Positions 1-64,000 of a DNA stretch of 64,000 nucleotides are shown here, piece by piece. Made by a program: the position numbers and the translations under genes. Position 1 is the stretch's first letter. Each line of letters begins with the position of its first letter. Source of the stretch: an uncultured Bacteroidota bacterium (GTDB lineage Bacteria; Bacteroidota; Bacteroidia; B-17B0; Aurantibacillaceae); assembly GCA_903834765.1 (NCBI GenBank), contig CAILKE010000043.1, positions 62,001 through 126,000 of the forward strand, given 5' to 3'. The notes under the pieces were generated by a model. The model ran no database searches, was not told the origin of the DNA, and was given only the letters and a program-made list of their open reading frames with translations.

Positions 1-753
1 TGCACCTTTAACAGGCACGGGCACTCCCCAATCTAAATCACGTGTCATGGAACGAGGCTGTAAACCGTCGCCACTATCTAACCAACTTTTGCATTGTCCG
101 TATACGTTATTCTTCCAATCGGTATGTTGGTCTAAGTAAGCTTGTATTTTAGGTTGTAATTTATCTAAAGGCAAAAACCAATTTTTAGTTTCTTTTAAAA
201 TAGGCTTACTTCCGCTTAATGTTGATTTTGGATCAATAAGATCTGTTGGATTTAATGTACTTCCGCATTTTTCGCACTGATCGCCATAAGCATTAGGATT
301 GGTGCATTTAGGGCAGGTTCCCACAATATAACGATCGGCAAGGAATTGTTTTGCTTCATCATCATAATATTGTTCGGTTACTTGCTCGGTAAAAACACCC
401 TTATCATATAATACGGTAAAAAAATCAGAAGCTGTTTGATGGTGAATTTTACTGGATGTTCGAGAGTACACATCAAAAGAAATTCCAAACTCTTTGAAAG
501 AGTCTCCCATCATTTTATGGTATTTATCTACCACATCTTGTGGGGTAATACCTTCTTTTTTTGCTTTAATCGTAATAGGAACGCCGTGCTCATCGCTTCC
601 GCAGATAAACAAAACATCTTCGCCTTTGCTTCGTTTGTATCTCACAAATATATCAGATGGTAAATAACAGCCCGCTAAATGACCAATATGAACTGGTCCA
701 TTAGCATAAGGCAATGCAGAAGTAACAAGTGTGCGTTTATAAGTTTGAGCCAT
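1..753 (-). CDS. metG: Methionyl-tRNA synthetase, N-terminal 251 residues (runs off the window)
   Basis: This cytosolic enzyme charges tRNA-Met with methionine. The reading frame begins at ATG 753-751 and is still open at base 1, so only the N-terminal 251 residues are present. The class I signature HIGH is at residues 22-25, in the context [11 protein letters not shown] four-cysteine zinc knuckle (CPKC then CEKC) follows around residues 145-165, and the [10 protein letters not shown] stretch typical of bacterial MetRS lies near the window edge. The KMSKS loop and anticodon-binding domain would lie outside. It is transcribed divergently from the NUMOD4-like gene. The assignment is secure; only completeness is unknown. 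Confidence 0.96.
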
Positions 754-790
754 ACTATTTTAAGAGTAGAAAAATTGCTGTAAAATTGTG

Positions 791-798
791 TAAAGATA
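791..798 (-). promoter_or_regulatory. Putative -7 box (TATCTTTA) of metG
   Basis: On the minus strand the sequence TATCTTTA resembles the Bacteroidota -7 element TAnnTTTG and lies 37 nt upstream of the metG ATG. No convincing -33 TTTG was identified, so this is a pattern match only. Confidence 0.3.
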
Positions 799-828
799 AC
801 ATTTAACATTAATACAAAAACGTAAAAA

Positions 829-1608
829 ATGGCATCAATTGATAAAGAGATTTGGAAGCAAATTCCATATTTAAGGGGAGTAACAGAAAAAAATTATGCG
901 GTATCTAACAAAGGAAGAATTGCCTCTTATCTTTTTAACATCAAAGATTTGACCGTTTTAAAACCACTATTGTATGATGGGATGTTTCGTTTTAATATTC
1001 GCTATAAAGGAAAGATTATTGGTTTGTTTCCTGCTGTAGCTGTGGCAACGGTTTTTATCAAAAAACCAAATTCAAAATGCATTAAAATTATTCATTTGAA
1101 TTATGATAAAACGAATAATGCGATTTCTAATTTAAAATGGGTTACGAGCGAAGAATATTTTACACACAGAGCAAAAAACAAACATTCTACAGCTGCTTTA
1201 TTAGCAAAGGTTGCGTTAAAAAATATGTCTAAAAAGCTGGATGAGAAAAAAGTTATTCAATTAAAAAAAGAAATTTGGAATCCTAAACGTAAAGTATCGC
1301 TTAAGCAATTGGCTTACAAATACGGAATTGCAGAAATGAATTTATACCGTATTAAATCAGGTGTGTTTTGGTATCACATCCGCGTTGAGGGAGAGCCATT
1401 GCACGATTCATATAAGTTATATTTGAAAAATTTGGAATTGTATAACAAACAATTAGCAAAAGATGAAGCGCAAAAAGCCAAACAATTAGCAGATAAAAAA
1501 GCTAAAAGACAAAAATCCGAAGAACGCAGAAAGCGCTTGGCGGCTGATAAAAAAGCAAGACAATTAGCGAGTGTCAAACGCAAAAAGCAATTGAGCGAAT
1601 TGCAATAG
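829..1608 (+). CDS. NUMOD4/HNH-like DNA-binding protein with a Lys-rich tail
   Basis: This is a 259-residue protein. Residues 8-36 (WKQIPYLRGV then YAVSNKGRIASY) match the NUMOD4 motif found next to HNH domains in homing-type endonucleases. Residues about 84-106 (IIHLNYDKTNNAISNLKWVT) look like a degenerate HNH motif in which the usual second histidine is replaced, so nuclease activity is doubtful. Residues about 137-172 (LKQLAYKYGIAEMNLYRI) resemble a helix-turn-helix. The last 60 residues are a Lys/Arg/Ala coiled region. The frame stops at TAG 1606-1608, but a neighbouring frame continues the same Lys-rich composition to 1733, suggesting a frameshift (see separate entry). Function is unknown; it may bind DNA. 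Confidence 0.75.
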   Translation: MASIDKEIWKQIPYLRGVTEKNYAVSNKGRIASYLFNIKDLTVLKPLLYDGMFRFNIRYKGKIIGLFPAVAVATVFIKKPNSKCIKIIHLNYDKTNNAISNLKWVTSEEYFTHRAKNKHSTAALLAKVALKNMSKKLDEKKVIQLKKEIWNPKRKVSLKQLAYKYGIAEMNLYRIKSGVFWYHIRVEGEPLHDSYKLYLKNLELYNKQLAKDEAQKAKQLADKKAKRQKSEERRKRLAADKKARQLASVKRKKQLSELQ

Positions 1609-1733
1609 AAAAAAGAAAAAAACAAAGAGCTAAATTAGCTGAGAACCGTTTAGCAGAAAAGGCTAAGAAAAAAGCTTCACGACCAAGCGCGACTAAAAAA
1701 ATTAAAAAGAAGAATAAGAAGAAGTTAAAATAA
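1587..1733 (+). other. Out-of-frame continuation of the Lys-rich C-terminus of the NUMOD4-like gene
   Basis: Starting at base 1587, the -1 frame relative to the upstream gene reads 48 codons without a stop, up to TAA 1731-1733. Its composition is the same as the preceding tail (Lys, Arg, Ala; for example AKLAENRLAEKAKKKA). The likely crossover is the A-run CGC AAA AAG at 1579-1587. This could be a real inactivating indel, a sequencing error in a homopolymer, or translational slippage on AAA AAG. The coding-like composition is seen directly; the cause is inferred. Confidence 0.6.
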
Positions 1734-1772
1734 TTAGATAATCTAAACAATAAAATCTGTTAATCCTCCATT

Positions 1773-2666
1773 ATGCAAATACCCGCCTATTTAAAAAAAG
1801 GAGATACGGTAGCAATTATTGCTACAGCGCGCAAAATAAGCGAAGAGGAAATAAAACCCGCTATTGCTTTTTTAGAAAGCTATGGATTGAACGTGATATG
1901 TGGGGCGCATTTGTATAAAACTGATAATCAGTTTGCGGGTACGGATGATCAACGTGCTTCCGATCTGCAATGGGCTTTAGATAATAAAGAGATCAAAGCA
2001 ATTATCATAGCACGAGGAGGATATGGAACAGTAAGGCTTTTGGAGCATATTGATTTTAATGAGTTTAAAAAGCATCCAAAGTGGTTAGTAGGTTATAGTG
2101 ATGTCACGGTTTTGCATAGCGCAATTCATCATTTAGGCATTGCTTCTCTTCACGCAACTATGCCATTAAATTTTTCTAAAAACAAAGAAGCTACAAAAAG
2201 CTTGGTGGATGCGCTATTTGGAACACACGAACAAATTGATTTAGAAGCTCATTTTTTTAATAAAGCAGGAAAAGCAACCGGCGAATTAGTGGGAGGAAAT
2301 TTATCGTTATTGTTTACCTTATCGGGTACGCCTTATGATATTGACACAACGAACAAGATTTTATTTATAGAAGATCTTGATGAATACTTATATCATATTG
2401 ATCGCATGATGATGCAACTTAAATTATCAGGTAAACTGAAACACTTGTCTGGGCTTGTGATTGGCGGCATGACAGATATGAAAGACAACACTATTCCTTT
2501 CGGAAAAACAGAAGAAGACATTATTTTAGATGCTGTAAAAGAATACAATTATCCCGTATGCTTTGATTTTCCCGCAGGACATATTGATAGAAATTTAGCG
2601 TTGTATTTTGGACGAACCGTTGAATTAAATGTAAAGTCACAAAACGTTAGTTTAAAGTTTTTATAA
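1773..2666 (+). CDS. ldcA: LD-carboxypeptidase (peptidase family S66)
   Basis: This cytoplasmic enzyme removes the terminal D-alanine from the murein tetrapeptide during peptidoglycan recycling. The 297-residue length is normal for the family. The nucleophile motif GYSD places the catalytic serine at residue 109. The other two triad members fit Glu200 (in LFIEDLDE) and His270 (in PAGHIDRN). The conserved ARGGYG loop is at residues 80-85. There is no signal peptide, in line with a cytosolic role. It ends 3 bp before the end of the convergent CoaD-like gene. Confidence is high. Confidence 0.92.
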   Translation: MQIPAYLKKGDTVAIIATARKISEEEIKPAIAFLESYGLNVICGAHLYKTDNQFAGTDDQRASDLQWALDNKEIKAIIIARGGYGTVRLLEHIDFNEFKKHPKWLVGYSDVTVLHSAIHHLGIASLHATMPLNFSKNKEATKSLVDALFGTHEQIDLEAHFFNKAGKATGELVGGNLSLLFTLSGTPYDIDTTNKILFIEDLDEYLYHIDRMMMQLKLSGKLKHLSGLVIGGMTDMKDNTIPFGKTEEDIILDAVKEYNYPVCFDFPAGHIDRNLALYFGRTVELNVKSQNVSLKFL

Positions 2667-2668
2667 GA

Positions 2669-3274
2669 TTAATCCAATAAATAGATTTGATGCTTATTAA
2701 ACTTCTCAAGCGTTCTGATACCTGAAGAACTGATGTGTTCAAACTCTTTATCACAAAAAATATTGATGATATTAATATCAGGTTTTAACTCTTGTATATA
2801 ACGGTATTGATTTTGTTCGTACTGAAAATCGGTAGAGTTTCTTAAACCACGTATTACCGTTACATCATAGTGTAATGATTCTACATAATCAGTTACTAGA
2901 CCGTTATATTCAGCTTGTTGTCTATTTGCAATGGTTTTGGGCACACTCCAAGACCGCTCCGTTTTGTCAGGATTTTTCCCAAATGCAATAATTACCTTAT
3001 CAAATAAGCGTTCTGCTTTTTGTAAGACATTGTAATGCCCTTTGTGAAAAGGATTAAAACTTCCAGCAAACACGCCAATTTTTGGCTTGTTCGTTTTCAT
3101 AAAATCATATAGGGCTTTACTGTTTGGATTTGACAACTGTTTTTCAAGAAAATCCAAGCGTTGTTTTTTGTAATCTAGAAAATCAATCTGTTGATGCAAT
3201 GCAAATTCTTTTCGCTCTAACTCGAATAGTTCGGCGAAAGAAGCGTTAGGGGTTATAGTTGAAAATTGTATCAT
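2669..3274 (-). CDS. coaD: Phosphopantetheine adenylyltransferase-like protein with an N-terminal extension
   Basis: The family makes dephospho-CoA from ATP and 4'-phosphopantetheine. The nucleotidyltransferase core starts at about residue 65 with VFAGSFNPFHKGHY (GxFxPxxxGH type). It continues with VIRGLRNSTDFQYE and HISSSGIR, which are CoaD signatures (RGLR..DFxYE, SSS). Usual CoaD is about 160 residues. Here about 58 residues precede an internal Met59 (MKTNKPKIGVF) that could be the true start, at base 3100. The extension is charged and helix-like with no recognised domain. It is one of three GxFxPxHxGH nucleotidyltransferases in the window, besides nadD and rfaE2. Confidence 0.82.
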   Translation of the reverse strand: MIQFSTITPNASFAELFELERKEFALHQQIDFLDYKKQRLDFLEKQLSNPNSKALYDFMKTNKPKIGVFAGSFNPFHKGHYNVLQKAERLFDKVIIAFGKNPDKTERSWSVPKTIANRQQAEYNGLVTDYVESLHYDVTVIRGLRNSTDFQYEQNQYRYIQELKPDINIINIFCDKEFEHISSSGIRTLEKFNKHQIYLLD

Positions 3275-3285
3275 ATTTAATGGTC

Positions 3286-3314
3286 CCGCAGATTTCGCTG
3301 ATGTCCGCAGATTT
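3286..3314. repeat. Two-unit CCGCAGATTT repeat
   Basis: The 10-mer CCGCAGATTT occurs at 3286-3295 and 3305-3314, with a 19-bp period and CGCTGATG between. It lies between two minus-strand genes. The motif resembles short interspersed repeats common in Bacteroidota intergenic DNA; this is from memory and was not checked. Confidence 0.5.
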
Positions 3315-3339
3315 TTTTATAAATTATTTACTTTTCTAT

Positions 3340-3386
3340 AAAAGCCACACCTGTCAGGTTTTTAAAACCTGATAGGTGTGGCTTTT
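3340..3386. terminator. 47-bp near-perfect palindrome, probable terminator or interspersed repeat
   Basis: The left arm AAAAGCCACACCTGTCAGG and the right arm CCTGATAGGTGTGGCTTTT pair with a single G-T type mismatch, around the centre TTTTTAAAA. It sits 4 bp beyond the stop codon of the minus-strand M16 protease gene and ends in a T/A tract, so it could terminate transcription in either direction. The core (acctgtcaggt) also looks like a repeat widespread in Bacteroidota. Confidence 0.7.
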
Positions 3387-3390
3387 AGTT

Positions 3391-4629
3391 CTACTTTTTC
3401 TTTAAATAAAATAATGTACTACAATTTGTTTTTTGTAAAATCTTGATTGCTTGTTCCTGTACCTGTTTAGCAGTTACTTTTTGATAATTTTCTATTTCTA
3501 AATTAATTAAATTGGCATCACCCAAAAGCTCAGATATGGCAAGGTTTGTAGCTTTATTCAACACATCGGTCTCGCTATACGTTACAGTAGATTCTACTTT
3601 GTTTTTACATTTTTGCAATTCGGCATCATTAACTAATTCGTTTTGCATTTTTGCAATTTCTGCGTCAATGCCCACTTCTGCATCTTCAATGGAAACGTTA
3701 TCATTTACTTTGCCTGAAATCACAAATAAACCTTTATCGAAATCACCCATTACATAAGCGTGTATATCAGAAAATAACTGCTTGTCTTTTATTAAATTTT
3801 TATATAATCGAGATGAATTTCCGCGTGATAACAAATCAGATAAAATATCAACAGTGTGGTATTCCGCATCAGTTCTGGCACACATGCGATAAGCTCGGTA
3901 TATTGAATTGATTGGTATATCACGTTCTACTGTTAAACTTCTGTATTCTGTTTGAGGCGGCTCAACAGGTAAGTTACGTTTAGGTTTAACACCAGCATCG
4001 ATTGGTTCAAACCATTTTTCTGCTAATTGTTTTACTTGATCAAATTCTACATCACCCGCAACTACTAATACGGCGTTACTTGGATTATAATGCTCCTTAA
4101 AAAAAGCTTTTACATCAGCCATGCTAGCATCTTCTATGTGTTTGATTTCTTTACCAATAGTAGCCCATTTATAAGGATGCACTTTGTAAATTAAAGGACG
4201 TAACAATAACCACACGTCGCCATAAGGCTGATTCAAATAACGTTGTTTAAATTCTTCGATAACCACACTACGCTGCACTTCTAAGCTTTTCGAATCAAAA
4301 GCTAGACTCAACATCCGATCGCTTTCTAACCAAAAAGCAGTTTCTATATTTTCTTTAGGAACGGTGCAGTAATAATTAGTGATATCATTTGTTGTAAAGG
4401 CATTGTTTTCGCCCCCCACCATTTGTAAAGGTTCGTCGTAATTAGGAATATTGACGCTTCCACCAAACATTAAATGCTCGAATAAATGCGCAAATCCTGT
4501 TTTGTTCTCGTCTTCATCACGCGCACCAACGTCGTAAATAATATTTAAACAAGCCATTGGCGTGCTTTTATCTTGGTGAACGATAACTGTTAAATTATTT
4601 TTAAGTTTATATTTTTCGAATTGAATCAT
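3391..4629 (-). CDS. M16 family zinc metallopeptidase (insulinase-like)
   Basis: This is a 412-residue processing-peptidase-type protease. The inverted zinc motif HXXEH is present as HLFEH at residues 48-52, and the downstream acidic ligand is probably in VVIEEFKQR at about residue 128. The second M16 domain covers the C-terminal half, with the usual Arg/Tyr-rich elements around SIYRAYRM. There is no signal peptide at the N-terminus (MIQFEKYKL), so it is likely cytoplasmic, or a periplasmic type lacking a visible leader. It is a single M16A/M16C core rather than the long pitrilysin form. Its natural substrate is unknown. Confidence 0.9.
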   Translation of the reverse strand: MIQFEKYKLKNNLTVIVHQDKSTPMACLNIIYDVGARDEDENKTGFAHLFEHLMFGGSVNIPNYDEPLQMVGGENNAFTTNDITNYYCTVPKENIETAFWLESDRMLSLAFDSKSLEVQRSVVIEEFKQRYLNQPYGDVWLLLRPLIYKVHPYKWATIGKEIKHIEDASMADVKAFFKEHYNPSNAVLVVAGDVEFDQVKQLAEKWFEPIDAGVKPKRNLPVEPPQTEYRSLTVERDIPINSIYRAYRMCARTDAEYHTVDILSDLLSRGNSSRLYKNLIKDKQLFSDIHAYVMGDFDKGLFVISGKVNDNVSIEDAEVGIDAEIAKMQNELVNDAELQKCKNKVESTVTYSETDVLNKATNLAISELLGDANLINLEIENYQKVTAKQVQEQAIKILQKTNCSTLFYLKKK

Positions 4630-4659
4630 ATTAAGTAGTAGAGTGCTAAAAATTAAGTT

Positions 4660-4667
4660 TAAAGATA
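4660..4667 (-). promoter_or_regulatory. Putative -7 box (TATCTTTA) of the M16 protease gene
   Basis: TATCTTTA on the minus strand matches TAnnTTTA and lies about 30 nt upstream of the ATG at 4629. It is the same octamer as in front of metG. Confidence 0.3.
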
Positions 4668-4739
4668 CTAAAAAGGCTTTAATACAAGAACCTTTATATG
4701 TCTATGTGGTTAAAATAGCTTACTTTTAAATTGAATTTT

Positions 4740-5084
4740 ATGGATCTGTTAGATAGAATAAAACATTACGAATATTTGCACATTGTCTTTTGGTTAATTA
4801 AAGACAGTTGTTGGATGTTGACGTTTAGAACGTTAGGAACAATTATGATTATTCCAACTATTGGATTAGCTATTCTTATTGTCTATCACACGCGAAAATC
4901 AAAAGAATTGTATATTAATCTGTCTATTTTATGTTGGATTACAGCCAATAGTTTATGGATGGTGGTTGAATTTTTTAATCATTTAGAATATAAATATTGG
5001 GCTTCTATCCCCTTTGGTTTAGGATTTGTCTTCGTAAGCATTTTTTATTATAAAACGTTGACAAAGAAAAATAGGTTTGTATAA
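4740..5084 (+). CDS. Small conserved membrane protein of unknown function
   Basis: This is 114 residues from the ATG at 4740. A TTG nine bases upstream would add three residues but is a poorer start. Three to four hydrophobic helices are visible: about 28-50 (TLGTIMIIPTIGLAILIVYH), 58-80 (ILCWITANSLWMVVEFF) and 88-105 (IPFGLGFVFVSIFYYK). The FWLIKDSCWML and ANSLWM motifs resemble a small membrane family I associate with Bacteroidota. No catalytic motif is seen. It lies alone, divergent from the M16 protease and upstream of icmF. Confidence 0.7.
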   Translation: MDLLDRIKHYEYLHIVFWLIKDSCWMLTFRTLGTIMIIPTIGLAILIVYHTRKSKELYINLSILCWITANSLWMVVEFFNHLEYKYWASIPFGLGFVFVSIFYYKTLTKKNRFV

Positions 5085-5215
5085 CCATTTGCTATTCTTT
5101 AAGGAATTTCTCGTAGGATAAGGTACCCAAAAAATCCTATTTAAAATCGACTAAATTCTTATCTAAAACAGGAAAAACTATTATATTAGACACTTCATTT
5201 TTAAATTATTTTCCT

Positions 5216-8200
5216 ATGGAAACTACACCATACCAATCAAAACATAAAATTCGAATTGTAACTGCGGCTGCTTTATTCGATGGGCATGATGCCGCTATCA
5301 ATATCATGCGTCGTATCATTCAATCGAGTGGGGCAGAGGTGATTCATTTAGGACACGATAGAAGCGCTCAAGAAGTTGTAAATTGTGCCATACAGGAAGA
5401 TGCGAATGCGATTGCGGTAACGAGTTACCAAGGCGGACATGTAGAGTATTTTAAATACATGTATGATTTGTTGAAAGAAAAAGGTTGTGAGCACATTAAG
5501 TTATTTGGTGGCGGTGGCGGTGTTATTCTTCCAACTGAAATTGAAGAGTTACATCAATTCGGTATCACAAAAATATATTCGCCAGATGACGGACGTTCTT
5601 TGGGTTTACAAGGTATGATCAATGATTTGTTACGTCAATGTGATTATGCAACAGGTACAAATATTAAAGATGATGCAGCTAAAATTGCTGATAGAGATTA
5701 TAAATCGATTGCTCGTATTATTTCAGCAGCTGAAAATTTCAACGAAGAAAACATAAGCTTGTTAAATGAATTAAAAGCAAAAGCTGAAAAATCGGCAACA
5801 CCGGTGCTTGGCATTACAGGCACTGGAGGTTCAGGAAAATCAAGCTTGGTGGATGAATTGGTTCGTCGTTTTTTAGTGGATTTTGCCGATAAAAAAATTG
5901 CAATTATTTCTGTTGACCCTTCTAAGCGCAAAACAGGTGGTGCCTTATTAGGAGATCGTATTCGTATGAATGCCATCAAGAATGATCGAGTGTATATGCG
6001 TTCATTGGCTACTCGTCAAAGTAATTTAGCGTTAAGTAAATATGTGCAAGATGCAGTTAATATTTGTAAAGCTGCAAATTTCGATTTGATCATTTTAGAA
6101 ACTTCAGGAATTGGTCAATCAGACACAGAAATTATCGAACACTCTAATATGAGTTTATATGTGATGACACCCGAATATGGTGCTGCCACTCAGTTAGAGA
6201 AAATTGATATGTTGGATTTTGCTGACATTATTGCTTTAAATAAATTTGATAAACGTGGGGCTTTAGATGCGATACGTGATGTTAAAAAACAATACAAACG
6301 CAATCACAACTTATGGGAAATTGCCGATGAAGATATTCCGGTATTCGGAACAATCGCTTCACAATTTAACGATCCAGGGATGAACCGTTTGTATAAAGCG
6401 GTGATGAATAAAATGGTTGAGAAAACAGGGAATGTTGCTTTAGCATCTCAGTTTTTTATCACAGAAGAAATGAGCGAAAAAATTTACATCATTCCTCCTG
6501 CTAAAACACGTTACTTATCGGAGATCTCTGAAAACAACCGTAATTACGATAAGCGCGCGAATCAACAAAGTGAAGTGGCTCAAAAATTATATGGTATTCA
6601 AAAAACCATCGAAACGATTTCTGAATCGAAGATGGAAGATAAAGACCGTTTAATTAAAGGATTACATGAAGCGTTTGAAAAAACAAAATTAGATTTAGAT
6701 CCTCGTAATTTATTGGTAATTGAGGGATGGGAAGCAAAGAAAAAATTATTTAGCAACGAATTTTATGAATTCAAAGTGCGTGATAAAGTGTTAAAAATCG
6801 CGACACATTACGAATCTTTATCGCATTCTCAAATACCAAAAATTGCTTCTCCAAAATACTCTTCTTGGGGCGACATTTTAAAATGGAACTTGCAAGAAAA
6901 CTTCCCTGGCGACTTCCCTTATACTGCTGGTATTTACCCATTCAAACGCGAAGGAGAAGACCCAACGCGTATGTTTGCCGGTGAAGGTGGGCCGGAAAGA
7001 ACTAACAAACGTTTCCATTATGTAAGTAAAGGTTTGCCAGCGGCTCGTTTAAGCACTGCCTTTGACAGCGTAACTCTGTATGGTAACGATCCTGATTACC
7101 GTCCGGATATTTATGGTAAGGTTGGAAATAGTGGCGTAAGCATTTGTTGTTTAGATGATGCAAAAAAATTATATTCTGGCTTTAATTTAGCAGATCCAAA
7201 AACATCGGTGTCAATGACCATCAATGGCCCAGCGCCAACGATAGCGGCATTTTTCATGAATGCGGCGATTGATCAACAATGCGAATTATACATTAAGGAA
7301 CACAACTTAGAAAAAGAAGTAGATGCAAAAATTACGGCTATTTATAAAGCGAAGGGAACTATTCGTCCAACTTACCAAGGCGACTTACCTGAAGGCAACA
7401 ATGGCTTAGGCTTACTATTATTAGGCGTTACGGGCGACATGGTTTTACCAAAAGACGTATACGAAAAAGTAAAAGCGACTACGTTATCACAAGTTCGTGG
7501 TACGGTACAAGCCGATATTTTGAAAGAAGATCAGGCGCAAAACACTTGTATTTTCAGCACAGAATTTAGTTTACGTGTGATGGGTGATGTTCAACAATAT
7601 TTCATTGACCAAAAAGTACGTAATTTTTATTCAGTTTCTATCAGTGGTTATCACATTGCGGAAGCAGGTGCTAATCCTATCTCTCAGCTTGCCTTTACCT
7701 TAGCTAACGGTTTCACCTTTGTTGAATATTATTTAAGCAGAGGAATGCATATTGATGATTTTGCGCCTAACTTATCATTCTTCTTTAGTAACGGGATTGA
7801 TCCGGAATATTCTGTGATTGGCCGTGTGAGTCGTCGTATTTGGGCTAAAGCCATGAAGCTACGTTACGGTGGAAACGAAAGAAGTCAGATGTTGAAATAC
7901 CATATTCAAACATCTGGTCGTTCGTTACACGCGCAGGAAATTGATTTTAATGATATTCGTACAACCTTGCAAGCATTATATGCGATTTACGATAACTGTA
8001 ATTCATTACACACCAATGCATATGATGAAGCGATTACAACGCCAACTGAAGAATCAGTTCGTAGAGCAATGGCTATACAGTTAATCATTAACCGTGAATT
8101 AGGTTTAGCAAAAAATGAAAATCCTTTACAAGGTTCTTTCATTATAGAAGAGTTAACCGACCTTGTAGAAGAAGCAGTATTAAAAGAGTTCGATAAAATC

Positions 8201-8596
8201 TCTGAAAGAGGGGGTGTGTTAGGCGCTATGGAAACTATGTATCAACGCGGACAAATACAAGAAGAAAGTTTGTATTACGAAACATTGAAGCATACAGGCG
8301 AATACCCTATCATCGGTGTTAACACCTTCTTATCAAGTAAAGGCAGCCCTACAATCATTCCTAAAGAAGTGATTCGTTCCACACCTGAAGAAAAGGAATA
8401 TCAAATTACAATGTTAGCAGAATTACATAAATCACATGCGGATAAGCAAGCCGAGATAATTAAACAATTGCAACACGCTGCGATACAAAACAAAAATATT
8501 TTTGCCGAATTAATGGATGCTGTTAAATACATGTCATTAGGGCAAATTACACGCGCCTTATTTGAAGTAGGCGGGCAGTATAGAAGGAATATGTAA
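5216..8596 (+). CDS. icmF: Fused isobutyryl-CoA mutase (IcmF-type cobalamin enzyme)
   Basis: This enzyme interconverts isobutyryl-CoA and n-butyryl-CoA (and related branched acyl-CoAs) using adenosylcobalamin. The 1126-residue chain shows the IcmF order. A B12-binding domain comes first (residues about 10-145, with DGHD placing the cobalt ligand at His24). A MeaB-type G-protein chaperone follows (residues about 195-470, with P-loop [13 protein letters not shown] from residue 199). The mutase TIM-barrel half begins at about residue 560, with [17 protein letters not shown] and [12 protein letters not shown]. The YPFKR context fits IcmF rather than methylmalonyl-CoA mutase. Having its own chaperone domain, it needs no separate meaB. 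The preceding 131 bp show no riboswitch that I can recognise. Confidence 0.95.
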
Positions 8597-8605
8597 TTTA
8601 CTATG

Positions 8606-8639
8606 CTTATCAGGCTGAGCGGAGTCGAAGCCTGACAAG
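8606..8639. repeat. Stem-loop repeat R1 (core TCGACTCCGCTC on the minus strand)
   Basis: CTTATCAGGCT (8606-8616) pairs with AGCCTGACAAG (8629-8639) with one wobble mismatch, around a 12-nt loop. Read on the minus strand the loop is TCGACTCCGCTC, identical to that of repeat R2 at 9000-9023. It lies 36 bp upstream of the GIY-YIG gene, is inverted relative to R2, and its conserved tail (TGATAA on its own strand) points outward. It may also end the icmF transcript. Confidence 0.85.
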
Positions 8640-8674
8640 AATAATTTAGAAAGATACAAATTGCCCGAAGCAAC

Positions 8675-9037
8675 ATGAGAATATTAAATTACTTTGTTTA
8701 TATAGTTAAGTGCATTGATAAATCATATTACACAGGCATCACAAATAGTATTGAAAGAAGAGTTTACGAACATAATACATTAATTGACGATACAACTTAC
8801 ACATATGACAAAAGACCAGTAACACTTGTTTTTTATGAAGCGTTTAAAGATGTAAATCAGGCAATTGCTTTTGAAAAGCAGGTAAAAGGGTGGACAAGAA
8901 AAAAGAAGGAAGCTTTGATTGAAAATAATTGGGCTAAAATAAAAGAGTTGGCAAATTGTATTAATTCAACATCACATTTAAATTACATAAAAGAAGGAAC
9001 ACCCTTCGACTCCGCTCAGGGTGACAAAACTCAATAA
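8675..9037 (+). CDS. Small GIY-YIG nuclease-family protein flanked by inverted stem-loop repeats
   Basis: This is a 120-residue single-domain GIY-YIG protein. The two core strands are FVYIVKC (residues 7-13) and YYTGITN (residues 20-26). The catalytic Arg fits SIERRVYEHN and the metal-binding Glu fits IAFEKQVKGW, so all active-site elements appear intact. Small stand-alone proteins of this type (UhbC/YhbQ-like) are common, with uncertain roles. The last 11 residues (TPFDSAQGDKT onward) are encoded by stem-loop repeat R2, meaning the gene runs into a repeat. A mirror copy, R1, lies just upstream. The stop is 2 bp before the next ATG. Nuclease activity is inferred from the family. Confidence 0.9.
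   Translation: MRILNYFVYIVKCIDKSYYTGITNSIERRVYEHNTLIDDTTYTYDKRPVTLVFYEAFKDVNQAIAFEKQVKGWTRKKKEALIENNWAKIKELANCINSTSHLNYIKEGTPFDSAQGDKTQ
9000..9023. repeat. Stem-loop repeat R2 (core TCGACTCCGCTC on the plus strand)
   Basis: CACCCT (9000-9005) pairs with AGGGTG (9018-9023) around the 12-nt loop TCGACTCCGCTC, and TGACAAA follows. The loop is identical to that of R1 in inverted orientation. R2 lies inside the 3' end of the GIY-YIG gene and supplies its C-terminal codons. Confidence 0.85.
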
Positions 9038-9039
9038 AC

Positions 9040-11283
9040 ATGGAGAAAAAAGTCATTTATTTATTTCTGGCTATGCTGTTTGTCTCAAAATTATTTGGGC
9101 AAAATTTAGATTCATTGAATCTTGCTCTTAAAAATGCTAAACATGACACGGTGCGTTTAAATTTATACGTGAAACTATGCGAGGCTTGTGATGTAAAAGA
9201 TAATTTGAAATATGGGAAACCTGCTATCGAATTAATCGATAGAATGCTTTCTAAAACTAACAATGAAAGCGAACGAAAAAACATTTTAAAACAAAAAGCA
9301 TTTGTGTTTTTATGTTTTGCTGTGTATTACAAACAAATAGAAGGAAACTCATCTTTAAAAGAATTACAATATCGAAAAAAGATACTGGATGTTAGCATTG
9401 AGTTGAACGATGAAATAGATATTGCTAATGCTATCACTCAAATTACTTATTGGTATACAGATCAGGGAAATTATCCAAAAGCATTGGAGTACAATCAAAA
9501 TGGGTTAGCACTATTTAAGCAACTAAACTACAAAAAAGGTATGGCTCTGTTATTTGGAAATATAGCAAATTTATACGCCAGGCTAGACGATATAAAAGCG
9601 TCTATCGAAAATTTTGAAAAAAGTTTAGTAATTTATAAAGAACTAAAGGATACAAATGGAATAGCGGAAAGTCAGAATGATCTCGGATATAATTACGGAA
9701 CAACTCATAATTTAAAAAAAGCGCTTGAATATTTTAATCAATCAGTTTTATTATTTAAAACGAGTATGAATCATGAAGGTTTAAGAAGTACATATAACAT
9801 TATTGGTCTAATGTATTTAAATAATGACATGTGGGATGAGGCATTAATCTATTTTGAAAAAAGCTTATTAGAAGACGAACAATTGCCTGAAAAAACATGG
9901 ACGCGAGGAATATTATGTAATATAGGCCTCATTCATAGACTTAAAGGTGACATCGATCAAGCACTTGAATATCATTTTAAAGCCTTGAAAGTAGCAGAAG
10001 AAACAAATAGCGAAACGCAGGTATCATGGGTGTTTAATAAACTATCTGAAGATTATTTTCAGCAAAAAAATTATAGCAAGGCAAAGGAGTATAACAATCG
10101 TTACCTTGCTATTATTACAAAATCTACTTTCTTTTCTTCAATTCAAGGCGGCGAACTTTTAGCATCTAAAATTGATTCGGCTATTGGGAATCATCAAGAG
10201 GCTTTTGAACACTACAAACGATATATAAGATTAAAAGAAAAACTAAATAATGATGAGTTTCGTAAAGCAGCTAATGAAGAAAAATACCGCAATGAATATG
10301 AACAACAGAAAAGGGAAGATAAAGTTGAGCAGGACAAAAAAGATATAAAAACAAGTGAAGAAAAGCAGCAACAACAAATTATTATGTACTCCGTTGCTGT
10401 CGTTTTGTGTTTGACTATTGTATTTTCAGTTTTACTCTATAAAAGGTTTAGGTTAACACATAATCAAAAAGAAATTATTGAGCAGCAAAAACATATAGTA
10501 GAAGAAAAACATAAAGAAATTACAGATAGTATTAATTATGCGGAGCGAATTCAACGTAGTTTTTTAGCAACTAAAGAATTATTGGATGAAAATTTAACTG
10601 ACTATTTTGTTTTCTTTAAACCAAAAGATATTGTTAGCGGTGATTTTTATTGGGCTTCAATACTAAGTAATGATAACTTTGCTTTAGTAACCGCTGATAG
10701 TACTGGTCATGGTGTGCCAGGGGCTATTATGAGTTTACTTAATATCACCAGTATCGAGTCAGCTATAAAAGATGGCTTCCTGCAACCGGCTGATATTTTA
10801 AATGTCACACGTCGAACAATTATCGAACGCTTAAAAAAAGATGGTAGTGCAGAAGGCGGAAAAGATGGCATGGATTGTAGCTTGATAAGTTTTGATTTTA
10901 CAAATAAAAAACTAACAGTCTCCGCAGCAAATAATCCTGTTTGGATCGTTAGAAAAAATGAACTGGGCGTGACCGAGGCCATCGAAATAAAACCTGATAA
11001 AATGCCAGTAGGTAAACATGATAAGGATTCTACTTCGTTTACACAGCATGAAATACAATTGCAAAGTGGTGATGTAGTTTATACCTTAACTGATGGTTTT
11101 CCAGACCAGTTTGGTGGAGAAAAAGGCAAAAAGTTTATGAGTAAAAATTTGCGAGAATTACTAGTTGCAAATTCACACTTGCCAATGCATGAACAACATC
11201 AACTACTTAATAAAACATTCACTGATTGGGTAGGTAATTTAGAACAAGTTGATGATGTATGTATTATTGGCATTAGAATATAA
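9040..11283 (+). CDS. TPR-sensor SpoIIE-family (PP2C-like) serine phosphatase
   Basis: This 747-residue membrane-anchored signalling protein has a signal peptide at residues 1-21 (cleavage likely after LFGQ). Tetratricopeptide repeats run from about residue 100 to 420 (pattern ALEYFNQSVLLF, ALEYHFKALKVA). A charged helix follows, then a transmembrane segment at about residues 447-468 (IIMYSVAVVLCLTIVFSVLL), a coiled coil (EQQKHIVEEKHKEI) and a C-terminal SpoIIE/PP2C domain from about residue 520. The phosphatase metal motifs appear in DIVSGDFYWA, ADSTGHGVPGAIM, DGMDCSLISFD and TLTDGFPDQFGG. It probably dephosphorylates an anti-anti-sigma-like partner; none is adjacent. It closely resembles the phosphatase at 30621-32042 in its catalytic half. 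Confidence 0.92.
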   Translation: MEKKVIYLFLAMLFVSKLFGQNLDSLNLALKNAKHDTVRLNLYVKLCEACDVKDNLKYGKPAIELIDRMLSKTNNESERKNILKQKAFVFLCFAVYYKQIEGNSSLKELQYRKKILDVSIELNDEIDIANAITQITYWYTDQGNYPKALEYNQNGLALFKQLNYKKGMALLFGNIANLYARLDDIKASIENFEKSLVIYKELKDTNGIAESQNDLGYNYGTTHNLKKALEYFNQSVLLFKTSMNHEGLRSTYNIIGLMYLNNDMWDEALIYFEKSLLEDEQLPEKTWTRGILCNIGLIHRLKGDIDQALEYHFKALKVAEETNSETQVSWVFNKLSEDYFQQKNYSKAKEYNNRYLAIITKSTFFSSIQGGELLASKIDSAIGNHQEAFEHYKRYIRLKEKLNNDEFRKAANEEKYRNEYEQQKREDKVEQDKKDIKTSEEKQQQQIIMYSVAVVLCLTIVFSVLLYKRFRLTHNQKEIIEQQKHIVEEKHKEITDSINYAERIQRSFLATKELLDENLTDYFVFFKPKDIVSGDFYWASILSNDNFALVTADSTGHGVPGAIMSLLNITSIESAIKDGFLQPADILNVTRRTIIERLKKDGSAEGGKDGMDCSLISFDFTNKKLTVSAANNPVWIVRKNELGVTEAIEIKPDKMPVGKHDKDSTSFTQHEIQLQSGDVVYTLTDGFPDQFGGEKGKKFMSKNLRELLVANSHLPMHEQHQLLNKTFTDWVGNLEQVDDVCIIGIRI

Positions 11284-11307
11284 TTTATAATTTTAATTAA
11301 TAGTTTG

Positions 11308-11925
11308 TTATAGCATTCTACTAATCTGCGCCAATGCCTGCTTAGCCTGCACATTATTCGGATTTCGTTTAAGTATCCTTTCCAAATACGTTTTGGATTG
11401 TTTAAAATCTTTTTTGTAAGCATATAATCCTGCAATGTTTAATAGCAAGGGCTCATAATCTGGGTCAAGGGCAAGCGCTTTAAAGTATAACGTTTGGCAG
11501 CTCAACAAATCTCCTCGCTGTAGTTTTAAGAAACCTAAATTAGTTAAAGCAGAAACGTGTTTCGGAAATTCTTGTAATATCTCCGTATATTGTTTTTCAG
11601 CTTCAGGCAACTGCCCATTAGAAGCCAAAGCAGAACCTAATTTGTTTTTAAATTCTAAACCCAAAGGAGCTAAACTCACCGCTTTTTTAAAATAAACGAT
11701 TGCTCGAGTAGTATTGCCAGTGCTGTAAAATGCCTCTGCAATGCGGTAACAGGTCCATGCGTTTTCGTTTGAGTAAGAGGTAAGGTTTAATTTGGAACTT
11801 AATAAATAAGCATCCGTTAATTTATTGACATAAGAAATAATTTGTGTAAAATTTTGTTTAATAAAATATAATTGCACTAAGGGTTCTATGTTTGCTTTTA
11901 ATTCCGCATCTGTTTTATCTTTCAA
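11308..11925 (-). CDS. TPR half of an interrupted multihaem cytochrome c-TPR protein
   Basis: These 206 codons lie in exactly the same frame as the cytochrome gene upstream and are separated from it only by the TAG at 11928-11926. The first codon after the stop is TTG, so a separate start is possible but unsupported. The sequence holds at least four TPR units (for example AIVYFKKAVSLAP, AEKQYTEILQEFP, CQTLYFKALALDP, SKTYLERILKRNP). In related Bacteroidota proteins a cytochrome domain and TPRs are usually one chain of roughly 700 residues. It is therefore most likely the severed C-terminus of that chain, made only by readthrough or reinitiation, if at all. Confidence 0.75.
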   Translation of the reverse strand: MKDKTDAELKANIEPLVQLYFIKQNFTQIISYVNKLTDAYLLSSKLNLTSYSNENAWTCYRIAEAFYSTGNTTRAIVYFKKAVSLAPLGLEFKNKLGSALASNGQLPEAEKQYTEILQEFPKHVSALTNLGFLKLQRGDLLSCQTLYFKALALDPDYEPLLLNIAGLYAYKKDFKQSKTYLERILKRNPNNVQAKQALAQISRML

Positions 11926-13395
11926 CTACAAAGCAGCACTATCTAAGTAGTAAGACCTTGGTTCAAATTTTTCGTACTGATTCAAATAAGCTTTTGCTTT
12001 AATAAAGGGCTTTGGATTTTTTTCATTAATAGCATACAAGCCTATAAATTCTTTTAAAGCTTGTTTGTCTTTTTTAGTAATGGTTTTTGATTGAGGTTTT
12101 CTAATATAATGATCGTGCACCGAAACATGCGGAATATCAATAGATCCAGAACTAGGCATGTGACAGCTAACACAGTTTTGAGTTTTGAATGTTGAGTTTC
12201 GAATGACTGATTTATCTGAACAGGTTAATTTTGAACCATTATTTTTATCATGCATCTTTAATCTTTTATCCTGTATCCCTTCAGTCCCTTCATAATGGCA
12301 AGAATTACAAGCATCATTAAACACCTCTTTGTTTGTTTCCTTCACGCTTACATGTGGGTTATGGCAGGTTACGCAGGTTAATGCTTCTTTGTAAGGCCTT
12401 AACGATTTTGTGTTTTTACTTTTTTCTAACGACTTAATAAAACAAGCACTTTGTTTTAGGCGATCAGCATGTGAAGCCATAATAAATTCATCATCTGCGT
12501 TTTTGTATTTAGGTAAAAAAACCGTCATGTAATCACTCAACTTCATGCCTGGTTTAAAATCATAAAATGATTTCCCTTCTTTTAAAACAGTATTACCTTG
12601 TAAGTGACAACGCTGACAAATGTCAAACTGCCCTTCTATACTGAGTTTGGCAGGATTTACTATGCTATAATCAATATATTTAGATGTGTCAATTTTAGAA
12701 CCTGTGCTTCTTTCTGTTACATGAATGCTTCCGGGTCCATGACATCGTTCGCAGCCAATACCCTTTTCAACAGATTGATATTTGTTTTCAGAACCTAATA
12801 CAAAATCAGGATAGGAGTTGTGGCAACTCATACACTCTAATCCTATTTTACGCATAAATCGGCTGTTGTGGCCGTTTTCAAAACCAGGAGGCAAGTCCCA
12901 TGTTTTTTTCTGAGTGTAAAATGTCATTGGCATTTGATTCAAATAACCATTAACCGATTGTATGTGAGAGTTAGTATGTTGCCCTGAACCTATAATATAA
13001 TTAACCGTTTCAAGACGTTTATAAATAGTATCTCGTCCTTTTAAACGGTATTCTAAAAAATGTAAGCTGTCGTTTTTCCAAAAAGCTTTATAATAAAAAT
13101 CACCAATTTTATCTTGTATCACCGATGTGTGATAATCTCCCGCAGATTTTTGTTGAGACGCTACATCAAATGATTTACCCATTCCTGTGTTTATAAAGGT
13201 ATTGTAAATGCTTTGGTGACAAAGCTTACAGGTATTGATGCCAACGTATTTTGCCGAATCGTGATGATTTTTATAAAGCAACGTATCTTGTTTTTTTTCT
13301 ATGGTTGTATTATTTCCTTCAGGAGATTTACAGGAATAGAAAGTAATGCTAAGTGCAAAGAACGCGAAAAGCATTATATATAAAACTATTTTCAA
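11926..13395 (-). CDS. Multihaem c-type cytochrome lipoprotein, ended by an in-frame TAG
   Basis: This is a 489-residue electron-transfer protein. The N-terminus is a lipoprotein signal (lipobox FYSC, Cys22), so it is tethered in the periplasm or outer membrane. Seven CXXCH haem sites are visible: CKLCH, CMSCH, CERCH, CQRCH, CVTCH, CNSCH and CVSCH. This matches the cytochrome c554/NrfA-like doubled-CXXCH family. The last 50 residues already look like the start of a helical-repeat region (FIKAKAYLNQYEKFEP). The TAG at 11926-11928 then stops the frame just before a clear TPR domain. TAG is an ordinary stop elsewhere in this window (ABC permease, nadD, rfaE2), so recoding is not the default explanation. 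Confidence 0.88.
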   Translation of the reverse strand: MKIVLYIMLFAFFALSITFYSCKSPEGNNTTIEKKQDTLLYKNHHDSAKYVGINTCKLCHQSIYNTFINTGMGKSFDVASQQKSAGDYHTSVIQDKIGDFYYKAFWKNDSLHFLEYRLKGRDTIYKRLETVNYIIGSGQHTNSHIQSVNGYLNQMPMTFYTQKKTWDLPPGFENGHNSRFMRKIGLECMSCHNSYPDFVLGSENKYQSVEKGIGCERCHGPGSIHVTERSTGSKIDTSKYIDYSIVNPAKLSIEGQFDICQRCHLQGNTVLKEGKSFYDFKPGMKLSDYMTVFLPKYKNADDEFIMASHADRLKQSACFIKSLEKSKNTKSLRPYKEALTCVTCHNPHVSVKETNKEVFNDACNSCHYEGTEGIQDKRLKMHDKNNGSKLTCSDKSVIRNSTFKTQNCVSCHMPSSGSIDIPHVSVHDHYIRKPQSKTITKKDKQALKEFIGLYAINEKNPKPFIKAKAYLNQYEKFEPRSYYLDSAAL

Positions 13396-13486
13396 GTGCT
13401 AATTATATTTTAATTCAAAAGTAAGATAAACTATTTGGATTTTATGGCGCATCGTAATTTTGTTTTAAATCTGAAGCAAAGTGTCG

Positions 13487-13494
13487 TATATTTG
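13487..13494 (+). promoter_or_regulatory. -7 promoter box TATATTTG before the holin-like gene
   Basis: This is an exact match to TAnnTTTG, 18 nt upstream of the ATG at 13513. A TTTG at 13459-13462 could serve as -33, although its 24-bp spacing is long. The box lies downstream of an alternative TTG start at 13435 and argues against that start. Confidence 0.45.
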
Positions 13495-13512
13495 AATATC
13501 AAAATATATTAT

Positions 13513-13905
13513 ATGAATTTCATTATTAAACTCTTTGTTTCAGCTGTGGCAGTTCTTATCACGGCATATTTTTTAGATGGAGTCACTATAGGAAACAATC
13601 AGTTTTACAGTGGCGATTCACCAGAATTCAACCGATTTACAACCGCTATATTAGTAGCCGTTGTATTAGCCTTTTTAAATACCATTGTAAAACCACTCTT
13701 AACGATACTTTCATTGCCTATTACATTTTTTACGTTAGGCTTATTTTTATTAGTGATAAATGCCATTATTATTTTATTTGCTGATAAATTAGTGGATGGA
13801 TTTAAGGTTGATGGTTTTTGGACAGCATTATGGTTTAGCCTAGTATTGTCTTTAGTAACCAGTTTTTTGAATTTATTTAATAAGAAGGAAGAAAAACAAG
13901 TTTAG
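13513..13905 (+). CDS. Phage-holin-4-superfamily (YvlD-like) membrane protein
   Basis: This is 130 residues from ATG 13513. A longer reading from TTG 13435 would put a charged leader before the first membrane helix and would start upstream of a good promoter box. About four transmembrane segments are seen: residues 4-20, about 48-66 (TTAILVAVVLAFLNTIVKPL), 70-95 and 105-123. The NTIVKPLLTILSLPITFFT signature is typical of the YvlD/holin-4 family of bacterial membrane proteins, whose function is poorly known and usually unrelated to phage. It is monocistronic, followed by the histidine kinase gene. Confidence 0.85.
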   Translation: MNFIIKLFVSAVAVLITAYFLDGVTIGNNQFYSGDSPEFNRFTTAILVAVVLAFLNTIVKPLLTILSLPITFFTLGLFLLVINAIIILFADKLVDGFKVDGFWTALWFSLVLSLVTSFLNLFNKKEEKQV

Positions 13906-13970
13906 TTTTTATTCGCTTTCTCTCCAGTTAAAAAACGTTAATAGCTCGCTAATTCAAGCGTTTACTTTGT

Positions 13971-13978
13971 TATATTTG
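13971..13978 (+). promoter_or_regulatory. -7 promoter box TATATTTG before the histidine kinase gene
   Basis: This is an exact TAnnTTTG octamer, 7 nt before the ATG at 13986, implying a very short leader for the two-component operon. The -33 element is not obvious. Confidence 0.4.
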
Positions 13979-13985
13979 TTATAAC

Positions 13986-15563
13986 ATGAACAAACATAAT
14001 TTAGGAATCATATCTGTTTTAGTAGGAGTTGCACTCATTGCACTTATTGCTATACAGATTTATTGGATTAAAAGTTCGGTTACACTTAAAGAAGAAGATT
14101 TTGACCGTCATGTAAACGAGGCCCTTAAGACAACATCTTATGTACTCGAAAAAATAGCTACTACCAATAAAAACATTAAGAAAATTAAATTACGTAAACA
14201 AGGAGTTCGTGTTTCAAAACAAGGACTTGTTACACTTAATAACCCTAGTGGAAAAGATGTACAGGTTCGTATTTTTGAAGAGCTGAGTACTGATTCTTGT
14301 GGTGTTGTTACAAGCCGCTTGTCACAAAAAGAATTTGTAGGCGATTCGCTTAATTCACAAAACCATTTTTTGCCTTATGAGTTATTGCATGCCTCGCAAA
14401 ATACGTCTAAAAATATTGACAATTTGCGCAAAGAGCTTTTACAATCTAAAACAGAAACGGTAAATGATTTATTTGATGAGCTTATCAGTATTAACGTTTA
14501 TAAGGATTATAAGCCAAAGGTAGATTCTGTTTTATTAGATAGTATTCTTCACCAAGAGTTAAAATTGCAAGGTATAGGTGCAAAATTCAAATACACCGTA
14601 ACAAATAAATTACAAAACTCGAAATCAAAAGGAAACTATAAAGAACCACAACGCGATTGTGATTCGGCTGGTTGTTATTTTAAAGTTAATTTATCACCTA
14701 ACAATGTGTTTGTTACACCGCAGTATTTAACAGTTAATTTTCTTAATCAGCAAAATTATTTATTACAAACCATGTGGGTGATGTTGCTCTTGTCTTCTGT
14801 CATTATTCTCATTTTAATATTTGCTTTTTATTATACCATTTCAACTATTTCTAAACAAAAAAAGCTTTCCATTATTAAAAACGATTTCATTAGTAATATG
14901 ACCCATGAGTTTAAAACACCGATCAGTACTATTTCGTTGGCAGCAGAAATGTTGAATGACGACACGATTGTAAAAACACCTGAGAAACAAAATCGATTTG
15001 TAAAAATGATTCGTGATGAGAATAAACGCCTTAGTGTGCTTGTAGAAAGCATTTTACAAACATCTATCTTAGATAAAGGAGAGTTTAAATTGAAACGTAG
15101 CGATGTGGATGTGCACGACATCATAAACCAAGCAATAAGTAACACGCAGCTTCTAATTGATGCTCGCCAGGGCTCCATTACAGTATCGCTAGGGGCAGCT
15201 AACGCTGTTATCAATGCTGACAAACTTCACTTAACTAACATCATTTTCAATTTAATTGATAATGCGATAAAATATACAAAGGATTCCCCCGTTATTAATG
15301 TGTCTACTAAAGATATCGAAAGCGGTATCGAAATAAGTATAAAAGATAATGGGATAGGGATTAGTAAAGAAAATCAACGAAAAATATTTGATAAATTTTA
15401 CCGTGTTCCTACTGGAAACGTTCATAATGTAAAGGGTTTTGGCTTAGGGTTAAGCTATGTTCAAGCAGTAGTGCTTAAACATAATGGCACAATAAATGTT
15501 AATAGTGAATTAGGAAAAGGCAGTACCTTTAGAATTATATTGCCAAATAAATCAGAAGAATAA
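13986..15563 (+). CDS. Membrane sensor histidine kinase (RprX-like)
   Basis: This 525-residue kinase senses an unknown signal and phosphorylates the response regulator encoded 19 bp downstream. There is a first membrane helix at about residues 8-28, a periplasmic sensor of about 230 residues with no recognised fold, and a second helix at about 258-282. The HisKA region carries the phospho-accepting His307 in MTHEFKTPIS. The HATPase domain follows, with N box NLIDNAIKYT, G1 DNGIGISKE and G2 GFGLGLSYV. The architecture and pairing resemble RprX/RprY of Bacteroides, but that specific identity is by resemblance only. Confidence 0.92.
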   Translation: MNKHNLGIISVLVGVALIALIAIQIYWIKSSVTLKEEDFDRHVNEALKTTSYVLEKIATTNKNIKKIKLRKQGVRVSKQGLVTLNNPSGKDVQVRIFEELSTDSCGVVTSRLSQKEFVGDSLNSQNHFLPYELLHASQNTSKNIDNLRKELLQSKTETVNDLFDELISINVYKDYKPKVDSVLLDSILHQELKLQGIGAKFKYTVTNKLQNSKSKGNYKEPQRDCDSAGCYFKVNLSPNNVFVTPQYLTVNFLNQQNYLLQTMWVMLLLSSVIILILIFAFYYTISTISKQKKLSIIKNDFISNMTHEFKTPISTISLAAEMLNDDTIVKTPEKQNRFVKMIRDENKRLSVLVESILQTSILDKGEFKLKRSDVDVHDIINQAISNTQLLIDARQGSITVSLGAANAVINADKLHLTNIIFNLIDNAIKYTKDSPVINVSTKDIESGIEISIKDNGIGISKENQRKIFDKFYRVPTGNVHNVKGFGLGLSYVQAVVLKHNGTINVNSELGKGSTFRIILPNKSEE

Positions 15564-15582
15564 AACAACAAATAAAAATCAC

Positions 15583-16284
15583 ATGGAAAACGTAAAAACA
15601 AGAATTTTGTTAGTAGAGGATGATCCAAATTTGGGAACGCTTTTGCAAGAATATTTAGAAGCAAAAGGTTTTGAAACTAAACTAGCTACAGATGGTAAAA
15701 AAGGATTTGATGCATTTTGTAAACAAGAATTTGATTTGTTACTACTTGATGTCATGATGCCTGTAAAAGACGGTTTAACATTAGCAAAAGAGATTAGAGT
15801 TACAGACAAACATGTGCCTATTATCTTTTTAACAGCAAAGAGTATGAAGGAAGATACCATTGAAGGCTTTAATGCTGGCGCTGATGATTATATCACTAAG
15901 CCTTTTAGCATGGATGAATTATTGGCTCGAGTTACAGCAGTTGTTAGACGAAGTAGTAAACAGCGCGTGCATAATACAGAGGATGTTAATTTTACAATTG
16001 GGTCTTATACCTTTAATTCCGAAACTCAAGCGCTAATTATTAATGGGAAAGAACACAAATTAACTACAAAAGAAAGTCAATTAATGCGGTTATTGTGCGT
16101 TCATAAAAATGATGTATTAGATAGAAATTTTGCCTTGAAAACAATTTGGCAAGACGATAATTATTTTAATGGCAGAAGTATGGATGTTTACATTGCCAAA
16201 CTGCGAAAGTATTTAAAAGATGATTCTAAAGTTGAAATTGTTAATGTTCACGGAAAAGGCTTTAAATTATTAGTAAATTCATAG
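15583..16284 (+). CDS. OmpR/PhoB-family response regulator (RprY-like)
   Basis: This 233-residue DNA-binding regulator is the partner of the kinase just upstream. The receiver domain (residues 5-118) has the acidic pair in VEDD, the phospho-acceptor Asp56 in LLLLDVMMPVKDG, and the conserved Lys in DDYITKPFSMDELL. The C-terminal winged helix (residues about 135-232) has the usual LTTKESQLMRLL and GRSMDVYIAKLRKYL elements. It ends in a strong hairpin terminator, so the two-component operon is only these two genes. Confidence 0.93.
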   Translation: MENVKTRILLVEDDPNLGTLLQEYLEAKGFETKLATDGKKGFDAFCKQEFDLLLLDVMMPVKDGLTLAKEIRVTDKHVPIIFLTAKSMKEDTIEGFNAGADDYITKPFSMDELLARVTAVVRRSSKQRVHNTEDVNFTIGSYTFNSETQALIINGKEHKLTTKESQLMRLLCVHKNDVLDRNFALKTIWQDDNYFNGRSMDVYIAKLRKYLKDDSKVEIVNVHGKGFKLLVNS

Positions 16285-16308
16285 ATTAAAAAATTAGTTA
16301 ATTCAATT

Positions 16309-16346
16309 AAAAGTGGTTTATTTTGTATAAAATAAACCACTTTTTT
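16309..16346 (+). terminator. Perfect 16-bp-arm intrinsic terminator after the response regulator
   Basis: AAAAGTGGTTTATTTT (16309-16324) and AAAATAAACCACTTTT (16329-16344) are exact inverse complements around a 4-nt loop, followed by more T. This is a textbook bidirectional terminator. It overlaps the furthest-upstream possible start of murF-alr. Confidence 0.9.
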
Positions 16347-18815
16347 ATTCTGTACAATCCTCAACACATATCAAAAATTATAGGCGCCAAACTCATTGGC
16401 GAACATAAAAATTCTATTAAACATTTATTGATAGATAGTAGGCAATTAACTGACCCAAATCATACGCTTTTTATAGCATTGGTAACAAGTCGTAATGATG
16501 CGCATCAATACATCTTAGAGTTATATAAAAAAGGTGTTACTGTTTTTTTAGTCAATCATATTCCAGATAATTGTAAAGGTTTAGGAGAAGATATTTGTTT
16601 TTTAGTCGTGGAGGATACACTTCTTGCACTTCAAAAATTGGCGACTTATCATAGAGATCAATTCAGAATCCCAGTAATAGGAATTACAGGGAGCAATGGA
16701 AAAACAATTGTAAAGGAGTGGCTTTATCAACTATTAAAAGAGGATTATAACATTTGTCGCAGTCCCAAAAGCTTTAACTCTCAAGTTGGTGTTCCACTTT
16801 CGCTTTGGCAGTTAAATCAACAACATACTTTAGGTATTTTTGAAGCAGGTATTTCTGAAGTTGGAGAAATGGCAATTCTTAATCAGCTTATTAAACCATC
16901 GATTGGCGTGCTTACTTCTTTAGGATCAGCTCATGATGAAGGTTTTGAAGGACCAGAAGAAAAGCTAAAAGAAAAATTACAATTATTTTCACACTGCCAA
17001 TCAGTAATTGTAAATGCGCTTTCCATAGATGATCAGCAAATCAATACAATCAATAAAGAGTATATGTTGATTTCTAAATCAACAGAAGCAACGCTTCAGG
17101 TGTTAGAAATAGAAAATTTATTTACACATACAGTTATTAGTGCAATATATCATAACGAGCACATAAGCATTCATATTCCCTTTACAGATGCGGCAAGTGT
17201 TGATAACGCCGTTACCTGCTGGGCCGTATTATTGCACCTTAAGGTTCCGCAACAGGAAATAGAAAAGCGTATGTTAGTGTTACAAGCAGTAGCTATGCGT
17301 TTAGAATTAAAATTAGGGAATAACAATTGCATCTTAATTAATGATTTTTATAATTCCGATATTAATGCTTTGGAAATAGCACTGCATCATCAAAAGCAAC
17401 AACATCGGGGAGGAAAAAAAGTAGTTATTTTATCAGACATCGAGCAGAGTGGAAAATTAAGTGGTGAATTATACCACAGTGTTGCTGAGCTATTGGCTCA
17501 ATTTCATATAGATACTATTATCGGTATTGGGAAAGAAATCTCTTCTCAAAAAAGCTTTTTTAAATTGAATGCTCATTTTTTTGAAAACACATCTGCATTT
17601 ATATTAGAAAGCAAAACTAATTCTGATTTACAATTTACAAATAGTATTATTCTTTTGAAAGGTGCTCGCAGCTTTGGATTTGAAGCTATTAGTAAATTAT
17701 TACAACAAAAAAGCCACGATACAGTTTTAGAAATTAATTTGAATAAATTAATTCATAATATAAATTTTTACCGCACACAAATAAAGAAGGAAACCAAATT
17801 AATGTGTATGGTAAAAGCTACAGGTTATGGAAGTGGTAGTACAGAAATTGCATTTACATTACAACACCATCATGTCGATTATTTAGCGGTTGCTTATACC
17901 GATGAGGGCGTGGAGCTTCGTAAAGCTGGTATACATTTACCAATTATGGTAATGAGTCCTGAAGAATCAGGTTACGACGACATGATAGAATATCGATTGG
18001 AGCCGGAAATTTATTCTTTTAAAGTTGCAAACGAATTTTTGAAAGCACTGCAAAATAAGGCAATTTCAGAACCTTACCCTATTCATATCAAATTAGATAC
18101 TGGCATGCGTCGATTAGGATTTGAAGAAGATCAAACTTCGGAGTTGTGCGCATGGCTTCAAAAAGAAACATCATTACATGTAAAAAGTATTTTCTCGCAT
18201 TTAGTAGGTAGTGACGATAAGGCTTTCGATGACTTCACACAGGCTCAAATTTCTTCTTTCGATAAGCAGGCAACTCAAATTGAACAGGCTATTGGCTATA
18301 ACGCTATTAAACATATTTGTAATTCAGGAGCCATCACTCGCTTTAAACATGCACAATACAATATGGTACGATTAGGTATTGGCATGTACGGTATAGGGTT
18401 TAACCCCCTTGAACAACAGAACTTACAGAACATTAGTTCTCTTAAAACAAAAATATCGCAAATTAAACAAGTTCCGGTAGGCGAAACCATTGGGTATAGC
18501 CGAAAAGGGTTGGTAACGAAACCAACTACCATTGCTACTATCCCCATAGGGTATGCCGATGGCTTTAATAGAAATTTAGGGAATGGCAATTTTTCGGTTT
18601 CAATCAATCAGGTGTTGTGCCCAACCATTGGAAACATTTGCATGGACATGTGTATGGTTGACATTACAGCTGTTTCTTGTAAAGAAGGCGATGAGGTTGT
18701 TATTTTTGACACGAATGAACAATTGTTGAATCTTTCAAAAGCAATGAATACAATACCTTACGAGGTTTTAACGAGTATTTCAACCCGTGTAAAAAGAGTG
18801 TATGTTCAGGAGTAA
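16323..18815 (+). CDS. Bifunctional UDP-MurNAc-tripeptide:D-Ala-D-Ala ligase / alanine racemase (MurF-Alr)
   Basis: This fused enzyme carries out two steps of peptidoglycan precursor synthesis: Alr makes D-alanine, and MurF adds D-Ala-D-Ala. The Mur ligase half (residues about 10-455) has the P-loop GITGSNGKT. The racemase half (about 460-830) has the PLP lysine in MVKATGYGSG (residue 498). The fusion is usual in Bacteroidota, and the racemase half lacks nothing obvious. The start is uncertain. TTG 16323 lies inside the terminator hairpin, and no ATG occurs before the conserved region. CTG 16350 would give MYNPQHISKII, which fits family N-termini best. The 3' end overlaps the next gene by 14 bp. 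Confidence 0.9.
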   Translation: MYKINHFFILYNPQHISKIIGAKLIGEHKNSIKHLLIDSRQLTDPNHTLFIALVTSRNDAHQYILELYKKGVTVFLVNHIPDNCKGLGEDICFLVVEDTLLALQKLATYHRDQFRIPVIGITGSNGKTIVKEWLYQLLKEDYNICRSPKSFNSQVGVPLSLWQLNQQHTLGIFEAGISEVGEMAILNQLIKPSIGVLTSLGSAHDEGFEGPEEKLKEKLQLFSHCQSVIVNALSIDDQQINTINKEYMLISKSTEATLQVLEIENLFTHTVISAIYHNEHISIHIPFTDAASVDNAVTCWAVLLHLKVPQQEIEKRMLVLQAVAMRLELKLGNNNCILINDFYNSDINALEIALHHQKQQHRGGKKVVILSDIEQSGKLSGELYHSVAELLAQFHIDTIIGIGKEISSQKSFFKLNAHFFENTSAFILESKTNSDLQFTNSIILLKGARSFGFEAISKLLQQKSHDTVLEINLNKLIHNINFYRTQIKKETKLMCMVKATGYGSGSTEIAFTLQHHHVDYLAVAYTDEGVELRKAGIHLPIMVMSPEESGYDDMIEYRLEPEIYSFKVANEFLKALQNKAISEPYPIHIKLDTGMRRLGFEEDQTSELCAWLQKETSLHVKSIFSHLVGSDDKAFDDFTQAQISSFDKQATQIEQAIGYNAIKHICNSGAITRFKHAQYNMVRLGIGMYGIGFNPLEQQNLQNISSLKTKISQIKQVPVGETIGYSRKGLVTKPTTIATIPIGYADGFNRNLGNGNFSVSINQVLCPTIGNICMDMCMVDITAVSCKEGDEVVIFDTNEQLLNLSKAMNTIPYEVLTSISTRVKRVYVQE

Positions 18816-20448
18816 TAATAAACTAAAAGACTCCGAACAATCTAATATAAAATACATTTTAGGTTTGTTTGTGGTTTTTGTTTGTTGTGAATTACTTTTG
18901 AATCCTATTGGTGATTTTCCATTAAATGATGATTGGTTTTATGCAAAGGCGCTAAAAACAATACAATTCGATAGTTACATTAATAATGCACATTGGGGAT
19001 ACGCATCAATGTTAACTCATCTTTTTTATGGTAAGCTGGTTACTACCATATTCGGATTTTCATATAATGTATTAAGAATGTCTACGCTTATATTATCTTT
19101 TACGGGCATAACTTTTTTTTATTTTTTAGTTAAAGAATATGTAGGAATGTTAAATAAACAAGCCTTTTTAGCAACATTAATTGTGATGGCTGACCCCTTA
19201 TTTTTAAGTCTATCAAATTCGTATATGACCGACGTTCCTTTTATAACAAGCATTATGATGGCGGTTTATTTTTATTTGAAATTCAAACGTTCTAATAAAT
19301 TAAAATATTATTGCCTTAGTGTTTTACTATTAATTTGGGCTTTATTAATTAGGCAATTAGCGTTAGCCTTTATCATAGGGTTATTTTTTTCAGATATCAT
19401 CTTAGAGAAAAAAATAACAGTTAAAAATATGCTATTAATTACGCTTTCATTATTAGTTTTATATCTGTTCGAAAGATGGCTTTATATAAGCAATGCAAAC
19501 ACCGGATATGCATACCTATTCTTTAGAACATCTACTACCGCTCGTTCTATAACAGTTCCTGAAATTGGTATTAATTTTTTAAAACGCTGGATACATTATG
19601 TGTCTTTTTCTGGGTTTGTATTGTTTCCTATTTTATTAACGTACCTATACCATTACATAAAACAAAAGTTGTTTTTTAATACTAAAAAACAATTTATTAT
19701 TTCTCTAATATTAATGATACCAGTGTCTTGGAGCCTGCGAAAATTTCCAATTGGAAATTACCTATACAACTGCGGTATTGGTCCTGATACGTTATATGAC
19801 ACATATATTTTAGGGATTAATTCGCAACACGCTCACGATCTCATTTTATTCGGCATTATCCGTGTTTTAGCATTTACTGGCTCATTCAGTTTATTATTAG
19901 TGTTAATTCAATTTGTTTTTAAAGTAATACACTGGCGCACGACTGATGTTTCAAAACACATTGTTTTGCTTATTTTAATTATCTCCTTGTTTTTTTACTA
20001 TTCATTTTTAGCCATTGCCAGCCCTATTTTCGATCGCTATATTATGATTTTTTCGATATTAATTATTCCAATTATCTTTTACATATACAATCCGCCTATA
20101 AAAGAAAAAATCATAGTAAGCATTCTTATTGTATTGCTAATGTTGTTTTCAGTTTTCGCAACCAAAGATTATTTTAATGGACACAGAACCATATGGAAAA
20201 TTATAAATGAATTAAAACAAACCGAGGGATTAACAGATACTGATATAAATGGCGGGTTAGAGCATTGCGCCTCATCTTTTGGAGATAGTGCTTTTTGGTT
20301 TAAAAAATGGAATAATATTCCGGAGAACAAATACGTGATAACGCGAGGGAAATTAATTAACTATCATGTTTATAAAAGCTATTATTATCAACGCTATATT
20401 CCATTGAAAACAGATACTATATTTGTATTAGCAAAAAATGAAAAATAA
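18802..20448 (+). CDS. GT-C-fold polytopic glycosyltransferase (ArnT/PMT-like)
   Basis: This 548-residue inner membrane protein has about ten or eleven transmembrane helices. The first periplasmic loop carries the acidic motif NDDWFYAKAL after DFPL. That is the position of the conserved Asp/Glu in GT-C enzymes, which use polyprenyl-phosphate sugars (GT39/GT83). The first helix is near residues 18-36 and the C-terminal 90 residues form a soluble tail. It overlaps murF-alr by 14 bp and the next gene by 11 bp, suggesting one transcript. The acceptor (lipid A, protein or glycan) is not shown by the sequence. Confidence 0.78.
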   Translation: MFRSNNKLKDSEQSNIKYILGLFVVFVCCELLLNPIGDFPLNDDWFYAKALKTIQFDSYINNAHWGYASMLTHLFYGKLVTTIFGFSYNVLRMSTLILSFTGITFFYFLVKEYVGMLNKQAFLATLIVMADPLFLSLSNSYMTDVPFITSIMMAVYFYLKFKRSNKLKYYCLSVLLLIWALLIRQLALAFIIGLFFSDIILEKKITVKNMLLITLSLLVLYLFERWLYISNANTGYAYLFFRTSTTARSITVPEIGINFLKRWIHYVSFSGFVLFPILLTYLYHYIKQKLFFNTKKQFIISLILMIPVSWSLRKFPIGNYLYNCGIGPDTLYDTYILGINSQHAHDLILFGIIRVLAFTGSFSLLLVLIQFVFKVIHWRTTDVSKHIVLLILIISLFFYYSFLAIASPIFDRYIMIFSILIIPIIFYIYNPPIKEKIIVSILIVLLMLFSVFATKDYFNGHRTIWKIINELKQTEGLTDTDINGGLEHCASSFGDSAFWFKKWNNIPENKYVITRGKLINYHVYKSYYYQRYIPLKTDTIFVLAKNEK

Positions 20449-21796
20449 ATTAAGTATTATATGGATATCTTTTGTTTTTTTTGGTTGTACTGAAAGCCAA
20501 CACTTGTCTGATATAAAACAAAACCCAACCTTTGTAGATATTGCTCCGATTATTTATAAGAACTGCACTCCTTGTCATAGAGCTGGAGAAAGCGGGCCGT
20601 TTGAATTAATGTCGTATGCTGATGCAAAAAAAAATGCAAACAAAATAAAATTTGTAACACAAGTCCATTATATGCCACCTTGGCCGGCTGATGCCAGTTA
20701 TACTCATTTTATTGGTGAACGCATACTTACAGCCGATGAAATAGAATTGATAAAACGCTGGGTTGATAATGGATCACTACAAGGTGATGAAGCAAAAACA
20801 CCAAAGGCACCATCGTTTTATTATGGTTCGTCATTAGGAAAACCTGATACTGTAATTCGATTTAACAGAGCGGTTCCTATTAAAGGAAATGGTGATGACC
20901 ATTTTTACATAGTTAAAATTCCAATGAAATTTGCAAAAGACACCTTTGTGCGTTACTTTGAATTTGTTCCAGATCAGCGTAAACTAGCGCATCACATCAA
21001 CGGCCATTTAATTAATTATGACGAAGAAAAGAAACAAGAATTACAGTCTGGTTTATCCTATGCGCTAGATGAATATAAAGATTATAAGCAATTATATGCG
21101 CAATTAAATATTTTAAATGATGATGGCACATTTCCTACGCTAACGCCTAATACAGTATATTATCTTCCAGGATACACACCTCCAAGATACCCTAACGAAA
21201 TTGGTGGTTATAAGGTCAACAAAACCTCAGCTATTTTTTTAAAGAGTATTCATTACGGCCCAAGCAATGCCGATGTATTAGATAGCTCGCACATTAATGT
21301 GTATTATGGCCCTAAACCTAAACGACCAATCAGAGAAACGCAATTGGGAACATTTGGTATTTCTAAAATTGAACCGGAATTTGTTTTACGTGCTAATCAA
21401 ATACAAACCTTTCATACGCAAGCAACATTAGATGCTGATATTTCTTTGCTGTCCGTTAATCCGCACATGCACTTATTGGGCAAAACTTTTTTGGCCTTCG
21501 CTATTAAACCCAATGGCGACACTATTCCTTTAATAAAAATAAAAAAATGGGATTTCAGATGGCAGTATTATTACACGTATCAGCATCCCATTAAAATTTC
21601 GGCAGGCACAACGATTCATGTATATGGCACGTTTGACAATACATCAAAAAATCCATTCAATCCCAATCATCCACCAAAACAGGTGGTTCAGGGTGAAGCT
21701 GTAAAAAGCATGAGAACCACTCAGGAAATGTTTCAATTTATTTTTTCTTATTTACCCTATCAAAATGGTGATGAGCAAATTGATTTGAGTAAATAA
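20438..21796 (+). CDS. Lipoprotein with one c-type haem site and a Cu-monooxygenase-like C-terminal domain
   Basis: This is a 452-residue protein with lipoprotein signal MKNKLSIIWISFVFFGC (Cys17). A mono-haem site, CTPCH, lies at about residues 43-47, within a short cytochrome-like domain ending near residue 115 (MPPWPADASY, ADEIELIKRWVDNG). The C-terminal region carries NPHMHLLGK and TTIHVYGTFDNTSKNPFNP. These resemble the C-terminal domain of copper type II ascorbate-dependent monooxygenases, where His-X-His binds copper. This combination recurs in Bacteroidota, often annotated only as a cytochrome. Catalysis has not been demonstrated. The gene overlaps the glycosyltransferase gene and is convergent with the following small gene. 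Confidence 0.78.
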   Translation: MKNKLSIIWISFVFFGCTESQHLSDIKQNPTFVDIAPIIYKNCTPCHRAGESGPFELMSYADAKKNANKIKFVTQVHYMPPWPADASYTHFIGERILTADEIELIKRWVDNGSLQGDEAKTPKAPSFYYGSSLGKPDTVIRFNRAVPIKGNGDDHFYIVKIPMKFAKDTFVRYFEFVPDQRKLAHHINGHLINYDEEKKQELQSGLSYALDEYKDYKQLYAQLNILNDDGTFPTLTPNTVYYLPGYTPPRYPNEIGGYKVNKTSAIFLKSIHYGPSNADVLDSSHINVYYGPKPKRPIRETQLGTFGISKIEPEFVLRANQIQTFHTQATLDADISLLSVNPHMHLLGKTFLAFAIKPNGDTIPLIKIKKWDFRWQYYYTYQHPIKISAGTTIHVYGTFDNTSKNPFNPNHPPKQVVQGEAVKSMRTTQEMFQFIFSYLPYQNGDEQIDLSK

Positions 21797-21812
21797 AATT
21801 GACAATTAATTT

Positions 21813-22289
21813 TCAATGCAACATTATATTCTTTCTTTTTGTTACTGCTATTTTTTCACTTTTCATAAATATGGAGCTTTTACTATTCCAATAATAGTAT
21901 AAATAAATTGTTTTTAAATCAATCGAAATCATTACTAACAAAGGATAATTTTCAGAATCAAACGTAAGTATGTTTAAATTGTTAGAATATCTTTTAGTGA
22001 TTGAGTTGTAATTTTTTGTGCGATAAATTTTGTCAATAGTATATTGAATGGAAATTGAATCTTGATCAACAAGATACGTAATTCCAATTTTTTTGCCAAT
22101 AGTATCAATAGCTATAGACCTATATTGTCCATTGATTGTATCAACTAAAGTTACCGCAGCTGTTGTAGGATGGTAATACGCATAACTTTCTACAGAACCT
22201 GTTGATACTGTTATAATTTGTGAGTAACCTGAGTTATATTTAAAAATAAACACAACGATAAAACAACTATAAACACATAATTTTTTCAT
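21813..22289 (-). CDS. Hypothetical exported protein
   Basis: This is 158 residues with a signal peptide or N-terminal anchor (MKKLCVYSCFIVVFIFKY then NSGYSQ, cleavage likely near residue 24). The rest is beta-strand rich and alternating hydrophobic, without cysteines or known motifs. It is the second gene of a two-gene minus-strand unit, 11 bp downstream of the next entry. I do not recognise a family. Confidence 0.6.
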   Translation of the reverse strand: MKKLCVYSCFIVVFIFKYNSGYSQIITVSTGSVESYAYYHPTTAAVTLVDTINGQYRSIAIDTIGKKIGITYLVDQDSISIQYTIDKIYRTKNYNSITKRYSNNLNILTFDSENYPLLVMISIDLKTIYLYYYWNSKSSIFMKSEKIAVTKRKNIMLH

Positions 22290-22300
22290 ACTATCAGAAA

Positions 22301-22762
22301 TTAAATATTAAAATAAACTGTTTTACCTAATACATAAACTTGGTAAGAAAAATCTTTTGATATTTCACCATACGTTTTTGTAACATTACTATAATTCAAT
22401 GTTGTCCAATAGGCAATAGCCTCATCTTTAAACGCAACAATTTTAATTTCATCTTGCCCAAAACGATTTGTTATAACTTCTATTTTTAAACTCATTCTTT
22501 TCCACGCCAAATTATCGCCATAGCCTTCTTCATAGAATCCTATTGCACGTGTTTCTAAGGCTATTGGCTGAGTAGGTTGCTGATACGAAGGCGTTTCAAC
22601 TTGCTGATAATTTGGATTGCTTTGGTTAGTATTTGTAGAATTCGAATTTTGTTTGGCAGGAACTGCTGGTTGCCATTGTACAGATGGATAATAATTAACT
22701 TGAGCAATAATGTGAGTGTAATTAGTTATTGCGATAGCAAATAGAATAATAGCTGATTTCAT
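22301..22762 (-). CDS. Hypothetical exported protein with a Gln/Asn/Pro-rich linker
   Basis: This is 153 residues. The signal peptide spans residues 1-20 (MKSAIILFAIAI, cleavage after HIIAQ). A low-complexity segment rich in Gln, Asn, Ser and Pro (residues about 30-66) is followed by a roughly 85-residue beta-rich domain ending in GKTVYFNI. No family is recognised. A perfect 11-bp inverted repeat lies directly upstream of the ATG, and one copy of a 27-bp direct repeat lies 48 bp upstream, so expression may be controlled. Confidence 0.6.
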   Translation of the reverse strand: MKSAIILFAIAITNYTHIIAQVNYYPSVQWQPAVPAKQNSNSTNTNQSNPNYQQVETPSYQQPTQPIALETRAIGFYEEGYGDNLAWKRMSLKIEVITNRFGQDEIKIVAFKDEAIAYWTTLNYSNVTKTYGEISKDFSYQVYVLGKTVYFNI

Positions 22763-22764
22763 GG

Positions 22765-22798
22765 GTGATTAGTTTAATGTTACGACAAAACTAATCAC
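22765..22798. promoter_or_regulatory. Perfect 11-bp inverted repeat, possible operator
   Basis: GTGATTAGTTT (22765-22775) and AAACTAATCAC (22788-22798) are exact inverse complements with a 12-nt spacer. They start 2 bp upstream of the ATG at 22762. There is no T-tract, so this is not a terminator. It could be a repressor site or a 5' UTR hairpin masking the start. Confidence 0.6.
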
Positions 22799-22809
22799 AC
22801 TATAAAGGT

Positions 22810-22836
22810 TTTACTAAAATTCGCAAGCTTGTTTTT
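22810..22836. repeat. Left copy of a 27-bp direct repeat
   Basis: TTTACTA, two variable bases (AA), then ATTCGCAAGCTTGTTTTT. The second copy at 26114-26140 matches at 25 of 27 positions. Between them lie three minus-strand genes of unknown function. It may be an attachment-site duplication, or a shared promoter/operator, since each copy sits 36-47 bp upstream of a minus-strand start. Confidence 0.75.
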
Positions 22837-22932
22837 TTAAATTATCTTCAAACCAAGGTCCACGATGACACAAATTCGCATAATGCTCTTATATTATTTA
22901 AAATATCTATCTGCCTAAAAATTGCAAGACAG

Positions 22933-23760
22933 TTAGACTAACTTTTTTATTAAATCAACTTCTAAATTTATTTTATATGGTTGCCCTGCACTACCTAATA
23001 TTTGGTATGGCAAAGCAATATTATCCCCTAACTCATCTTTAAATATTTTGTTGATTTTTGAGATTTTTTGGTGCAAGGAATCATTCGTTATATTCAATAA
23101 TTCATCAATTCTTTTGTTAATTATATCTTTTTCGGTATTGGGGCTTATACTTTGGTAAATTGAACGAAGTTCATTTGTATGATTACTGATTTCTTTTAAA
23201 GCGATGCCTTTTAAATGATTTAAAAACAAACAGTACACTAATTTTAGTAAGGGCTCTAATTTTATTTCTACATCATATAATGGCAGTGTAATTTTATATT
23301 TGGCATCAAATACTAATTCACTTAATACAATTGCTGGGGTTTGATATCGCTCATACCATCCTGTTCTATTAGATAGTGGTTCGCCTATATTAGCTTTGAG
23401 CTCAATTAATAGGCGTTTCAAAATGGCTGAAGGAGTGCCGTACTGAGCTTTATAGTTTGGTGTTGTTAAATACAATTGATCTGCATCTCCATTTAATACA
23501 TCTTTGAAGTTATGAAATACATGGCGTTTTTCTGAAGGAAACCATAAATATATAGAATGATGTTTGCCAATTTCTTCATTATTAAACTCTTCATTAGCAG
23601 AAAGTAAATTACCAATACTTTTATAAATCTTCTCGTCAAAATAAAGCCAGTTTTTAAAAATAAAAAAATCTTGGTTGTTTTGTTCATATTGTATATAAAC
23701 TCTGCCCCAAGTTTTTTCATGCATTTCGGTAACGTGTATTGATTTGATGGTAATTTGCAT
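22933..23760 (-). CDS. Hypothetical cassette protein A (275 aa)
   Basis: I do not recognise the N-terminal half, a mixed alpha/beta region starting MQITIKSIHV. The C-terminal roughly 100 residues (from LLKLVYCLFLNHLKGI through LRSIYQSISPNTEKD to YQILGSAGQPYKINL) resemble a helical, winged-helix-like module. I recall that module at the ends of other uncharacterised Bacteroidota proteins, so it may be a DNA-binding or partner-binding unit. There is no signal peptide or membrane helix. It is the last gene of a three-gene minus-strand set bounded by direct repeats. The TAG/TAA context and spacing (71 bp from the upstream gene) allow co-transcription. Confidence 0.6.
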   Translation of the reverse strand: MQITIKSIHVTEMHEKTWGRVYIQYEQNNQDFFIFKNWLYFDEKIYKSIGNLLSANEEFNNEEIGKHHSIYLWFPSEKRHVFHNFKDVLNGDADQLYLTTPNYKAQYGTPSAILKRLLIELKANIGEPLSNRTGWYERYQTPAIVLSELVFDAKYKITLPLYDVEIKLEPLLKLVYCLFLNHLKGIALKEISNHTNELRSIYQSISPNTEKDIINKRIDELLNITNDSLHQKISKINKIFKDELGDNIALPYQILGSAGQPYKINLEVDLIKKLV

Positions 23761-23831
23761 TTTAATATTTGAAATTTAATTATGGTGTATTTGATATTGT
23801 GGGACTATACGATTACAAATGTCAGGTTGTA

Positions 23832-25238
23832 TTAATCATGATTCCAATAAACTGTTTCTGAATCATCACCAAAATCCTTACGTAAATAATTCCAATCATC
23901 ATCTGTATTTCTCTGGGTGTCATCATCAGTATTCCAACGGCAATCAAAGTTATTGTTGTCAAAAAATGTTTGTGGTAAATTATTATTTATTTGTTCATTG
24001 TTGAAGCGATTTTTATTATCTTCCGGTAAATTGAAATTAGGATTAGCTTTCGTAATTTCATGCCATTTTTGATTTACAGATATGTCGCTTATTACAGATA
24101 GACCATATTCAATCAAATCATCAACACTATTTTTACTTTTAATAGCCTTTTCTTTTTTAATAACTCCAATAATGGAATTGAAGTGAAAAATTGGAGATCG
24201 TTTTCCGAATAAATCGAAAATAAATTTTCCGTCTACGCATTTAATATTCTTCCTTTGCATATCAGTTTTCAGCTTAAGATTTAATATTTCTAAAGGGATG
24301 CTTAACTTTATTTTTATGTCTTTGTAATAAATTTTATAATATATATCTTTTCTCCACGATGACAGATATGACTCATAATTTTCTAGTCGCTCTGTAAAAT
24401 CTAAAGAATTTTCAATATTTGAATTATTTATTTCACTTAGATCCTTGTAATCTTTAAATTCTCCATGACAATCCTCAATATTTAAAATATCATATATTTC
24501 GATCCTTGAACCATCTTTAAAATTTGCAGTTATTTTATCAAAATCATGTTTTAAAAATGAACTTAACCCTAATTTTTCGGCAATTATAAAAAATGCGTCT
24601 TCGATAGCAGTTCCCTCTTTTATTTCATGAAATATATGACCGTGATTTTTGAAGTTTTCATACCATCCGTTGTCGCTACGATTAAAGTCAATAAAGTTAC
24701 AATATACCAAAGAAAGAAGGTTGGTTGCGTCACAAAATATATCTATATCAGGAGTAGAATCAAAAGGGGAGATTTTATTATTATTAAAATTAACATATCC
24801 CAAATCTCTGCTACCTTCTTTTTCAAAGTATACTTCTTTAAATCTTTCATTTGAAAATAAATTATCGATTAATTCTTTTCGTTTTAATGAGTAGTTTTGT
24901 TTGTCAATAATTTCACTTTTAAATAATTTTAGTTTCCTATCCAGTTGAGTAAAGGATTTAAAATCAATAATATTACCTTCCTTATCCCTCTCTCTTAAAA
25001 AAGAGTTTACTTTAAGTATATATTCTTCAAAAATAAAATTTGCATTTTTGATATTATGTAACTCGTCAATTTTTGACACCTCCCATTCCTTATGTTTAGG
25101 TGTATAAATACAATTCGATAATTGATTTAAAGATAGACTATATGCACCAGCATATGATGAAATGCTGCCATTATAAGAATTATAGTTTAAAAATGGGTTG
25201 ATACCAAATCTATTAATAAGCGTTTGATAATTTATCAT
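23832..25238 (-). CDS. Hypothetical cassette protein B (468 aa, acidic Asp/Asn-rich tail)
   Basis: ATG 25238 is preferred over an upstream TTG at 25268. The protein is predicted soluble, rich in Lys, Asn, Asp and aromatic residues, with no signal peptide. A segment around residues 195-245 (DNGWYENFKNHGHIFHEI, GTAIEDAFFIIAEKLG) and the final acidic tail (WNTDDDTQRNTDDDWNYL) are distinctive, but I cannot match them to a known family. The DNA is visibly more AT-rich than its neighbours, which fits acquired DNA. It is the largest gene of the direct-repeat-bounded cassette. Confidence 0.6.
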   Translation of the reverse strand: MINYQTLINRFGINPFLNYNSYNGSISSYAGAYSLSLNQLSNCIYTPKHKEWEVSKIDELHNIKNANFIFEEYILKVNSFLRERDKEGNIIDFKSFTQLDRKLKLFKSEIIDKQNYSLKRKELIDNLFSNERFKEVYFEKEGSRDLGYVNFNNNKISPFDSTPDIDIFCDATNLLSLVYCNFIDFNRSDNGWYENFKNHGHIFHEIKEGTAIEDAFFIIAEKLGLSSFLKHDFDKITANFKDGSRIEIYDILNIEDCHGEFKDYKDLSEINNSNIENSLDFTERLENYESYLSSWRKDIYYKIYYKDIKIKLSIPLEILNLKLKTDMQRKNIKCVDGKFIFDLFGKRSPIFHFNSIIGVIKKEKAIKSKNSVDDLIEYGLSVISDISVNQKWHEITKANPNFNLPEDNKNRFNNEQINNNLPQTFFDNNNFDCRWNTDDDTQRNTDDDWNYLRKDFGDDSETVYWNHD

Positions 25239-25423
25239 GACATTATATTTAATTGGTTGTAAATACAATTATATTATATTCAGGTAAAGTAATTGTATTT
25301 TATCACCTTAAAGCTAATAAAATTTCTTGCATAGTTAGGCTACTAATAATAGATTTTGATACTAAATTTAGTACAAGGTCTAGTTTTATTGATTCAAAAT
25401 AAAATATTTTATAATTTACTTAT

Positions 25424-26077
25424 TTACCTCCATTCCTCCTCACTTAATCTATCTGCCTCTGCTTTCGTATAACCCTTATCAATATAGCTTTTATAGATTT
25501 CATAACGCTTTTCGTAACCATGTTTGTTGATGGTGTTTTTAAATTTATAGCAAAATTTTATTTGTGTTATTTTTCCGTTTTTAACTATAAAATCTAAACC
25601 ACCTTTTAGTGCATTTTCAATATTATTTACCTTCCATGGAAACTTTCCATCATTATAAATAACGACTGTTTTGCCTAAGGAACAACCTGCGCAGGTGTCC
25701 ATATCCACACTTATTACACTTTCGGTTTGTAGTTTAAAACGTAGCCAGTTTACATATTGTCCTTTCATAACCGCAACGGTTTCAAAGGTTTTATTAATTA
25801 CTATAAAAGCGCCATCGTTATCTAACAAATTTGAAAGAGCCTTTAAGTCTTTGGCTATTAAGGCATTTGTAAAGGCTTCAATTACTTTCTGTGGGTTTTT
25901 AGTGATATCAAATGCCTTAGCTAAACTTGGTTTGGGTTCAGGTTCTTTATCAATAGTTGGCTCTTCAACGGTTTTTGCTTTCGTTAATAGTTCGGTTAAT
26001 GGTTTAAGTGAAATTTTTGTTAAAGGCTTTTGTTGTTCCTTAACTGGGGCAGTTGTTCTGAAAGAATGCGTTGTCAT
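25424..26077 (-). CDS. Hypothetical cassette protein C (217 aa, possible NTF2-like domain)
   Basis: This is the first gene of the cassette, starting at ATG 26077. Residues 1-60 are a Pro/Lys/Glu-rich disordered leader. Residues about 62-185 (VIEAFTNALIAKDLKALSNLL, then a strand-rich part with MDTCAGCSLGKTVVIYNDG) look like an NTF2/SnoaL-like small alpha+beta domain, with a CxxC pair at about residues 128-131. The C-terminal helix contains YTKAEADRLSEEEW. There is no signal peptide. The function and the NTF2 assignment are tentative. Confidence 0.6.
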   Translation of the reverse strand: MTTHSFRTTAPVKEQQKPLTKISLKPLTELLTKAKTVEEPTIDKEPEPKPSLAKAFDITKNPQKVIEAFTNALIAKDLKALSNLLDNDGAFIVINKTFETVAVMKGQYVNWLRFKLQTESVISVDMDTCAGCSLGKTVVIYNDGKFPWKVNNIENALKGGLDFIVKNGKITQIKFCYKFKNTINKHGYEKRYEIYKSYIDKGYTKAEADRLSEEEWR

Positions 26078-26113
26078 AATTTTATATTATAAAATTATAC
26101 ATAGTCTTTTCAG

Positions 26114-26140
26114 TTTACTATTATTCGCAAGCTTGTTTTT
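26114..26140. repeat. Right copy of the 27-bp direct repeat
   Basis: TTTACTA, two variable bases (TT), then ATTCGCAAGCTTGTTTTT, matching 22810-22836 at 25 of 27 positions. It lies 36 bp upstream of the cassette's first gene and about 90 bp upstream of rsmI on the other strand. Joining the two copies would place the 22301-22762 gene divergently beside rsmI. Confidence 0.75.
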
Positions 26141-26211
26141 ATATATTTCCGGGTAGAGACTAATTAATTTACATCATTACCTTATTGAATTTTCCAAAAC
26201 AAAAAAAGCAG

Positions 26212-26219
26212 TATATTTA
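26212..26219 (+). promoter_or_regulatory. Putative -7 box (TATATTTA) of rsmI
   Basis: TATATTTA lies 11 nt upstream of the rsmI ATG at 26231. The same octamer precedes lgt at 60002-60009. The -33 element is not clear. Confidence 0.35.
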
Positions 26220-26230
26220 GTGTATATATT

Positions 26231-26944
26231 ATGACACCAAAACTATACATAGTTCCTACCCCTATTGGGAATTTAGAAGACATGACTTTTAGAGCCGTAA
26301 CGGTTTTAAAATCGGTGGATTTGATATTAGCGGAAGACACTCGTAATACCATTCATTTGCTGAGGCATTTTCAAATTGAAAAACCCTTGCGTTCTTACCA
26401 TGCACATAACGAACACAAAACAGTAGAGCAAATTGTTGAACTAATAAGTTCTAATAAATCGGTGGCATTAGTTTCTGATGCCGGCACCCCCGCCATTTCT
26501 GATCCAGGGTTTTTATTAGTACGCGAGTGCATTAAACAAAACGTAGCTGTTGAAACATTACCTGGCGCTACTGCCTTTGTGCCGGCATTAGTGAACAGTG
26601 GCTTACCTTGTGATAGTTTTGTGTTTTATGGATTCTTGCCACAAAAAAAAGGACGACACACCAAACTGCTTTCATTAAAAGACGAAACGCGTACTATGAT
26701 TTTTTATGAATCACCATTTCGTTTAGTAAAATTATTAGAAGAGTTTAAAGAATACTTAAGTGCTGATAGGCAAGTATCAGTATCTCGTGAGCTTTCTAAA
26801 TTATTTGAAGAAACAGCTCGTGGTACTGTAGATGAGCTCATTGCGCACTTTACGACTAAAACTGTGAAAGGAGAAATTGTGGTTGTGTTGGCTGGTAAAG
26901 AAGAAAAGTCTTCGGAGAAATTATCTTTAAGAGACCGATATTAA
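26231..26944 (+). CDS. rsmI: 16S rRNA (cytidine1402-2'-O)-methyltransferase
   Basis: This SAM-dependent enzyme methylates the ribose of C1402 in the ribosomal decoding centre. The 237-residue chain carries the tetrapyrrole-methylase-fold signatures PTPIGNLEDMTFRA (residues 8-21), LAEDTRNT, SDAGTPAISDPGF and PGATAFVPALVNSGL. The length is slightly shorter than the E. coli protein because the C-terminal extension is brief. It is transcribed alone. The assignment is secure. Confidence 0.94.
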   Translation: MTPKLYIVPTPIGNLEDMTFRAVTVLKSVDLILAEDTRNTIHLLRHFQIEKPLRSYHAHNEHKTVEQIVELISSNKSVALVSDAGTPAISDPGFLLVRECIKQNVAVETLPGATAFVPALVNSGLPCDSFVFYGFLPQKKGRHTKLLSLKDETRTMIFYESPFRLVKLLEEFKEYLSADRQVSVSRELSKLFEETARGTVDELIAHFTTKTVKGEIVVVLAGKEEKSSEKLSLRDRY

Positions 26945-27030
26945 ACAAACCTTGTTGTAATATCAAATACATTTGTTAAACAGTTTAATGTCGGTTCGAG
27001 TCACGCATTGTGCGTGAAGAACTAATTATT

Positions 27031-27057
27031 TCATCTCGACTTCGCTCGATGTGACAA
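27031..27057. repeat. Stem-loop repeat R3 (variant core TCGACTTCGCTC)
   Basis: CATC (27032-27035) and GATG (27048-27051) enclose a 12-nt loop TCGACTTCGCTC, followed by TGACAAAA. It has the same layout as R1 and R2 at the GIY-YIG gene with one base change in the loop, but here there is no adjacent GIY-YIG gene. It lies in the 271-bp gap after rsmI, which also holds a short CACGCA/TGCGTG hairpin at 27002-27016. Confidence 0.7.
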
Positions 27058-27106
27058 AAATACAAATAGGAATCTTTGAATTTATAATTGTCATTAAATT
27101 ACAGAA

Positions 27107-27168
27107 ACCACATAGGCAAATAGTTGATATAGACTGTAGCGCTAATGCCTATGTTTCCTATGTTGTTG
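27107..27168. repeat. ACCACATAGGCA interspersed motif with inverted partner
   Basis: ACCACATAGGCA at 27107-27118 recurs exactly at 30491-30502. In this copy, CATAGGCA is followed about 35 nt later by its inverse complement TGCCTATG, giving a possible long-loop hairpin. The rest of this 271-bp gap shows no gene. Confidence 0.5.
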
Positions 27169-27215
27169 AATTTTTCTCGAAAATCAAATCTTCTTTAATC
27201 ACAAACATCAGCGTT

Positions 27216-27563
27216 TTATAAATTTTTATCCATTTTTTTGTAATGAAATAAAAAGAAGATGATAAAAAGAACTGAATAAAAAATATTAAAATAAAATCTG
27301 AATTCGTAAAGTTCTAAAAACATAAACGTGATGACACGAATACAAAACATGACGATAAACAATTGGACACCCCATTGTTTCATGTGCCAAATGCCAATAA
27401 CAGATACAAACTGAAGCGTGATGATAATTCCTAAGATCATGGGGACAAAATCTCCCATACGTTTAATAGATGGAGTAAACAACATTGGAAAGGCTAATAA
27501 AATAAATATAATAGCCATCACACCTGTGACAGAAATTATTTTTGGTCGAGTTACTTGTGCCAT
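27216..27563 (-). CDS. Small four-helix membrane protein, unknown function
   Basis: This is 115 residues with four predicted membrane helices at about 10-28, 38-58, 64-84 and 88-108. The N-terminus is short and polar (MAQVTRPK) and the tail is basic (HYKKMDKNL). No conserved catalytic residue is visible and I do not recognise the family. It is a single gene on the minus strand, downstream of the MacB-like permease gene, from which it is separated by repeats. Confidence 0.6.
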   Translation of the reverse strand: MAQVTRPKIISVTGVMAIIFILLAFPMLFTPSIKRMGDFVPMILGIIITLQFVSVIGIWHMKQWGVQLFIVMFCIRVITFMFLELYEFRFYFNIFYSVLFIIFFLFHYKKMDKNL

Positions 27564-27583
27564 TTTTTAATTTTTAGTTTAAC

Positions 27584-27619
27584 CGCAGAGAACGCTGAGT
27601 TGGCGCAAAGTTCGCTGAG
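27584..27619. repeat. Two-unit 20-bp-period repeat (CGCAGAGAACGCTGAG type)
   Basis: CGCAGAGAACGCTGAG (27584-27599) and CGCAAAGTTCGCTGAG (27604-27619) match at 13 of 16 positions. This is a common style of Bacteroidota intergenic repeat, from memory. It is followed by a CT-rich degenerate stretch up to the stop codon of the permease gene. Confidence 0.6.
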
Positions 27620-27654
27620 GGTTTATGTGTTGATAGTTTTTAGTTGTTTGAATA

Positions 27655-27709
27655 GTGATGTCTTATGTCCTTTATCTCTTAAGTCCCTTCCTTCTCTTCC
27701 TTCTCTTCA
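27655..27709. repeat. CT-rich degenerate repeat abutting a stop codon
   Basis: Short TCTTATGTCC / CTTTATCTCTTAAGTCCC / CTTCTCTTCC units run up to the stop of the MacB-like gene. A similar CT-rich tract abuts the stop of the minus-strand phosphatase gene at about 30545-30620. On the transcript strand both are purine-rich. Confidence 0.45.
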
Positions 27710-28954
27710 CTAAGTGCTTCTAATTGCTTCTACTGGATCTAATTGCGAGGCGCTATAGGCTGGAATAAATCCACTGATAATGCCAATCAAAACAGATATT
27801 GTTAAACCTAAAATGATGTTCGAACGAGTTAAGGATATTTCCATATCAACAACGTTTCCTGCAACCAAGGTTAATAGGTAAATAAGCAAAAGCCCTATAA
27901 TACCACCAATAAGTGATAAAAACACGGCTTCAAATAAAAATTGTGAAAGGATAAAATAATTTTTAGCACCCAATGATTTTTGAATTCCTATAAGGTTGGT
28001 TCTTTCTCTTACTGATACAAACATAATATTCGCGATTCCAAAACCACCAACTAATATTGAAAAACCGCCTATAATAGCGCCGGCAATGCCTACAATGTCA
28101 AATAAACCATCAAAGTTTTTACTTAATAAATTTGTTTCATTCAATGCAAAATCATCGTCAGCTAAGGGCTTCAGGCCTCTAATACTTCTCATAATTCCAG
28201 TGAGCTCATCTTTCAGTTGAGCATTCGTAACACCAGCTTTGGCTTTTACAGCAATAAAAGGATCGTTGTTTTCTGATTTAACGTCCATCATCAACCGAGC
28301 AAAATTATAAGGAATTACGGCTTGATTATCCATTGTATTACCTAACAAGCTTTCTCCTTCTTTTTTAAATAATCCAATAACCTTACAATTTTTTCCAGCT
28401 ACTTTTACCATTTTCCCTATAGGGTATTGGTTATTTGGAAATAAGCCTTCGGCTATGTTAGCGCCTAAAATTGCAACATTATAGCCTGCATCCGCTTCGC
28501 TTTCGGTAAAATAGCGACCTTCGGCAATATCAAATGCTTTCACTTTTCCATAACCATAAGACCAGCCTGATACAGTAGCGTTTTCAATGGTATTGTTTTG
28601 TTGTTTTAATGTTTTACGACTCGCAATTCTAAAACCTATCGCTTCTGCCGATTTTGATTTTCGTTGAACTTCAGCCAGTTCTTTATAAGCTGGAACAGGG
28701 CGATTCATGTATTTCCACCATGGATAATCAGGTCCAAATGTCCAGGGCCACTTCATAACGAATACTACATTGTCACCTAAGCTTTGCACGCTTCCGCGAA
28801 TGTTTCGTTCTAAGCTATCAACTACAGTAAATACAGTAATGATGGCAAAAATGCCAATAGTAATACCTAATAAACTCAAAAAGGTGCGAAGTTTATTTGA
28901 TACTAAAGCATGCCAAGCAAATACAAGGCTTTCTTTTAAAAGAGTAATTACCAT
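27710..28954 (-). CDS. MacB-like ABC transporter permease (FtsX family)
   Basis: This 414-residue inner membrane permease has the typical four-helix MacB layout. A first helix is at about residues 18-40 (FLSLLGITIGIFAIITVFTV), followed by a large periplasmic MacB-type domain (about 45-275). Three C-terminal helices start near 283, 335 and 378. The FVSVRERTNLIGIQKSLGAK loop and the SQLDPVEAIRS C-terminal motif are signatures. No ATPase or membrane-fusion partner gene is next to it, so the partners must be encoded elsewhere. It could export a small molecule or lipoprotein, or act as a mechanotransmission permease. Confidence 0.88.
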   Translation of the reverse strand: MVITLLKESLVFAWHALVSNKLRTFLSLLGITIGIFAIITVFTVVDSLERNIRGSVQSLGDNVVFVMKWPWTFGPDYPWWKYMNRPVPAYKELAEVQRKSKSAEAIGFRIASRKTLKQQNNTIENATVSGWSYGYGKVKAFDIAEGRYFTESEADAGYNVAILGANIAEGLFPNNQYPIGKMVKVAGKNCKVIGLFKKEGESLLGNTMDNQAVIPYNFARLMMDVKSENNDPFIAVKAKAGVTNAQLKDELTGIMRSIRGLKPLADDDFALNETNLLSKNFDGLFDIVGIAGAIIGGFSILVGGFGIANIMFVSVRERTNLIGIQKSLGAKNYFILSQFLFEAVFLSLIGGIIGLLLIYLLTLVAGNVVDMEISLTRSNIILGLTISVLIGIISGFIPAYSASQLDPVEAIRST

Positions 28955-29305
28955 ACTGTAAATATAATTTTATTTAAAGCGGTTTTTTTATTTTTTTTGT
29001 TAACGGTAGTCAGCGAGGATAAAGGGATTGTTAAGTTTATTTAAGTATACTTAAACTTAGCGAGGAAAACACAATTATTTAATAATCTTTTGTAAAGAAG
29101 ATGCAAACTTTTTATAAGAAAATGGCGAATAGAATAAGAGCGTTGGATTGTCAAAAATGCGAGCAGAGTTGGGGTGAATCGAGAATTCAAGGATTTAGCG
29201 GAGCGTAAAATCCGTAGAATTCCGAGAGGAGCGTGGCGCATATTTTTGACTTGTCACGCCAAGGCGTGATTGTTTCTTTTTCATCTAAGGAAAAAGATAG
29301 AAAAA
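28955..29305. other. 351-bp gap containing a structured non-coding element (about 29032-29297)
   Basis: No convincing gene is seen; a 66-codon minus-strand frame lacks protein-like features. The sequence is rich in nested hairpins: a palindrome around TTAAGTATACTTAA at 29041-29054; ATTATTTAATAAT at 29074-29086; a long hairpin with arms GAATTC-AA-GGATTT (29183-29196) and AAATCC-GTA-GAATTC (29208-29222); TCACGCC-AA-GGCGTGA at 29254-29269; and TCTTTTT/AAAAAGA at 29275-29297. It follows the minus-strand holB stop. It may be an interspersed repeat or a structured RNA. Confidence 0.55.
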
Positions 29306-30430
29306 TTATGCAGGCATATTCAATAACTCATTTGTTTTCATGATCAAATCCATAAATAATATTTTAGGATTAGCGTTACGCTCAATATGGTAAAAAGCCG
29401 AATTAAATTCTTCTAATATTTTTTCATAGTTACGTTGATGAATGTAGCGAGCGAACTTTGTAATAAAATCTTTTTCTTCTCCCGAATGCATCACTAAATA
29501 AATGCTTCCGAAGTTCATCATCAAACAATCTCTGAATATTTCAAGGCTATATTGCAAAAATTGTTTTTGTTTTTCGCGACCAGTTCTCGCATTTTCATCA
29601 ATCCAAAGAATGGCTTTAGGAGCATCAAGTTTTAGAGAGATTAACATAAATGTTCTGAAATTTTGTAAGTATGCTGCTCCACCGTCTGTATGTTGTAATA
29701 GCAATTGCGCTTCTCTATAACTTCCATCGCTTAACATAGCCGCTTGTTTAGCCGCTTGAGGTTGGCAATCAAATTGAGCAACCAACCCTTTAGCAATATC
29801 ATCTGTTTCTAATTTATAAAAAGGAATTTGTTGTACCCGCGAAATGATAGTGGTCAAAAGCTGTTCAGGGTTATTGCATACCAATAAAAACAAGGTTTGT
29901 TCAGGTGGTTCTTCTAATATCTTTAATAATTTATTAGCAGAGGAGGCATTCATTTTTTCGGGTTGCCAAATCACCATGATTTTATAACCACCTTCATAAC
30001 TCGTATATGATAATTTTTTTAAAACATCATTAGCCTCTTCGGTAGGAATAATAGGTTGCTTGTTTTCTGCATCTAAGCTATTAAGCCAGTCGCGAACGGT
30101 CGTATAAGGTGTTTCAAGAAACAATTCTCTGAACTCAGGCAATAAGTCATTACTGGTTCTAATTATTTTACTTACAGGAATTGGAAATACTAAATGTAAA
30201 TCGGGATGGATGAGTTTGCTTGTTTTTAAGCAAGAAGGACAAACGCCACAAGAATCATTTGCTTGTTTATTCTTACAAAATAAATATTGTACGAAGGCAA
30301 AGGCTGTTGGTAAATTACCACTTCCCTCAGGGCCTGTAAACATTAGGGCGTGAGGTACCCTATCGCCCTGAAGCATATTTAATAAGCGGGTTTTAGTAGC
30401 TTGTTGACCTACAATATCTTTAAAAAGCAT
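29306..30430 (-). CDS. holB: DNA polymerase III delta-prime-like clamp-loader subunit
   Basis: This 374-residue AAA+ protein of the replicative clamp loader has an N-terminal RFC-like P-loop region reading GPEGSGNLPTA (residues 33-43). It lacks the Walker A lysine, as in delta-prime subunits that do not hydrolyse ATP. The zinc cluster C52-C61-C64-C67 (SCGVCPSC) is intact. NKLLKILEEPPEQTLFLLV is the sensor/arginine-finger region and HPDLHLVFP is a typical holB motif. The C-terminal collar domain is divergent. It stands alone on the minus strand. Confidence 0.9.
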   Translation of the reverse strand: MLFKDIVGQQATKTRLLNMLQGDRVPHALMFTGPEGSGNLPTAFAFVQYLFCKNKQANDSCGVCPSCLKTSKLIHPDLHLVFPIPVSKIIRTSNDLLPEFRELFLETPYTTVRDWLNSLDAENKQPIIPTEEANDVLKKLSYTSYEGGYKIMVIWQPEKMNASSANKLLKILEEPPEQTLFLLVCNNPEQLLTTIISRVQQIPFYKLETDDIAKGLVAQFDCQPQAAKQAAMLSDGSYREAQLLLQHTDGGAAYLQNFRTFMLISLKLDAPKAILWIDENARTGREKQKQFLQYSLEIFRDCLMMNFGSIYLVMHSGEEKDFITKFARYIHQRNYEKILEEFNSAFYHIERNANPKILFMDLIMKTNELLNMPA

Positions 30431-30490
30431 CGTTTAAAATTACACTTATTTTTAAAAGCACTGTTGTTTTAAATTGTATTTTATTTTTTC

Positions 30491-30519
30491 ACCACATAGG
30501 CACAAAGAACACCGAGGTT
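30491..30519. repeat. ACCACATAGGCACA interspersed repeat, second copy
   Basis: ACCACATAGGCA (30491-30502) followed by CAAAGAACACCGAGG matches the motif at 27107 and the theme of 27584-27619. It lies between the divergently placed ends of holB and the phosphatase gene. Confidence 0.5.
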
Positions 30520-30620
30520 TTTTGAATATTAATGTTCAATTCTATCGTCTTTCACCTTATATCTTGCCTCCTTTTTTTCTCTCTATAGTCTCTCAAGTCT
30601 TTTCGTTCCCCTCAAGTCCT

Positions 30621-32042
30621 TTAGATCTTAATTCCCATCACACACACATCATCAGTTTGTTCAGTTTTGCCTAGCCAGGATTCAAAACGAGATTGAAGGT
30701 GAGCTTTTTGTTGATGAATAGGTAGATCAAAGGCTTCTGTTAATATAGCTTTGAAACGTTTATAGTTTAGTTTTTTATTTTCTACTTCACCAAATTGATC
30801 AGCATATCCATCAGAAAATAGATAGATGGTATCCCCTTTTTGTAAATCAAAAACCTCTAATTGATAGTTTTGTATCATGTCTGATACGGAGCCAATGGCC
30901 TGTTTGGTAGCTTTTAATGTAATAATTTCTGTTTCTTCAATATGTTTTCTAAACACATAGATGGCATTATTTGCGCCAGAATAATACAATTTGTTTTTTG
31001 TATAGTCAATTGCAATAAGCGCTACATCCATTCCGTCTCTTACTTTATTTTCGGCATTTGAAGATTGGTTAAGTGTAGAAATTGTTTTTTGATTTAAAAA
31101 ATCTAAGGCTTCAGCCACATTATTAACGGTTTTTTCGGAAAGAGATTGTTTTAGGAAATTACTGCCAACAATACTCATAAACGCTCCAGGAACGCCATGT
31201 CCTGTGCAGTCTACAACAGCAGCCAATGATAAATGATAAGGTGTTTCGCTTGTAGTTTTTACTAGTGCAGCCCAATAAAAATCGCCACTCACAATATCTT
31301 TAGGGTTGTAATACACAAAATAATTTTGATGAAACAACTCGTCCATTATTGCATCGGGCGGTAGCAATGAATCTTGTATTCTTTTAGCGTATCGTATGCT
31401 ACTTTTTATTTCTTCATTTTTTTCTTCTACTTCCTCTTTTTGTATTTCGATAAGCGTTTTAGATTTTTCCAATTCTAAACGACTTTTAATTTCTTTATAG
31501 GTTAATCGATAACGGTTTCTAATTAAATACACCATAAAAATAAGAACGGTTAAAACTAACAAACCGCCATTGGTTATAAAGTCGCCAATAGTTAAGTGAC
31601 TATTTAACTGATAAAACACCATATTACTTATGATAGTGGCGGTCACTAAAATTATAGACAGTTTCATTTCCCATAACACCAGCATTCCAACGCCAATAAA
31701 GAGTACCATGTATGCAAAAGCGTGTTTTTGCAAATGAGGAATATCCATCACACTCCACATATAAGCGTTTTGTAAGGAGATTCCAAGGACCAAAATAAAC
31801 AAGCAACTATAGATACTGAGGTTCAATTGTTTTTTAAACATCAATAAAATAAAACTGATTGCAGAAACACAAATCCTAAAATTTAAAAAAGGAATCCAAT
31901 AATCAGGAATGCTCAGATAATCGCCTAAGAACCATACTAAGTTTAGCACTATGCCAATCCAACAAGCAGCTACATGCAGCTTTTCTGTCGCGCGATCAAA
32001 TTCTTGCTTGATAATACCTTCAGGTATGTTAGTTTCTTCCAC
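30621..32042 (-). CDS. Seven-TM-type membrane SpoIIE-family serine phosphatase
   Basis: This is 473 residues from a GTG start. Six to seven transmembrane helices occupy residues about 20-185. A coiled-coil linker follows (residues about 190-225, EIQKEEVEEKNEEI). The SpoIIE/PP2C phosphatase domain spans about 235-473, with DIVSGDFYWA, VDCTGHGVPGAFM, DGMDVALIAID and LFSDGYADQFG carrying the metal ligands. The catalytic half is very similar to that of the TPR-phosphatase at 9040-11283, but the sensor is different. It is probably a membrane signal-to-phosphatase relay; no partner is encoded nearby. Confidence 0.9.
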   Translation of the reverse strand: MEETNIPEGIIKQEFDRATEKLHVAACWIGIVLNLVWFLGDYLSIPDYWIPFLNFRICVSAISFILLMFKKQLNLSIYSCLFILVLGISLQNAYMWSVMDIPHLQKHAFAYMVLFIGVGMLVLWEMKLSIILVTATIISNMVFYQLNSHLTIGDFITNGGLLVLTVLIFMVYLIRNRYRLTYKEIKSRLELEKSKTLIEIQKEEVEEKNEEIKSSIRYAKRIQDSLLPPDAIMDELFHQNYFVYYNPKDIVSGDFYWAALVKTTSETPYHLSLAAVVDCTGHGVPGAFMSIVGSNFLKQSLSEKTVNNVAEALDFLNQKTISTLNQSSNAENKVRDGMDVALIAIDYTKNKLYYSGANNAIYVFRKHIEETEIITLKATKQAIGSVSDMIQNYQLEVFDLQKGDTIYLFSDGYADQFGEVENKKLNYKRFKAILTEAFDLPIHQQKAHLQSRFESWLGKTEQTDDVCVMGIKI

Positions 32043-32150
32043 TTACTTTTTTAAAGATAAGATTGTTTTAATTAATAATGAATATTTGAAATATATTTTC
32101 GAATTAAAAATCTGTAGTATAAATATAAAAAGGATGTTTAACTTTACACT

Positions 32151-32726
32151 ATGCATATTGGTTTATTTTTCGGGTCTTTTAATCCGATTCATGTAGGACA
32201 TACTGTTTTAGCTAATTATATGGCTTCGTTTACCAACTTGGAACAAGTATGGTTTGTGGTTTCTCCTCACAACCCGCTTAAAGATAAAGCAAGTTTGTTA
32301 GATCAAAATCAACGGTTGCATATGGTTAATTTAGCTATTGAAGATAATCCTTTATTTAAAAGTTCAAATATAGAGTTCGGCTTACCTCAACCTTCATTTA
32401 CTGTTAATACATTAGCACATTTATATGAAAAGTATCCTCAACATAAGTTTTCATTAATAATGGGAGAGGATAACTTACAGTCGTTTAAGAAGTGGAAAAA
32501 CTACGAAGAGATCCTAAAAAATCATTTCATTTATGTGTACCCGCGCCCTGACTGTGATTCCGGAGAATTTAAATCTCATCCACACGTGGTTTTTACAGAC
32601 GCACCTTTAATGGAAATCTCATCTTCTTTTATTAGAAAAGCAATAAAGGATAAAAAAAACGTGTCGTGTTTCATGCCTCAAAAAGTTTGGGAATATTGTG
32701 ACGAGATGAGCTTTTATAAAAAATAG
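32151..32726 (+). CDS. nadD: Nicotinate-nucleotide adenylyltransferase
   Basis: This enzyme adenylates nicotinic acid mononucleotide in NAD synthesis. The 191-residue chain has GLFFGSFNPIHVGHTVLA (GxFxPxHxGH, residues 4-20), VVSPHNPLK (substrate loop) and the C-terminal ISSSFIRKAI (ISSTxIR). Length and motifs are normal for NadD. It is a monocistronic gene; its leader contains TTAACTTTACACT just before the ATG. The assignment is secure, and it is distinct from the CoaD-like and RfaE2 proteins in this window. Confidence 0.93.
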   Translation: MHIGLFFGSFNPIHVGHTVLANYMASFTNLEQVWFVVSPHNPLKDKASLLDQNQRLHMVNLAIEDNPLFKSSNIEFGLPQPSFTVNTLAHLYEKYPQHKFSLIMGEDNLQSFKKWKNYEEILKNHFIYVYPRPDCDSGEFKSHPHVVFTDAPLMEISSSFIRKAIKDKKNVSCFMPQKVWEYCDEMSFYKK

Positions 32727-32761
32727 GTTTTGTAAATAAGATTTCCCTTCGATTTAGGAAT

Positions 32762-32779
32762 CCGATTTAAATTAATCGG
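32762..32779. terminator. Weak AT-rich hairpin after nadD
   Basis: CCGATT (32762-32767) pairs with AATCGG (32774-32779) around TAAATT. The T-tract is poor, so terminator activity is uncertain. Confidence 0.3.
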
Positions 32780-32904
32780 TAACATGCACGTTAATGTTTT
32801 AGCCTGTTTTAAGCCAAATAAACTATAAACACACTTAATATTGATGTTTTAGAAGAAAACTTTATCCAATTTAATAAACGATTTGGTATTTAGGAATACA
32901 ATTT

Positions 32905-32920
32905 AATTTGAATTCAAATT
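32905..32920. promoter_or_regulatory. 16-bp perfect palindrome upstream of the T9SS cargo cluster
   Basis: AATTTGAATTCAAATT is its own reverse complement. It lies 69 bp upstream of the first cargo gene's ATG, ahead of the promoter-like stretch CTCAAATTTGCAT at about 32941-32953. It could be an operator for the secreted-protein genes, but AT-rich palindromes also arise by chance. Confidence 0.35.
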
Positions 32921-32989
32921 AGGTTTTTACCTTTTGCTTTCTCAAATTTGCATTAGTAATTATTGAATTATCACATAAACTCTATTCAT

Positions 32990-33760
32990 ATGAAAAAACG
33001 TATACTTCTAGCATCTGCTTTTTTGATGAGTTCGTTAGCTTTTTTTGCTCAATCAACCTTGTTGGTTACAGAAACGGCTCATGGCGCTACTATTTCTAAT
33101 GGTCAAGTAATATACTTAACGGTTGGAGCATTCGGGAGTAATCAATATGACATCAACATTAAGAATAGCAGCTCAACGACTAAAACATATAAAATGAAAA
33201 TGTTTTATGATCTCAGAAATTACGTTGCAGTAGGAGATACTGCAAATCCGTTTTTTTGTTTTGGTGGAACCTGTGAAGTGCCAAACACTATGACTTCTAA
33301 ATCAGAGACCTTAACGCCTAATCAAGATGCTGTTGCAAATAACCATCCAATTAGTGTGCATTACGACGAAGCATCAGTGGCAGGTTTATCAAGCATTAGA
33401 TATCGCATCTATGATATTAATAATCCAACAGTAGACTTTATGGAATTTACTATGAAATATAATGACCCAACGGCTTCTATTAAAACAAATACATCTTTAT
33501 TATCATCTGTATCTGATGTTTTTCCTAATCCTTCAACTACAAAAGCATCTATTAATGTTACATCGTTATATGATGTTAATAATGCGATTATTTCAATTAC
33601 CAATGCATTAGGATCTATCGTTTCTTTCAAGCATATTGAATTATATGCGGGTAAAAATAGTATTGATATAGATTCTCAAGCGTTAATTTCTGGTTTATAT
33701 TTCGCTACTATTACATTAAATAATACTAAAATCACTAAAAAATTCACAATAAATAAATAA
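32990..33760 (+). CDS. Secreted protein with T9SS type A sorting domain (cargo 1)
   Basis: This is 256 residues from ATG 32990. The signal peptide is residues 1-21 (MKKRILLASAFLMSSLAFFA). The middle domain (about 25-165) is strand-rich with two cysteines (FCFGGTCEVP) and no known name. The final roughly 75 residues (VFPNPSTTKASINVTS through GLYFATI to KKFTINK) are the Por-secretion C-terminal domain. This domain routes the protein through the type IX system to the surface. It is the first of four consecutive cargo genes. Confidence 0.88.
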   Translation: MKKRILLASAFLMSSLAFFAQSTLLVTETAHGATISNGQVIYLTVGAFGSNQYDINIKNSSSTTKTYKMKMFYDLRNYVAVGDTANPFFCFGGTCEVPNTMTSKSETLTPNQDAVANNHPISVHYDEASVAGLSSIRYRIYDINNPTVDFMEFTMKYNDPTASIKTNTSLLSSVSDVFPNPSTTKASINVTSLYDVNNAIISITNALGSIVSFKHIELYAGKNSIDIDSQALISGLYFATITLNNTKITKKFTINK

Positions 33761-33785
33761 TAAAAAACCAAAAACAACTATAATC

Positions 33786-35597
33786 ATGAAAAAACAACTA
33801 TTCACTTTATTAGCGGCAGGAACAGTAGGTTCGGCGTTCGCTCAATTACCTGTTAGTACAACTGTACAACAAAAACATATTGTATTAGAAGAATATACCG
33901 GAATTTATTGCGGTTATTGCCCAGACGGTCACTCTGTTGCAAACACCATCTATGCTAACAATCCTGGTACAGTTTTAATTAACATTCATACTGGCGGATA
34001 CGCAACAGTTGCCGCTGGTGAACCAGATTTAAAAACTACAATAGGAGATGCTATTGCTGCTCAACCAGGAATGGGAATTACAGGGTATCCTGCAGGAGAT
34101 ATTAATAGAACAATTTTAACTGGAACTGTAATAGCTGCTGGTCGTGGCTCTTGGACTTCTATGGGATCAACTATTTCTGGTCAATCTTCTTATTGTAATG
34201 TTGCTGTTCAAGGTGTTGTAGATGCTGTAACTCGTGTTTTGACATACACAGCTCAGGTGTATTATACAGCTAATAGCCCAGTAACAACAAACTCATTAAC
34301 AGTGGTGTTATTAGAAGATAACGTATTAGGCCCTCAACATAACTATGGCAGTCCATTATATAATGCTAGTAACTACAATGCTGACGGAAGCTATAACCAT
34401 AACCATGTATTACGTGCAGGTTTAACAGCAGGTAATTTTGGAATTACTATTCCTACAACTACTTCGGGAACTACATTTACTACAACGGGATCTTACACAA
34501 TTCCAGCTAATTATGGAGCTACAGGAAAAACAAACCCTTGTTTATTAGGTAATATCGAGTTAGCGGCTTTTGTTACAGAAACTAAATCCGTAACAATTAA
34601 TGGAGCAACTGGACCTATTGCTGTTACAAACATACCAAATGCTATTGATGGCGGCGTAAGCTTATTAAAAGCAGATGCTGAAACTTGTGCTGGTAATTTA
34701 CAACCAAGTACATTTGTTTTTACAAATACAGGAAGTACTGCAATTACATCTGCTGTAATTAATTATTCTGTAACTGGAGGATCTTTACAAACATATAATT
34801 TTGCAGGAAATTTAGCTCCATATACTCAAACAGTGATTTCTCTTCCTTCTTATGTTTTCACCGCAGGCGCAACCAATACATTAAATGTTTCAATTGCATC
34901 AGTAAATGGTGGATCTGACCCAATAACAACAAATAATTTGATTACTAAATCAATTCCATTAACTACAAAAGTTGCAAACTCTACAAACATGAGTATGACT
35001 TTTACTCAAGATCAATATGGTACAGAAACTTCTTGGGAAATAACCGACGAAGTTGCAGGAACTGTACTTGCTTCTGGAGGTCCTTACACAGATTTAGCAG
35101 CAAGTGGAACATCTGTGCAACCAACAGTTAATTTTGTAGTAGTGCCTAATAAGTGTTACAAAGTAGTAGTAAATGATGCTTACGGAGATGGTTTTAATGC
35201 TGGAACGGGCGCAGGCAATTATGTAATTAAATCAGGAGGTGTTAATCTTTATACAATGAATGGTGTAATGGGTTCACAGGATATTAAATTATTTAAAACA
35301 TCTGCTACTGCTAATGGAGTGAATGAATTATCATCTATTATTTCAAACGTAGCCGTATTCCCTAATCCTGCTAAAAACAACGCAACAATCGAATTGAACT
35401 TAGTTCAAAACGAAACAATTACAGTAAATGTATTAAGCGTAATGGGACAAACAGTATACTCACAAACATTAACTAATTTAGCTGCTGGAACTCAAACAAT
35501 TTCTTTAAACAGCGAAAACTGGTCTAATGGTATTTATAATATTAATATTTCTACAAGCAACGGAAACGTTAGCCGTAAATTAGAAATTATTAAATAA
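33786..35597 (+). CDS. Omp28-related thioredoxin-fold secreted protein with T9SS domain (cargo 2)
   Basis: This is 603 residues with a signal peptide (residues 1-19, AGTVGSAFAQ). Residues about 30-290 match the Omp28/Por-secreted family: ILEEYTGIYCGYCPDG-like sequence with a CxxC (CGYC) as in thioredoxin-like proteins. A middle section is probably immunoglobulin-like, and a repeat near residues 455-475 reads NDAYGDGFNAGTG. The C-terminal 75 residues (VFPNPAKNNATIELNL to NVSRKLEIIK) are a T9SS type A domain. It is 25 bp from cargo 1, so probably co-transcribed. A hairpin follows the stop. Confidence 0.9.
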   Translation: MKKQLFTLLAAGTVGSAFAQLPVSTTVQQKHIVLEEYTGIYCGYCPDGHSVANTIYANNPGTVLINIHTGGYATVAAGEPDLKTTIGDAIAAQPGMGITGYPAGDINRTILTGTVIAAGRGSWTSMGSTISGQSSYCNVAVQGVVDAVTRVLTYTAQVYYTANSPVTTNSLTVVLLEDNVLGPQHNYGSPLYNASNYNADGSYNHNHVLRAGLTAGNFGITIPTTTSGTTFTTTGSYTIPANYGATGKTNPCLLGNIELAAFVTETKSVTINGATGPIAVTNIPNAIDGGVSLLKADAETCAGNLQPSTFVFTNTGSTAITSAVINYSVTGGSLQTYNFAGNLAPYTQTVISLPSYVFTAGATNTLNVSIASVNGGSDPITTNNLITKSIPLTTKVANSTNMSMTFTQDQYGTETSWEITDEVAGTVLASGGPYTDLAASGTSVQPTVNFVVVPNKCYKVVVNDAYGDGFNAGTGAGNYVIKSGGVNLYTMNGVMGSQDIKLFKTSATANGVNELSSIISNVAVFPNPAKNNATIELNLVQNETITVNVLSVMGQTVYSQTLTNLAAGTQTISLNSENWSNGIYNINISTSNGNVSRKLEIIK

Positions 35598-35618
35598 TAA
35601 TTTTATTAAAAGACAAAT

Positions 35619-35646
35619 AGAAGGTTGGCGTATACGTCAACCTTCT
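35619..35646 (+). terminator. Intrinsic terminator after the Omp28-like gene
   Basis: AGAAGGTTG (35619-35627) pairs with CAACCTTCT (35638-35646) around a centre containing the palindrome CGTATACG, with one internal mismatch. It is followed by GTTGTTTT. Confidence 0.75.
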
Positions 35647-35671
35647 GTTGTTTTAAATAGCAAATAAAAAC

Positions 35672-36385
35672 ATGATTAAGTTTCCACTAAAACTGTCGCT
35701 AAGCCTTATTTTATTGATTGTTTTATGTAATCATAACACAATTGGACAAACCTATAGCTTTACGCCAAGTCAAAATTACTTGGCTGTAGTGGATACTAAT
35801 CAGCTAAACTTTAATGGAATAGAAATTACAAACACAGGTTCTCAAAATCTTGATCTAACGTGGGAGTTAATTTTAAAAGATACATTAATTGATTCGGAAT
35901 TCGATTTATGTAATAGTGGTATTTGTTTTAATACGCTGCCGGTAAGTGGCGCAATGCCCACCTTATTTCCTGGCGACATTGGCTGGTTAAAACTCCACAT
36001 GTTTTCGGGAAAAACAATGGGAATAAATACTATTAAGTATGTTTTAAAAAACGGAACAACACAAGTTGATACATTAACTTTTATTATTAATGTTGGTGGC
36101 GTTACAGCGATTGAAGAATTAAAAAACATTAAAGATAAAGCGGTTGTTTATCCTAATCCTTCAAGTTCAGAAACAACTGTTCAATTAAACTTACTTGAGT
36201 CTTTAGACGTTACATTTATGTCGCTAAATCCTTTAGGGCAGTGTATTTACAAGGAAACAGCTAAATATAATGCAGGTTTTAACAGCATAAATTTAGATGT
36301 TAAAGATTATCCTTCAGGGATTTACACACTTATTATTAGTAATAAAAATGGTGTAATAACTAAAAAATTAACAGTAACTAAATAA
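35672..36385 (+). CDS. Secreted protein with T9SS type A sorting domain (cargo 3)
   Basis: This is 237 residues. The signal peptide covers residues 1-25 (LSLILLIVLCNHNTIGQ). The central domain (about 30-145) is beta-rich and begins with YSFTPSQNYLAVVDTNQLNF, similar to abnormal-spindle/immunoglobulin-like folds often found on secreted Bacteroidota proteins. It contains FDLCNSGICF (a possible disulfide). The C-terminus (VYPNPSSSETTVQLNL through SGIYTLIIS to KKLTVTK) is a T9SS type A domain. Confidence 0.85.
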   Translation: MIKFPLKLSLSLILLIVLCNHNTIGQTYSFTPSQNYLAVVDTNQLNFNGIEITNTGSQNLDLTWELILKDTLIDSEFDLCNSGICFNTLPVSGAMPTLFPGDIGWLKLHMFSGKTMGINTIKYVLKNGTTQVDTLTFIINVGGVTAIEELKNIKDKAVVYPNPSSSETTVQLNLLESLDVTFMSLNPLGQCIYKETAKYNAGFNSINLDVKDYPSGIYTLIISNKNGVITKKLTVTK

Positions 36386-36410
36386 TAACTCGCTTTTTAA
36401 TGATATTTTT

Positions 36411-36442
36411 GTAGGAGCTCCGCATTTTTGTGGAGCTTCTAC
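36411..36442 (+). terminator. Intrinsic terminator between cargo genes 3 and 4
   Basis: GTAGGAGCTCC (36411-36421) and GGAGCTTCTAC (36432-36442) form an 11-bp stem with one mismatch, then T-rich sequence. It overlaps a possible early TTG start of the next gene at 36428 and supports ATG 36455 instead. Confidence 0.75.
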
Positions 36443-36454
36443 AATTTTATACCT

Positions 36455-38572
36455 ATGTTAAAAACAATAATACTTCTTATACTTCTTACAATTACTTTCA
36501 ATAACCTTCATGCACAAGTTTTGTATAGCGAACGATTTAATGCGGTTTCTGGATTAAACACAGGAACTTACACAGCTAATAGCAGTTTACAAAGTTATTT
36601 GTATGGAAACGTTCCGGTTGCTATGACAAGCATAAATAATGGTAATTTACATGCAGACACTGCTACAGGTAATTACCCTTATAAAGCTGCGTATCAAAGC
36701 CAAAAAGGATGGTTAACTTATAGGCCAGCTGGTATAACAAACGTTACCGATACCTTTGCGGTTTCTACATCTTGGCTTATTCCAACGGGCGCTAATGCTT
36801 CTAGTTGGTTAATAACACCTACAATTACTAACATTGCTTCTAATAGTGTTTTAACGTGGCAAGCGATGGCGCCAGATGCGAATAATTTAGATGGCTATGA
36901 AGTGTATGTTTCTACGAACACTCTTACTGCACCATCAGCGGGCGATTTCACAACATTAGTATATTCTAAATCAGCTGAAAACAATCTGTGGCAAACACGG
37001 AGTATTTCTTTAGGCGCTTTTGCTGGGCAAAATATACGTATTGCGTTTAAAAATAATTCAATTGATAAATACCAATTATGGTTAGATGATATTGTTGTAA
37101 AAAACATTCCTAATGCTTATGATGTTGTTGGGAAATCAAACGACACCTATAAGTATGCTGTTATTAATACTAACAATTCGATTATCGCCACCTTTCAAAA
37201 CAATGGTTATACGCCTATTTCGAGCATAACCTTAAACTATAAAGCAGGAAATAATTCAATAGTATCAGAAACACAAAACCTAAGCACTGCTTTGAATTAT
37301 TTAGGTGTTCAACAATTCACGATATCAATCCCATTAATTGCAACAGCCCCATCTTATAATGATTTGAAGGTTTGGGTAAGTAGCATCAACGGACAAGCAG
37401 ACCAGTTAAATAGTAATGACACCGTTGTTGGGTCCATCACTATTTCATCATCTATCCCAGATAAAAAAATAGTTATAGAAGAGTTTACCAGTGCAACGTA
37501 TGGCTGGTGTCCTGATGGACAAACAAAATTATTTGCTATTGATACAGCATTAGCGGCATCCAATGTGATTGTGACTTCTATTCATGATCATGATAATATG
37601 GCTATTGCTGTTGGAACAACATTAAGTGCTGCTAATAATAATGGTTTTCCTAGCGCAATGATAGATAGATATTATTTTCCGTCTTATGGTAAAGTAGCGA
37701 TTGATCGTTTGAATTGGAACACCTATCTCACGCAACGCAAATCAATGTTAGTTCCGGCAACGGTAACAATTTCGGCTGTTTCTTATAACTCTATTACTCG
37801 TCAGATAAGCGCGACGGTTTCTTCAACCTTTGTTGGAGATGTAAAAGGGGATTATCGCTTAAATTTATATGTGAAAGAAAATAATGTATATGGGCCTATA
37901 AATGACATGACAGACAATAACTGGAATCAACATAGTTATTTATATAATATTAATTCGTCTCCTTATTATCAAGTTGGCTCAGTGCTTAGTTCAAGTTCAA
38001 ACCCTGCAACATATTTAATGACGGCAAATGATTACAAACATCAGTATGTAGTTGATGAAATCATTGATGGCACTATTGGTGCCGGAGGAATTATTCCTAC
38101 AAATGGAGCTACCACTGGCCAAACCTATAGTAAAACATACACTTACACCTTACCTACTGCAACGAATGGGGAGTATAGATATAATGAGTATAATATTTAT
38201 TTAATCGGAACTCTTTCAGAAAACAATGCGGATTCAAAGGCTATATTAAATGCAGTTGAGGTTAAATTAACCTCTGACCCAGAAAGCACAGTTGGAATGG
38301 CAAATTTAACGAAGTCTGATGTTCAATTAAACCTATTTCCAAATCCAACAAGCGATGTGTTTACACTAACTTATTATTTGCAAGAAAGACAAAATGTTAA
38401 AGTATCGGTATTTAATCCCTTAGGTGAATTAGTATATTTAGAATCATTAAATGCCTTTGTTGGAATTAATAACCAAACAGTAAGTATAGAGTCTTTATCT
38501 CAAGGAAATTATACAGTGAAAGTGGAGTTTAAAAACGGAGCTGTTACAAAAAAACTAACCATCATTAAATAA
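36455..38572 (+). CDS. Secreted cleaved-adhesin/Omp28-like protein with T9SS domain (cargo 4)
   Basis: This is 705 residues from ATG 36455. The signal peptide is residues 1-21 (LLTITFNNLHAQ). Residues about 22-225 resemble the cleaved-adhesin lectin-like domain (VLYSERFNAVSGLN, SSWLITPTITN, AFKNNSIDKYQLWLDDIVV). Residues about 330-600 are Omp28-like (VIEEFTSATYGWCPDG), but the CxxC pair seen in cargo 2 is reduced here to a single cysteine (GWCPDG). The C-terminus (LFPNPTSDVFTLTYYL to KKLTIIK) is a T9SS type A domain. The loss of the redox pair suggests a structural rather than a thiol role. Confidence 0.88.
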   Translation: MLKTIILLILLTITFNNLHAQVLYSERFNAVSGLNTGTYTANSSLQSYLYGNVPVAMTSINNGNLHADTATGNYPYKAAYQSQKGWLTYRPAGITNVTDTFAVSTSWLIPTGANASSWLITPTITNIASNSVLTWQAMAPDANNLDGYEVYVSTNTLTAPSAGDFTTLVYSKSAENNLWQTRSISLGAFAGQNIRIAFKNNSIDKYQLWLDDIVVKNIPNAYDVVGKSNDTYKYAVINTNNSIIATFQNNGYTPISSITLNYKAGNNSIVSETQNLSTALNYLGVQQFTISIPLIATAPSYNDLKVWVSSINGQADQLNSNDTVVGSITISSSIPDKKIVIEEFTSATYGWCPDGQTKLFAIDTALAASNVIVTSIHDHDNMAIAVGTTLSAANNNGFPSAMIDRYYFPSYGKVAIDRLNWNTYLTQRKSMLVPATVTISAVSYNSITRQISATVSSTFVGDVKGDYRLNLYVKENNVYGPINDMTDNNWNQHSYLYNINSSPYYQVGSVLSSSSNPATYLMTANDYKHQYVVDEIIDGTIGAGGIIPTNGATTGQTYSKTYTYTLPTATNGEYRYNEYNIYLIGTLSENNADSKAILNAVEVKLTSDPESTVGMANLTKSDVQLNLFPNPTSDVFTLTYYLQERQNVKVSVFNPLGELVYLESLNAFVGINNQTVSIESLSQGNYTVKVEFKNGAVTKKLTIIK

Positions 38573-38577
38573 GAACA

Positions 38578-39543
38578 ATGATTGTAATTACTGGTGCCGC
38601 AGGCTTTATTGGAAGTTGTTTGGTTTCTAAATTAAACAAAGAAGGCCACACGGATTTAATTTTAGTTGATGATTTTTCTCACTTAGATAGACAAGCAAAT
38701 TATAACACCAAACAATTTTCTAAAACAATTGAACGTTCCGTCTTTTTAGATTGGTTTAAATTACATGTAGCTGAAGTTAATTTTGTTTATCATATTGGTG
38801 CACGCACCGACACTACTGAATTTAATGTTGAGTTGTTTAATAATCTTAATTTAAATTACACAAAAGCTATTTGGAATCTTTGTTCATCTCATGCTATTCC
38901 ATTGGTATACGCGTCTTCAGCTGCTACTTATGGTTTAGGAGAATTTGGGTATGATGATGATGAATCAAAAATCTCTTTATTAAAACCATTAAATCCATAT
39001 GGCGACAGTAAGAATGATTTTGATAAATGGGCTATCACACAAACAAGCACACCTCCAAACTGGGCAGGTTTTAAATTTTTTAATGTATACGGACCAAATG
39101 AATTTCATAAAGCAAGAATGGCTTCAGTGATATTTCATGCATTCAATCAAATTCAAGATAAAGGTTTGGTGAAATTATTTCGTTCGCACAATCCAAACTA
39201 TACGGATGGCGGACAATTGCGCGATTTTGTCTATGTAAAAGATTTGATTGACGTGTTGTTTTTTGCGATGACTCATCCATTGAAAAACGGAATTTATAAT
39301 TTGGGAAGTGGAAAAGCTCGTCCTTTTTTAGATTTAGCAAAAGCCACATTTGAAGCGTTAAACAAAGAACCGAACATTGAATTTATTGATACACCGCTTG
39401 ATATTAGGGACAAATACCAATATTTTACGGAGGCGAATATGCAAAAATTAATTGCTCAAGGATATTCGAAAACATTTACAAGCCTTGAAGATGGCGTTAA
39501 AGATTACGTACAAAATTATTTAGTAGGTAAAAGGTATTTTTAG
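38578..39543 (+). CDS. hldD: ADP-L-glycero-D-manno-heptose-6-epimerase
   Basis: This NAD(P)-dependent short-chain dehydrogenase-fold enzyme is the last step to ADP-heptose for the LPS inner core. The 321-residue chain has Rossmann motif GAAGFIGS (residues 5-12). The catalytic region fits YASSAATYG and NPYGDSKNDFD, with HIGARTDTTE near the active site. The C-terminal DIRDKYQYFTEANMQKL is characteristic of HldD. It starts 5 bp after cargo 4. The partner step, RfaE2, is encoded at 62763-63254. Its stop overlaps the convergent ABC ATPase stop by 4 bp. Confidence 0.93.
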   Translation: MIVITGAAGFIGSCLVSKLNKEGHTDLILVDDFSHLDRQANYNTKQFSKTIERSVFLDWFKLHVAEVNFVYHIGARTDTTEFNVELFNNLNLNYTKAIWNLCSSHAIPLVYASSAATYGLGEFGYDDDESKISLLKPLNPYGDSKNDFDKWAITQTSTPPNWAGFKFFNVYGPNEFHKARMASVIFHAFNQIQDKGLVKLFRSHNPNYTDGGQLRDFVYVKDLIDVLFFAMTHPLKNGIYNLGSGKARPFLDLAKATFEALNKEPNIEFIDTPLDIRDKYQYFTEANMQKLIAQGYSKTFTSLEDGVKDYVQNYLVGKRYF

Positions 39544-40220
39544 TTTACTTTGAGGCTAACCTCACCTTCCTCAGTTAATTCGATAGTTTTAGAGACATAG
39601 TGTTTCATAAGATCTAAATCGTGAGACGACACAATAATTAATTTATGTTGTTCATCACATATTTTTTTCAGAATTAAAAATAATTGATGCCTAGAACTGT
39701 AATCTAAAAAAGCAGTTGGTTCATCTAAAATAATAATCGGTGTTTGTTGCGCCAACGATTTCGCGATCATTACTTTTTGTCTCTGTCCATCACTCAATTC
39801 ATCTATGAGTTTATGTTTCAGATTGCTAATGTTAAGTTGTTCAAGACTAGTGTTTATTATAGTTTCGTCGTCTGAACTTAGTTTCGCAAACATATTAATA
39901 TAGGGCGTTCTTCCGGTAGCGACCACATCCCAAACAGTTAAATTGAACCCTCCAATTTTTTCAGTAATAACAATCGAAATGTGTTGCGCTAAATCTTGTG
40001 TTGAAAATTGATGAAGTTTTTTATTATTGAGTATAATTTCCCCATGTAACGGCGCTATATTTCCAGTAATCGTTTTTAGCAGAGTAGATTTTCCTACACC
40101 ATTATTGCCTATTAAACCCACTAAATCAACAGCTTCAAAGTTGAGGTTAATGTTTTTGAATACACTATTACGCTTTGAATTCGTGTGATATCCAATTTCT
40201 AAATGTTTAAGTTGTATCAT
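39540..40220 (-). CDS. ABC importer ATPase, iron-chelate/cobalamin type (FecE/BtuD-like)
   Basis: This 226-residue ATP-hydrolysing subunit has Walker A GNNGVGKST, a Q-loop at the NLTVWDVVATGR region, the degenerate signature LSDGQRQKVMIA (for LSGGQ), Walker B IIILDEPTAFLD, and the H-loop in VSSHDLDL. It is the last gene of a run that also carries the permease and the binding protein with 1-9 bp spacing, so it forms a complete type II importer with them. Siderophore, haem or cobalamin are the possible substrates. Confidence 0.9.
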   Translation of the reverse strand: MIQLKHLEIGYHTNSKRNSVFKNINLNFEAVDLVGLIGNNGVGKSTLLKTITGNIAPLHGEIILNNKKLHQFSTQDLAQHISIVITEKIGGFNLTVWDVVATGRTPYINMFAKLSSDDETIINTSLEQLNISNLKHKLIDELSDGQRQKVMIAKSLAQQTPIIILDEPTAFLDYSSRHQLFLILKKICDEQHKLIIVSSHDLDLMKHYVSKTIELTEEGEVSLKVN

Positions 40221-40221
40221 G

Positions 40222-41220
40222 TTATCCTATACTTAATTTAGATTTGAATAATAAATAAATAACAACAGGCGAACCAATTAATGTTGTAACAGTATTGATA
40301 GGCAACATAAACTGAGAACTTACTAATTGGCATACTACATCTGCGAATAAGAGTGCAGAGGCACCCAACAGCAAGCAAAAAGTAATTTGATGTAAATGAT
40401 GTGAGCTTTTAAAAAATAAACGGGAAGCAATAGGTACGGAAATCCCAACAAAAGCTATTGGTCCGCAAAATGCAGTAATAACTCCGACTAAAATAGCTGT
40501 AATAATAATAACTTGAAGACGTAGCAAGTTTGTGTTTATGCCTAAGTTTTGAGCATATTGTTCATTTAATAAAATAGCGTTTAAGGGTTTTATTAAATAA
40601 AAGGCACAACTAACCGTCATCAAAAAAATAGGAAAAATAAATAGTAAGTCTGAAAGTGAAGTATTACTAACGCTTCCCATGCCCCATATAATGAATGTTT
40701 TTAAGCCATCAGCTGAACTTAAAAACTCTATCAAGCCTTGCAAGGCGCCTAGTATTTGGGCTAACATTAACCCAACTAACAAAATAGTAACATTGCTTCT
40801 GCTTTTTTTAGATACCATCAAGATGATAAAGGTAACGCCGAAAGCCCCCATAATAGAGAACATTGTAACGACTGATTTTCCAAGTAGAAAAAATCCGGAA
40901 ACATGTATGGACGTTAATAGCATCGTTGCTATTGCAACAAATAAACTGGCGCCACTACTTACGCCTAACACATAAGGCCCCGCTAACGGGTTTCTAAATA
41001 AGCTTTGCATCAATAGTCCGCATAGCGCTAATCCAGAACCGGCAATAAGGCATGTGAGTGTTTTAGGTAAACGTATATCATATAAGATAGTTGAAAATAA
41101 AGAATTTGAAGAGTCAAGGGAAAATAAATTGACGCTACCAAAACAAATATCGCAAATAAACAAGCCGGTTAATATCAGCGTTAAGTAAAGAGTAGTGAGT
41201 ATAAATTTAGATGTATTCAA
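40222..41220 (-). CDS. ABC importer permease, FecCD/BtuC family
   Basis: This is a 332-residue polytopic permease with about nine or ten membrane helices. The start is TTG 41220, as no ATG occurs near the family N-terminus. Signatures include DIRLPKTLTCLIAGSGLALCG (helix 2 entry), NPLAGPYVLGVSSGA and FCGPIAFVGISVPIASRL, all standard for FecCD. A single permease gene implies a homodimer, as in BtuC. Confidence 0.92.
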   Translation of the reverse strand: MNTSKFILTTLYLTLILTGLFICDICFGSVNLFSLDSSNSLFSTILYDIRLPKTLTCLIAGSGLALCGLLMQSLFRNPLAGPYVLGVSSGASLFVAIATMLLTSIHVSGFFLLGKSVVTMFSIMGAFGVTFIILMVSKKSRSNVTILLVGLMLAQILGALQGLIEFLSSADGLKTFIIWGMGSVSNTSLSDLLFIFPIFLMTVSCAFYLIKPLNAILLNEQYAQNLGINTNLLRLQVIIITAILVGVITAFCGPIAFVGISVPIASRLFFKSSHHLHQITFCLLLGASALLFADVVCQLVSSQFMLPINTVTTLIGSPVVIYLLFKSKLSIG

Positions 41221-41229
41221 GTTCTAAAA

Positions 41230-42369
41230 TTACTCAATTTGTTTGTAATAAATTAATGAATGATTCGGAAGTAGAGTAGGAGAAATGATAGAAATTAGAT
41301 CGGCCAATACTTGATCTGGATTGGTAATGCCGCTTTCCCAGAAATTACTATAACCTTTATTGTTTTGAGTTTTATTATTATTATACAATTTGTTTTTTTT
41401 AAAGGCGTTGAATAAACTATAGCGTTCATCGTAACTTAATAATTCCTTTTTCGTATTTACTTGGTATAAATTAATCCAAACATCACAGTCTTTTGCTTTT
41501 GAATAAACGGATTCAAAAGAGAGAGGAATACTGCCGGTTTGTTTTTCATGACTCCAAAAATAATTAGCTCCAGCATCGTCTAATAGATTAGCGACATAAC
41601 TATTACCGGCAGGCACATACCATGTATCTCCATATTTTATTTCAGTTAATACAGTTGGTCTATTAGCTATATGCTTCGTTAGTTTTTTTAAGTCTAAATA
41701 TTTTTTTTCAGTAATAGAAAACATAGAATCCGCTAATTGTTCCTTATTAAAAAAACAAGCAAAAAACTTAATCCATTCAGCACGAGCTAAAGGAGTTTCC
41801 TCTAGATGATCGAGGCTAATAGCAATGGGGATGTTTGCTTGAATTAATTTTTTATCAACGTCCATAGATGGATTTCCCATCCCGTATGTTAAAATTAAAT
41901 CTGGATTGAGGGCCATTGTTTTTTCAATGTTCATTTTTAGTCCTTTTGAAAGCTCTGTGATTTTATGTTCACCAACTGCTTGTTGTATATATACATTGTT
42001 GTAATAGTCAACATTGTCTATTGCTACTATTGATTTTTCTTCACCTAATTTAGTCAGCATTATTGTGTATATCGAACTCATACACGCCACTTTACTTACA
42101 GGCGTTTTAATAAAATAGGCTTCCTGATGATTAGTAGGTTTAGTTTTTGAATATAATACGAAAGTTGCAGTTACTGCTGAATCCCCCTTGTTACCAAGCA
42201 ATTCTAATACAGTAGCATTTTCTTCTTTCGTTATGGTAAATCGTTTGGCGTAAGATAGGGTCGAGCTGTTCTTTTTTAAGAGTTTGTTTTTAGTTTCTGT
42301 ACCGCACGATGCTAATACCACAATCAAATAAAAGAAAGAACATACATTTATTATTTTTGGAAACTGCAT
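41230..42369 (-). CDS. Periplasmic substrate-binding lipoprotein of the iron/cobalamin importer
   Basis: This 379-residue BtuF/FepB-type protein has a lipoprotein signal ending in VVLASC (Cys22). The two-lobed helical-backbone fold is indicated by VSKVACMSSIYTIMLTKLG, IVAIDNVDYYNN, NPDLILTYGMG and a late CDVWINLYQV. It captures the substrate and delivers it to the FecCD-type permease encoded 9 bp downstream. Nothing in the sequence shows whether the ligand is a siderophore, haem or B12. Confidence 0.85.
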   Translation of the reverse strand: MQFPKIINVCSFFYLIVVLASCGTETKNKLLKKNSSTLSYAKRFTITKEENATVLELLGNKGDSAVTATFVLYSKTKPTNHQEAYFIKTPVSKVACMSSIYTIMLTKLGEEKSIVAIDNVDYYNNVYIQQAVGEHKITELSKGLKMNIEKTMALNPDLILTYGMGNPSMDVDKKLIQANIPIAISLDHLEETPLARAEWIKFFACFFNKEQLADSMFSITEKKYLDLKKLTKHIANRPTVLTEIKYGDTWYVPAGNSYVANLLDDAGANYFWSHEKQTGSIPLSFESVYSKAKDCDVWINLYQVNTKKELLSYDERYSLFNAFKKNKLYNNNKTQNNKGYSNFWESGITNPDQVLADLISIISPTLLPNHSLIYYKQIE

Positions 42370-42372
42370 AAA

Positions 42373-43347
42373 TTAAGGATGCGATTTATCAATTGAGATT
42401 TGGAAAAGGCTTCCAGATGGTTTGTTATCAGAGACACTAACAAGTGCATGATGTGTGTTGCAAATTTGTTTGACGATGAACAAACCAATACCTGTGCCTT
42501 TTGTTTTTCGAGTTTCCTCGTTACCACTTCTGTAAAATTTTTCAAATATTTTTTGTTTTTCAGAATCAGGGATGCCACAACCTTTATCGGCAACTTCAAA
42601 CAACACAGTGTTATTTTCAGCTTTTAAAGTAAGAATTACTTCCAGTGTTTCATAAGAATATTTAATGGCGTTTTCAACTAAATTGATTATGACTGAGGGT
42701 AATAAATCCTTATCTCCTTTTATGAAAATGTTTGGCTCGATAATTAATTTAATCCACTTGTTTTCAAGATACATCTCAAAATACCTTTCAACAGTTTGTT
42801 CTATGAGTTCGCTTAAATTAACGGGTGTTAAATGAGATGAACTGTTTTTGTTTTCAACCTGTGTTACTAGCAACACGTTGTCAACTAATTTATGTAAACG
42901 ATCTGTTTCTTTGAGGGCACTATTAAGTAGTTGAATTTGTTTTTCCCTATCAAGTTCATGCTTTAGCAGGGTTTGTAATTGTAACTTTGATGAAGCTATT
43001 GGTGTTTTTAGTTCGTGCGATACGCTCAGTATAAAATTATTTTGTTGTGTGGCTAATTCATTTTCTTTACGAATGGATTTTCGTACTTGATTAATCCCAA
43101 ATAATAAAATTAATAAAAACACAGTGCCTTCACCAACAGTCATGTATAGACGCAAAGTCTTTTTGTGCTCCAAAGCCTCAATGTCACGCATAATCAGGGC
43201 ATCATCCGTTGATGATAATGCAGCCAAATGTTGTTTTTCTGAAATAATTTCGTTGGACTGTCTTACTAATAAAACTTCCCACCACAAAAACTGTAACACA
43301 ATATAACTAACAAGTATAGAAAATATTATGGTGGTTCTTTTCGACAT
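42373..43347 (-). CDS. Sensor histidine kinase without adjacent response regulator
   Basis: This is a 324-residue kinase. One membrane helix is at about residues 7-28 and a second at about 66-85, with only a 40-residue periplasmic loop between, so it likely senses a membrane signal or partner. The HisKA box SVSHELKTPIA has the phospho-accepting His111. The ATPase domain has NLVENAIKYS, DKGCGIPDSE and GTGIGLFIVK. It is separated by 1 bp from the upstream adhesin-like gene and by 3 bp from the binding protein gene, so it is part of the same operon. Its regulator is elsewhere. Confidence 0.88.
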   Translation of the reverse strand: MSKRTTIIFSILVSYIVLQFLWWEVLLVRQSNEIISEKQHLAALSSTDDALIMRDIEALEHKKTLRLYMTVGEGTVFLLILLFGINQVRKSIRKENELATQQNNFILSVSHELKTPIASSKLQLQTLLKHELDREKQIQLLNSALKETDRLHKLVDNVLLVTQVENKNSSSHLTPVNLSELIEQTVERYFEMYLENKWIKLIIEPNIFIKGDKDLLPSVIINLVENAIKYSYETLEVILTLKAENNTVLFEVADKGCGIPDSEKQKIFEKFYRSGNEETRKTKGTGIGLFIVKQICNTHHALVSVSDNKPSGSLFQISIDKSHP

Positions 43348-43348
43348 A

Positions 43349-46048
43349 TTATTTATGGAAGATCTGTAAAAAGCCTTTTATGTTTCTAGTTACAATACCA
43401 GCTACTCTAATTTCATGCACGTCACATACATAAAAATAGGTGCCTTCCGAAGCTAATAATTTTGTCTGTATTACTTTGCCGTCCCAATTAAAGCCTGCGT
43501 CGGTAGTTTCATAAACTAACGTCCCCCATCGGTTATAAACTTTTAAATCAATGTCTTTAACGAATTTATTTTTTATGGCTTTAAAGAAGTCATTAATTCC
43601 GTCTCCGTTTGTTGTAATAACATTTGGGAGTTCATATTCAGGACAATTATCCACACACATTTTAGCACTTTGTAAACTTTCATTATTGAATGAATCTACT
43701 GAAGTAATTGCATAACAGCCCGCAATAGATGTTAGGTTGTCGAAAGCTAAAATAGTATCGGATATAACTTTTATAGAATCTAAAAATACCAAAGGATCAT
43801 TTTCTGTGGGTGCAGAATACAAATAATATTTAACGGCATCATTACAGCAAGAGTTATTCGGATTCGTCCATTTTAACATCAAGGTTGGAACCAAGCAGTC
43901 AGAAATTATTTCTAATTTAGGTGCACAAGGAGGAGTAGTGTCTACTGGTTTGGCGCATACTTCTTGCGAAAAATTAATGAGTGGCCTAATGATTGCCGGA
44001 TCTGAATATTGACCTATAGCTTCAATTTTATAGCAATACAAAGCGCCGTTTACTAAACCGGTATCTGTATAATTAGTTGTAGTTGTGCTATCTCTTAATA
44101 CAAAAATAGTTGAAGAAGGTATTTTTCTCCATACTCTAAATTTATAATTTGTCCATGGCACTTGCTGTTGCCACGATAACCCCATTTGATTTCCTCCTGG
44201 ATTAAGGCTTAAAAAGATAGACGAAGCGCGTTGACCATTTCCTACAAACTGCCCATTAGCATAAAACTCAATTTTATAGGTATGAGCATTTGCTACTGTA
44301 TTTGTATTTAGATGTGTATAGCTTGTATCCGTTAGTTGGTTTAAGGCTGCAAAATATGGTTTTGTTACTGAATAAACAGATGTATATGTCGCATTAGGAT
44401 ATCCATCGTAATGCATCAATCTGAATTCATATGGACCAGGGACTGTAAGGGTATCTAATGCATTATTACCTAATAGTGGTTTTATCCACCTTACATAAAC
44501 AGAACCGGTAGATGGATCGGTTGTTTTTACATCAGCATTTACTAAAATCGGAACGTCGCGTTTAAGCTGAACGCATACTTGATTAGAAGCATAGCTTTCG
44601 GAACCATCAGTATATAATGCATAAACGATATAACTATAATTGGATCCTTGCGATAAGCCAATACCATTATTATTATCAATAAATTGAACATCGTTAATAT
44701 CAAGCGTGTGACCAATATAAGTAAAGCCGGTATAAGCAGGAACGCCTAACTCGCAATAGCCATGAACCCAAGGCACACAGTTTTCTTTACGGTAAACTTT
44801 ATAATATAAAATGTGATTACCAGTCGTTAATTGGCAAACTGGTTTTTGCCAATTTAATTTCACGCTTGTACCCAATGGAACTGCCGTAAGACTTAATGGC
44901 GGCGGTGCCACTACTGTAATATTAAAAGTTTTAAAATCAACTAAAGGAATACTTGGATCGTTATCTAAAACTTTAACAGTAACTTGATAAGGTGTTTTAC
45001 GAATATGAGCGCAAGATGTTTGCCAACGAAAAGAACCAGATGCAGGACTCAAAGATGGCGAAGCCGCAAAGGTGGCAATTGGCGCTACAACTCCAAAAGG
45101 TGCGCCGTTAGCGCTAAGCGTGAGCACATCATTATCAGGATCGGTCGCTTTAATAGTTTTGATTAATAATGATCCTGCTAAAACGCAGGTATCGTTAAGT
45201 ACTTGTATGTTTGGCGAATTATTATTACAAGCTCCTACATCTACCTGCAAATCACGCAATACATAGCCAACCATTACCCAATCACCATCAAATGTTTTTC
45301 GCCATTCCTTAATAATCATAGCTAAATTATACTCTCCTTGCATTTGTGGAGTGCACCAAGTGAGTGTTCCAGTATAAGCATTAACGTTATATGTTCCACC
45401 TCCTGTTGCAGGATATGCATAACCGGCACACACATATCCTTGGTCACCAAGACAATTTGCAAGTTCATACGATAAACTATCTCCATCCACATCATAAGCG
45501 CCAGGATTATGCAAAAAACATTTACCCACACAGCCTTTATCAATAGGCGGAAAGGTTAATACTGGCGAACTATTACTACCTAAAAAACTAGAAATAATTA
45601 ATAACGAACGAATATAAAAAACTTGATTTGATGAGTTAGACATATTAAGAACTCCAGCATTTCTATTAGGGTCTTGCATACTAATCAAATAACTTCCTGG
45701 CCCCGGATATGTATGTGTCGTTACATATTCATTCATTCGAGTGGTGCCCCCTATTAAATTAACGCCATCTTTCGCAGGTGGCGAACAAGCTATACTTGTT
45801 GTTCCGTTTGTTCTATTGACGGCCACACGCGGAGTACCATCTCCAAAATCAACGGTATCTTGACATCTATCAGGCGGGATTAACCCACTAATAACAGTTA
45901 AGTTAGTGTATGTTGTTACTTTGATTTGATACGTATAGCCATACAACCATTTATAAGTAATTTCTCCTGCGCGGTTGTGCGATGCTTTTGAGGTAAAAAA
46001 CAATCCCATCAAGCACAAGATGAATATATAATAACGCGATTTAAGCAT
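43349..46048 (-). CDS. Large secreted protein with gliding-motility-type (CHU_C) C-terminal domain
   Basis: This is 899 residues with a signal peptide (residues about 1-22, LCLMGLFFTSKASHN). It is a chain of beta-sandwich/fibronectin-like modules (for example LTAVPLGTSVKLNWQKP, LSLNPGGNQMGLSWQQQ). The C-terminal 90 residues (ELPNVITTNGDGINDFFKA through DLKVYNRWGTLVYET to GFLQIFHK) are the CHU_C/type B T9SS sorting domain. It is probably a surface adhesin. It starts the tail of an operon with the T9SS protein upstream and the kinase and importer genes downstream. Confidence 0.87.
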   Translation of the reverse strand: MLKSRYYIFILCLMGLFFTSKASHNRAGEITYKWLYGYTYQIKVTTYTNLTVISGLIPPDRCQDTVDFGDGTPRVAVNRTNGTTSIACSPPAKDGVNLIGGTTRMNEYVTTHTYPGPGSYLISMQDPNRNAGVLNMSNSSNQVFYIRSLLIISSFLGSNSSPVLTFPPIDKGCVGKCFLHNPGAYDVDGDSLSYELANCLGDQGYVCAGYAYPATGGGTYNVNAYTGTLTWCTPQMQGEYNLAMIIKEWRKTFDGDWVMVGYVLRDLQVDVGACNNNSPNIQVLNDTCVLAGSLLIKTIKATDPDNDVLTLSANGAPFGVVAPIATFAASPSLSPASGSFRWQTSCAHIRKTPYQVTVKVLDNDPSIPLVDFKTFNITVVAPPPLSLTAVPLGTSVKLNWQKPVCQLTTGNHILYYKVYRKENCVPWVHGYCELGVPAYTGFTYIGHTLDINDVQFIDNNNGIGLSQGSNYSYIVYALYTDGSESYASNQVCVQLKRDVPILVNADVKTTDPSTGSVYVRWIKPLLGNNALDTLTVPGPYEFRLMHYDGYPNATYTSVYSVTKPYFAALNQLTDTSYTHLNTNTVANAHTYKIEFYANGQFVGNGQRASSIFLSLNPGGNQMGLSWQQQVPWTNYKFRVWRKIPSSTIFVLRDSTTTTNYTDTGLVNGALYCYKIEAIGQYSDPAIIRPLINFSQEVCAKPVDTTPPCAPKLEIISDCLVPTLMLKWTNPNNSCCNDAVKYYLYSAPTENDPLVFLDSIKVISDTILAFDNLTSIAGCYAITSVDSFNNESLQSAKMCVDNCPEYELPNVITTNGDGINDFFKAIKNKFVKDIDLKVYNRWGTLVYETTDAGFNWDGKVIQTKLLASEGTYFYVCDVHEIRVAGIVTRNIKGFLQIFHK

Positions 46049-46059
46049 GATGCTGTATT

Positions 46060-47928
46060 TTAATTTTTAATAATTTTTTTAGTGATGTTAGTGCCTTTGT
46101 TGCCAGTAATTTTTACATAATAGATTCCTGCCGATATGTCGCGTAAGCTGAATTGAAAGGTGTTTTGAAGTACTTTAATCCAATCGCGTAATAACACAGT
46201 TACTAATTTTCCTTGCGCATCGTATAATTCAAAGTTTACATATTCTATCTGCGATATATTTAATTCTATATTAAATAAATCTTGCGAGGGATTAGGAAAT
46301 AATAAAGCGGGCATGTTGTTAGGCGTGTCTATATTTTTTATTCCTACAATTGTTCCAGCATCTATCCCTATTTGTGCTAACCAAGTTCCATGAGCGTTAG
46401 GATATGACGCACTGTATTGATAGCCATAATAACCACTCATCCAAACTTCACCTGGGTTATTATACTTGCGTTGAGAACCTGAATAATCTCCCCAACGCTC
46501 TAAATTTCCCGATAACAGATTGACAGGTTTAGCTCCATTTTTTATTCGCAATACATTTGAAAAATTCCCTAAAGCATCTGCTTTAATCGCCGAGCAGCCC
46601 GCATTTAATTTATTAGATGTATGATTAAAGGTGATGATGGCAGTATTATCCAAAGCATTCAATCCTGCATACGAAATATTTGGATAACCAAAATCAACCG
46701 TGTCATTAGCGATGATATAACCTGAAGCTGTTGCGGCAACACTTTGCGGACTATCAATGACTCCATAATACACAGTCACATGATTATTTAATGGGTTATT
46801 GGTATTATGCACGTATTGTATTTTATTGTTTTCGTAAAAAGCGCCCATCACACGAGAATCATTGGTGGCAAGGGTTTGCGTGGCAATGGGTTGTCTTCCA
46901 CCTGGAGGAAAATAGTAGGATTGATTTGATTTTAAGACTTTAACCGTAACGGTGTTGGTTGGAGAACCAATGGTATCAGTCACTTCAGCAATAAAGACCG
47001 AATCATTTTGTGAAGCAAAATTACGACTTGAAATAAAAAACATATTTGGTTTATAGAGCTTACTTCCTCCTTTTGCAGGACATAAATTACGTAAGGATTT
47101 GGAACCGTATTTGATACCACTATGAATAACAGCGCCTAATGGCAATCCCGCATAGCCACTATCTTTTTTAATTTGCCAAATTACTGTTTCTACAAAACCA
47201 GTTTGCCATGAGCTATCGTTGTATAATAAGTTGATGCTTAAAAATACTTCCTTTTCCGTCATAGCAAGCATAGGGTAATCCGACCATAGGTGATTATTTA
47301 ATGGGTTGCCAGGTAAGGTATATAAATTCCAATTTCCACTAGGGTTATTAGTTTGCGAAAATCCAAAAATAAGTTTACTCGTAGTATCTACATAGCCCGT
47401 AAAGCACATAAAAATAAAGCGATCTGTTTTTGGATCATATAATACTTTTGGATCACTCTCTTGGTGTTTGCTATTAACAGGGGCTGTAAAGGCGGCTAAT
47501 GATTTTAAAGGGGAGCCTGTAAATGTCTTTGTGTTGTAAACTAAAATATTTGTATTTACAACCGACATAATAATTCCTGAATCAGAAATAGCAATATCGT
47601 TATCGTTTGGTGTGCTTGCACCCCACGTGTTTCCAAAATAATTAACGCCTAAGGCTAAATTGGGTAATAAAGTTTGTGTTGTATTAGAAGATAGTCGCGT
47701 ATTTTTAGTTTCAGGATAATTATAATGAACCATTTTTTCGGAACCAGGTTTAGGCATTTCCTTTACTAATAAAGCCGGGCTAAAATCTTGAGTAATCTGT
47801 TCCAAATTAATGGTTGCTTGTTTGGCAAATGTAAATCGCTTTTGGTTGGATGAGCTTTGTGCCATCACGTAAATTGATATTACAAAAAACAAAGAAAAGT
47901 AATTTATTTTTTTCATTCTGAAAAGCAT
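46060..47928 (-). CDS. Secreted beta-propeller-like protein with T9SS type A domain
   Basis: This is 622 residues. ATG 47928 or ATG 47916 (giving MKKINYFSLFFVISIYVMAQ, a better signal peptide) are both possible starts. The body (residues about 90-530) has repeated strand motifs and phrases such as NDNDIAISDSGIIMSVVNT and WMSGYYGYQYSASYPNAHG. These resemble bacterial proteins with BNR/propeller-type repeats, but the fold is inferred. The C-terminus (LFPNPSQDLFNIELNI to GTNITKKIIKN) is a T9SS type A sorting domain. It is the first gene of a roughly 8.4-kb minus-strand operon ending with the ABC ATPase. Confidence 0.82.
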   Translation of the reverse strand: MLFRMKKINYFSLFFVISIYVMAQSSSNQKRFTFAKQATINLEQITQDFSPALLVKEMPKPGSEKMVHYNYPETKNTRLSSNTTQTLLPNLALGVNYFGNTWGASTPNDNDIAISDSGIIMSVVNTNILVYNTKTFTGSPLKSLAAFTAPVNSKHQESDPKVLYDPKTDRFIFMCFTGYVDTTSKLIFGFSQTNNPSGNWNLYTLPGNPLNNHLWSDYPMLAMTEKEVFLSINLLYNDSSWQTGFVETVIWQIKKDSGYAGLPLGAVIHSGIKYGSKSLRNLCPAKGGSKLYKPNMFFISSRNFASQNDSVFIAEVTDTIGSPTNTVTVKVLKSNQSYYFPPGGRQPIATQTLATNDSRVMGAFYENNKIQYVHNTNNPLNNHVTVYYGVIDSPQSVAATASGYIIANDTVDFGYPNISYAGLNALDNTAIITFNHTSNKLNAGCSAIKADALGNFSNVLRIKNGAKPVNLLSGNLERWGDYSGSQRKYNNPGEVWMSGYYGYQYSASYPNAHGTWLAQIGIDAGTIVGIKNIDTPNNMPALLFPNPSQDLFNIELNISQIEYVNFELYDAQGKLVTVLLRDWIKVLQNTFQFSLRDISAGIYYVKITGNKGTNITKKIIKN

Positions 47929-48299
47929 GTTTTGTTTTTTAGATTGCTGACCAAAACAGTATTTAAAGATAACTAAAAAACGAACATAAAAGCGTTTATA
48001 ACAGTTTTTGTAATTATACCGATAATAATTACAGAATTGCCCAAACTACTCGTTCTCATTAATTAATGCATCCACTAAAAAATAGCTTTATGTTGGATGT
48101 TGTTCAATGATTTTTATCATTGTATTGTCCAAAATCACCCCCCATCTTTAGCCTATTTTATGATGCCGTTTGGTATTCAACAATATTTACATCACAAATA
48201 CAAACTTTTCAACGGCTTTATTTTAAAATTATTCTTCTAAAAAACGCTTTAGCATTTGTATTAGTAGTAATTTTACAATTCTTTAACAAATTCTTTTTC
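47929..48299. other. 371-bp divergent intergenic region upstream of kup
   Basis: No gene is seen. A continuous frame enters kup from 48120, but its first 60 codons look non-coding. Two hairpins are visible: GTAATTAT/ATAATTAC at 48010-48032, and CAATGAT-TTTT-ATCATTG at 48105-48122. The region must contain promoters for two divergent units, kup and the T9SS/importer operon. No known K+ or c-di-AMP riboswitch is recognisable. Confidence 0.5.
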
Positions 48300-50255
48300 A
48301 TGAGCACACAACATCATGGTCACGTAAGTAAAATTACTGCAGCAGGTTTATTGGTTACCCTTGGAATTATTTATGGAGATATTGGTACTTCTCCTCTTTA
48401 TGTAATGAGCGCTATCATTGGTAAAGAAGCGATTAGTAGAGATATTGTGATGGGAGGAATTTCCTGTATTTTTTGGACCTTAACCCTTCAAACTACCGTA
48501 AAGTATGTTATTTTAACTCTTAAGGCTGATAATAAAGGTGAGGGCGGTATCTTTTCACTTTATACGTTAGTTAAACGCACAAAATATAAATGGTTAATTG
48601 TACCGGCAATTATAGGAGGTAGCGCATTGTTAGCAGATGGAATTATTACACCACCAATTTCGGTGGCTTCTGCTATAGAAGGATTGAAAGTGTATAATGC
48701 TGAATTAAATACAGTCCCAATTGTAATTGGTATTTTATGTGGCTTATTTTTTATTCAACAATTTGGTACAGCATTTATAGGGAAGTTTTTTGGTCCATTA
48801 ATGACTATTTGGTTTGTGATGCTTGGGGCACTTGGTATTTGGCAGTTAACAAGCAATTGGGGAATTTTAGCAGCGTTAAATCCCTATTACGCATACAAAT
48901 TATTAGTAATACATCCTTCAGGATATTTGATTTTAGGCTCAGTATTTTTATGTACAACAGGAGCAGAAGCGTTGTATTCAGATCTTGGACATTGCGGAAA
49001 ACAAAATATCCGTATATCATGGATTTTTGTAAAATCCATGTTGGTTTTAAATTATTTTGGTCAAGGTGCTTGGCTTATTGCTCATGAGGGCAGAACCATG
49101 GATTCATTTAATACTCCGAATCCGTTTTATGCATTAATGCCACAAGGATTTTTACCATACGGAATCATCATAGCAACGATAGCTGCCGTTATTGCTTCTC
49201 AAGCATTAATTAGCGGATCGTTTAGTTTAATTAACGAGGCAATGCGATTAAATTTATGGCCAAAAGTTGGCGTAAAATATCCATCAGAAATGAAAGGTCA
49301 ATTATATATTCCTTCTTTAAATTGGTTATTACTAGCAGGTTGTATTGGTGTTGTTTTGTATTTTAGAGAAGCTTCAAATATGGAAGCGGCTTATGGTTTG
49401 GCCATTGTATTGTGTATGTTAATGACAACAACATTACTGAATTTTTATATGCACATGCGAAGGTATAAGCCATTTTTAATTTATATAACAATTACTGCCT
49501 ATGTGATAATTGAATTATCCTTTTTAGCGGCTAATCTTAGTAAATTTACACACGGTGGTTGGATTACTTTGTTAATTGCTAGCATATTAATGAGCATCAT
49601 GACTATTTGGTATTTAGCAAAAAAAATCCGTCAACGATATGTCGATGTGGTTAAGTTAGCAGATCATCAACAAAAATTAGTGGATTTAAGTAATGATGAA
49701 TCTATTCCAAAGTATGCAACGCATTTGGTATATATGACAGGTGCAAATAACCCAGAAGAAATTGAATCTAAAGTTATTTATTCTATTTTACAAAAACGCC
49801 CTAAACGCGCCGATATTTATTGGTTTGTGCATGTAGACGTTATGGATGAGCCTTATCGTATGGATTATAAAGTAACTCACGTAGCTGCTGATGATATTAT
49901 ACGAGTTGATTTTAGATTAGGATTTAGAGTAGCGCCAAAAGTGAATTTAATGTTTAGAAAAGTAGTCGAAGATTTGGTTAAAAACCATGAAGTGGATATT
50001 ACGAGTCGATACGAATCACTTAATAAAAATAACATCATAGGTGATTTTAAATTTGTGGTACTTGAGAAATTCTTATCCTACGAAAACGAATTACCATTCT
50101 TTGAGAAGGTAATTTTAAATGCGTATTTCATGCTTAAGAAATTTAGTATCAGTGAAGCTAAAGCATTTGGTTTAGATAGTAGTTCGGTGAAGATAGAAAA
50201 ATTCCCAATGATAATAAGCCCAGCAAAAGATATTAATTTGAAACGTATATTTTAA
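48300..50255 (+). CDS. kup: KUP-family potassium uptake protein
   Basis: This H+/K+ symporter of the inner membrane is 651 residues from ATG 48300, the family's usual length. A 60-codon upstream extension is not conserved-looking and is excluded. The signature GDIGTSPLYV lies at about residues 25-34. About twelve membrane helices occupy residues 20-455 and a cytoplasmic tail of about 190 residues follows. FCTTGAEALYSDLGH is a further KUP hallmark (seen here as CTTGAEALYSDLGH). It is monocistronic, with a T-poor end. Confidence 0.94.
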   Translation: MSTQHHGHVSKITAAGLLVTLGIIYGDIGTSPLYVMSAIIGKEAISRDIVMGGISCIFWTLTLQTTVKYVILTLKADNKGEGGIFSLYTLVKRTKYKWLIVPAIIGGSALLADGIITPPISVASAIEGLKVYNAELNTVPIVIGILCGLFFIQQFGTAFIGKFFGPLMTIWFVMLGALGIWQLTSNWGILAALNPYYAYKLLVIHPSGYLILGSVFLCTTGAEALYSDLGHCGKQNIRISWIFVKSMLVLNYFGQGAWLIAHEGRTMDSFNTPNPFYALMPQGFLPYGIIIATIAAVIASQALISGSFSLINEAMRLNLWPKVGVKYPSEMKGQLYIPSLNWLLLAGCIGVVLYFREASNMEAAYGLAIVLCMLMTTTLLNFYMHMRRYKPFLIYITITAYVIIELSFLAANLSKFTHGGWITLLIASILMSIMTIWYLAKKIRQRYVDVVKLADHQQKLVDLSNDESIPKYATHLVYMTGANNPEEIESKVIYSILQKRPKRADIYWFVHVDVMDEPYRMDYKVTHVAADDIIRVDFRLGFRVAPKVNLMFRKVVEDLVKNHEVDITSRYESLNKNNIIGDFKFVVLEKFLSYENELPFFEKVILNAYFMLKKFSISEAKAFGLDSSSVKIEKFPMIISPAKDINLKRIF

Positions 50256-50278
50256 TACTAAAACTCGTTTGGGTATAT

Positions 50279-51508
50279 TTACTGTAGTAAACTCTTAATT
50301 AAACTTTCAAGTTTTGTTTTAAAGACAATATACTCAATGCCAGTTGCAGGGCCATTAAAACCAGTGTAAATGGTTTTAACTTCGTGTTTTTTGTCCAAGA
50401 CAATAAGCGTTGGAAACGAAGTAATCTCATTTAAAAAAGGCAAACTTTCGGAGGCTTTGTCTTTACCTGTTAAGCCAGTGATAAGAAATTCATAACGAGC
50501 ATCAAATTTAGTTTTTAGTCGCTTAATGTTGTTTTTTACTTTATTTAAATCTGAGGTGCGTTCATAGGCTAATGCAATTATTTCTAAACCTTGATTAGAG
50601 TATGTATGATAAAGTTTTGCTAACAAAGCAGTTTCATCCATACAGTTTGGGCACCATGTACCCATTATTTGTATAACAACGGGTTTATTTTTATAACGAA
50701 GATCTGTAAGTGATATTTTTTTATCTAAAAGGTTATTGAACGAAAATATTACTTTATCGGATTGAGATTTTAGTTTTGTAATCGTTTCAGGATCTCGTAA
50801 TTTATAAGCGTCGTTGCGTTTTCCAATCCATGGTTCTTCCCAATTAGTTCCGGCATAATAATGCCCATTTGTAATTTCAATTCCATTGTTTTCTGCTGTA
50901 AATAAATAGGCATGCGAACCATCAAAGCAAGAAAGGTATAATGTGCCATTATGCACCATTCCTTCTAAAAATCGGTAGTCACCAGTTTCAGTTAAAAATG
51001 TTCCGGTAACATAATTACTACCATTGGTGTGCGAAAATACTCCTATTGCTTTGCTGCTATCTTTAGTATTTGGACTAAAATCTACTTCCCATTTACCTTC
51101 GTAAAAAGGATTTGATTTTTCGGGTAAAAATAAAAAGCGCTTGGAATTACCATAATTTGCAATAAACGGAATGATGTTATGTTCTTTTTTTGCATGATTA
51201 ATCCAAACTCCTTTCAATAAGGTGTCGCCTATTAATTGACACAAAAATTCTGAATCAAACACCGGCATTTTAAAATTAAAAGAATCAATTTTCGTTGCAA
51301 TTTCAGTAATGGTGATGCGCTCTTCTGCATTATGAATAACGAGTTCTGTTTTGCCTTCGTTTTTTTTAAGTTCAAAATTGAAAGGGAGTTCTGCGTTTTG
51401 TTTTGCGTTTAAAATTAATACACCCCGCCAAATTCCTTGCTTAGCTTGTTTCTGAGAGTATAGAGCTAAGCTAAAAAAAAGAAAAATAAATCTAATACTT
51501 GTTTTCAT
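50279..51508 (-). CDS. Exported TlpA-like thioredoxin-family protein
   Basis: This is 409 residues. The signal peptide is residues 1-18 (FIFLFFSLALYSQ). An N-terminal domain of about 245 residues has strands similar to the DUF4369-type region often preceding TlpA domains (an inferred relation). The C-terminal thioredoxin fold begins at about residue 265, with the redox motif WCPNC in MGTWCPNCMDETALLAKLY. It is likely a periplasmic thiol-disulfide oxidoreductase. It is the last gene after hemE, 15 bp apart, suggesting co-transcription with a haem-related step. Confidence 0.85.
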   Translation of the reverse strand: MKTSIRFIFLFFSLALYSQKQAKQGIWRGVLILNAKQNAELPFNFELKKNEGKTELVIHNAEERITITEIATKIDSFNFKMPVFDSEFLCQLIGDTLLKGVWINHAKKEHNIIPFIANYGNSKRFLFLPEKSNPFYEGKWEVDFSPNTKDSSKAIGVFSHTNGSNYVTGTFLTETGDYRFLEGMVHNGTLYLSCFDGSHAYLFTAENNGIEITNGHYYAGTNWEEPWIGKRNDAYKLRDPETITKLKSQSDKVIFSFNNLLDKKISLTDLRYKNKPVVIQIMGTWCPNCMDETALLAKLYHTYSNQGLEIIALAYERTSDLNKVKNNIKRLKTKFDARYEFLITGLTGKDKASESLPFLNEITSFPTLIVLDKKHEVKTIYTGFNGPATGIEYIVFKTKLESLIKSLLQ

Positions 51509-51523
51509 ACTTTGGTTATAGGA

Positions 51524-52543
51524 CTATAATCCTTTGATGCAATCAATAAAAAATTTCACTTTGTTTTTATCTAAGTCTGGATATAGGCCATGTCCTAGAT
51601 TAGCGATATAACGTTGTTTACCAAATGCAGAAACCATTTTACGAGCAGTTGCTTCAATTGTTTTTTCATCAGCATACAACATGCAAGGGTCGGCATTTCC
51701 TTGTAATGTTTTTTCGTGGCCAATAATAATACGCGCATCTTGAGGATTAATAGTCCAATCTAAGCCTATGGTGTTGCAATTTAATTTTGCCATATCTGCT
51801 AAGGCATAGTGCGCATCCTTTGCAAAAACGGTAACGGGAACTAATGGCTCAATCGCATCACAAATTTTAGAAATGTATTTTAAAGAAAATTCTAAATATT
51901 GTTCATGCCCTAATACACCAGCCCAACTATCAAATAGCTGAATCATATCGGCACCAGCAGCTACTTGTCCTTTTAAATAGTTGATAGTGCTTTGTGTAAT
52001 TTTTTCTAATAATTGATGGGCTAAAATTGGCTCTTGATATAAGAATTTTTTAGCCTGACTAAATGTTTTACTCCCACTTCCTTCAACCATGTATGCCATT
52101 AATGTCCACGGAGCACCACCAAAACCAATTAAAGGTACACGGTTATTTAAATCTTTTTTAGCTAACTTAATGGCTTGAATTACATAGTCTAAATCGCCTG
52201 CATCTGCTATGTGTAAATCATCAATGTCTTTTTGTGTCTTAATTGTTTTTTCAAAATTAGGACCTTTAGCTTCGATCATTTGGTAAGGCAATCCCATTGC
52301 TTCTGGTATTACCAAAATATCCGAAAATATAATGGCAGCATCTACACCTAAAATATCAACTGGTTGAATAGTTACTTCAGCAGCTAATTCTGGATTTTTT
52401 ACAAACTCAATAAAATTTTTGGCACGAGCTCGTGTTGCTTTATATTCTGGTAATATGCGCCCTGCTTGACGCATTAACCAAATTGGCACACGTTCAACAT
52501 GCTCTCCTTTAGCTGCTCTTAGAATTAAGTTGTTTTGATACAT
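51524..52543 (-). CDS. hemE: Uroporphyrinogen decarboxylase
   Basis: This cytosolic haem-biosynthesis enzyme converts uroporphyrinogen III to coproporphyrinogen III. The 339-residue chain has signature 1, [15 protein letters not shown] (residues 21-35), and signature 2, [16 protein letters not shown]. The substrate-binding Asp is in [14 protein letters not shown]. It starts 1 bp after the bestrophin-like stop and is 15 bp ahead of the TlpA-like gene. The window encodes several haem proteins (cytochromes), consistent with demand for haem. Confidence 0.95.
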
Positions 52544-52544
52544 A

Positions 52545-53408
52545 TTAATTTAAAATTTCGTTGAGGTTATTTTTTATTCTATTACAAATATCTTCTAAAG
52601 GTAAATCATTTTCGTCCTCACCAAAAGGGTCCTCAATATCTTCTGCAATTAACTCAATACTTGCAAAGACGTATAAAACAATAATTGTAATGGGCACAGT
52701 TGTATAGTGAAGTTCGCTTCCAAAAAATAGGGGTAAAGACATGACATATAAAAAGATCATTTTCTTTAAAAAAATATTATAGGAATATGGAATAGGTGTG
52801 TTTTTTATTCTTTCGCAAGCGCCACAGTTATCAGTAAATGATTTTAATTCTTCATTAAAAAAATATAAATGTTCGCTTGCTAAATCTTTGTTTTGATATA
52901 AATTATGTATTTTTTTATACAATGATTTTGCAATTGCATTAGGCTTATGTTCTGATTCTTCAAATTTTGACAAGGGCATGTTGTCTGTAGGAATAAATTC
53001 AGCTTGTATATATTTACTTCTTAAATGATTTTTTAAACTATATACATAATTACGGATTAAATGATTTAGTTCTATTCTATCTTTTTCGTGAATAAGAATG
53101 GTAGACAGTTTAAGAGATAAATTTCTTGAATTATTAACTATATTTCCCCATATTTTTCGACCTTCCCACCAGCGATCATAAGCTGTATTTGTTCTAAACA
53201 CTAGCAACACAGATAATACAAATCCTAAAATGGAATGCATCACTGTGGAGTTTTTAATATTAATATGGAAGTAATGTTCTTCTGCGTATACAATTACGGC
53301 AGAGTATAAGCCGATAGAAACAAGCGAAAAGAACAGGATTCTGAGCGTATCACTTTTGTGAAATTGAATTATTAATTTAAGCCAGTCTTTAGGATTATAC
53401 GTTACCAT
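52545..53408 (-). CDS. Bestrophin-family membrane protein
   Basis: This bacterial bestrophin-like anion/cation channel homologue is 287 residues from ATG 53408. The upstream GTG/ATG at 53450 is rejected because a strong -7 promoter box lies between the two. Membrane helices are at about residues 22-42, 55-75, 205-225 and 228-248. [32 protein letters not shown] is represented by [15 protein letters not shown], and the C-terminal [14 protein letters not shown] matches the bestrophin Ca2+-clasp-like acidic region. It is the first gene of the hemE operon. Confidence 0.9.
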
Positions 53409-53419
53409 AAATATGTGTG

Positions 53420-53427
53420 CAAATGTA
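53420..53427 (-). promoter_or_regulatory. -7 promoter box TACATTTG of the bestrophin-hemE operon
   Basis: On the minus strand TACATTTG is an exact TAnnTTTG match, 11 nt upstream of ATG 53408. It decides the start, because ATG 53450 would precede the box. A short GTGTTT...AAACAC inverted repeat sits just upstream at about 53431-53449. Confidence 0.5.
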
Positions 53428-53639
53428 AGGTGTTTTTTAATTAAACACACATTTAAAAAAGGCTAGATTATAACGTTATGATACAATTTGACTTTATTAA
53501 AATTCCAGAAATACTTCCCAATTGGTCTTAAATAGAATGTTTTTATCAATCTTATTTGCCGTTCGTATAGATTTAACGTATTTTTTTTGGCGTTCCTGTA
53601 GATATGCTTTAGTTTAGGGCGGATATTAAAATATAAAAA

Positions 53640-55628
53640 ATGAAAAAGACTCTTTACTTAACTCTAATTTTGTTTTCCATCGGAAAATTAGTTGCACAAC
53701 AGCATTATTGTTCACAACACAAATCTCAATATATTCATAAAAAAATGTCGGCGGTATTACCTCCAGGTTATGTGCCGCCAGAGACTAATTATGATTTAAA
53801 ATTTTATAAACTTAATCTTAATGTTGAGCGAAATACCACATTTATTAGTGGAAACGTATTAAGTAAAGCGAAGGTTATGGTTGCAAGTTTAGATTCGTTT
53901 GCCTTTTTATTGCACCAAAATTTCATAATCGACTCAGTATACGTTAACGGAGCTAAGCGAAATTTTGTTCGTCAGGATAGTTTAATTAAAGCAACAGCAG
54001 GTACGCCAATTCTTCAAAATCAATTATTTGATGCAATAGTATATTATAAAGGTTCTGCGCCAAGTGGTGGCGGGGCAGCTATTGGAGATGGTTATAGCAC
54101 CGGAACATCTGGTTCATGGGGCAATCAAGTTAGTTGGAGCTTAAGCGAAAGTTTAGTCGCTTATCAATGGTTTCCATGTAAACAAGATTTAAGAGATAAG
54201 ATTGATTCGTCGTGGGTATTCGCAACAACAGATTCTACAAACCTAGTTGGTTCTAACGGGCTATTAACAAACGTTGTTAAGGTTGGTACAAAAAAACGTT
54301 TTGAATGGAAATCGCACAACCCAATTGATTATTATTTAATATCTGTAGCTACTGCAAAATACAAGCAATATAATTTATACGCACATCCTATGTATTTATC
54401 GCAGGATTCCATTTTTATACAAAATTTTATTTATGATAACGCCATAAATAATACTGCTTGGAATAATCAAAAAACTGCACTAAATAAAATTGTAGCTACA
54501 ATTGAATTAGAATCTAAATTATTTGGTATGTATCCCTTTTATAAGGAGAAATATGGACATTGTATGGCTCCCTTTGGTGGAGGCATGGAGCATCAAACAA
54601 TGACGAGTCTTGGTTTTTTTGATTTTGAAATTGATGCGCATGAGCTAGGACATCAATGGTGGGGAGATAATGTAACTTGTGCGGCTTGGAAAGATATTTT
54701 TATAAATGAAGGTTGGGCAAGTTATACCGAATATTTATGTGACCAATATTTACCAAGTATTTCTGGAACCACAGCATCTACAAAAATGGCAACAGTTCAC
54801 AATAATGTTATGTCGCAAATAGGCGGAAGTTCATATTTTACAAATGCTGATACGATGAATGCGAATGTTATTTTTGATGGCAGGTTAACTTACGACAAAG
54901 GAAGTGCTATTATTCATAGTTTACGTTATGAAATAAATAATGACTCTGTGTTTTTTCCTGCTATTAGATCATTTCAAAATACATACAAAGGCAGTGTTGC
55001 AAGTGTTATTGAATTTAGAGATTTTATGGCAACTTATACAGGAATTAATTTTACACAGTTTTTTAATCAATGGTATTATGGACAAGGTTATCCCACCTTT
55101 GATGTTAAGTATGCAAAAACAGGTAATGTGTTTTATTTGAAATCAACACAAACACAATCGATGCCTAGCGCAACACCTTTATTTATTACCCATGTAGATT
55201 ATAGAGTTTCACGCACAGCGATGGCAGATACAGTATTAAGATTGATGCACGGACAGACCATTGAAAATTATACAGTGGCTTTAACGGGCACTGTTACTAA
55301 TGTATTTGTAGATCCAGCGAATTGGATTTTAAATAAAGTGATAGGACCAGTTCAAGATAATTCTATTTTAAATGGAGTGCCTGAAATAGAAATGGCATCT
55401 GTGTTTATTGGGCCAAATCCTACTTCCGATTTATTGTCAATAACAGTTAATAATGGCGATCAATATTCTATAGAAATAGTTGATATTACAGGTAGACAGA
55501 TTTTAACTCAATCATTTAAAAATCAAGTAGAATTCGATGTTTCTAAATATGCAAATGGTATATATAATGTAACTATCAAAAATAATCAAAACGAAATAGT
55601 GAAAACAACGAAGGTGATCAAAAATTAA
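53640..55628 (+). CDS. Secreted M1-family aminopeptidase with T9SS sorting domain
   Basis: This is 662 residues. The signal peptide is residues 1-20 (IGKLVAQ cleavage). The M1 fold has GGGMEHQTM (the GAMEN-type exopeptidase loop, about residues 316-322). Its zinc motif HELGH spans residues 334-338, with the third ligand Glu357 in INEGWASYTEY (HEXXH-X18-E). The C-terminus (IGPNPTSDLLSITVNN to KTTKVIKN) is a T9SS type A domain. It therefore probably degrades peptides at the cell surface. A leader rich in T-runs precedes the ATG. Confidence 0.92.
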   Translation: MKKTLYLTLILFSIGKLVAQQHYCSQHKSQYIHKKMSAVLPPGYVPPETNYDLKFYKLNLNVERNTTFISGNVLSKAKVMVASLDSFAFLLHQNFIIDSVYVNGAKRNFVRQDSLIKATAGTPILQNQLFDAIVYYKGSAPSGGGAAIGDGYSTGTSGSWGNQVSWSLSESLVAYQWFPCKQDLRDKIDSSWVFATTDSTNLVGSNGLLTNVVKVGTKKRFEWKSHNPIDYYLISVATAKYKQYNLYAHPMYLSQDSIFIQNFIYDNAINNTAWNNQKTALNKIVATIELESKLFGMYPFYKEKYGHCMAPFGGGMEHQTMTSLGFFDFEIDAHELGHQWWGDNVTCAAWKDIFINEGWASYTEYLCDQYLPSISGTTASTKMATVHNNVMSQIGGSSYFTNADTMNANVIFDGRLTYDKGSAIIHSLRYEINNDSVFFPAIRSFQNTYKGSVASVIEFRDFMATYTGINFTQFFNQWYYGQGYPTFDVKYAKTGNVFYLKSTQTQSMPSATPLFITHVDYRVSRTAMADTVLRLMHGQTIENYTVALTGTVTNVFVDPANWILNKVIGPVQDNSILNGVPEIEMASVFIGPNPTSDLLSITVNNGDQYSIEIVDITGRQILTQSFKNQVEFDVSKYANGIYNVTIKNNQNEIVKTTKVIKN

Positions 55629-55651
55629 CAATGTGTTTTCAAATTAATTTC

Positions 55652-55687
55652 AAAGGCCGTTTACAATATAGTAAATGGCCTTTTTTT
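55652..55687. terminator. Bidirectional terminator between convergent genes
   Basis: AAAGGCCGTTTAC (55652-55664) and GTAAATGGCCTTT (55671-55683) form a 13-bp stem with one mismatch around AATATA, then a T-run. It separates the M1 peptidase and the GH92 gene ends. Confidence 0.88.
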
Positions 55688-55704
55688 CTATTGCATAAAA
55701 ACGC

Positions 55705-58656
55705 TTATTTTACGTCTATTTCATCAATAAAAATAAATGCATCGCTGCCTTTTCCTTGATGCCAATCAGGAAGCTTTCCAAAAGTATTAGCTACTACTTT
55801 AATATATCGTACAGTTGTATTAAGGATATTATTTAAACTAAAATTGCGTATTTGTATGGAGTAATCATTTGGTGTAATATCATTTTCAATTTTTCCAATA
55901 GGTGTGAATGTTATACCATCCATTGAACTATAATAATTTACTTCTTTAGGAAATATGATCCAAGATCGAGAGTCTTGCAGGTAGCTTGAGGTAATGGATT
56001 GAATAGATTTTTCTTTTCCTAAATCAATAATGCATTCAAAGTTTTGTGATTGATAACCTTGCCAACCGCCAGTTCTCCAATTAACGATTCCATGAACACC
56101 ATCAATAATTCCATCACCCCCACCTGCTGTATATTGTTTGTTATAAGTTGATTTTAAAATAATTTTCCAATCGGGATGCGGTAACTTATAAAAGCTCCCT
56201 GATGTTATAAAACTTTGTTCTTTCTTATCATTAATGGAAATGGCTTTAATCGTTTTTACTTCTGTGATGTTAATAGGTCCAGAATATTGTGTTGATGTTA
56301 TAGATGGAATTGATCCATCAGTCGTATAATATACGTTACAATGTTGAGATATGTTTTTTAGTTCTATCCTTAAATTATCCTTAAAAAAAACTGAAGGTGA
56401 TTGAATGATCGGAGAAATTACAAAATCAAGAGGCGTTTCATATTGTGCTCTTTTTTTAATAACGTTAGGTGTTTTGCCTTTAGCTGTTGGACTCATTTCA
56501 AAACTAACTTTGAGGCCGTTCATCATACCTGATTTATCCGCTAATTCAGGGTAATTTATTGTTGATCCGGATAAAGTCTTATCATTTACTAATACCTTAG
56601 ATACATAATGGTTTTTATCGCTATAATTTTTTGTAAACAGACTAATGGTTTTCCCGTTTTCCAAGTGGATATTACATGATGGAAAAATGGGCGATCCTAA
56701 TTCATAAGTTACTGAGCCTGGACATACAGGATAAAAGCCCATAGAACTGAGCACATACCAAGCACTCATTTGACCACAATCTTCATTACCAATCAATCCA
56801 TCAGGCGCATTTTTATAAAAGTTGGATAAGATTTGACGAATGTGTTGTTGAGCTTTGAAAGGTTTGCCTATAAAATTATACAAATAAGCCATGTGATGGC
56901 TAGGCTCGTTACCTTGAGCATATTGCCCTATAAGCCCTGTAATATCAGCTTGTTCGCGACCAGTCGTTTTTGAATTAGCATGAAATAATTCGTCTAATTT
57001 TTTTTCAAAAGCATTGTTGCCACCCATCATATCTATTAAACCGTATACATCATGAGGAACAAAGAAAGTGTATTGCCATGAGTTGCCTTCGGTAAAATTA
57101 TTATTTACTTCACTTGGATCAAAAGGTGTTAACCAACCACCATTTTTTTTGGGACGCATAAATCCAGTAGTTGGATCAAAAGTGTTTTTCCAATTCTGTG
57201 AACGTTTGATAAAATAATTATACTCATTTGTTTTGCCTAATAAATTTGCCATTTGCGCAATACACCAATCATCATATGCATATTCTAAAGTTTTAGAAAC
57301 GCTTTCCGGCTCATCCTCTAAGGTGATTACACCATTTTGTTTGTAAGCTTGTAAACCCAAATGATCTAACATCGCACTATGTTTACTTGCCTCAAACGCT
57401 TTGTTATAATCAAAGCCTTTTATGCCTTTTACCATAGCATCTGCAATAACGCTTACGGCATGATAACCAATCATACAATCTGTTTCATTACTTGCTAATT
57501 CCCAAACAGGAAGCCTTCCTCCTTGTTCGTATTGAGCTAAAAAGGTATTAATGAAATCACTTGTGCGCTTTTGATCAATAATGGTGTAGAGTGGATGCGC
57601 AGCTCTAAATGTATCCCATAAAGAAAAAACAGAGTAATACGTAAAGCCTTCTGCTTTATGAATCTTGTTGTCTCTGCCACGATACATACCATCCACATCC
57701 ATTGCTATATTAGGTTGTATCATGGTATGATATAAGGCAGTATAAAAAATAGTTAGTTTTTCTATATCACTGGAGCCTATTTCTATTTTAGCTAATTCCT
57801 TATACCATAAAGCTTCTGCATTTGATTTTGTTTTTCCGAAATCCCAACCTGGCAATTCTTGTAACATGTTTTTTTTAGCACCCTCAACACTTACAGCAGA
57901 AATGCCAACCTTGAGCAAGATTGCTTTTTTAGTATTTGCAAACGTAAAAATTGTTTTTACATTTTCACCACTATATAGATTTTCTTTAGATTGTTGGTAA
58001 TTTAAACTAGTATCATTAATAAATGTTTCTGACGTAAAATCTTCGGAAAACTCTGCTACAAAATAGATATATTGATCTGTTGCCCAAGCTTCGCTTCTGC
58101 GGAAACCTTCTATTGTTCTTGGGCCAGTAATTTTAACATAGGACTCTAACGTTTTATCACGATGCGTTAAATCTAAAATAACCTGGGCTGGTTTATTTTG
58201 AGGAAACGTATACCGATGTAAACCTACTCTTGTAGTTGCTGTTAATTCAGCAGAAATGCCATTATTTAATTTTACAGAATAATAGCCTGCAGATGCCTTT
58301 TCATTTGTATGAGAGAATTTGGAAGCATAATTTTTATGATTAGTAGTTAATGCGCCATTAAATGGCATAAACATAATATCTCCGTAATCGCTACAGCCAG
58401 TGCCATTTAAGTGCGTGTGCGTAAAGCCATATATGATGCTATCGCTATAATGATAACCACTACAACCATCCCAACTTCCATCAATGCGTGTATCTGGGCT
58501 TAATTGCACCATGCCAAAAGGAACAGTAGCTCCAGGATAGGTATGGCCATGTCCCCCTGTTCCAATAAAGGGATTTACATAAGTTTCGTAATTAACAGTT
58601 TGCGCAATACCAATAAAGCACCATAGATTAATTATGACAAAAAGCGTTTTCATCAT
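55705..58656 (-). CDS. GH92 family alpha-1,2-mannosidase with Fn3-assoc and discoidin-type C-terminal domains
   Basis: This calcium-dependent exo-mannosidase is 983 residues. The signal peptide is residues 1-20 (MMKTLFVIINLWCFIGIAQ). The GH92 body (residues about 25-735) has FIGTGGHGHTYPGAT, DGCSGYHYSD, SNETDCMIGYHAV and GNEDCGQMSAWYVLSSMG, all characteristic. A chitobiase/Fn3-associated module follows at about 765-835 (CNVYYTTDGSIPS). A discoidin-like F5/8 type C domain lies at about 850-983 (IVNWRTGGWQGYQSQNFE). It probably trims mannan or glycoprotein mannose outside the cytoplasm. It is 3 bp downstream of a small acidic gene and has no T9SS domain. Confidence 0.9.
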   Translation of the reverse strand: MMKTLFVIINLWCFIGIAQTVNYETYVNPFIGTGGHGHTYPGATVPFGMVQLSPDTRIDGSWDGCSGYHYSDSIIYGFTHTHLNGTGCSDYGDIMFMPFNGALTTNHKNYASKFSHTNEKASAGYYSVKLNNGISAELTATTRVGLHRYTFPQNKPAQVILDLTHRDKTLESYVKITGPRTIEGFRRSEAWATDQYIYFVAEFSEDFTSETFINDTSLNYQQSKENLYSGENVKTIFTFANTKKAILLKVGISAVSVEGAKKNMLQELPGWDFGKTKSNAEALWYKELAKIEIGSSDIEKLTIFYTALYHTMIQPNIAMDVDGMYRGRDNKIHKAEGFTYYSVFSLWDTFRAAHPLYTIIDQKRTSDFINTFLAQYEQGGRLPVWELASNETDCMIGYHAVSVIADAMVKGIKGFDYNKAFEASKHSAMLDHLGLQAYKQNGVITLEDEPESVSKTLEYAYDDWCIAQMANLLGKTNEYNYFIKRSQNWKNTFDPTTGFMRPKKNGGWLTPFDPSEVNNNFTEGNSWQYTFFVPHDVYGLIDMMGGNNAFEKKLDELFHANSKTTGREQADITGLIGQYAQGNEPSHHMAYLYNFIGKPFKAQQHIRQILSNFYKNAPDGLIGNEDCGQMSAWYVLSSMGFYPVCPGSVTYELGSPIFPSCNIHLENGKTISLFTKNYSDKNHYVSKVLVNDKTLSGSTINYPELADKSGMMNGLKVSFEMSPTAKGKTPNVIKKRAQYETPLDFVISPIIQSPSVFFKDNLRIELKNISQHCNVYYTTDGSIPSITSTQYSGPINITEVKTIKAISINDKKEQSFITSGSFYKLPHPDWKIILKSTYNKQYTAGGGDGIIDGVHGIVNWRTGGWQGYQSQNFECIIDLGKEKSIQSITSSYLQDSRSWIIFPKEVNYYSSMDGITFTPIGKIENDITPNDYSIQIRNFSLNNILNTTVRYIKVVANTFGKLPDWHQGKGSDAFIFIDEIDVK

Positions 58657-58659
58657 TCG

Positions 58660-59112
58660 TTATTCCTCTTCGTCGTCATTTACAAATCCTAACAATTCTT
58701 GAGGATAATCATCTTTTAAAATGTATACGCCTTCCATGGGATTTACAATTTCTTTTACGCTTTTTAAATGCACATTAAAATAAAATCCGTCTTTCGTATC
58801 AACCTTTGTTGTTTTGCTTATGGCTTTTTTAGAAAAAGGAATGAGTGTTTGAGTGCCATTATCCATAGTACATTCAAGGACTGTCATTTCTGGAATTTCG
58901 AAACAAAACTCATCATCGTCGTCGTATAATCCTTTCAATAAATACGTCGTGTTATTAGTTACTTTAAAGTTAGTGACGTTGCCTTGAACTTCAAATTCAT
59001 CTTCCCACAAATATTTAATATTGTCTTCTGTCTCTTCGCCTTCGTTGTCTTTGTCGGCATATGCTTGATTATATTTAGAGTTTACAAGTTTTACGTTGAT
59101 TGTTACTTTCAT
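58660..59112 (-). CDS. Small acidic hypothetical protein paired with the GH92 gene
   Basis: This is 150 residues, strongly acidic, with DNEGEETEDN near the start, DDDDE in the middle and NDDEEE at the end. Strand-rich segments such as FKVTNNTTYLLKGL and TLIPFSKKAI suggest a small beta fold. There is no signal peptide, so it is likely cytoplasmic although its neighbour is exported. It precedes the GH92 gene by 3 bp in one operon. I do not recognise a family. Confidence 0.65.
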   Translation of the reverse strand: MKVTINVKLVNSKYNQAYADKDNEGEETEDNIKYLWEDEFEVQGNVTNFKVTNNTTYLLKGLYDDDDEFCFEIPEMTVLECTMDNGTQTLIPFSKKAISKTTKVDTKDGFYFNVHLKSVKEIVNPMEGVYILKDDYPQELLGFVNDDEEE

Positions 59113-59137
59113 GTGGTCTTGATATTTATTTTACAGG

Positions 59138-59145
59138 CGAATATA
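59138..59145 (-). promoter_or_regulatory. Putative -7 box (TATATTCG) of the acidic-GH92 operon
   Basis: TATATTCG on the minus strand is one base from TAnnTTTG and lies 25 nt upstream of the ATG at 59112. Confidence 0.3.
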
Positions 59146-59267
59146 CAAATCTTTTAAGGTCGCTGTTTGAATAATTTTAAGTTTATAGTGTTTCTAAAAC
59201 ATGAGAATTAGCAATAGATTCAGTCTTTTTTAAGATAATCAACACTCTAAAAGTAATTTATTTATAG

Positions 59268-59275
59268 TACTTTTA
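59268..59275 (+). promoter_or_regulatory. Putative -7 box (TACTTTTA) of trmB
   Basis: TACTTTTA fits TAnnTTTA and lies 19 nt upstream of the trmB ATG at 59295. Confidence 0.3.
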
Positions 59276-59294
59276 CCTCTTTATATTAAACGCT

Positions 59295-59963
59295 ATGCCT
59301 AGTAAACTAGAAAAATTTGCCGACTTAAAAACGTTTTCTAATTGTTTTGATTTATTTTTTAAAGATTTAGACACACTATTTGTTAATAAAGGAAATTGGC
59401 ATGCGAAAGCTTTTAAAAATAATAATCCCATAGTTCTAGAATTGGGCTGTGGCAAGGGGGAATACACAATTGGCTTGGCAGAAAAAACCCCAACTAAAAA
59501 TTTTATAGGTGTTGATATTAAAGGCAATAGAATTTGGTCAGGTGCAAAACAAGCTATTGAGAATAAACTAAGCAATGTGGCCTTTTTGAGAACCAAAATA
59601 GATTTCACTGATTATTGTTTTGCAGAAAATGAAGTATCTGAAATTTGGATTACCTTTCCTGATCCTCAGCCACAAAAAGCAAGGGCTCGCCAACGCTTAA
59701 CAAACCCCATTTTTTTGAACCGCTATAAAACCATTTTAAAACCAGGGGGTTTAGTGCATTTAAAAACGGATAGCACTAGCATGTATGAGTACACGCTTGA
59801 AGTGATTAAAGAAAATAACCATGCGCTTTTATTTTCGACTGATAATTTATATCAAAACTGTCCTGCTGATAGACAAGAACTCATTGCCATTAAAACCCAT
59901 TACGAGAAACTATTTACAGACAAAGGAGAAGACATCAAATACTGTTGTTTTCAACTTAATTAG
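59295..59963 (+). CDS. trmB: tRNA (guanosine(46)-N7)-methyltransferase
   Basis: This SAM-dependent enzyme makes m7G46 in the tRNA variable loop. The 222-residue Rossmann-fold protein has motif I ELGCGKGEYTIGLA and the TrmB hallmark IWITFPDPQPQKARARQRLT (residues about 116-135), containing the catalytic Asp. Later comes THYEKLFTDKGEDI near the C-terminus. The first 30 residues form a helix typical of the longer bacterial form. It is transcribed alone. Confidence 0.94.
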   Translation: MPSKLEKFADLKTFSNCFDLFFKDLDTLFVNKGNWHAKAFKNNNPIVLELGCGKGEYTIGLAEKTPTKNFIGVDIKGNRIWSGAKQAIENKLSNVAFLRTKIDFTDYCFAENEVSEIWITFPDPQPQKARARQRLTNPIFLNRYKTILKPGGLVHLKTDSTSMYEYTLEVIKENNHALLFSTDNLYQNCPADRQELIAIKTHYEKLFTDKGEDIKYCCFQLN

Positions 59964-60001
59964 ACATAGTTGCTGTCAAAATAAAAGTAAAAATTATTAA
60001 T

Positions 60002-60009
60002 TATATTTA
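60002..60009 (+). promoter_or_regulatory. Putative -7 box (TATATTTA) of lgt
   Basis: TATATTTA lies 6 nt upstream of the lgt ATG at 60016, so the leader would be almost absent. The same octamer precedes rsmI. Confidence 0.35.
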
Positions 60010-60015
60010 GAGTCT

Positions 60016-60888
60016 ATGCAAGCATTATTTATTACTTGGAATCCAAGTCCAGATATTTTTACGATACCCTTTATTGATTGGCCAGTGCGTTGGTATGGCC
60101 TTTCGTGGGCCTTAGCATTTATTGGTTGTCATTTTTTTATGAATCGTATTTTTAGAGCAGAAGGACGTACTGATAAACAATTAGACAGTTTAACGCTTTA
60201 TATTGTTATAGCTACAATTTTGGGAGCAAGATTAGGGCATTGCTTATTTTATCAACCTGAATACTACTTAGCAAACCCCTTAGATATTTTAAAAATATAT
60301 GAAGGAGGTTTGGCCAGTCATGGCGGTGCAATTGGAATTATTATAGGTATGTGGCTATATTGCCGAAGCACTAAAGAAAAGTGGATGTGGCTTTTTGACA
60401 GACTTGTGGTAGTAGTTCCCTTTGCGTCTTTTATGATTCGTTTTGGTAATTTGATGAACTCCGAAATAGTGGGAAAACCTACTACATTGCCTTGGGGGTT
60501 CAAGTTTCCGAATAATGACGAAGATTTTATGAATTTAAAAAATGCTGGAATAGAAATTCCGGCTCGTCATCCCTCACAGTTATACGAAGCCTTGTTTTAT
60601 ATATTGTTATTTATATTCTTTTACTGGCTTTGGAAAAACAAACGCAATCAATTCGGTCAAGGATTTATGTTTGGATTATTTTGCGTTATCATGTTTTCAT
60701 TTAGATTTTTAGTAGAATGTTTAAAAGAAAATCAAGTGAGTTCAGAGGCTACTCAATTAATCAATAATGGACAAATTTTAAGTATCCCTTTTGTATTAGT
60801 CGGTATATTTATGATGATTAGATCCAAAAAATTAGGCACACATCAACCAATACAGTCTAACACTTCAATTAACGAAACCAATAAATAA
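60016..60888 (+). CDS. lgt: Phosphatidylglycerol:prolipoprotein diacylglyceryl transferase
   Basis: This is the first enzyme of lipoprotein maturation, which adds diacylglycerol to the lipobox cysteine at the inner membrane. The 290-residue polytopic protein has about seven helices. Its motifs include YGLSWALAFI, GARLGHCLFYQPEYYL, GGLASHGGAIGII, and the Lgt signature RFGNLMNSEIVGKPTTLPWG with catalytic Arg and Glu/Asn contacts. HPSQLYEA follows near the end. It overlaps the next gene by 1 bp (TAATG). The window encodes at least three lipoproteins that would need it. Confidence 0.95.
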   Translation: MQALFITWNPSPDIFTIPFIDWPVRWYGLSWALAFIGCHFFMNRIFRAEGRTDKQLDSLTLYIVIATILGARLGHCLFYQPEYYLANPLDILKIYEGGLASHGGAIGIIIGMWLYCRSTKEKWMWLFDRLVVVVPFASFMIRFGNLMNSEIVGKPTTLPWGFKFPNNDEDFMNLKNAGIEIPARHPSQLYEALFYILLFIFFYWLWKNKRNQFGQGFMFGLFCVIMFSFRFLVECLKENQVSSEATQLINNGQILSIPFVLVGIFMMIRSKKLGTHQPIQSNTSINETNK

Positions 60889-61346
60889 TGGCATTACCAA
60901 GCACGTTCGATCATAAAACAACACAACAACATTTACAGCGTTTAGATAAATTAACTAACGCAACAAAACCACAATGGGGTAAAATGAATGCTGCTCAAAT
61001 GTTAGCCCATCTTAATGTGACTTATGATTTGGCATATGAACGTAAAAAAATGAACACTAATTTTTTTACAGCACTTATGCTTAAATTAATTGTAAAAGGC
61101 ATTGTTACTGGAGAAAAATCATATCCCCGGAATTCCCGCACAGGAGCTGAGTTTCTGATTGCTGATGAGAGGGATTTTGAAAAGGAAAAAGCGATATTCA
61201 TTTCCAACATTAAGGACACTGAAATGAAAGGAGTTACTTATTTTGAAGGTAAAAATAATCAAGCTTTTGGGCGATTAACAGCTCTGCAATGGAGCAATCA
61301 ATTTTATAAACATATTGAACATCATTTCGAGCAATTTGCCTTGTAA
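60888..61346 (+). CDS. DUF1569/DinB-like protein
   Basis: This is a 152-residue small helical protein. [19 protein letters not shown] and the C-terminal [12 protein letters not shown] are the two elements I associate with DUF1569, a DinB/YfiT-like four-helix bundle where conserved His residues can bind a metal. His residues occur at both expected places (MLAHLN and IEHHFEQF). The function is unknown; related proteins include thiol transferases. It is co-transcribed with lgt through a TAATG overlap. Confidence 0.78.
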
Positions 61347-61385
61347 TAATGAACGTATAAATCCATACACTATTTACTTTTTTAG

Positions 61386-61393
61386 TACATTTG
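61386..61393 (+). promoter_or_regulatory. -7 promoter box TACATTTG of panD
   Basis: This is an exact TAnnTTTG octamer 5 nt before the panD ATG at 61399, implying a nearly leaderless transcript. It lies 3' of the DUF1569-like gene. Confidence 0.5.
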
Positions 61394-61398
61394 CCCCC

Positions 61399-61752
61399 AT
61401 GATGCAAATTCAAGTAATGAAATCTAAGCTGCACTGTGTTACAGTTACACAAGCTGAATTAGACTATATAGGAAGCATTACCATTGATGAAAATTTGATG
61501 GATGCTGCCAATTTAATCGAAAACGAACAAGTACATATTTTAAATAAAAATAATGGACATCGTTTTATCACCTATGTTTTAAAAGGAGACAGAGGGTCTG
61601 GTGTTATTTGTTTAAATGGACCCGCTGCTAAACTTGTAAATTTGGGTGACGTGGTTATTGTTATTTCTTATGCTAGTATGGACTTTGAAGCTGCTAAAAC
61701 TTTTAAGCCTTGGGTTGTTTTTCCAGATACCGAAACTAACCGTTTAAAATAA
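61399..61752 (+). CDS. panD: Aspartate 1-decarboxylase (pyruvoyl enzyme) precursor
   Basis: This enzyme makes beta-alanine for pantothenate and CoA synthesis. It is 117 residues from ATG 61399; an earlier TTG would add 28 uncharacteristic residues. The self-cleavage site is the Gly25-Ser26 bond in YIGSITI, which generates the pyruvoyl group. [29 protein letters not shown] and VIVISYASM are standard PanD elements. The CoaD-like protein elsewhere in this window acts later in the same pathway. Confidence 0.94.
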
Positions 61753-61756
61753 AACA

Positions 61757-62779
61757 GTGAACAAACAAGCCAAATCAATCATACAGTTTATTGTATTACT
61801 CGGTGTAGGTATCTTGCTGGCTTGGTTATCTATAAATTCTGTTTGGGCAGACAGGGATAAGATTGTAAATTCGTTTAAAACCGCTAATTATTTTTGGGTA
61901 GGGATTTCTATTTTGATTTCATTATTTAGTCATTTTTTAAGAGCTTATCGTTGGAATTATTTATTAAAACCTTTGGGATATTCTGTAAAACCAATCAATT
62001 CAATAGGTGCTGTGTTAGTAGGGTATTTTGCTAATTACGGATTACCTCGTATGGGAGAGCTTACACGCTGCACCTTGGTTGCTAAGTATGATGATGTGCC
62101 TTTTGAAGTAGCATTAGGGACAGTTATTACAGAACGTATAGTTGATATGTTATTATTACTACTTATTTTTTTCCTAACCCTATTTGCTCAATTCAATCAA
62201 TTAAAGAGTTTAGCCGTCGAATATATTTTAACGCCGCTTACATCTAAATTACAAGCAATTTCAGCCAATCCGATGGGTATGATTATATTATCCATAGTAG
62301 TTTTGTGTATGATTATTGGCTTCATGTTAATACGAAAAAAGCTAGCAATATTATTAAAAGGAAAATTTGGAAATATTATTTTAGGATTTGGAAAGGGATT
62401 AAGCTCAGTAAAAGATATTGATAAGAAATTTCAATTTATTGCATTAAGCTTTGCTATATGGGCTTCATATTTTTATAGTTTATATGTTTGTTTCTTTGCA
62501 TTTACTGGCACAGCACAATTGGGACACTCGGAATGTTTGGTATTATTGCTCTTTGGAACCTTTGGCGTGGTGTTTTCTCCTGGTGGATTAGGAGCTTATC
62601 CTGCTATTATTTCAGGACTTTTAATTTACACCTATCATGTTGATAAAATTTCTGCAGTAGCTTTTCCATGGATGGGATGGGCTTCTCAGTTTATTTTAAT
62701 TGTTGTACTTGGATTATTAAGTTTAATTCTCCTTCCCATCATTAATAAAAACAAAACTACCGATGAGCTTTCATCATGA
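61757..62779 (+). CDS. YbhN/UPF0104-type lysylphosphatidylglycerol-synthase transmembrane-region protein
   Basis: This is a 340-residue polytopic membrane protein with about eight helices, from a GTG start 4 bp after panD. HFLRAYRWNYLLKPLGY, VLVGYFANYGLPRMGELTRC, VITERIVDMLLLL and FGVVFSPGGLGAYPAIISG are the characteristic LPG_synthase_TM motifs. Homologues include flippase-like or lipid-transfer proteins, often near LPS or hopanoid genes. It overlaps rfaE2 by 17 bp, so it may act on a lipid-linked or heptose-containing product. The function is inferred from context only. Confidence 0.85.
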   Translation: MNKQAKSIIQFIVLLGVGILLAWLSINSVWADRDKIVNSFKTANYFWVGISILISLFSHFLRAYRWNYLLKPLGYSVKPINSIGAVLVGYFANYGLPRMGELTRCTLVAKYDDVPFEVALGTVITERIVDMLLLLLIFFLTLFAQFNQLKSLAVEYILTPLTSKLQAISANPMGMIILSIVVLCMIIGFMLIRKKLAILLKGKFGNIILGFGKGLSSVKDIDKKFQFIALSFAIWASYFYSLYVCFFAFTGTAQLGHSECLVLLLFGTFGVVFSPGGLGAYPAIISGLLIYTYHVDKISAVAFPWMGWASQFILIVVLGLLSLILLPIINKNKTTDELSS

Positions 62780-63254
62780 ACTAACAGCCAAACAATTTAC
62801 AAAAGAAAATTTAAAACCTCTTTTGGAAAACCTGACTCATCAAGGTAAAAAAATAGTTTTCACAAATGGTTGTTTTGATATTTTGCATCGCGGTCACGTT
62901 GAGTATTTATGTCAGGCGCGTGATTTAGGAGATTATTTGGTACTAGGATTAAACACCGATGCTTCCGTAAAACGTTTAGGTAAATCTCCCGAAAGACCTA
63001 TTAATGCAGAAGACACTAGAGCTCTTATATTAGCAGGATTGGAATGCATAGATGCAGTTGTCTTGTTTAATGAAGACACTCCTCTTGAATTAATCACCTT
63101 TTTACAACCTGATATATTAGTAAAAGGAAATGATTATAAAGCAGAGGAAATTGTTGGTTATGATATAGTTACTGCCAAAGGAGGTAAAGTAATTACTATT
63201 AATTTAGTAGAAGGATTTTCTACTACTTCATTAATAGATAAAATGAAGAAATAG
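62763..63254 (+). CDS. rfaE2: D-glycero-beta-D-manno-heptose 1-phosphate adenylyltransferase (RfaE2/HldE C-domain)
   Basis: This 163-residue nucleotidyltransferase makes ADP-heptose, the precursor of the LPS inner core. VFTNGCFDILHRGHVEYL is the conserved GxFDxxHxGH motif (about residues 33-50). LNTDASVKRLGKSPERPIN and VKGNDYKAEEIVGYDIVTAKGG are RfaE2 hallmarks. It is the stand-alone adenylyltransferase form without the kinase domain of HldE. Together with hldD at 38578-39543 it covers the last two steps. It is translationally coupled to the YbhN-like gene. Confidence 0.94.
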   Translation: MSFHHELTAKQFTKENLKPLLENLTHQGKKIVFTNGCFDILHRGHVEYLCQARDLGDYLVLGLNTDASVKRLGKSPERPINAEDTRALILAGLECIDAVVLFNEDTPLELITFLQPDILVKGNDYKAEEIVGYDIVTAKGGKVITINLVEGFSTTSLIDKMKK

Positions 63255-63300
63255 TTTTTGTTTTTATAAGCACATTACATAATCGCTCTATTTATTAAGT

Positions 63301-64000
63301 ATGACTGATTTAAATATTACAACTATACAAACTCATTTATATTGGGAAAATGTTGATGCGAATCTTTCGCATTTTTCTAATAAAATTAATGCAATTCAAA
63401 ACCACACAGATATTATTGTTTTACCTGAAATGTTTACAACTGGTTTTACAATGAAGCCTGAAGTGTTCGCGGAAGAGCATGGAGGGAAAGGTTTACAATG
63501 GATGATTCAAAAAGCACAAGAAAAAAATTGTGTAATTGCAGGAAGTATTTCTGTCAAAGAAAATGGATTGTTTTATAACAGATTGTATTGGGTAAACTCA
63601 GATGGTTCTTATCAAATTTATAATAAACGCCATTTGTTTAGAATGGGTAATGAACACAATCATTATACCGCTGGAGATCAAAAAATAATTATTAATTATA
63701 AAGGGTGGAAAATTTGTCCATTAGTATGTTATGATTTACGTTTCCCAGTTTGGAGCAGAAATACAAAAGATAACACGTATGATGTGCTGATTTATTTGGC
63801 TAATTGGCCCGAAGTAAGGTCTTATCCGTGGAAGCATCTACTTATCGCTAGAGCAATTGAAAATCAAACATATGTTATAGGAGTTAATCGCATTGGCGAA
63901 GACGGCAATCATATTAAACATTCAGGCGATAGCGTTGTGTTAAATCCAAGAGGAGAAATCATTAGTGACATACTTTCAAATAGCGATGCTATGGAAACAA
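63301..64000 (+). CDS. Nitrilase-superfamily omega-amidase, partial (runs off the window)
   Basis: This is a carbon-nitrogen hydrolase of the omega-amidase (YafV/NIT2-like) group, which probably hydrolyses alpha-ketoglutaramate-type amides in methionine salvage. From ATG 63301, 233 codons are present and the stop is outside. The catalytic triad is visible as Glu43 (VLPEMFTTGF), Lys109 (YNKRHLFRMG) and Cys143 (PLVCYDLRFPVW). LIYLANWPEVRSYPWKHLL is also typical. There is no signal peptide. It follows rfaE2 with a 46-bp gap. Only the C-terminal 25 or so residues are likely missing. Confidence 0.92.
   Translation, partial: MTDLNITTIQTHLYWENVDANLSHFSNKINAIQNHTDIIVLPEMFTTGFTMKPEVFAEEHGGKGLQWMIQKAQEKNCVIAGSISVKENGLFYNRLYWVNSDGSYQIYNKRHLFRMGNEHNHYTAGDQKIIINYKGWKICPLVCYDLRFPVWSRNTKDNTYDVLIYLANWPEVRSYPWKHLLIARAIENQTYVIGVNRIGEDGNHIKHSGDSVVLNPRGEIISDILSNSDAMET

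What the first reader, a model, noticed from the sequence alone, without database searches (positions are those of the whole stretch)
22810..26140. 3.3-kb cassette between 27-bp direct repeats (25/27 identical)
Copies at 22810-22836 and 26114-26140 enclose exactly three same-strand genes of unknown function in AT-rich DNA. Removing the segment would leave a simple divergent pair (22301-22762 and rsmI). No integrase is inside, so it would be a passive or decayed element. The alternative is that the repeat is a shared promoter/operator, since each copy precedes a minus-strand gene start by 36-47 bp.
Basis: partly seen in the sequence, partly recalled or inferred. Interest (0 to 1): 0.68.

Follow-up and report, generated by a model that had tools for sequence, protein, structure and literature searches.

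The report
Orphan gene islet with repeated promoters
The two matching repeats are real, but they most likely are a shared on/off control element in front of two gene groups of a small, lineage-specific five-gene insertion, rather than the edges of a mobile cassette.

Summary
The 27-bp repeats are real (25/27, 18 identical in a row) and unlikely by chance; the genome holds no third copy within 3 mismatches. In 17 of 17 same-genus loci that keep the neighbourhood, the cytochrome-like gene and rsmI are about 9-604 bp apart. Against the nearest relative, window 21803-26187 (4,385 bp, five minus-strand genes) is extra. The repeats lie inside it, 1,007 and 47 bp from its borders, and none of these 17 loci holds a repeat. 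Both repeats sit 16 nt upstream of a TAnnTTT box (Bacteroidota -7 element), spanning about -55 to -29 of two predicted starts. The islet encodes a protein with a predicted OmpR/PhoB-type winged helix, an NTF2-like protein and orphans. That first protein is a candidate local regulator, but the repeats lack tandem half-sites, so this step is weak. No integrase was recognised. Verdict: a lineage-specific orphan islet with two look-alike promoters, of modest interest. A nested second insertion between the repeats is unsupported but not excluded, since no genome searched has the outer genes alone.

The parts
21803..26187 (.). 4,385-bp islet absent from the syntenic site in relatives (borders by alignment with the nearest relative, good to a few bases; ATTGA at both junctions)
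   Evidence: alignment of the G001 site with the window; 17 of 17 syntenic loci
22810..22836 (-). repeat copy L, read here as operator/upstream promoter element of the u153-u158 unit
26114..26140 (-). repeat copy R, read here as operator/upstream promoter element of the c217-c468-c275 unit
22786..22793 (-). TAGTTTTG, -7 box candidate of u153 (16 nt downstream of repeat L)
   Evidence: TAnnTTTG found in 7 of 34 upstream regions sense, 1 of 34 antisense
26090..26097 (-). TAATTTTA, -7 box candidate of c217 (16 nt downstream of repeat R, same register)
   Evidence: this weaker form TAnnTTTA is hardly over-represented (13 of 34 sense, 10 of 34 antisense)
21813..22289 (-). u158: orphan, N-terminus looks like a signal peptide (read by eye)
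22301..22762 (-). u153: orphan, N-terminus looks like a signal peptide (read by eye)
22933..23760 (-). c275: N-terminal part (1-139) found alone in a type I restriction locus, plus C-terminal predicted OmpR/PhoB-type winged helix (about 146-268)
23832..25238 (-). c468: orphan, fold not predicted (ATG start taken; a TTG start at 25268 is possible)
25424..26077 (-). c217: predicted NTF2/SnoaL-like fold (about 56-185), distant relatives in one other genome
26231..26944 (+). rsmI, right neighbour, conserved flank
   Evidence: TP_methylase Pfam hit
20438..21796 (+). cyt452 (my label, no NCBIfam hit), left neighbour, conserved flank

Best explanation
A 4.4-kb block of five orphan or near-orphan genes was inserted in this lineage between the cytochrome-like gene and rsmI, leaving the last 43 bp upstream of rsmI intact. 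It carries two transcription units on the minus strand, u153-u158 and c217-c468-c275. Each starts from a Bacteroidota sigma-A type promoter whose upstream part, from about -55 to -29, is the same 27-bp element. The element most likely is a shared operator, so that one DNA-binding protein switches both units together. The candidate regulator is c275, encoded in the islet. Shown by computation: repeats, empty site, islet borders, common register with the -7 boxes, predicted folds. Inferred: that the boxes are used as promoters, that the genes form these units, that the element is a protein-binding site, that c275 is the protein that binds it, and that the islet was gained rather than lost many times.
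For: Repeats above chance and, within 3 mismatches, unique to this locus in the genome. Both lie in 5' intergenic DNA of minus-strand genes. The only TAnnTTT in the 110 nt upstream of u153 and of c217 is at the same offset from the repeat, and it lies outside the repeat (0.15% of 200,000 composition shuffles put such a box in a common register). Beyond the repeat the two upstream regions are otherwise no more alike than shuffles (15 of 36, P 0.14). TAnnTTTG is over-represented in the 34 upstream regions tested in this window (7 sense, 1 antisense, shuffle mean 1.8) and is the sigma-A -7 box, at -12 to -5, in a flavobacterial transcription-start map (PMC9723704, passages seen). The empty site shows the islet is one block larger than the repeat interval. 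c275 is predicted to be DNA-binding: the first 39 of the 50 rows listed are winged helices that I know as OmpR/PhoB-type, best Z 8.5, 2.5 A over 88 residues.
Against: The c217 box is TAATTTTA, one base off the consensus, and that form is hardly over-represented (TAnnTTTA 13 of 34 sense, 10 antisense; any TAnnTTT 24 against 16). The register test is post hoc. A sigma-70-like site (CTGAAA-16-TATAAT, 26113-26086) also fits just downstream of copy R and a different one overlaps copy L, so the boxes could be read otherwise. No transcription data. Each repeat copy has no tandem 7-mer half-sites at 10-12 nt (best 4 of 7, reached by 96-98% of shuffles), although OmpR/PhoB response regulators bind direct repeats (PMC4832192, passages seen). 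Its CAAGCTTG palindrome is not significant (P 0.24 and 0.14). So c275 as the binder is weakly supported. Its fold call rests on Z values of which the tool says that under 8 may be only a common arrangement, and Foldseek gave nothing at E 0.001. The 185-nt gap between c217 and c468 may hold a separate promoter.
Confidence: 0.6

Rival explanations
1. Mobile or decayed passive cassette: the three genes were inserted by recombination at a site that is now duplicated as the two repeats (attL/attR-like), inside or together with an older u153-u158 insertion.
For: Direct repeats in the same orientation that enclose three whole genes; AT-rich, orphan content.
Against: The empty-site borders are 1,007 and 47 bp away from the repeats and none of 17 syntenic loci carries a copy. 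No integrase or transposase was recognised among the five genes, no other copy of the 27-mer within 3 mismatches in the genome, no exact 18-mer in viral contigs. It does not explain the common register of the -7 boxes outside the repeats.
Confidence: 0.12
2. Duplicated promoter without a shared regulator: a 5' region was copied when a second gene group joined the islet, and identity persists through recency or because it is a strong upstream promoter element.
For: Same facts as the best explanation; by the spacing used here the element covers the -33 region.
Against: Bases just downstream of the repeat are no more alike than shuffles (15 of 36, P 0.14), so a recent copy of the whole promoter is unlikely.
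Confidence: 0.2
3. Chance similarity in AT-rich DNA.
For: An unrelated 18-mer pair also occurs in the 64-kb window, and 5 of 1000 islet shuffles hold an 18-nt repeat.
Against: 0 of 300 shuffles reach 25 of 27; position and register agree.
Confidence: 0.05

Closest known systems
Strain-specific genomic islets (small insertions between conserved genes)
   Same: Block absent from the 17 syntenic relative loci examined, low GC, orphan genes, intact flanking genes
   Different: No mobility gene recognised, no tRNA beside it; only a 5-bp ATTGA at both junctions, no clear terminal repeats by eye
OmpR/PhoB-type winged-helix regulators (for example the DNA-binding domain of SaeR, 4ixa, and the OmpR/PhoB homologue 1kgs)
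   Same: Predicted fold of c275 residues 146-268 (4ixa Z 8.5, 2.5 A, 88 residues; 1kgs Z 8.3)
   Different: The N-terminal half is not recognisable as a receiver domain; it is a domain seen alone in a type I restriction locus
PADLOC family CARF5
   Same: c275 residues 156-271 match positions 232-347 of 351 of the model (E 5.5e-7)
   Different: No match to the rest of the model; the shared part is the C-terminal domain
NTF2/SnoaL-like proteins
   Same: Predicted fold of c217 (83 PDB matches at E 0.001 or better; Z up to 11.4)
   Different: Among the genomes searched, sequence relatives at useful similarity only in G049; role unknown

Membership tests
Site-specific passive cassette bounded by the repeats | Repeats coincide with the borders of the empty site | tested here: not met
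   Borders 21803 and 26187 against repeats at 22810 and 26140
Site-specific passive cassette bounded by the repeats | Empty site keeps one repeat copy | tested here: not met
   No TTCGCAAGCTTG or GCAAGCTTG in 17 syntenic relative loci; a relative lacking only the inner 3.3 kb was not found
Site-specific passive cassette bounded by the repeats | Integrase or transposase in the element (or a helper elsewhere) | tested here: inconclusive
   None recognised among the islet genes by Pfam, PADLOC, PHROGs, NCBIfam; helpers elsewhere in the genome not searched
Bacteroidota sigma-A promoter | TAnnTTTG -7 box a short way upstream of the gene | tested here: inconclusive
   Exact for u153, 1 base off for c217, and the weaker form is common by chance
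Bacteroidota sigma-A promoter | Transcription starts there | not testable with these tools
   No RNA data
OmpR/PhoB-type regulator (c275) | Winged-helix DNA-binding domain | tested here: met
   Predicted structure, pLDDT mostly above 90 in this part; first 39 of 50 listed rows of this kind, Z 8.5 to 6.0. Weaker signs: Foldseek nothing at E 0.001; Trans_reg_C matched 1 of 25 members, E 0.011
OmpR/PhoB-type regulator (c275) | Receiver or other sensor domain at the N-terminus | tested here: inconclusive
   N-terminal half partly low confidence; no Pfam family hit for it
OmpR/PhoB-type regulator (c275) | Binding sites are tandem half-sites | tested here: not met
   Repeat copies have no tandem half-sites, so the claim that c275 binds them is not filed as established
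Genomic islet | Absent at the same site in relatives | tested here: met
   17 of 17 syntenic loci
NTF2-like superfamily (c217) | NTF2-like alpha+beta fold | tested here: met
   Predicted model, mean pLDDT 68.2 (two of five models at 67-68, the others 40-50); matches

The most novel reading that the evidence does not exclude
c275 founds a new type of one-component regulator, a restriction-associated sensor domain fused to an OmpR-type winged helix. It controls a self-contained islet through one operator copied in front of both of its transcription units, and the islet is an uncharacterised defence or conflict system.
Probability: 0.12. Interest if true: 0.55.

Novelty: new member of a known kind. 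Interest (0 to 1): 0.3.

Why it matters
It corrects a tempting reading: repeats that frame a few genes need not be recombination ends, and comparison with relatives shows the real insertion borders. It also points to a Bacteroidia protein family (matches to c275 in 27 of 345 genomes) whose C-terminal part is predicted to be an OmpR-type winged helix attached to different N-terminal parts. The N-terminal part of c275 itself occurs in a type I restriction locus elsewhere. If the islet is self-regulated, it would be a compact case of how newly arrived orphan genes come with their own control.

Tried and rejected
Mobile cassette ends at the repeats: rejected on the empty-site borders. A wider family of repeats in the genome: none within 3 mismatches; the 13-mer at G000:C57 was read in its surroundings and looks accidental. 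tRNA-linked integration: the only tRNA of the window is at 42955. RNA element: no Rfam match in 21500-27100. Sigma-70 -35/-10 reading of the repeat (TTGCGA-16-TATAGT at copy L): the pair does not recur at copy R, where another one (CTGAAA-16-TATAAT) lies just downstream, and the scan gave 40 sites against 31.0 (sd 6.5) in shuffles. Phage or plasmid origin: no match for c468 or c275 in phages, none for c468 or c217 in plasmids, one plasmid with the c275 C-domain only (surroundings), none of c468, c275, c217 in viral contigs, none of c217 or the c275 C-domain in genome contigs (these scans find close relatives only).

The c468 match in G228 lies in a glycosyltransferase-like frame (my reading of the translation) and is taken as chance. 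Weak c217 matches in G325 and G215 (2 of 394 other genomes) were dropped; G325 was looked at, G215 was not. Weak u158/u153 matches in 6 of 296 other genomes, E 2.6e-4 to 0.009, were not followed up. Foldseek on c275 gave no match at E 0.001 or better; the fold statement rests on the second-look alignment. A profile search of the C-domain against PDB sequences gave only three E 0.4 matches. The first alignment A1 placed the two N-domain relatives wrongly, so the model was built without them (A3, 22 rows). Rows dropped: L084, L089, L093 and L094 and the G627:C100 match were left out of A1, A2 and A3; L082, L090 and L091 were left out of A3 as well.

Literature: searches (listings seen); passages seen in PMC9723704 and PMC4832192. 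I make no claim that nothing is in print about this locus.

Full report
OBSERVATION. In dinucleotide shuffles of the 4.4-kb region an 18-nt direct repeat came up in 5 of 1000 and a 25/27 pair in 0 of 300. In the whole 3.63-Mb genome the 27-mer with up to 3 mismatches is found only at these two places. A 13-nt part of it occurs once more. Three minus-strand genes lie between the copies.

PRESENCE AND ABSENCE. I fetched 20 rsmI loci from 19 same-genus genomes. 17 of the 20, from 17 genomes, keep the order murF-alr, in two cases a gene like window 18802-20448, cyt452, rsmI (two of the 17, L042 and L052, are cut within murF-alr by the end of the stretch). The other three (L039, a second rsmI place in G005; L044; L053) lack cyt452 next to rsmI. 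None of the 20 has a match at E 0.001 to any of the five islet genes. At a limit of 10 the best is E 0.025. In the 17, the gap between cyt452 and rsmI is 9 to 604 bp, measured between matched ends, and none of these loci carries the repeat core. Against the nearest relative (G001, rsmI region 87% identical in DNA, the best of 59 other genomes) the window has 4,385 extra bases, 21803-26187, where the relative has 13. ATTGA stands at both junctions, which may be a short target duplication or microhomology. The missing block therefore holds five genes, not three, and the repeats lie 1,007 and 47 bp inside it. Gain in this lineage is the simplest reading, because every syntenic relative examined lacks it.

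GENES. u158, u153 and c468 are orphans in what was searched. c468: 0 of 59 other relatives and one chance match among 394 other genomes of the phylum. u153: 0 of 294 other class genomes. u158 and u153 together: 6 weak matches in 296 other genomes, none in the genus. c217: 1 of 59 other relatives (G049), 2 weak of 394 in the phylum. Its model is of the NTF2/SnoaL fold (mean pLDDT 68.2, 4-row alignment, three of five models much poorer; matches). c275 has two parts. In the genus 2 of 19 other genomes match it, over the C-terminal part only, and the own genome has a second such place. In the class 27 of 345 genomes match, own genome included; G674 and G661 match through the N-terminal part only, nearly all the others through the C-terminal part, next to other N-terminal sequences. 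The predicted structure of the C-terminal part is an OmpR/PhoB-type winged helix. Foldseek alone had no significant match and sequence profiles barely see it, so the assignment rests on one structural comparison. In that comparison the first 39 of 50 listed rows are, as I know these proteins, all of this kind, at Z 8.5 to 6.0, against 4.6 for the next row. The N-terminal part matches a 124-aa protein (36% identity) that stands next to a specificity subunit, a GIY-YIG-like protein (below Pfam's cut-off) and a type I restriction subunit in G674.

PROMOTER READING. Reading the minus strand, each repeat copy is followed after 16 nt by TAnnTTT: TAGTTTTG for u153, TAATTTTA for c217. It is the only such box in the 110 nt upstream of either gene. 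Composition shuffles of both stretches put such a box in a common register in 0.15% of trials. Of 50 called genes in the window, 34 had enough noncoding DNA upstream; TAnnTTTG is found in 7 of these 34 in the sense direction and 1 in the antisense direction, against 1.8 in shuffles. The weaker form seen at c217, TAnnTTTA, is not clearly enriched (13 against 10), nor TAnnTTT with any last base to the same degree (24 against 16). The literature gives TAnnTTTG at -12 to -5 as the sigma-A box of a flavobacterium (PMC9723704, passages). With that spacing the repeats span about -55 to -29 of both starts. Recombination ends give no reason for this shared register, since the boxes are outside the repeat. 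An operator or upstream promoter element does.

WHO BINDS IT. The element is unique to the islet within 3 mismatches, so a local regulator is the natural guess, and c275 is the only islet protein for which a DNA-binding fold was predicted (c468, u153 and u158 were not folded). Against this, OmpR/PhoB regulators bind tandem half-sites (PMC4832192, passages) and each copy has none. I give about one chance in three that c275 binds the repeats, and 0.6 that the repeats are a shared control element at all.

VERDICT. The thing is an ordinary kind of lineage-specific orphan islet with an attractive but untested regulatory layout. The one reading that could still save a nested cassette, a second insertion between the repeats into an older u153-u158 insertion, could not be tested, because no genome searched has the outer genes alone.

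Noticed in passing
L060 34-3085 (own genome, contig C63) and L059 (G005): A four-gene run, VWA domain, 340-aa protein with the same C-terminal domain as c275, TPR-like protein (by eye), family 25 glycosyl hydrolase, kept in the same order in two genomes of the genus.
   Followed up: partly
L038 3294-3582, L046 3692-4295, L050 8664-9037, L054 8843-8970; L042 2737-2881, L047 8871-9013, L056 3658-3829: The cyt452-rsmI gaps of 7 relatives hold two families of interspersed repeats, about 71-84% alike over some 70-150 bp, some also in other places of the loci: the gap tolerates insertions.
   Followed up: partly
window 18802-20448: A 548-aa membrane-protein-like gene (by eye) between murF-alr and cyt452, matched at this place in only 2 of the 17 syntenic relatives (L040, L046, 32-34% identity): a second accessory gene next door.
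   Followed up: no
L039 and L038 (G005 contig C58): Two rsmI genes on one 153-kb contig of G005, 97 kb apart: duplication or chimeric assembly.
   Followed up: no
L092 805-2553: 582-aa protein that joins a c275-N-like domain to a stretch weakly like DUF1643, below Pfam's cut-off.
   Followed up: no
window 22767-22796: 9-bp dyad GATTAGTTT...AAACTAATC just upstream of the u153 start codon, overlapping the -7 box candidate (read by eye).
   Followed up: no
L062 1449-3350: Tandem relatives of c217 in G049.
   Followed up: no
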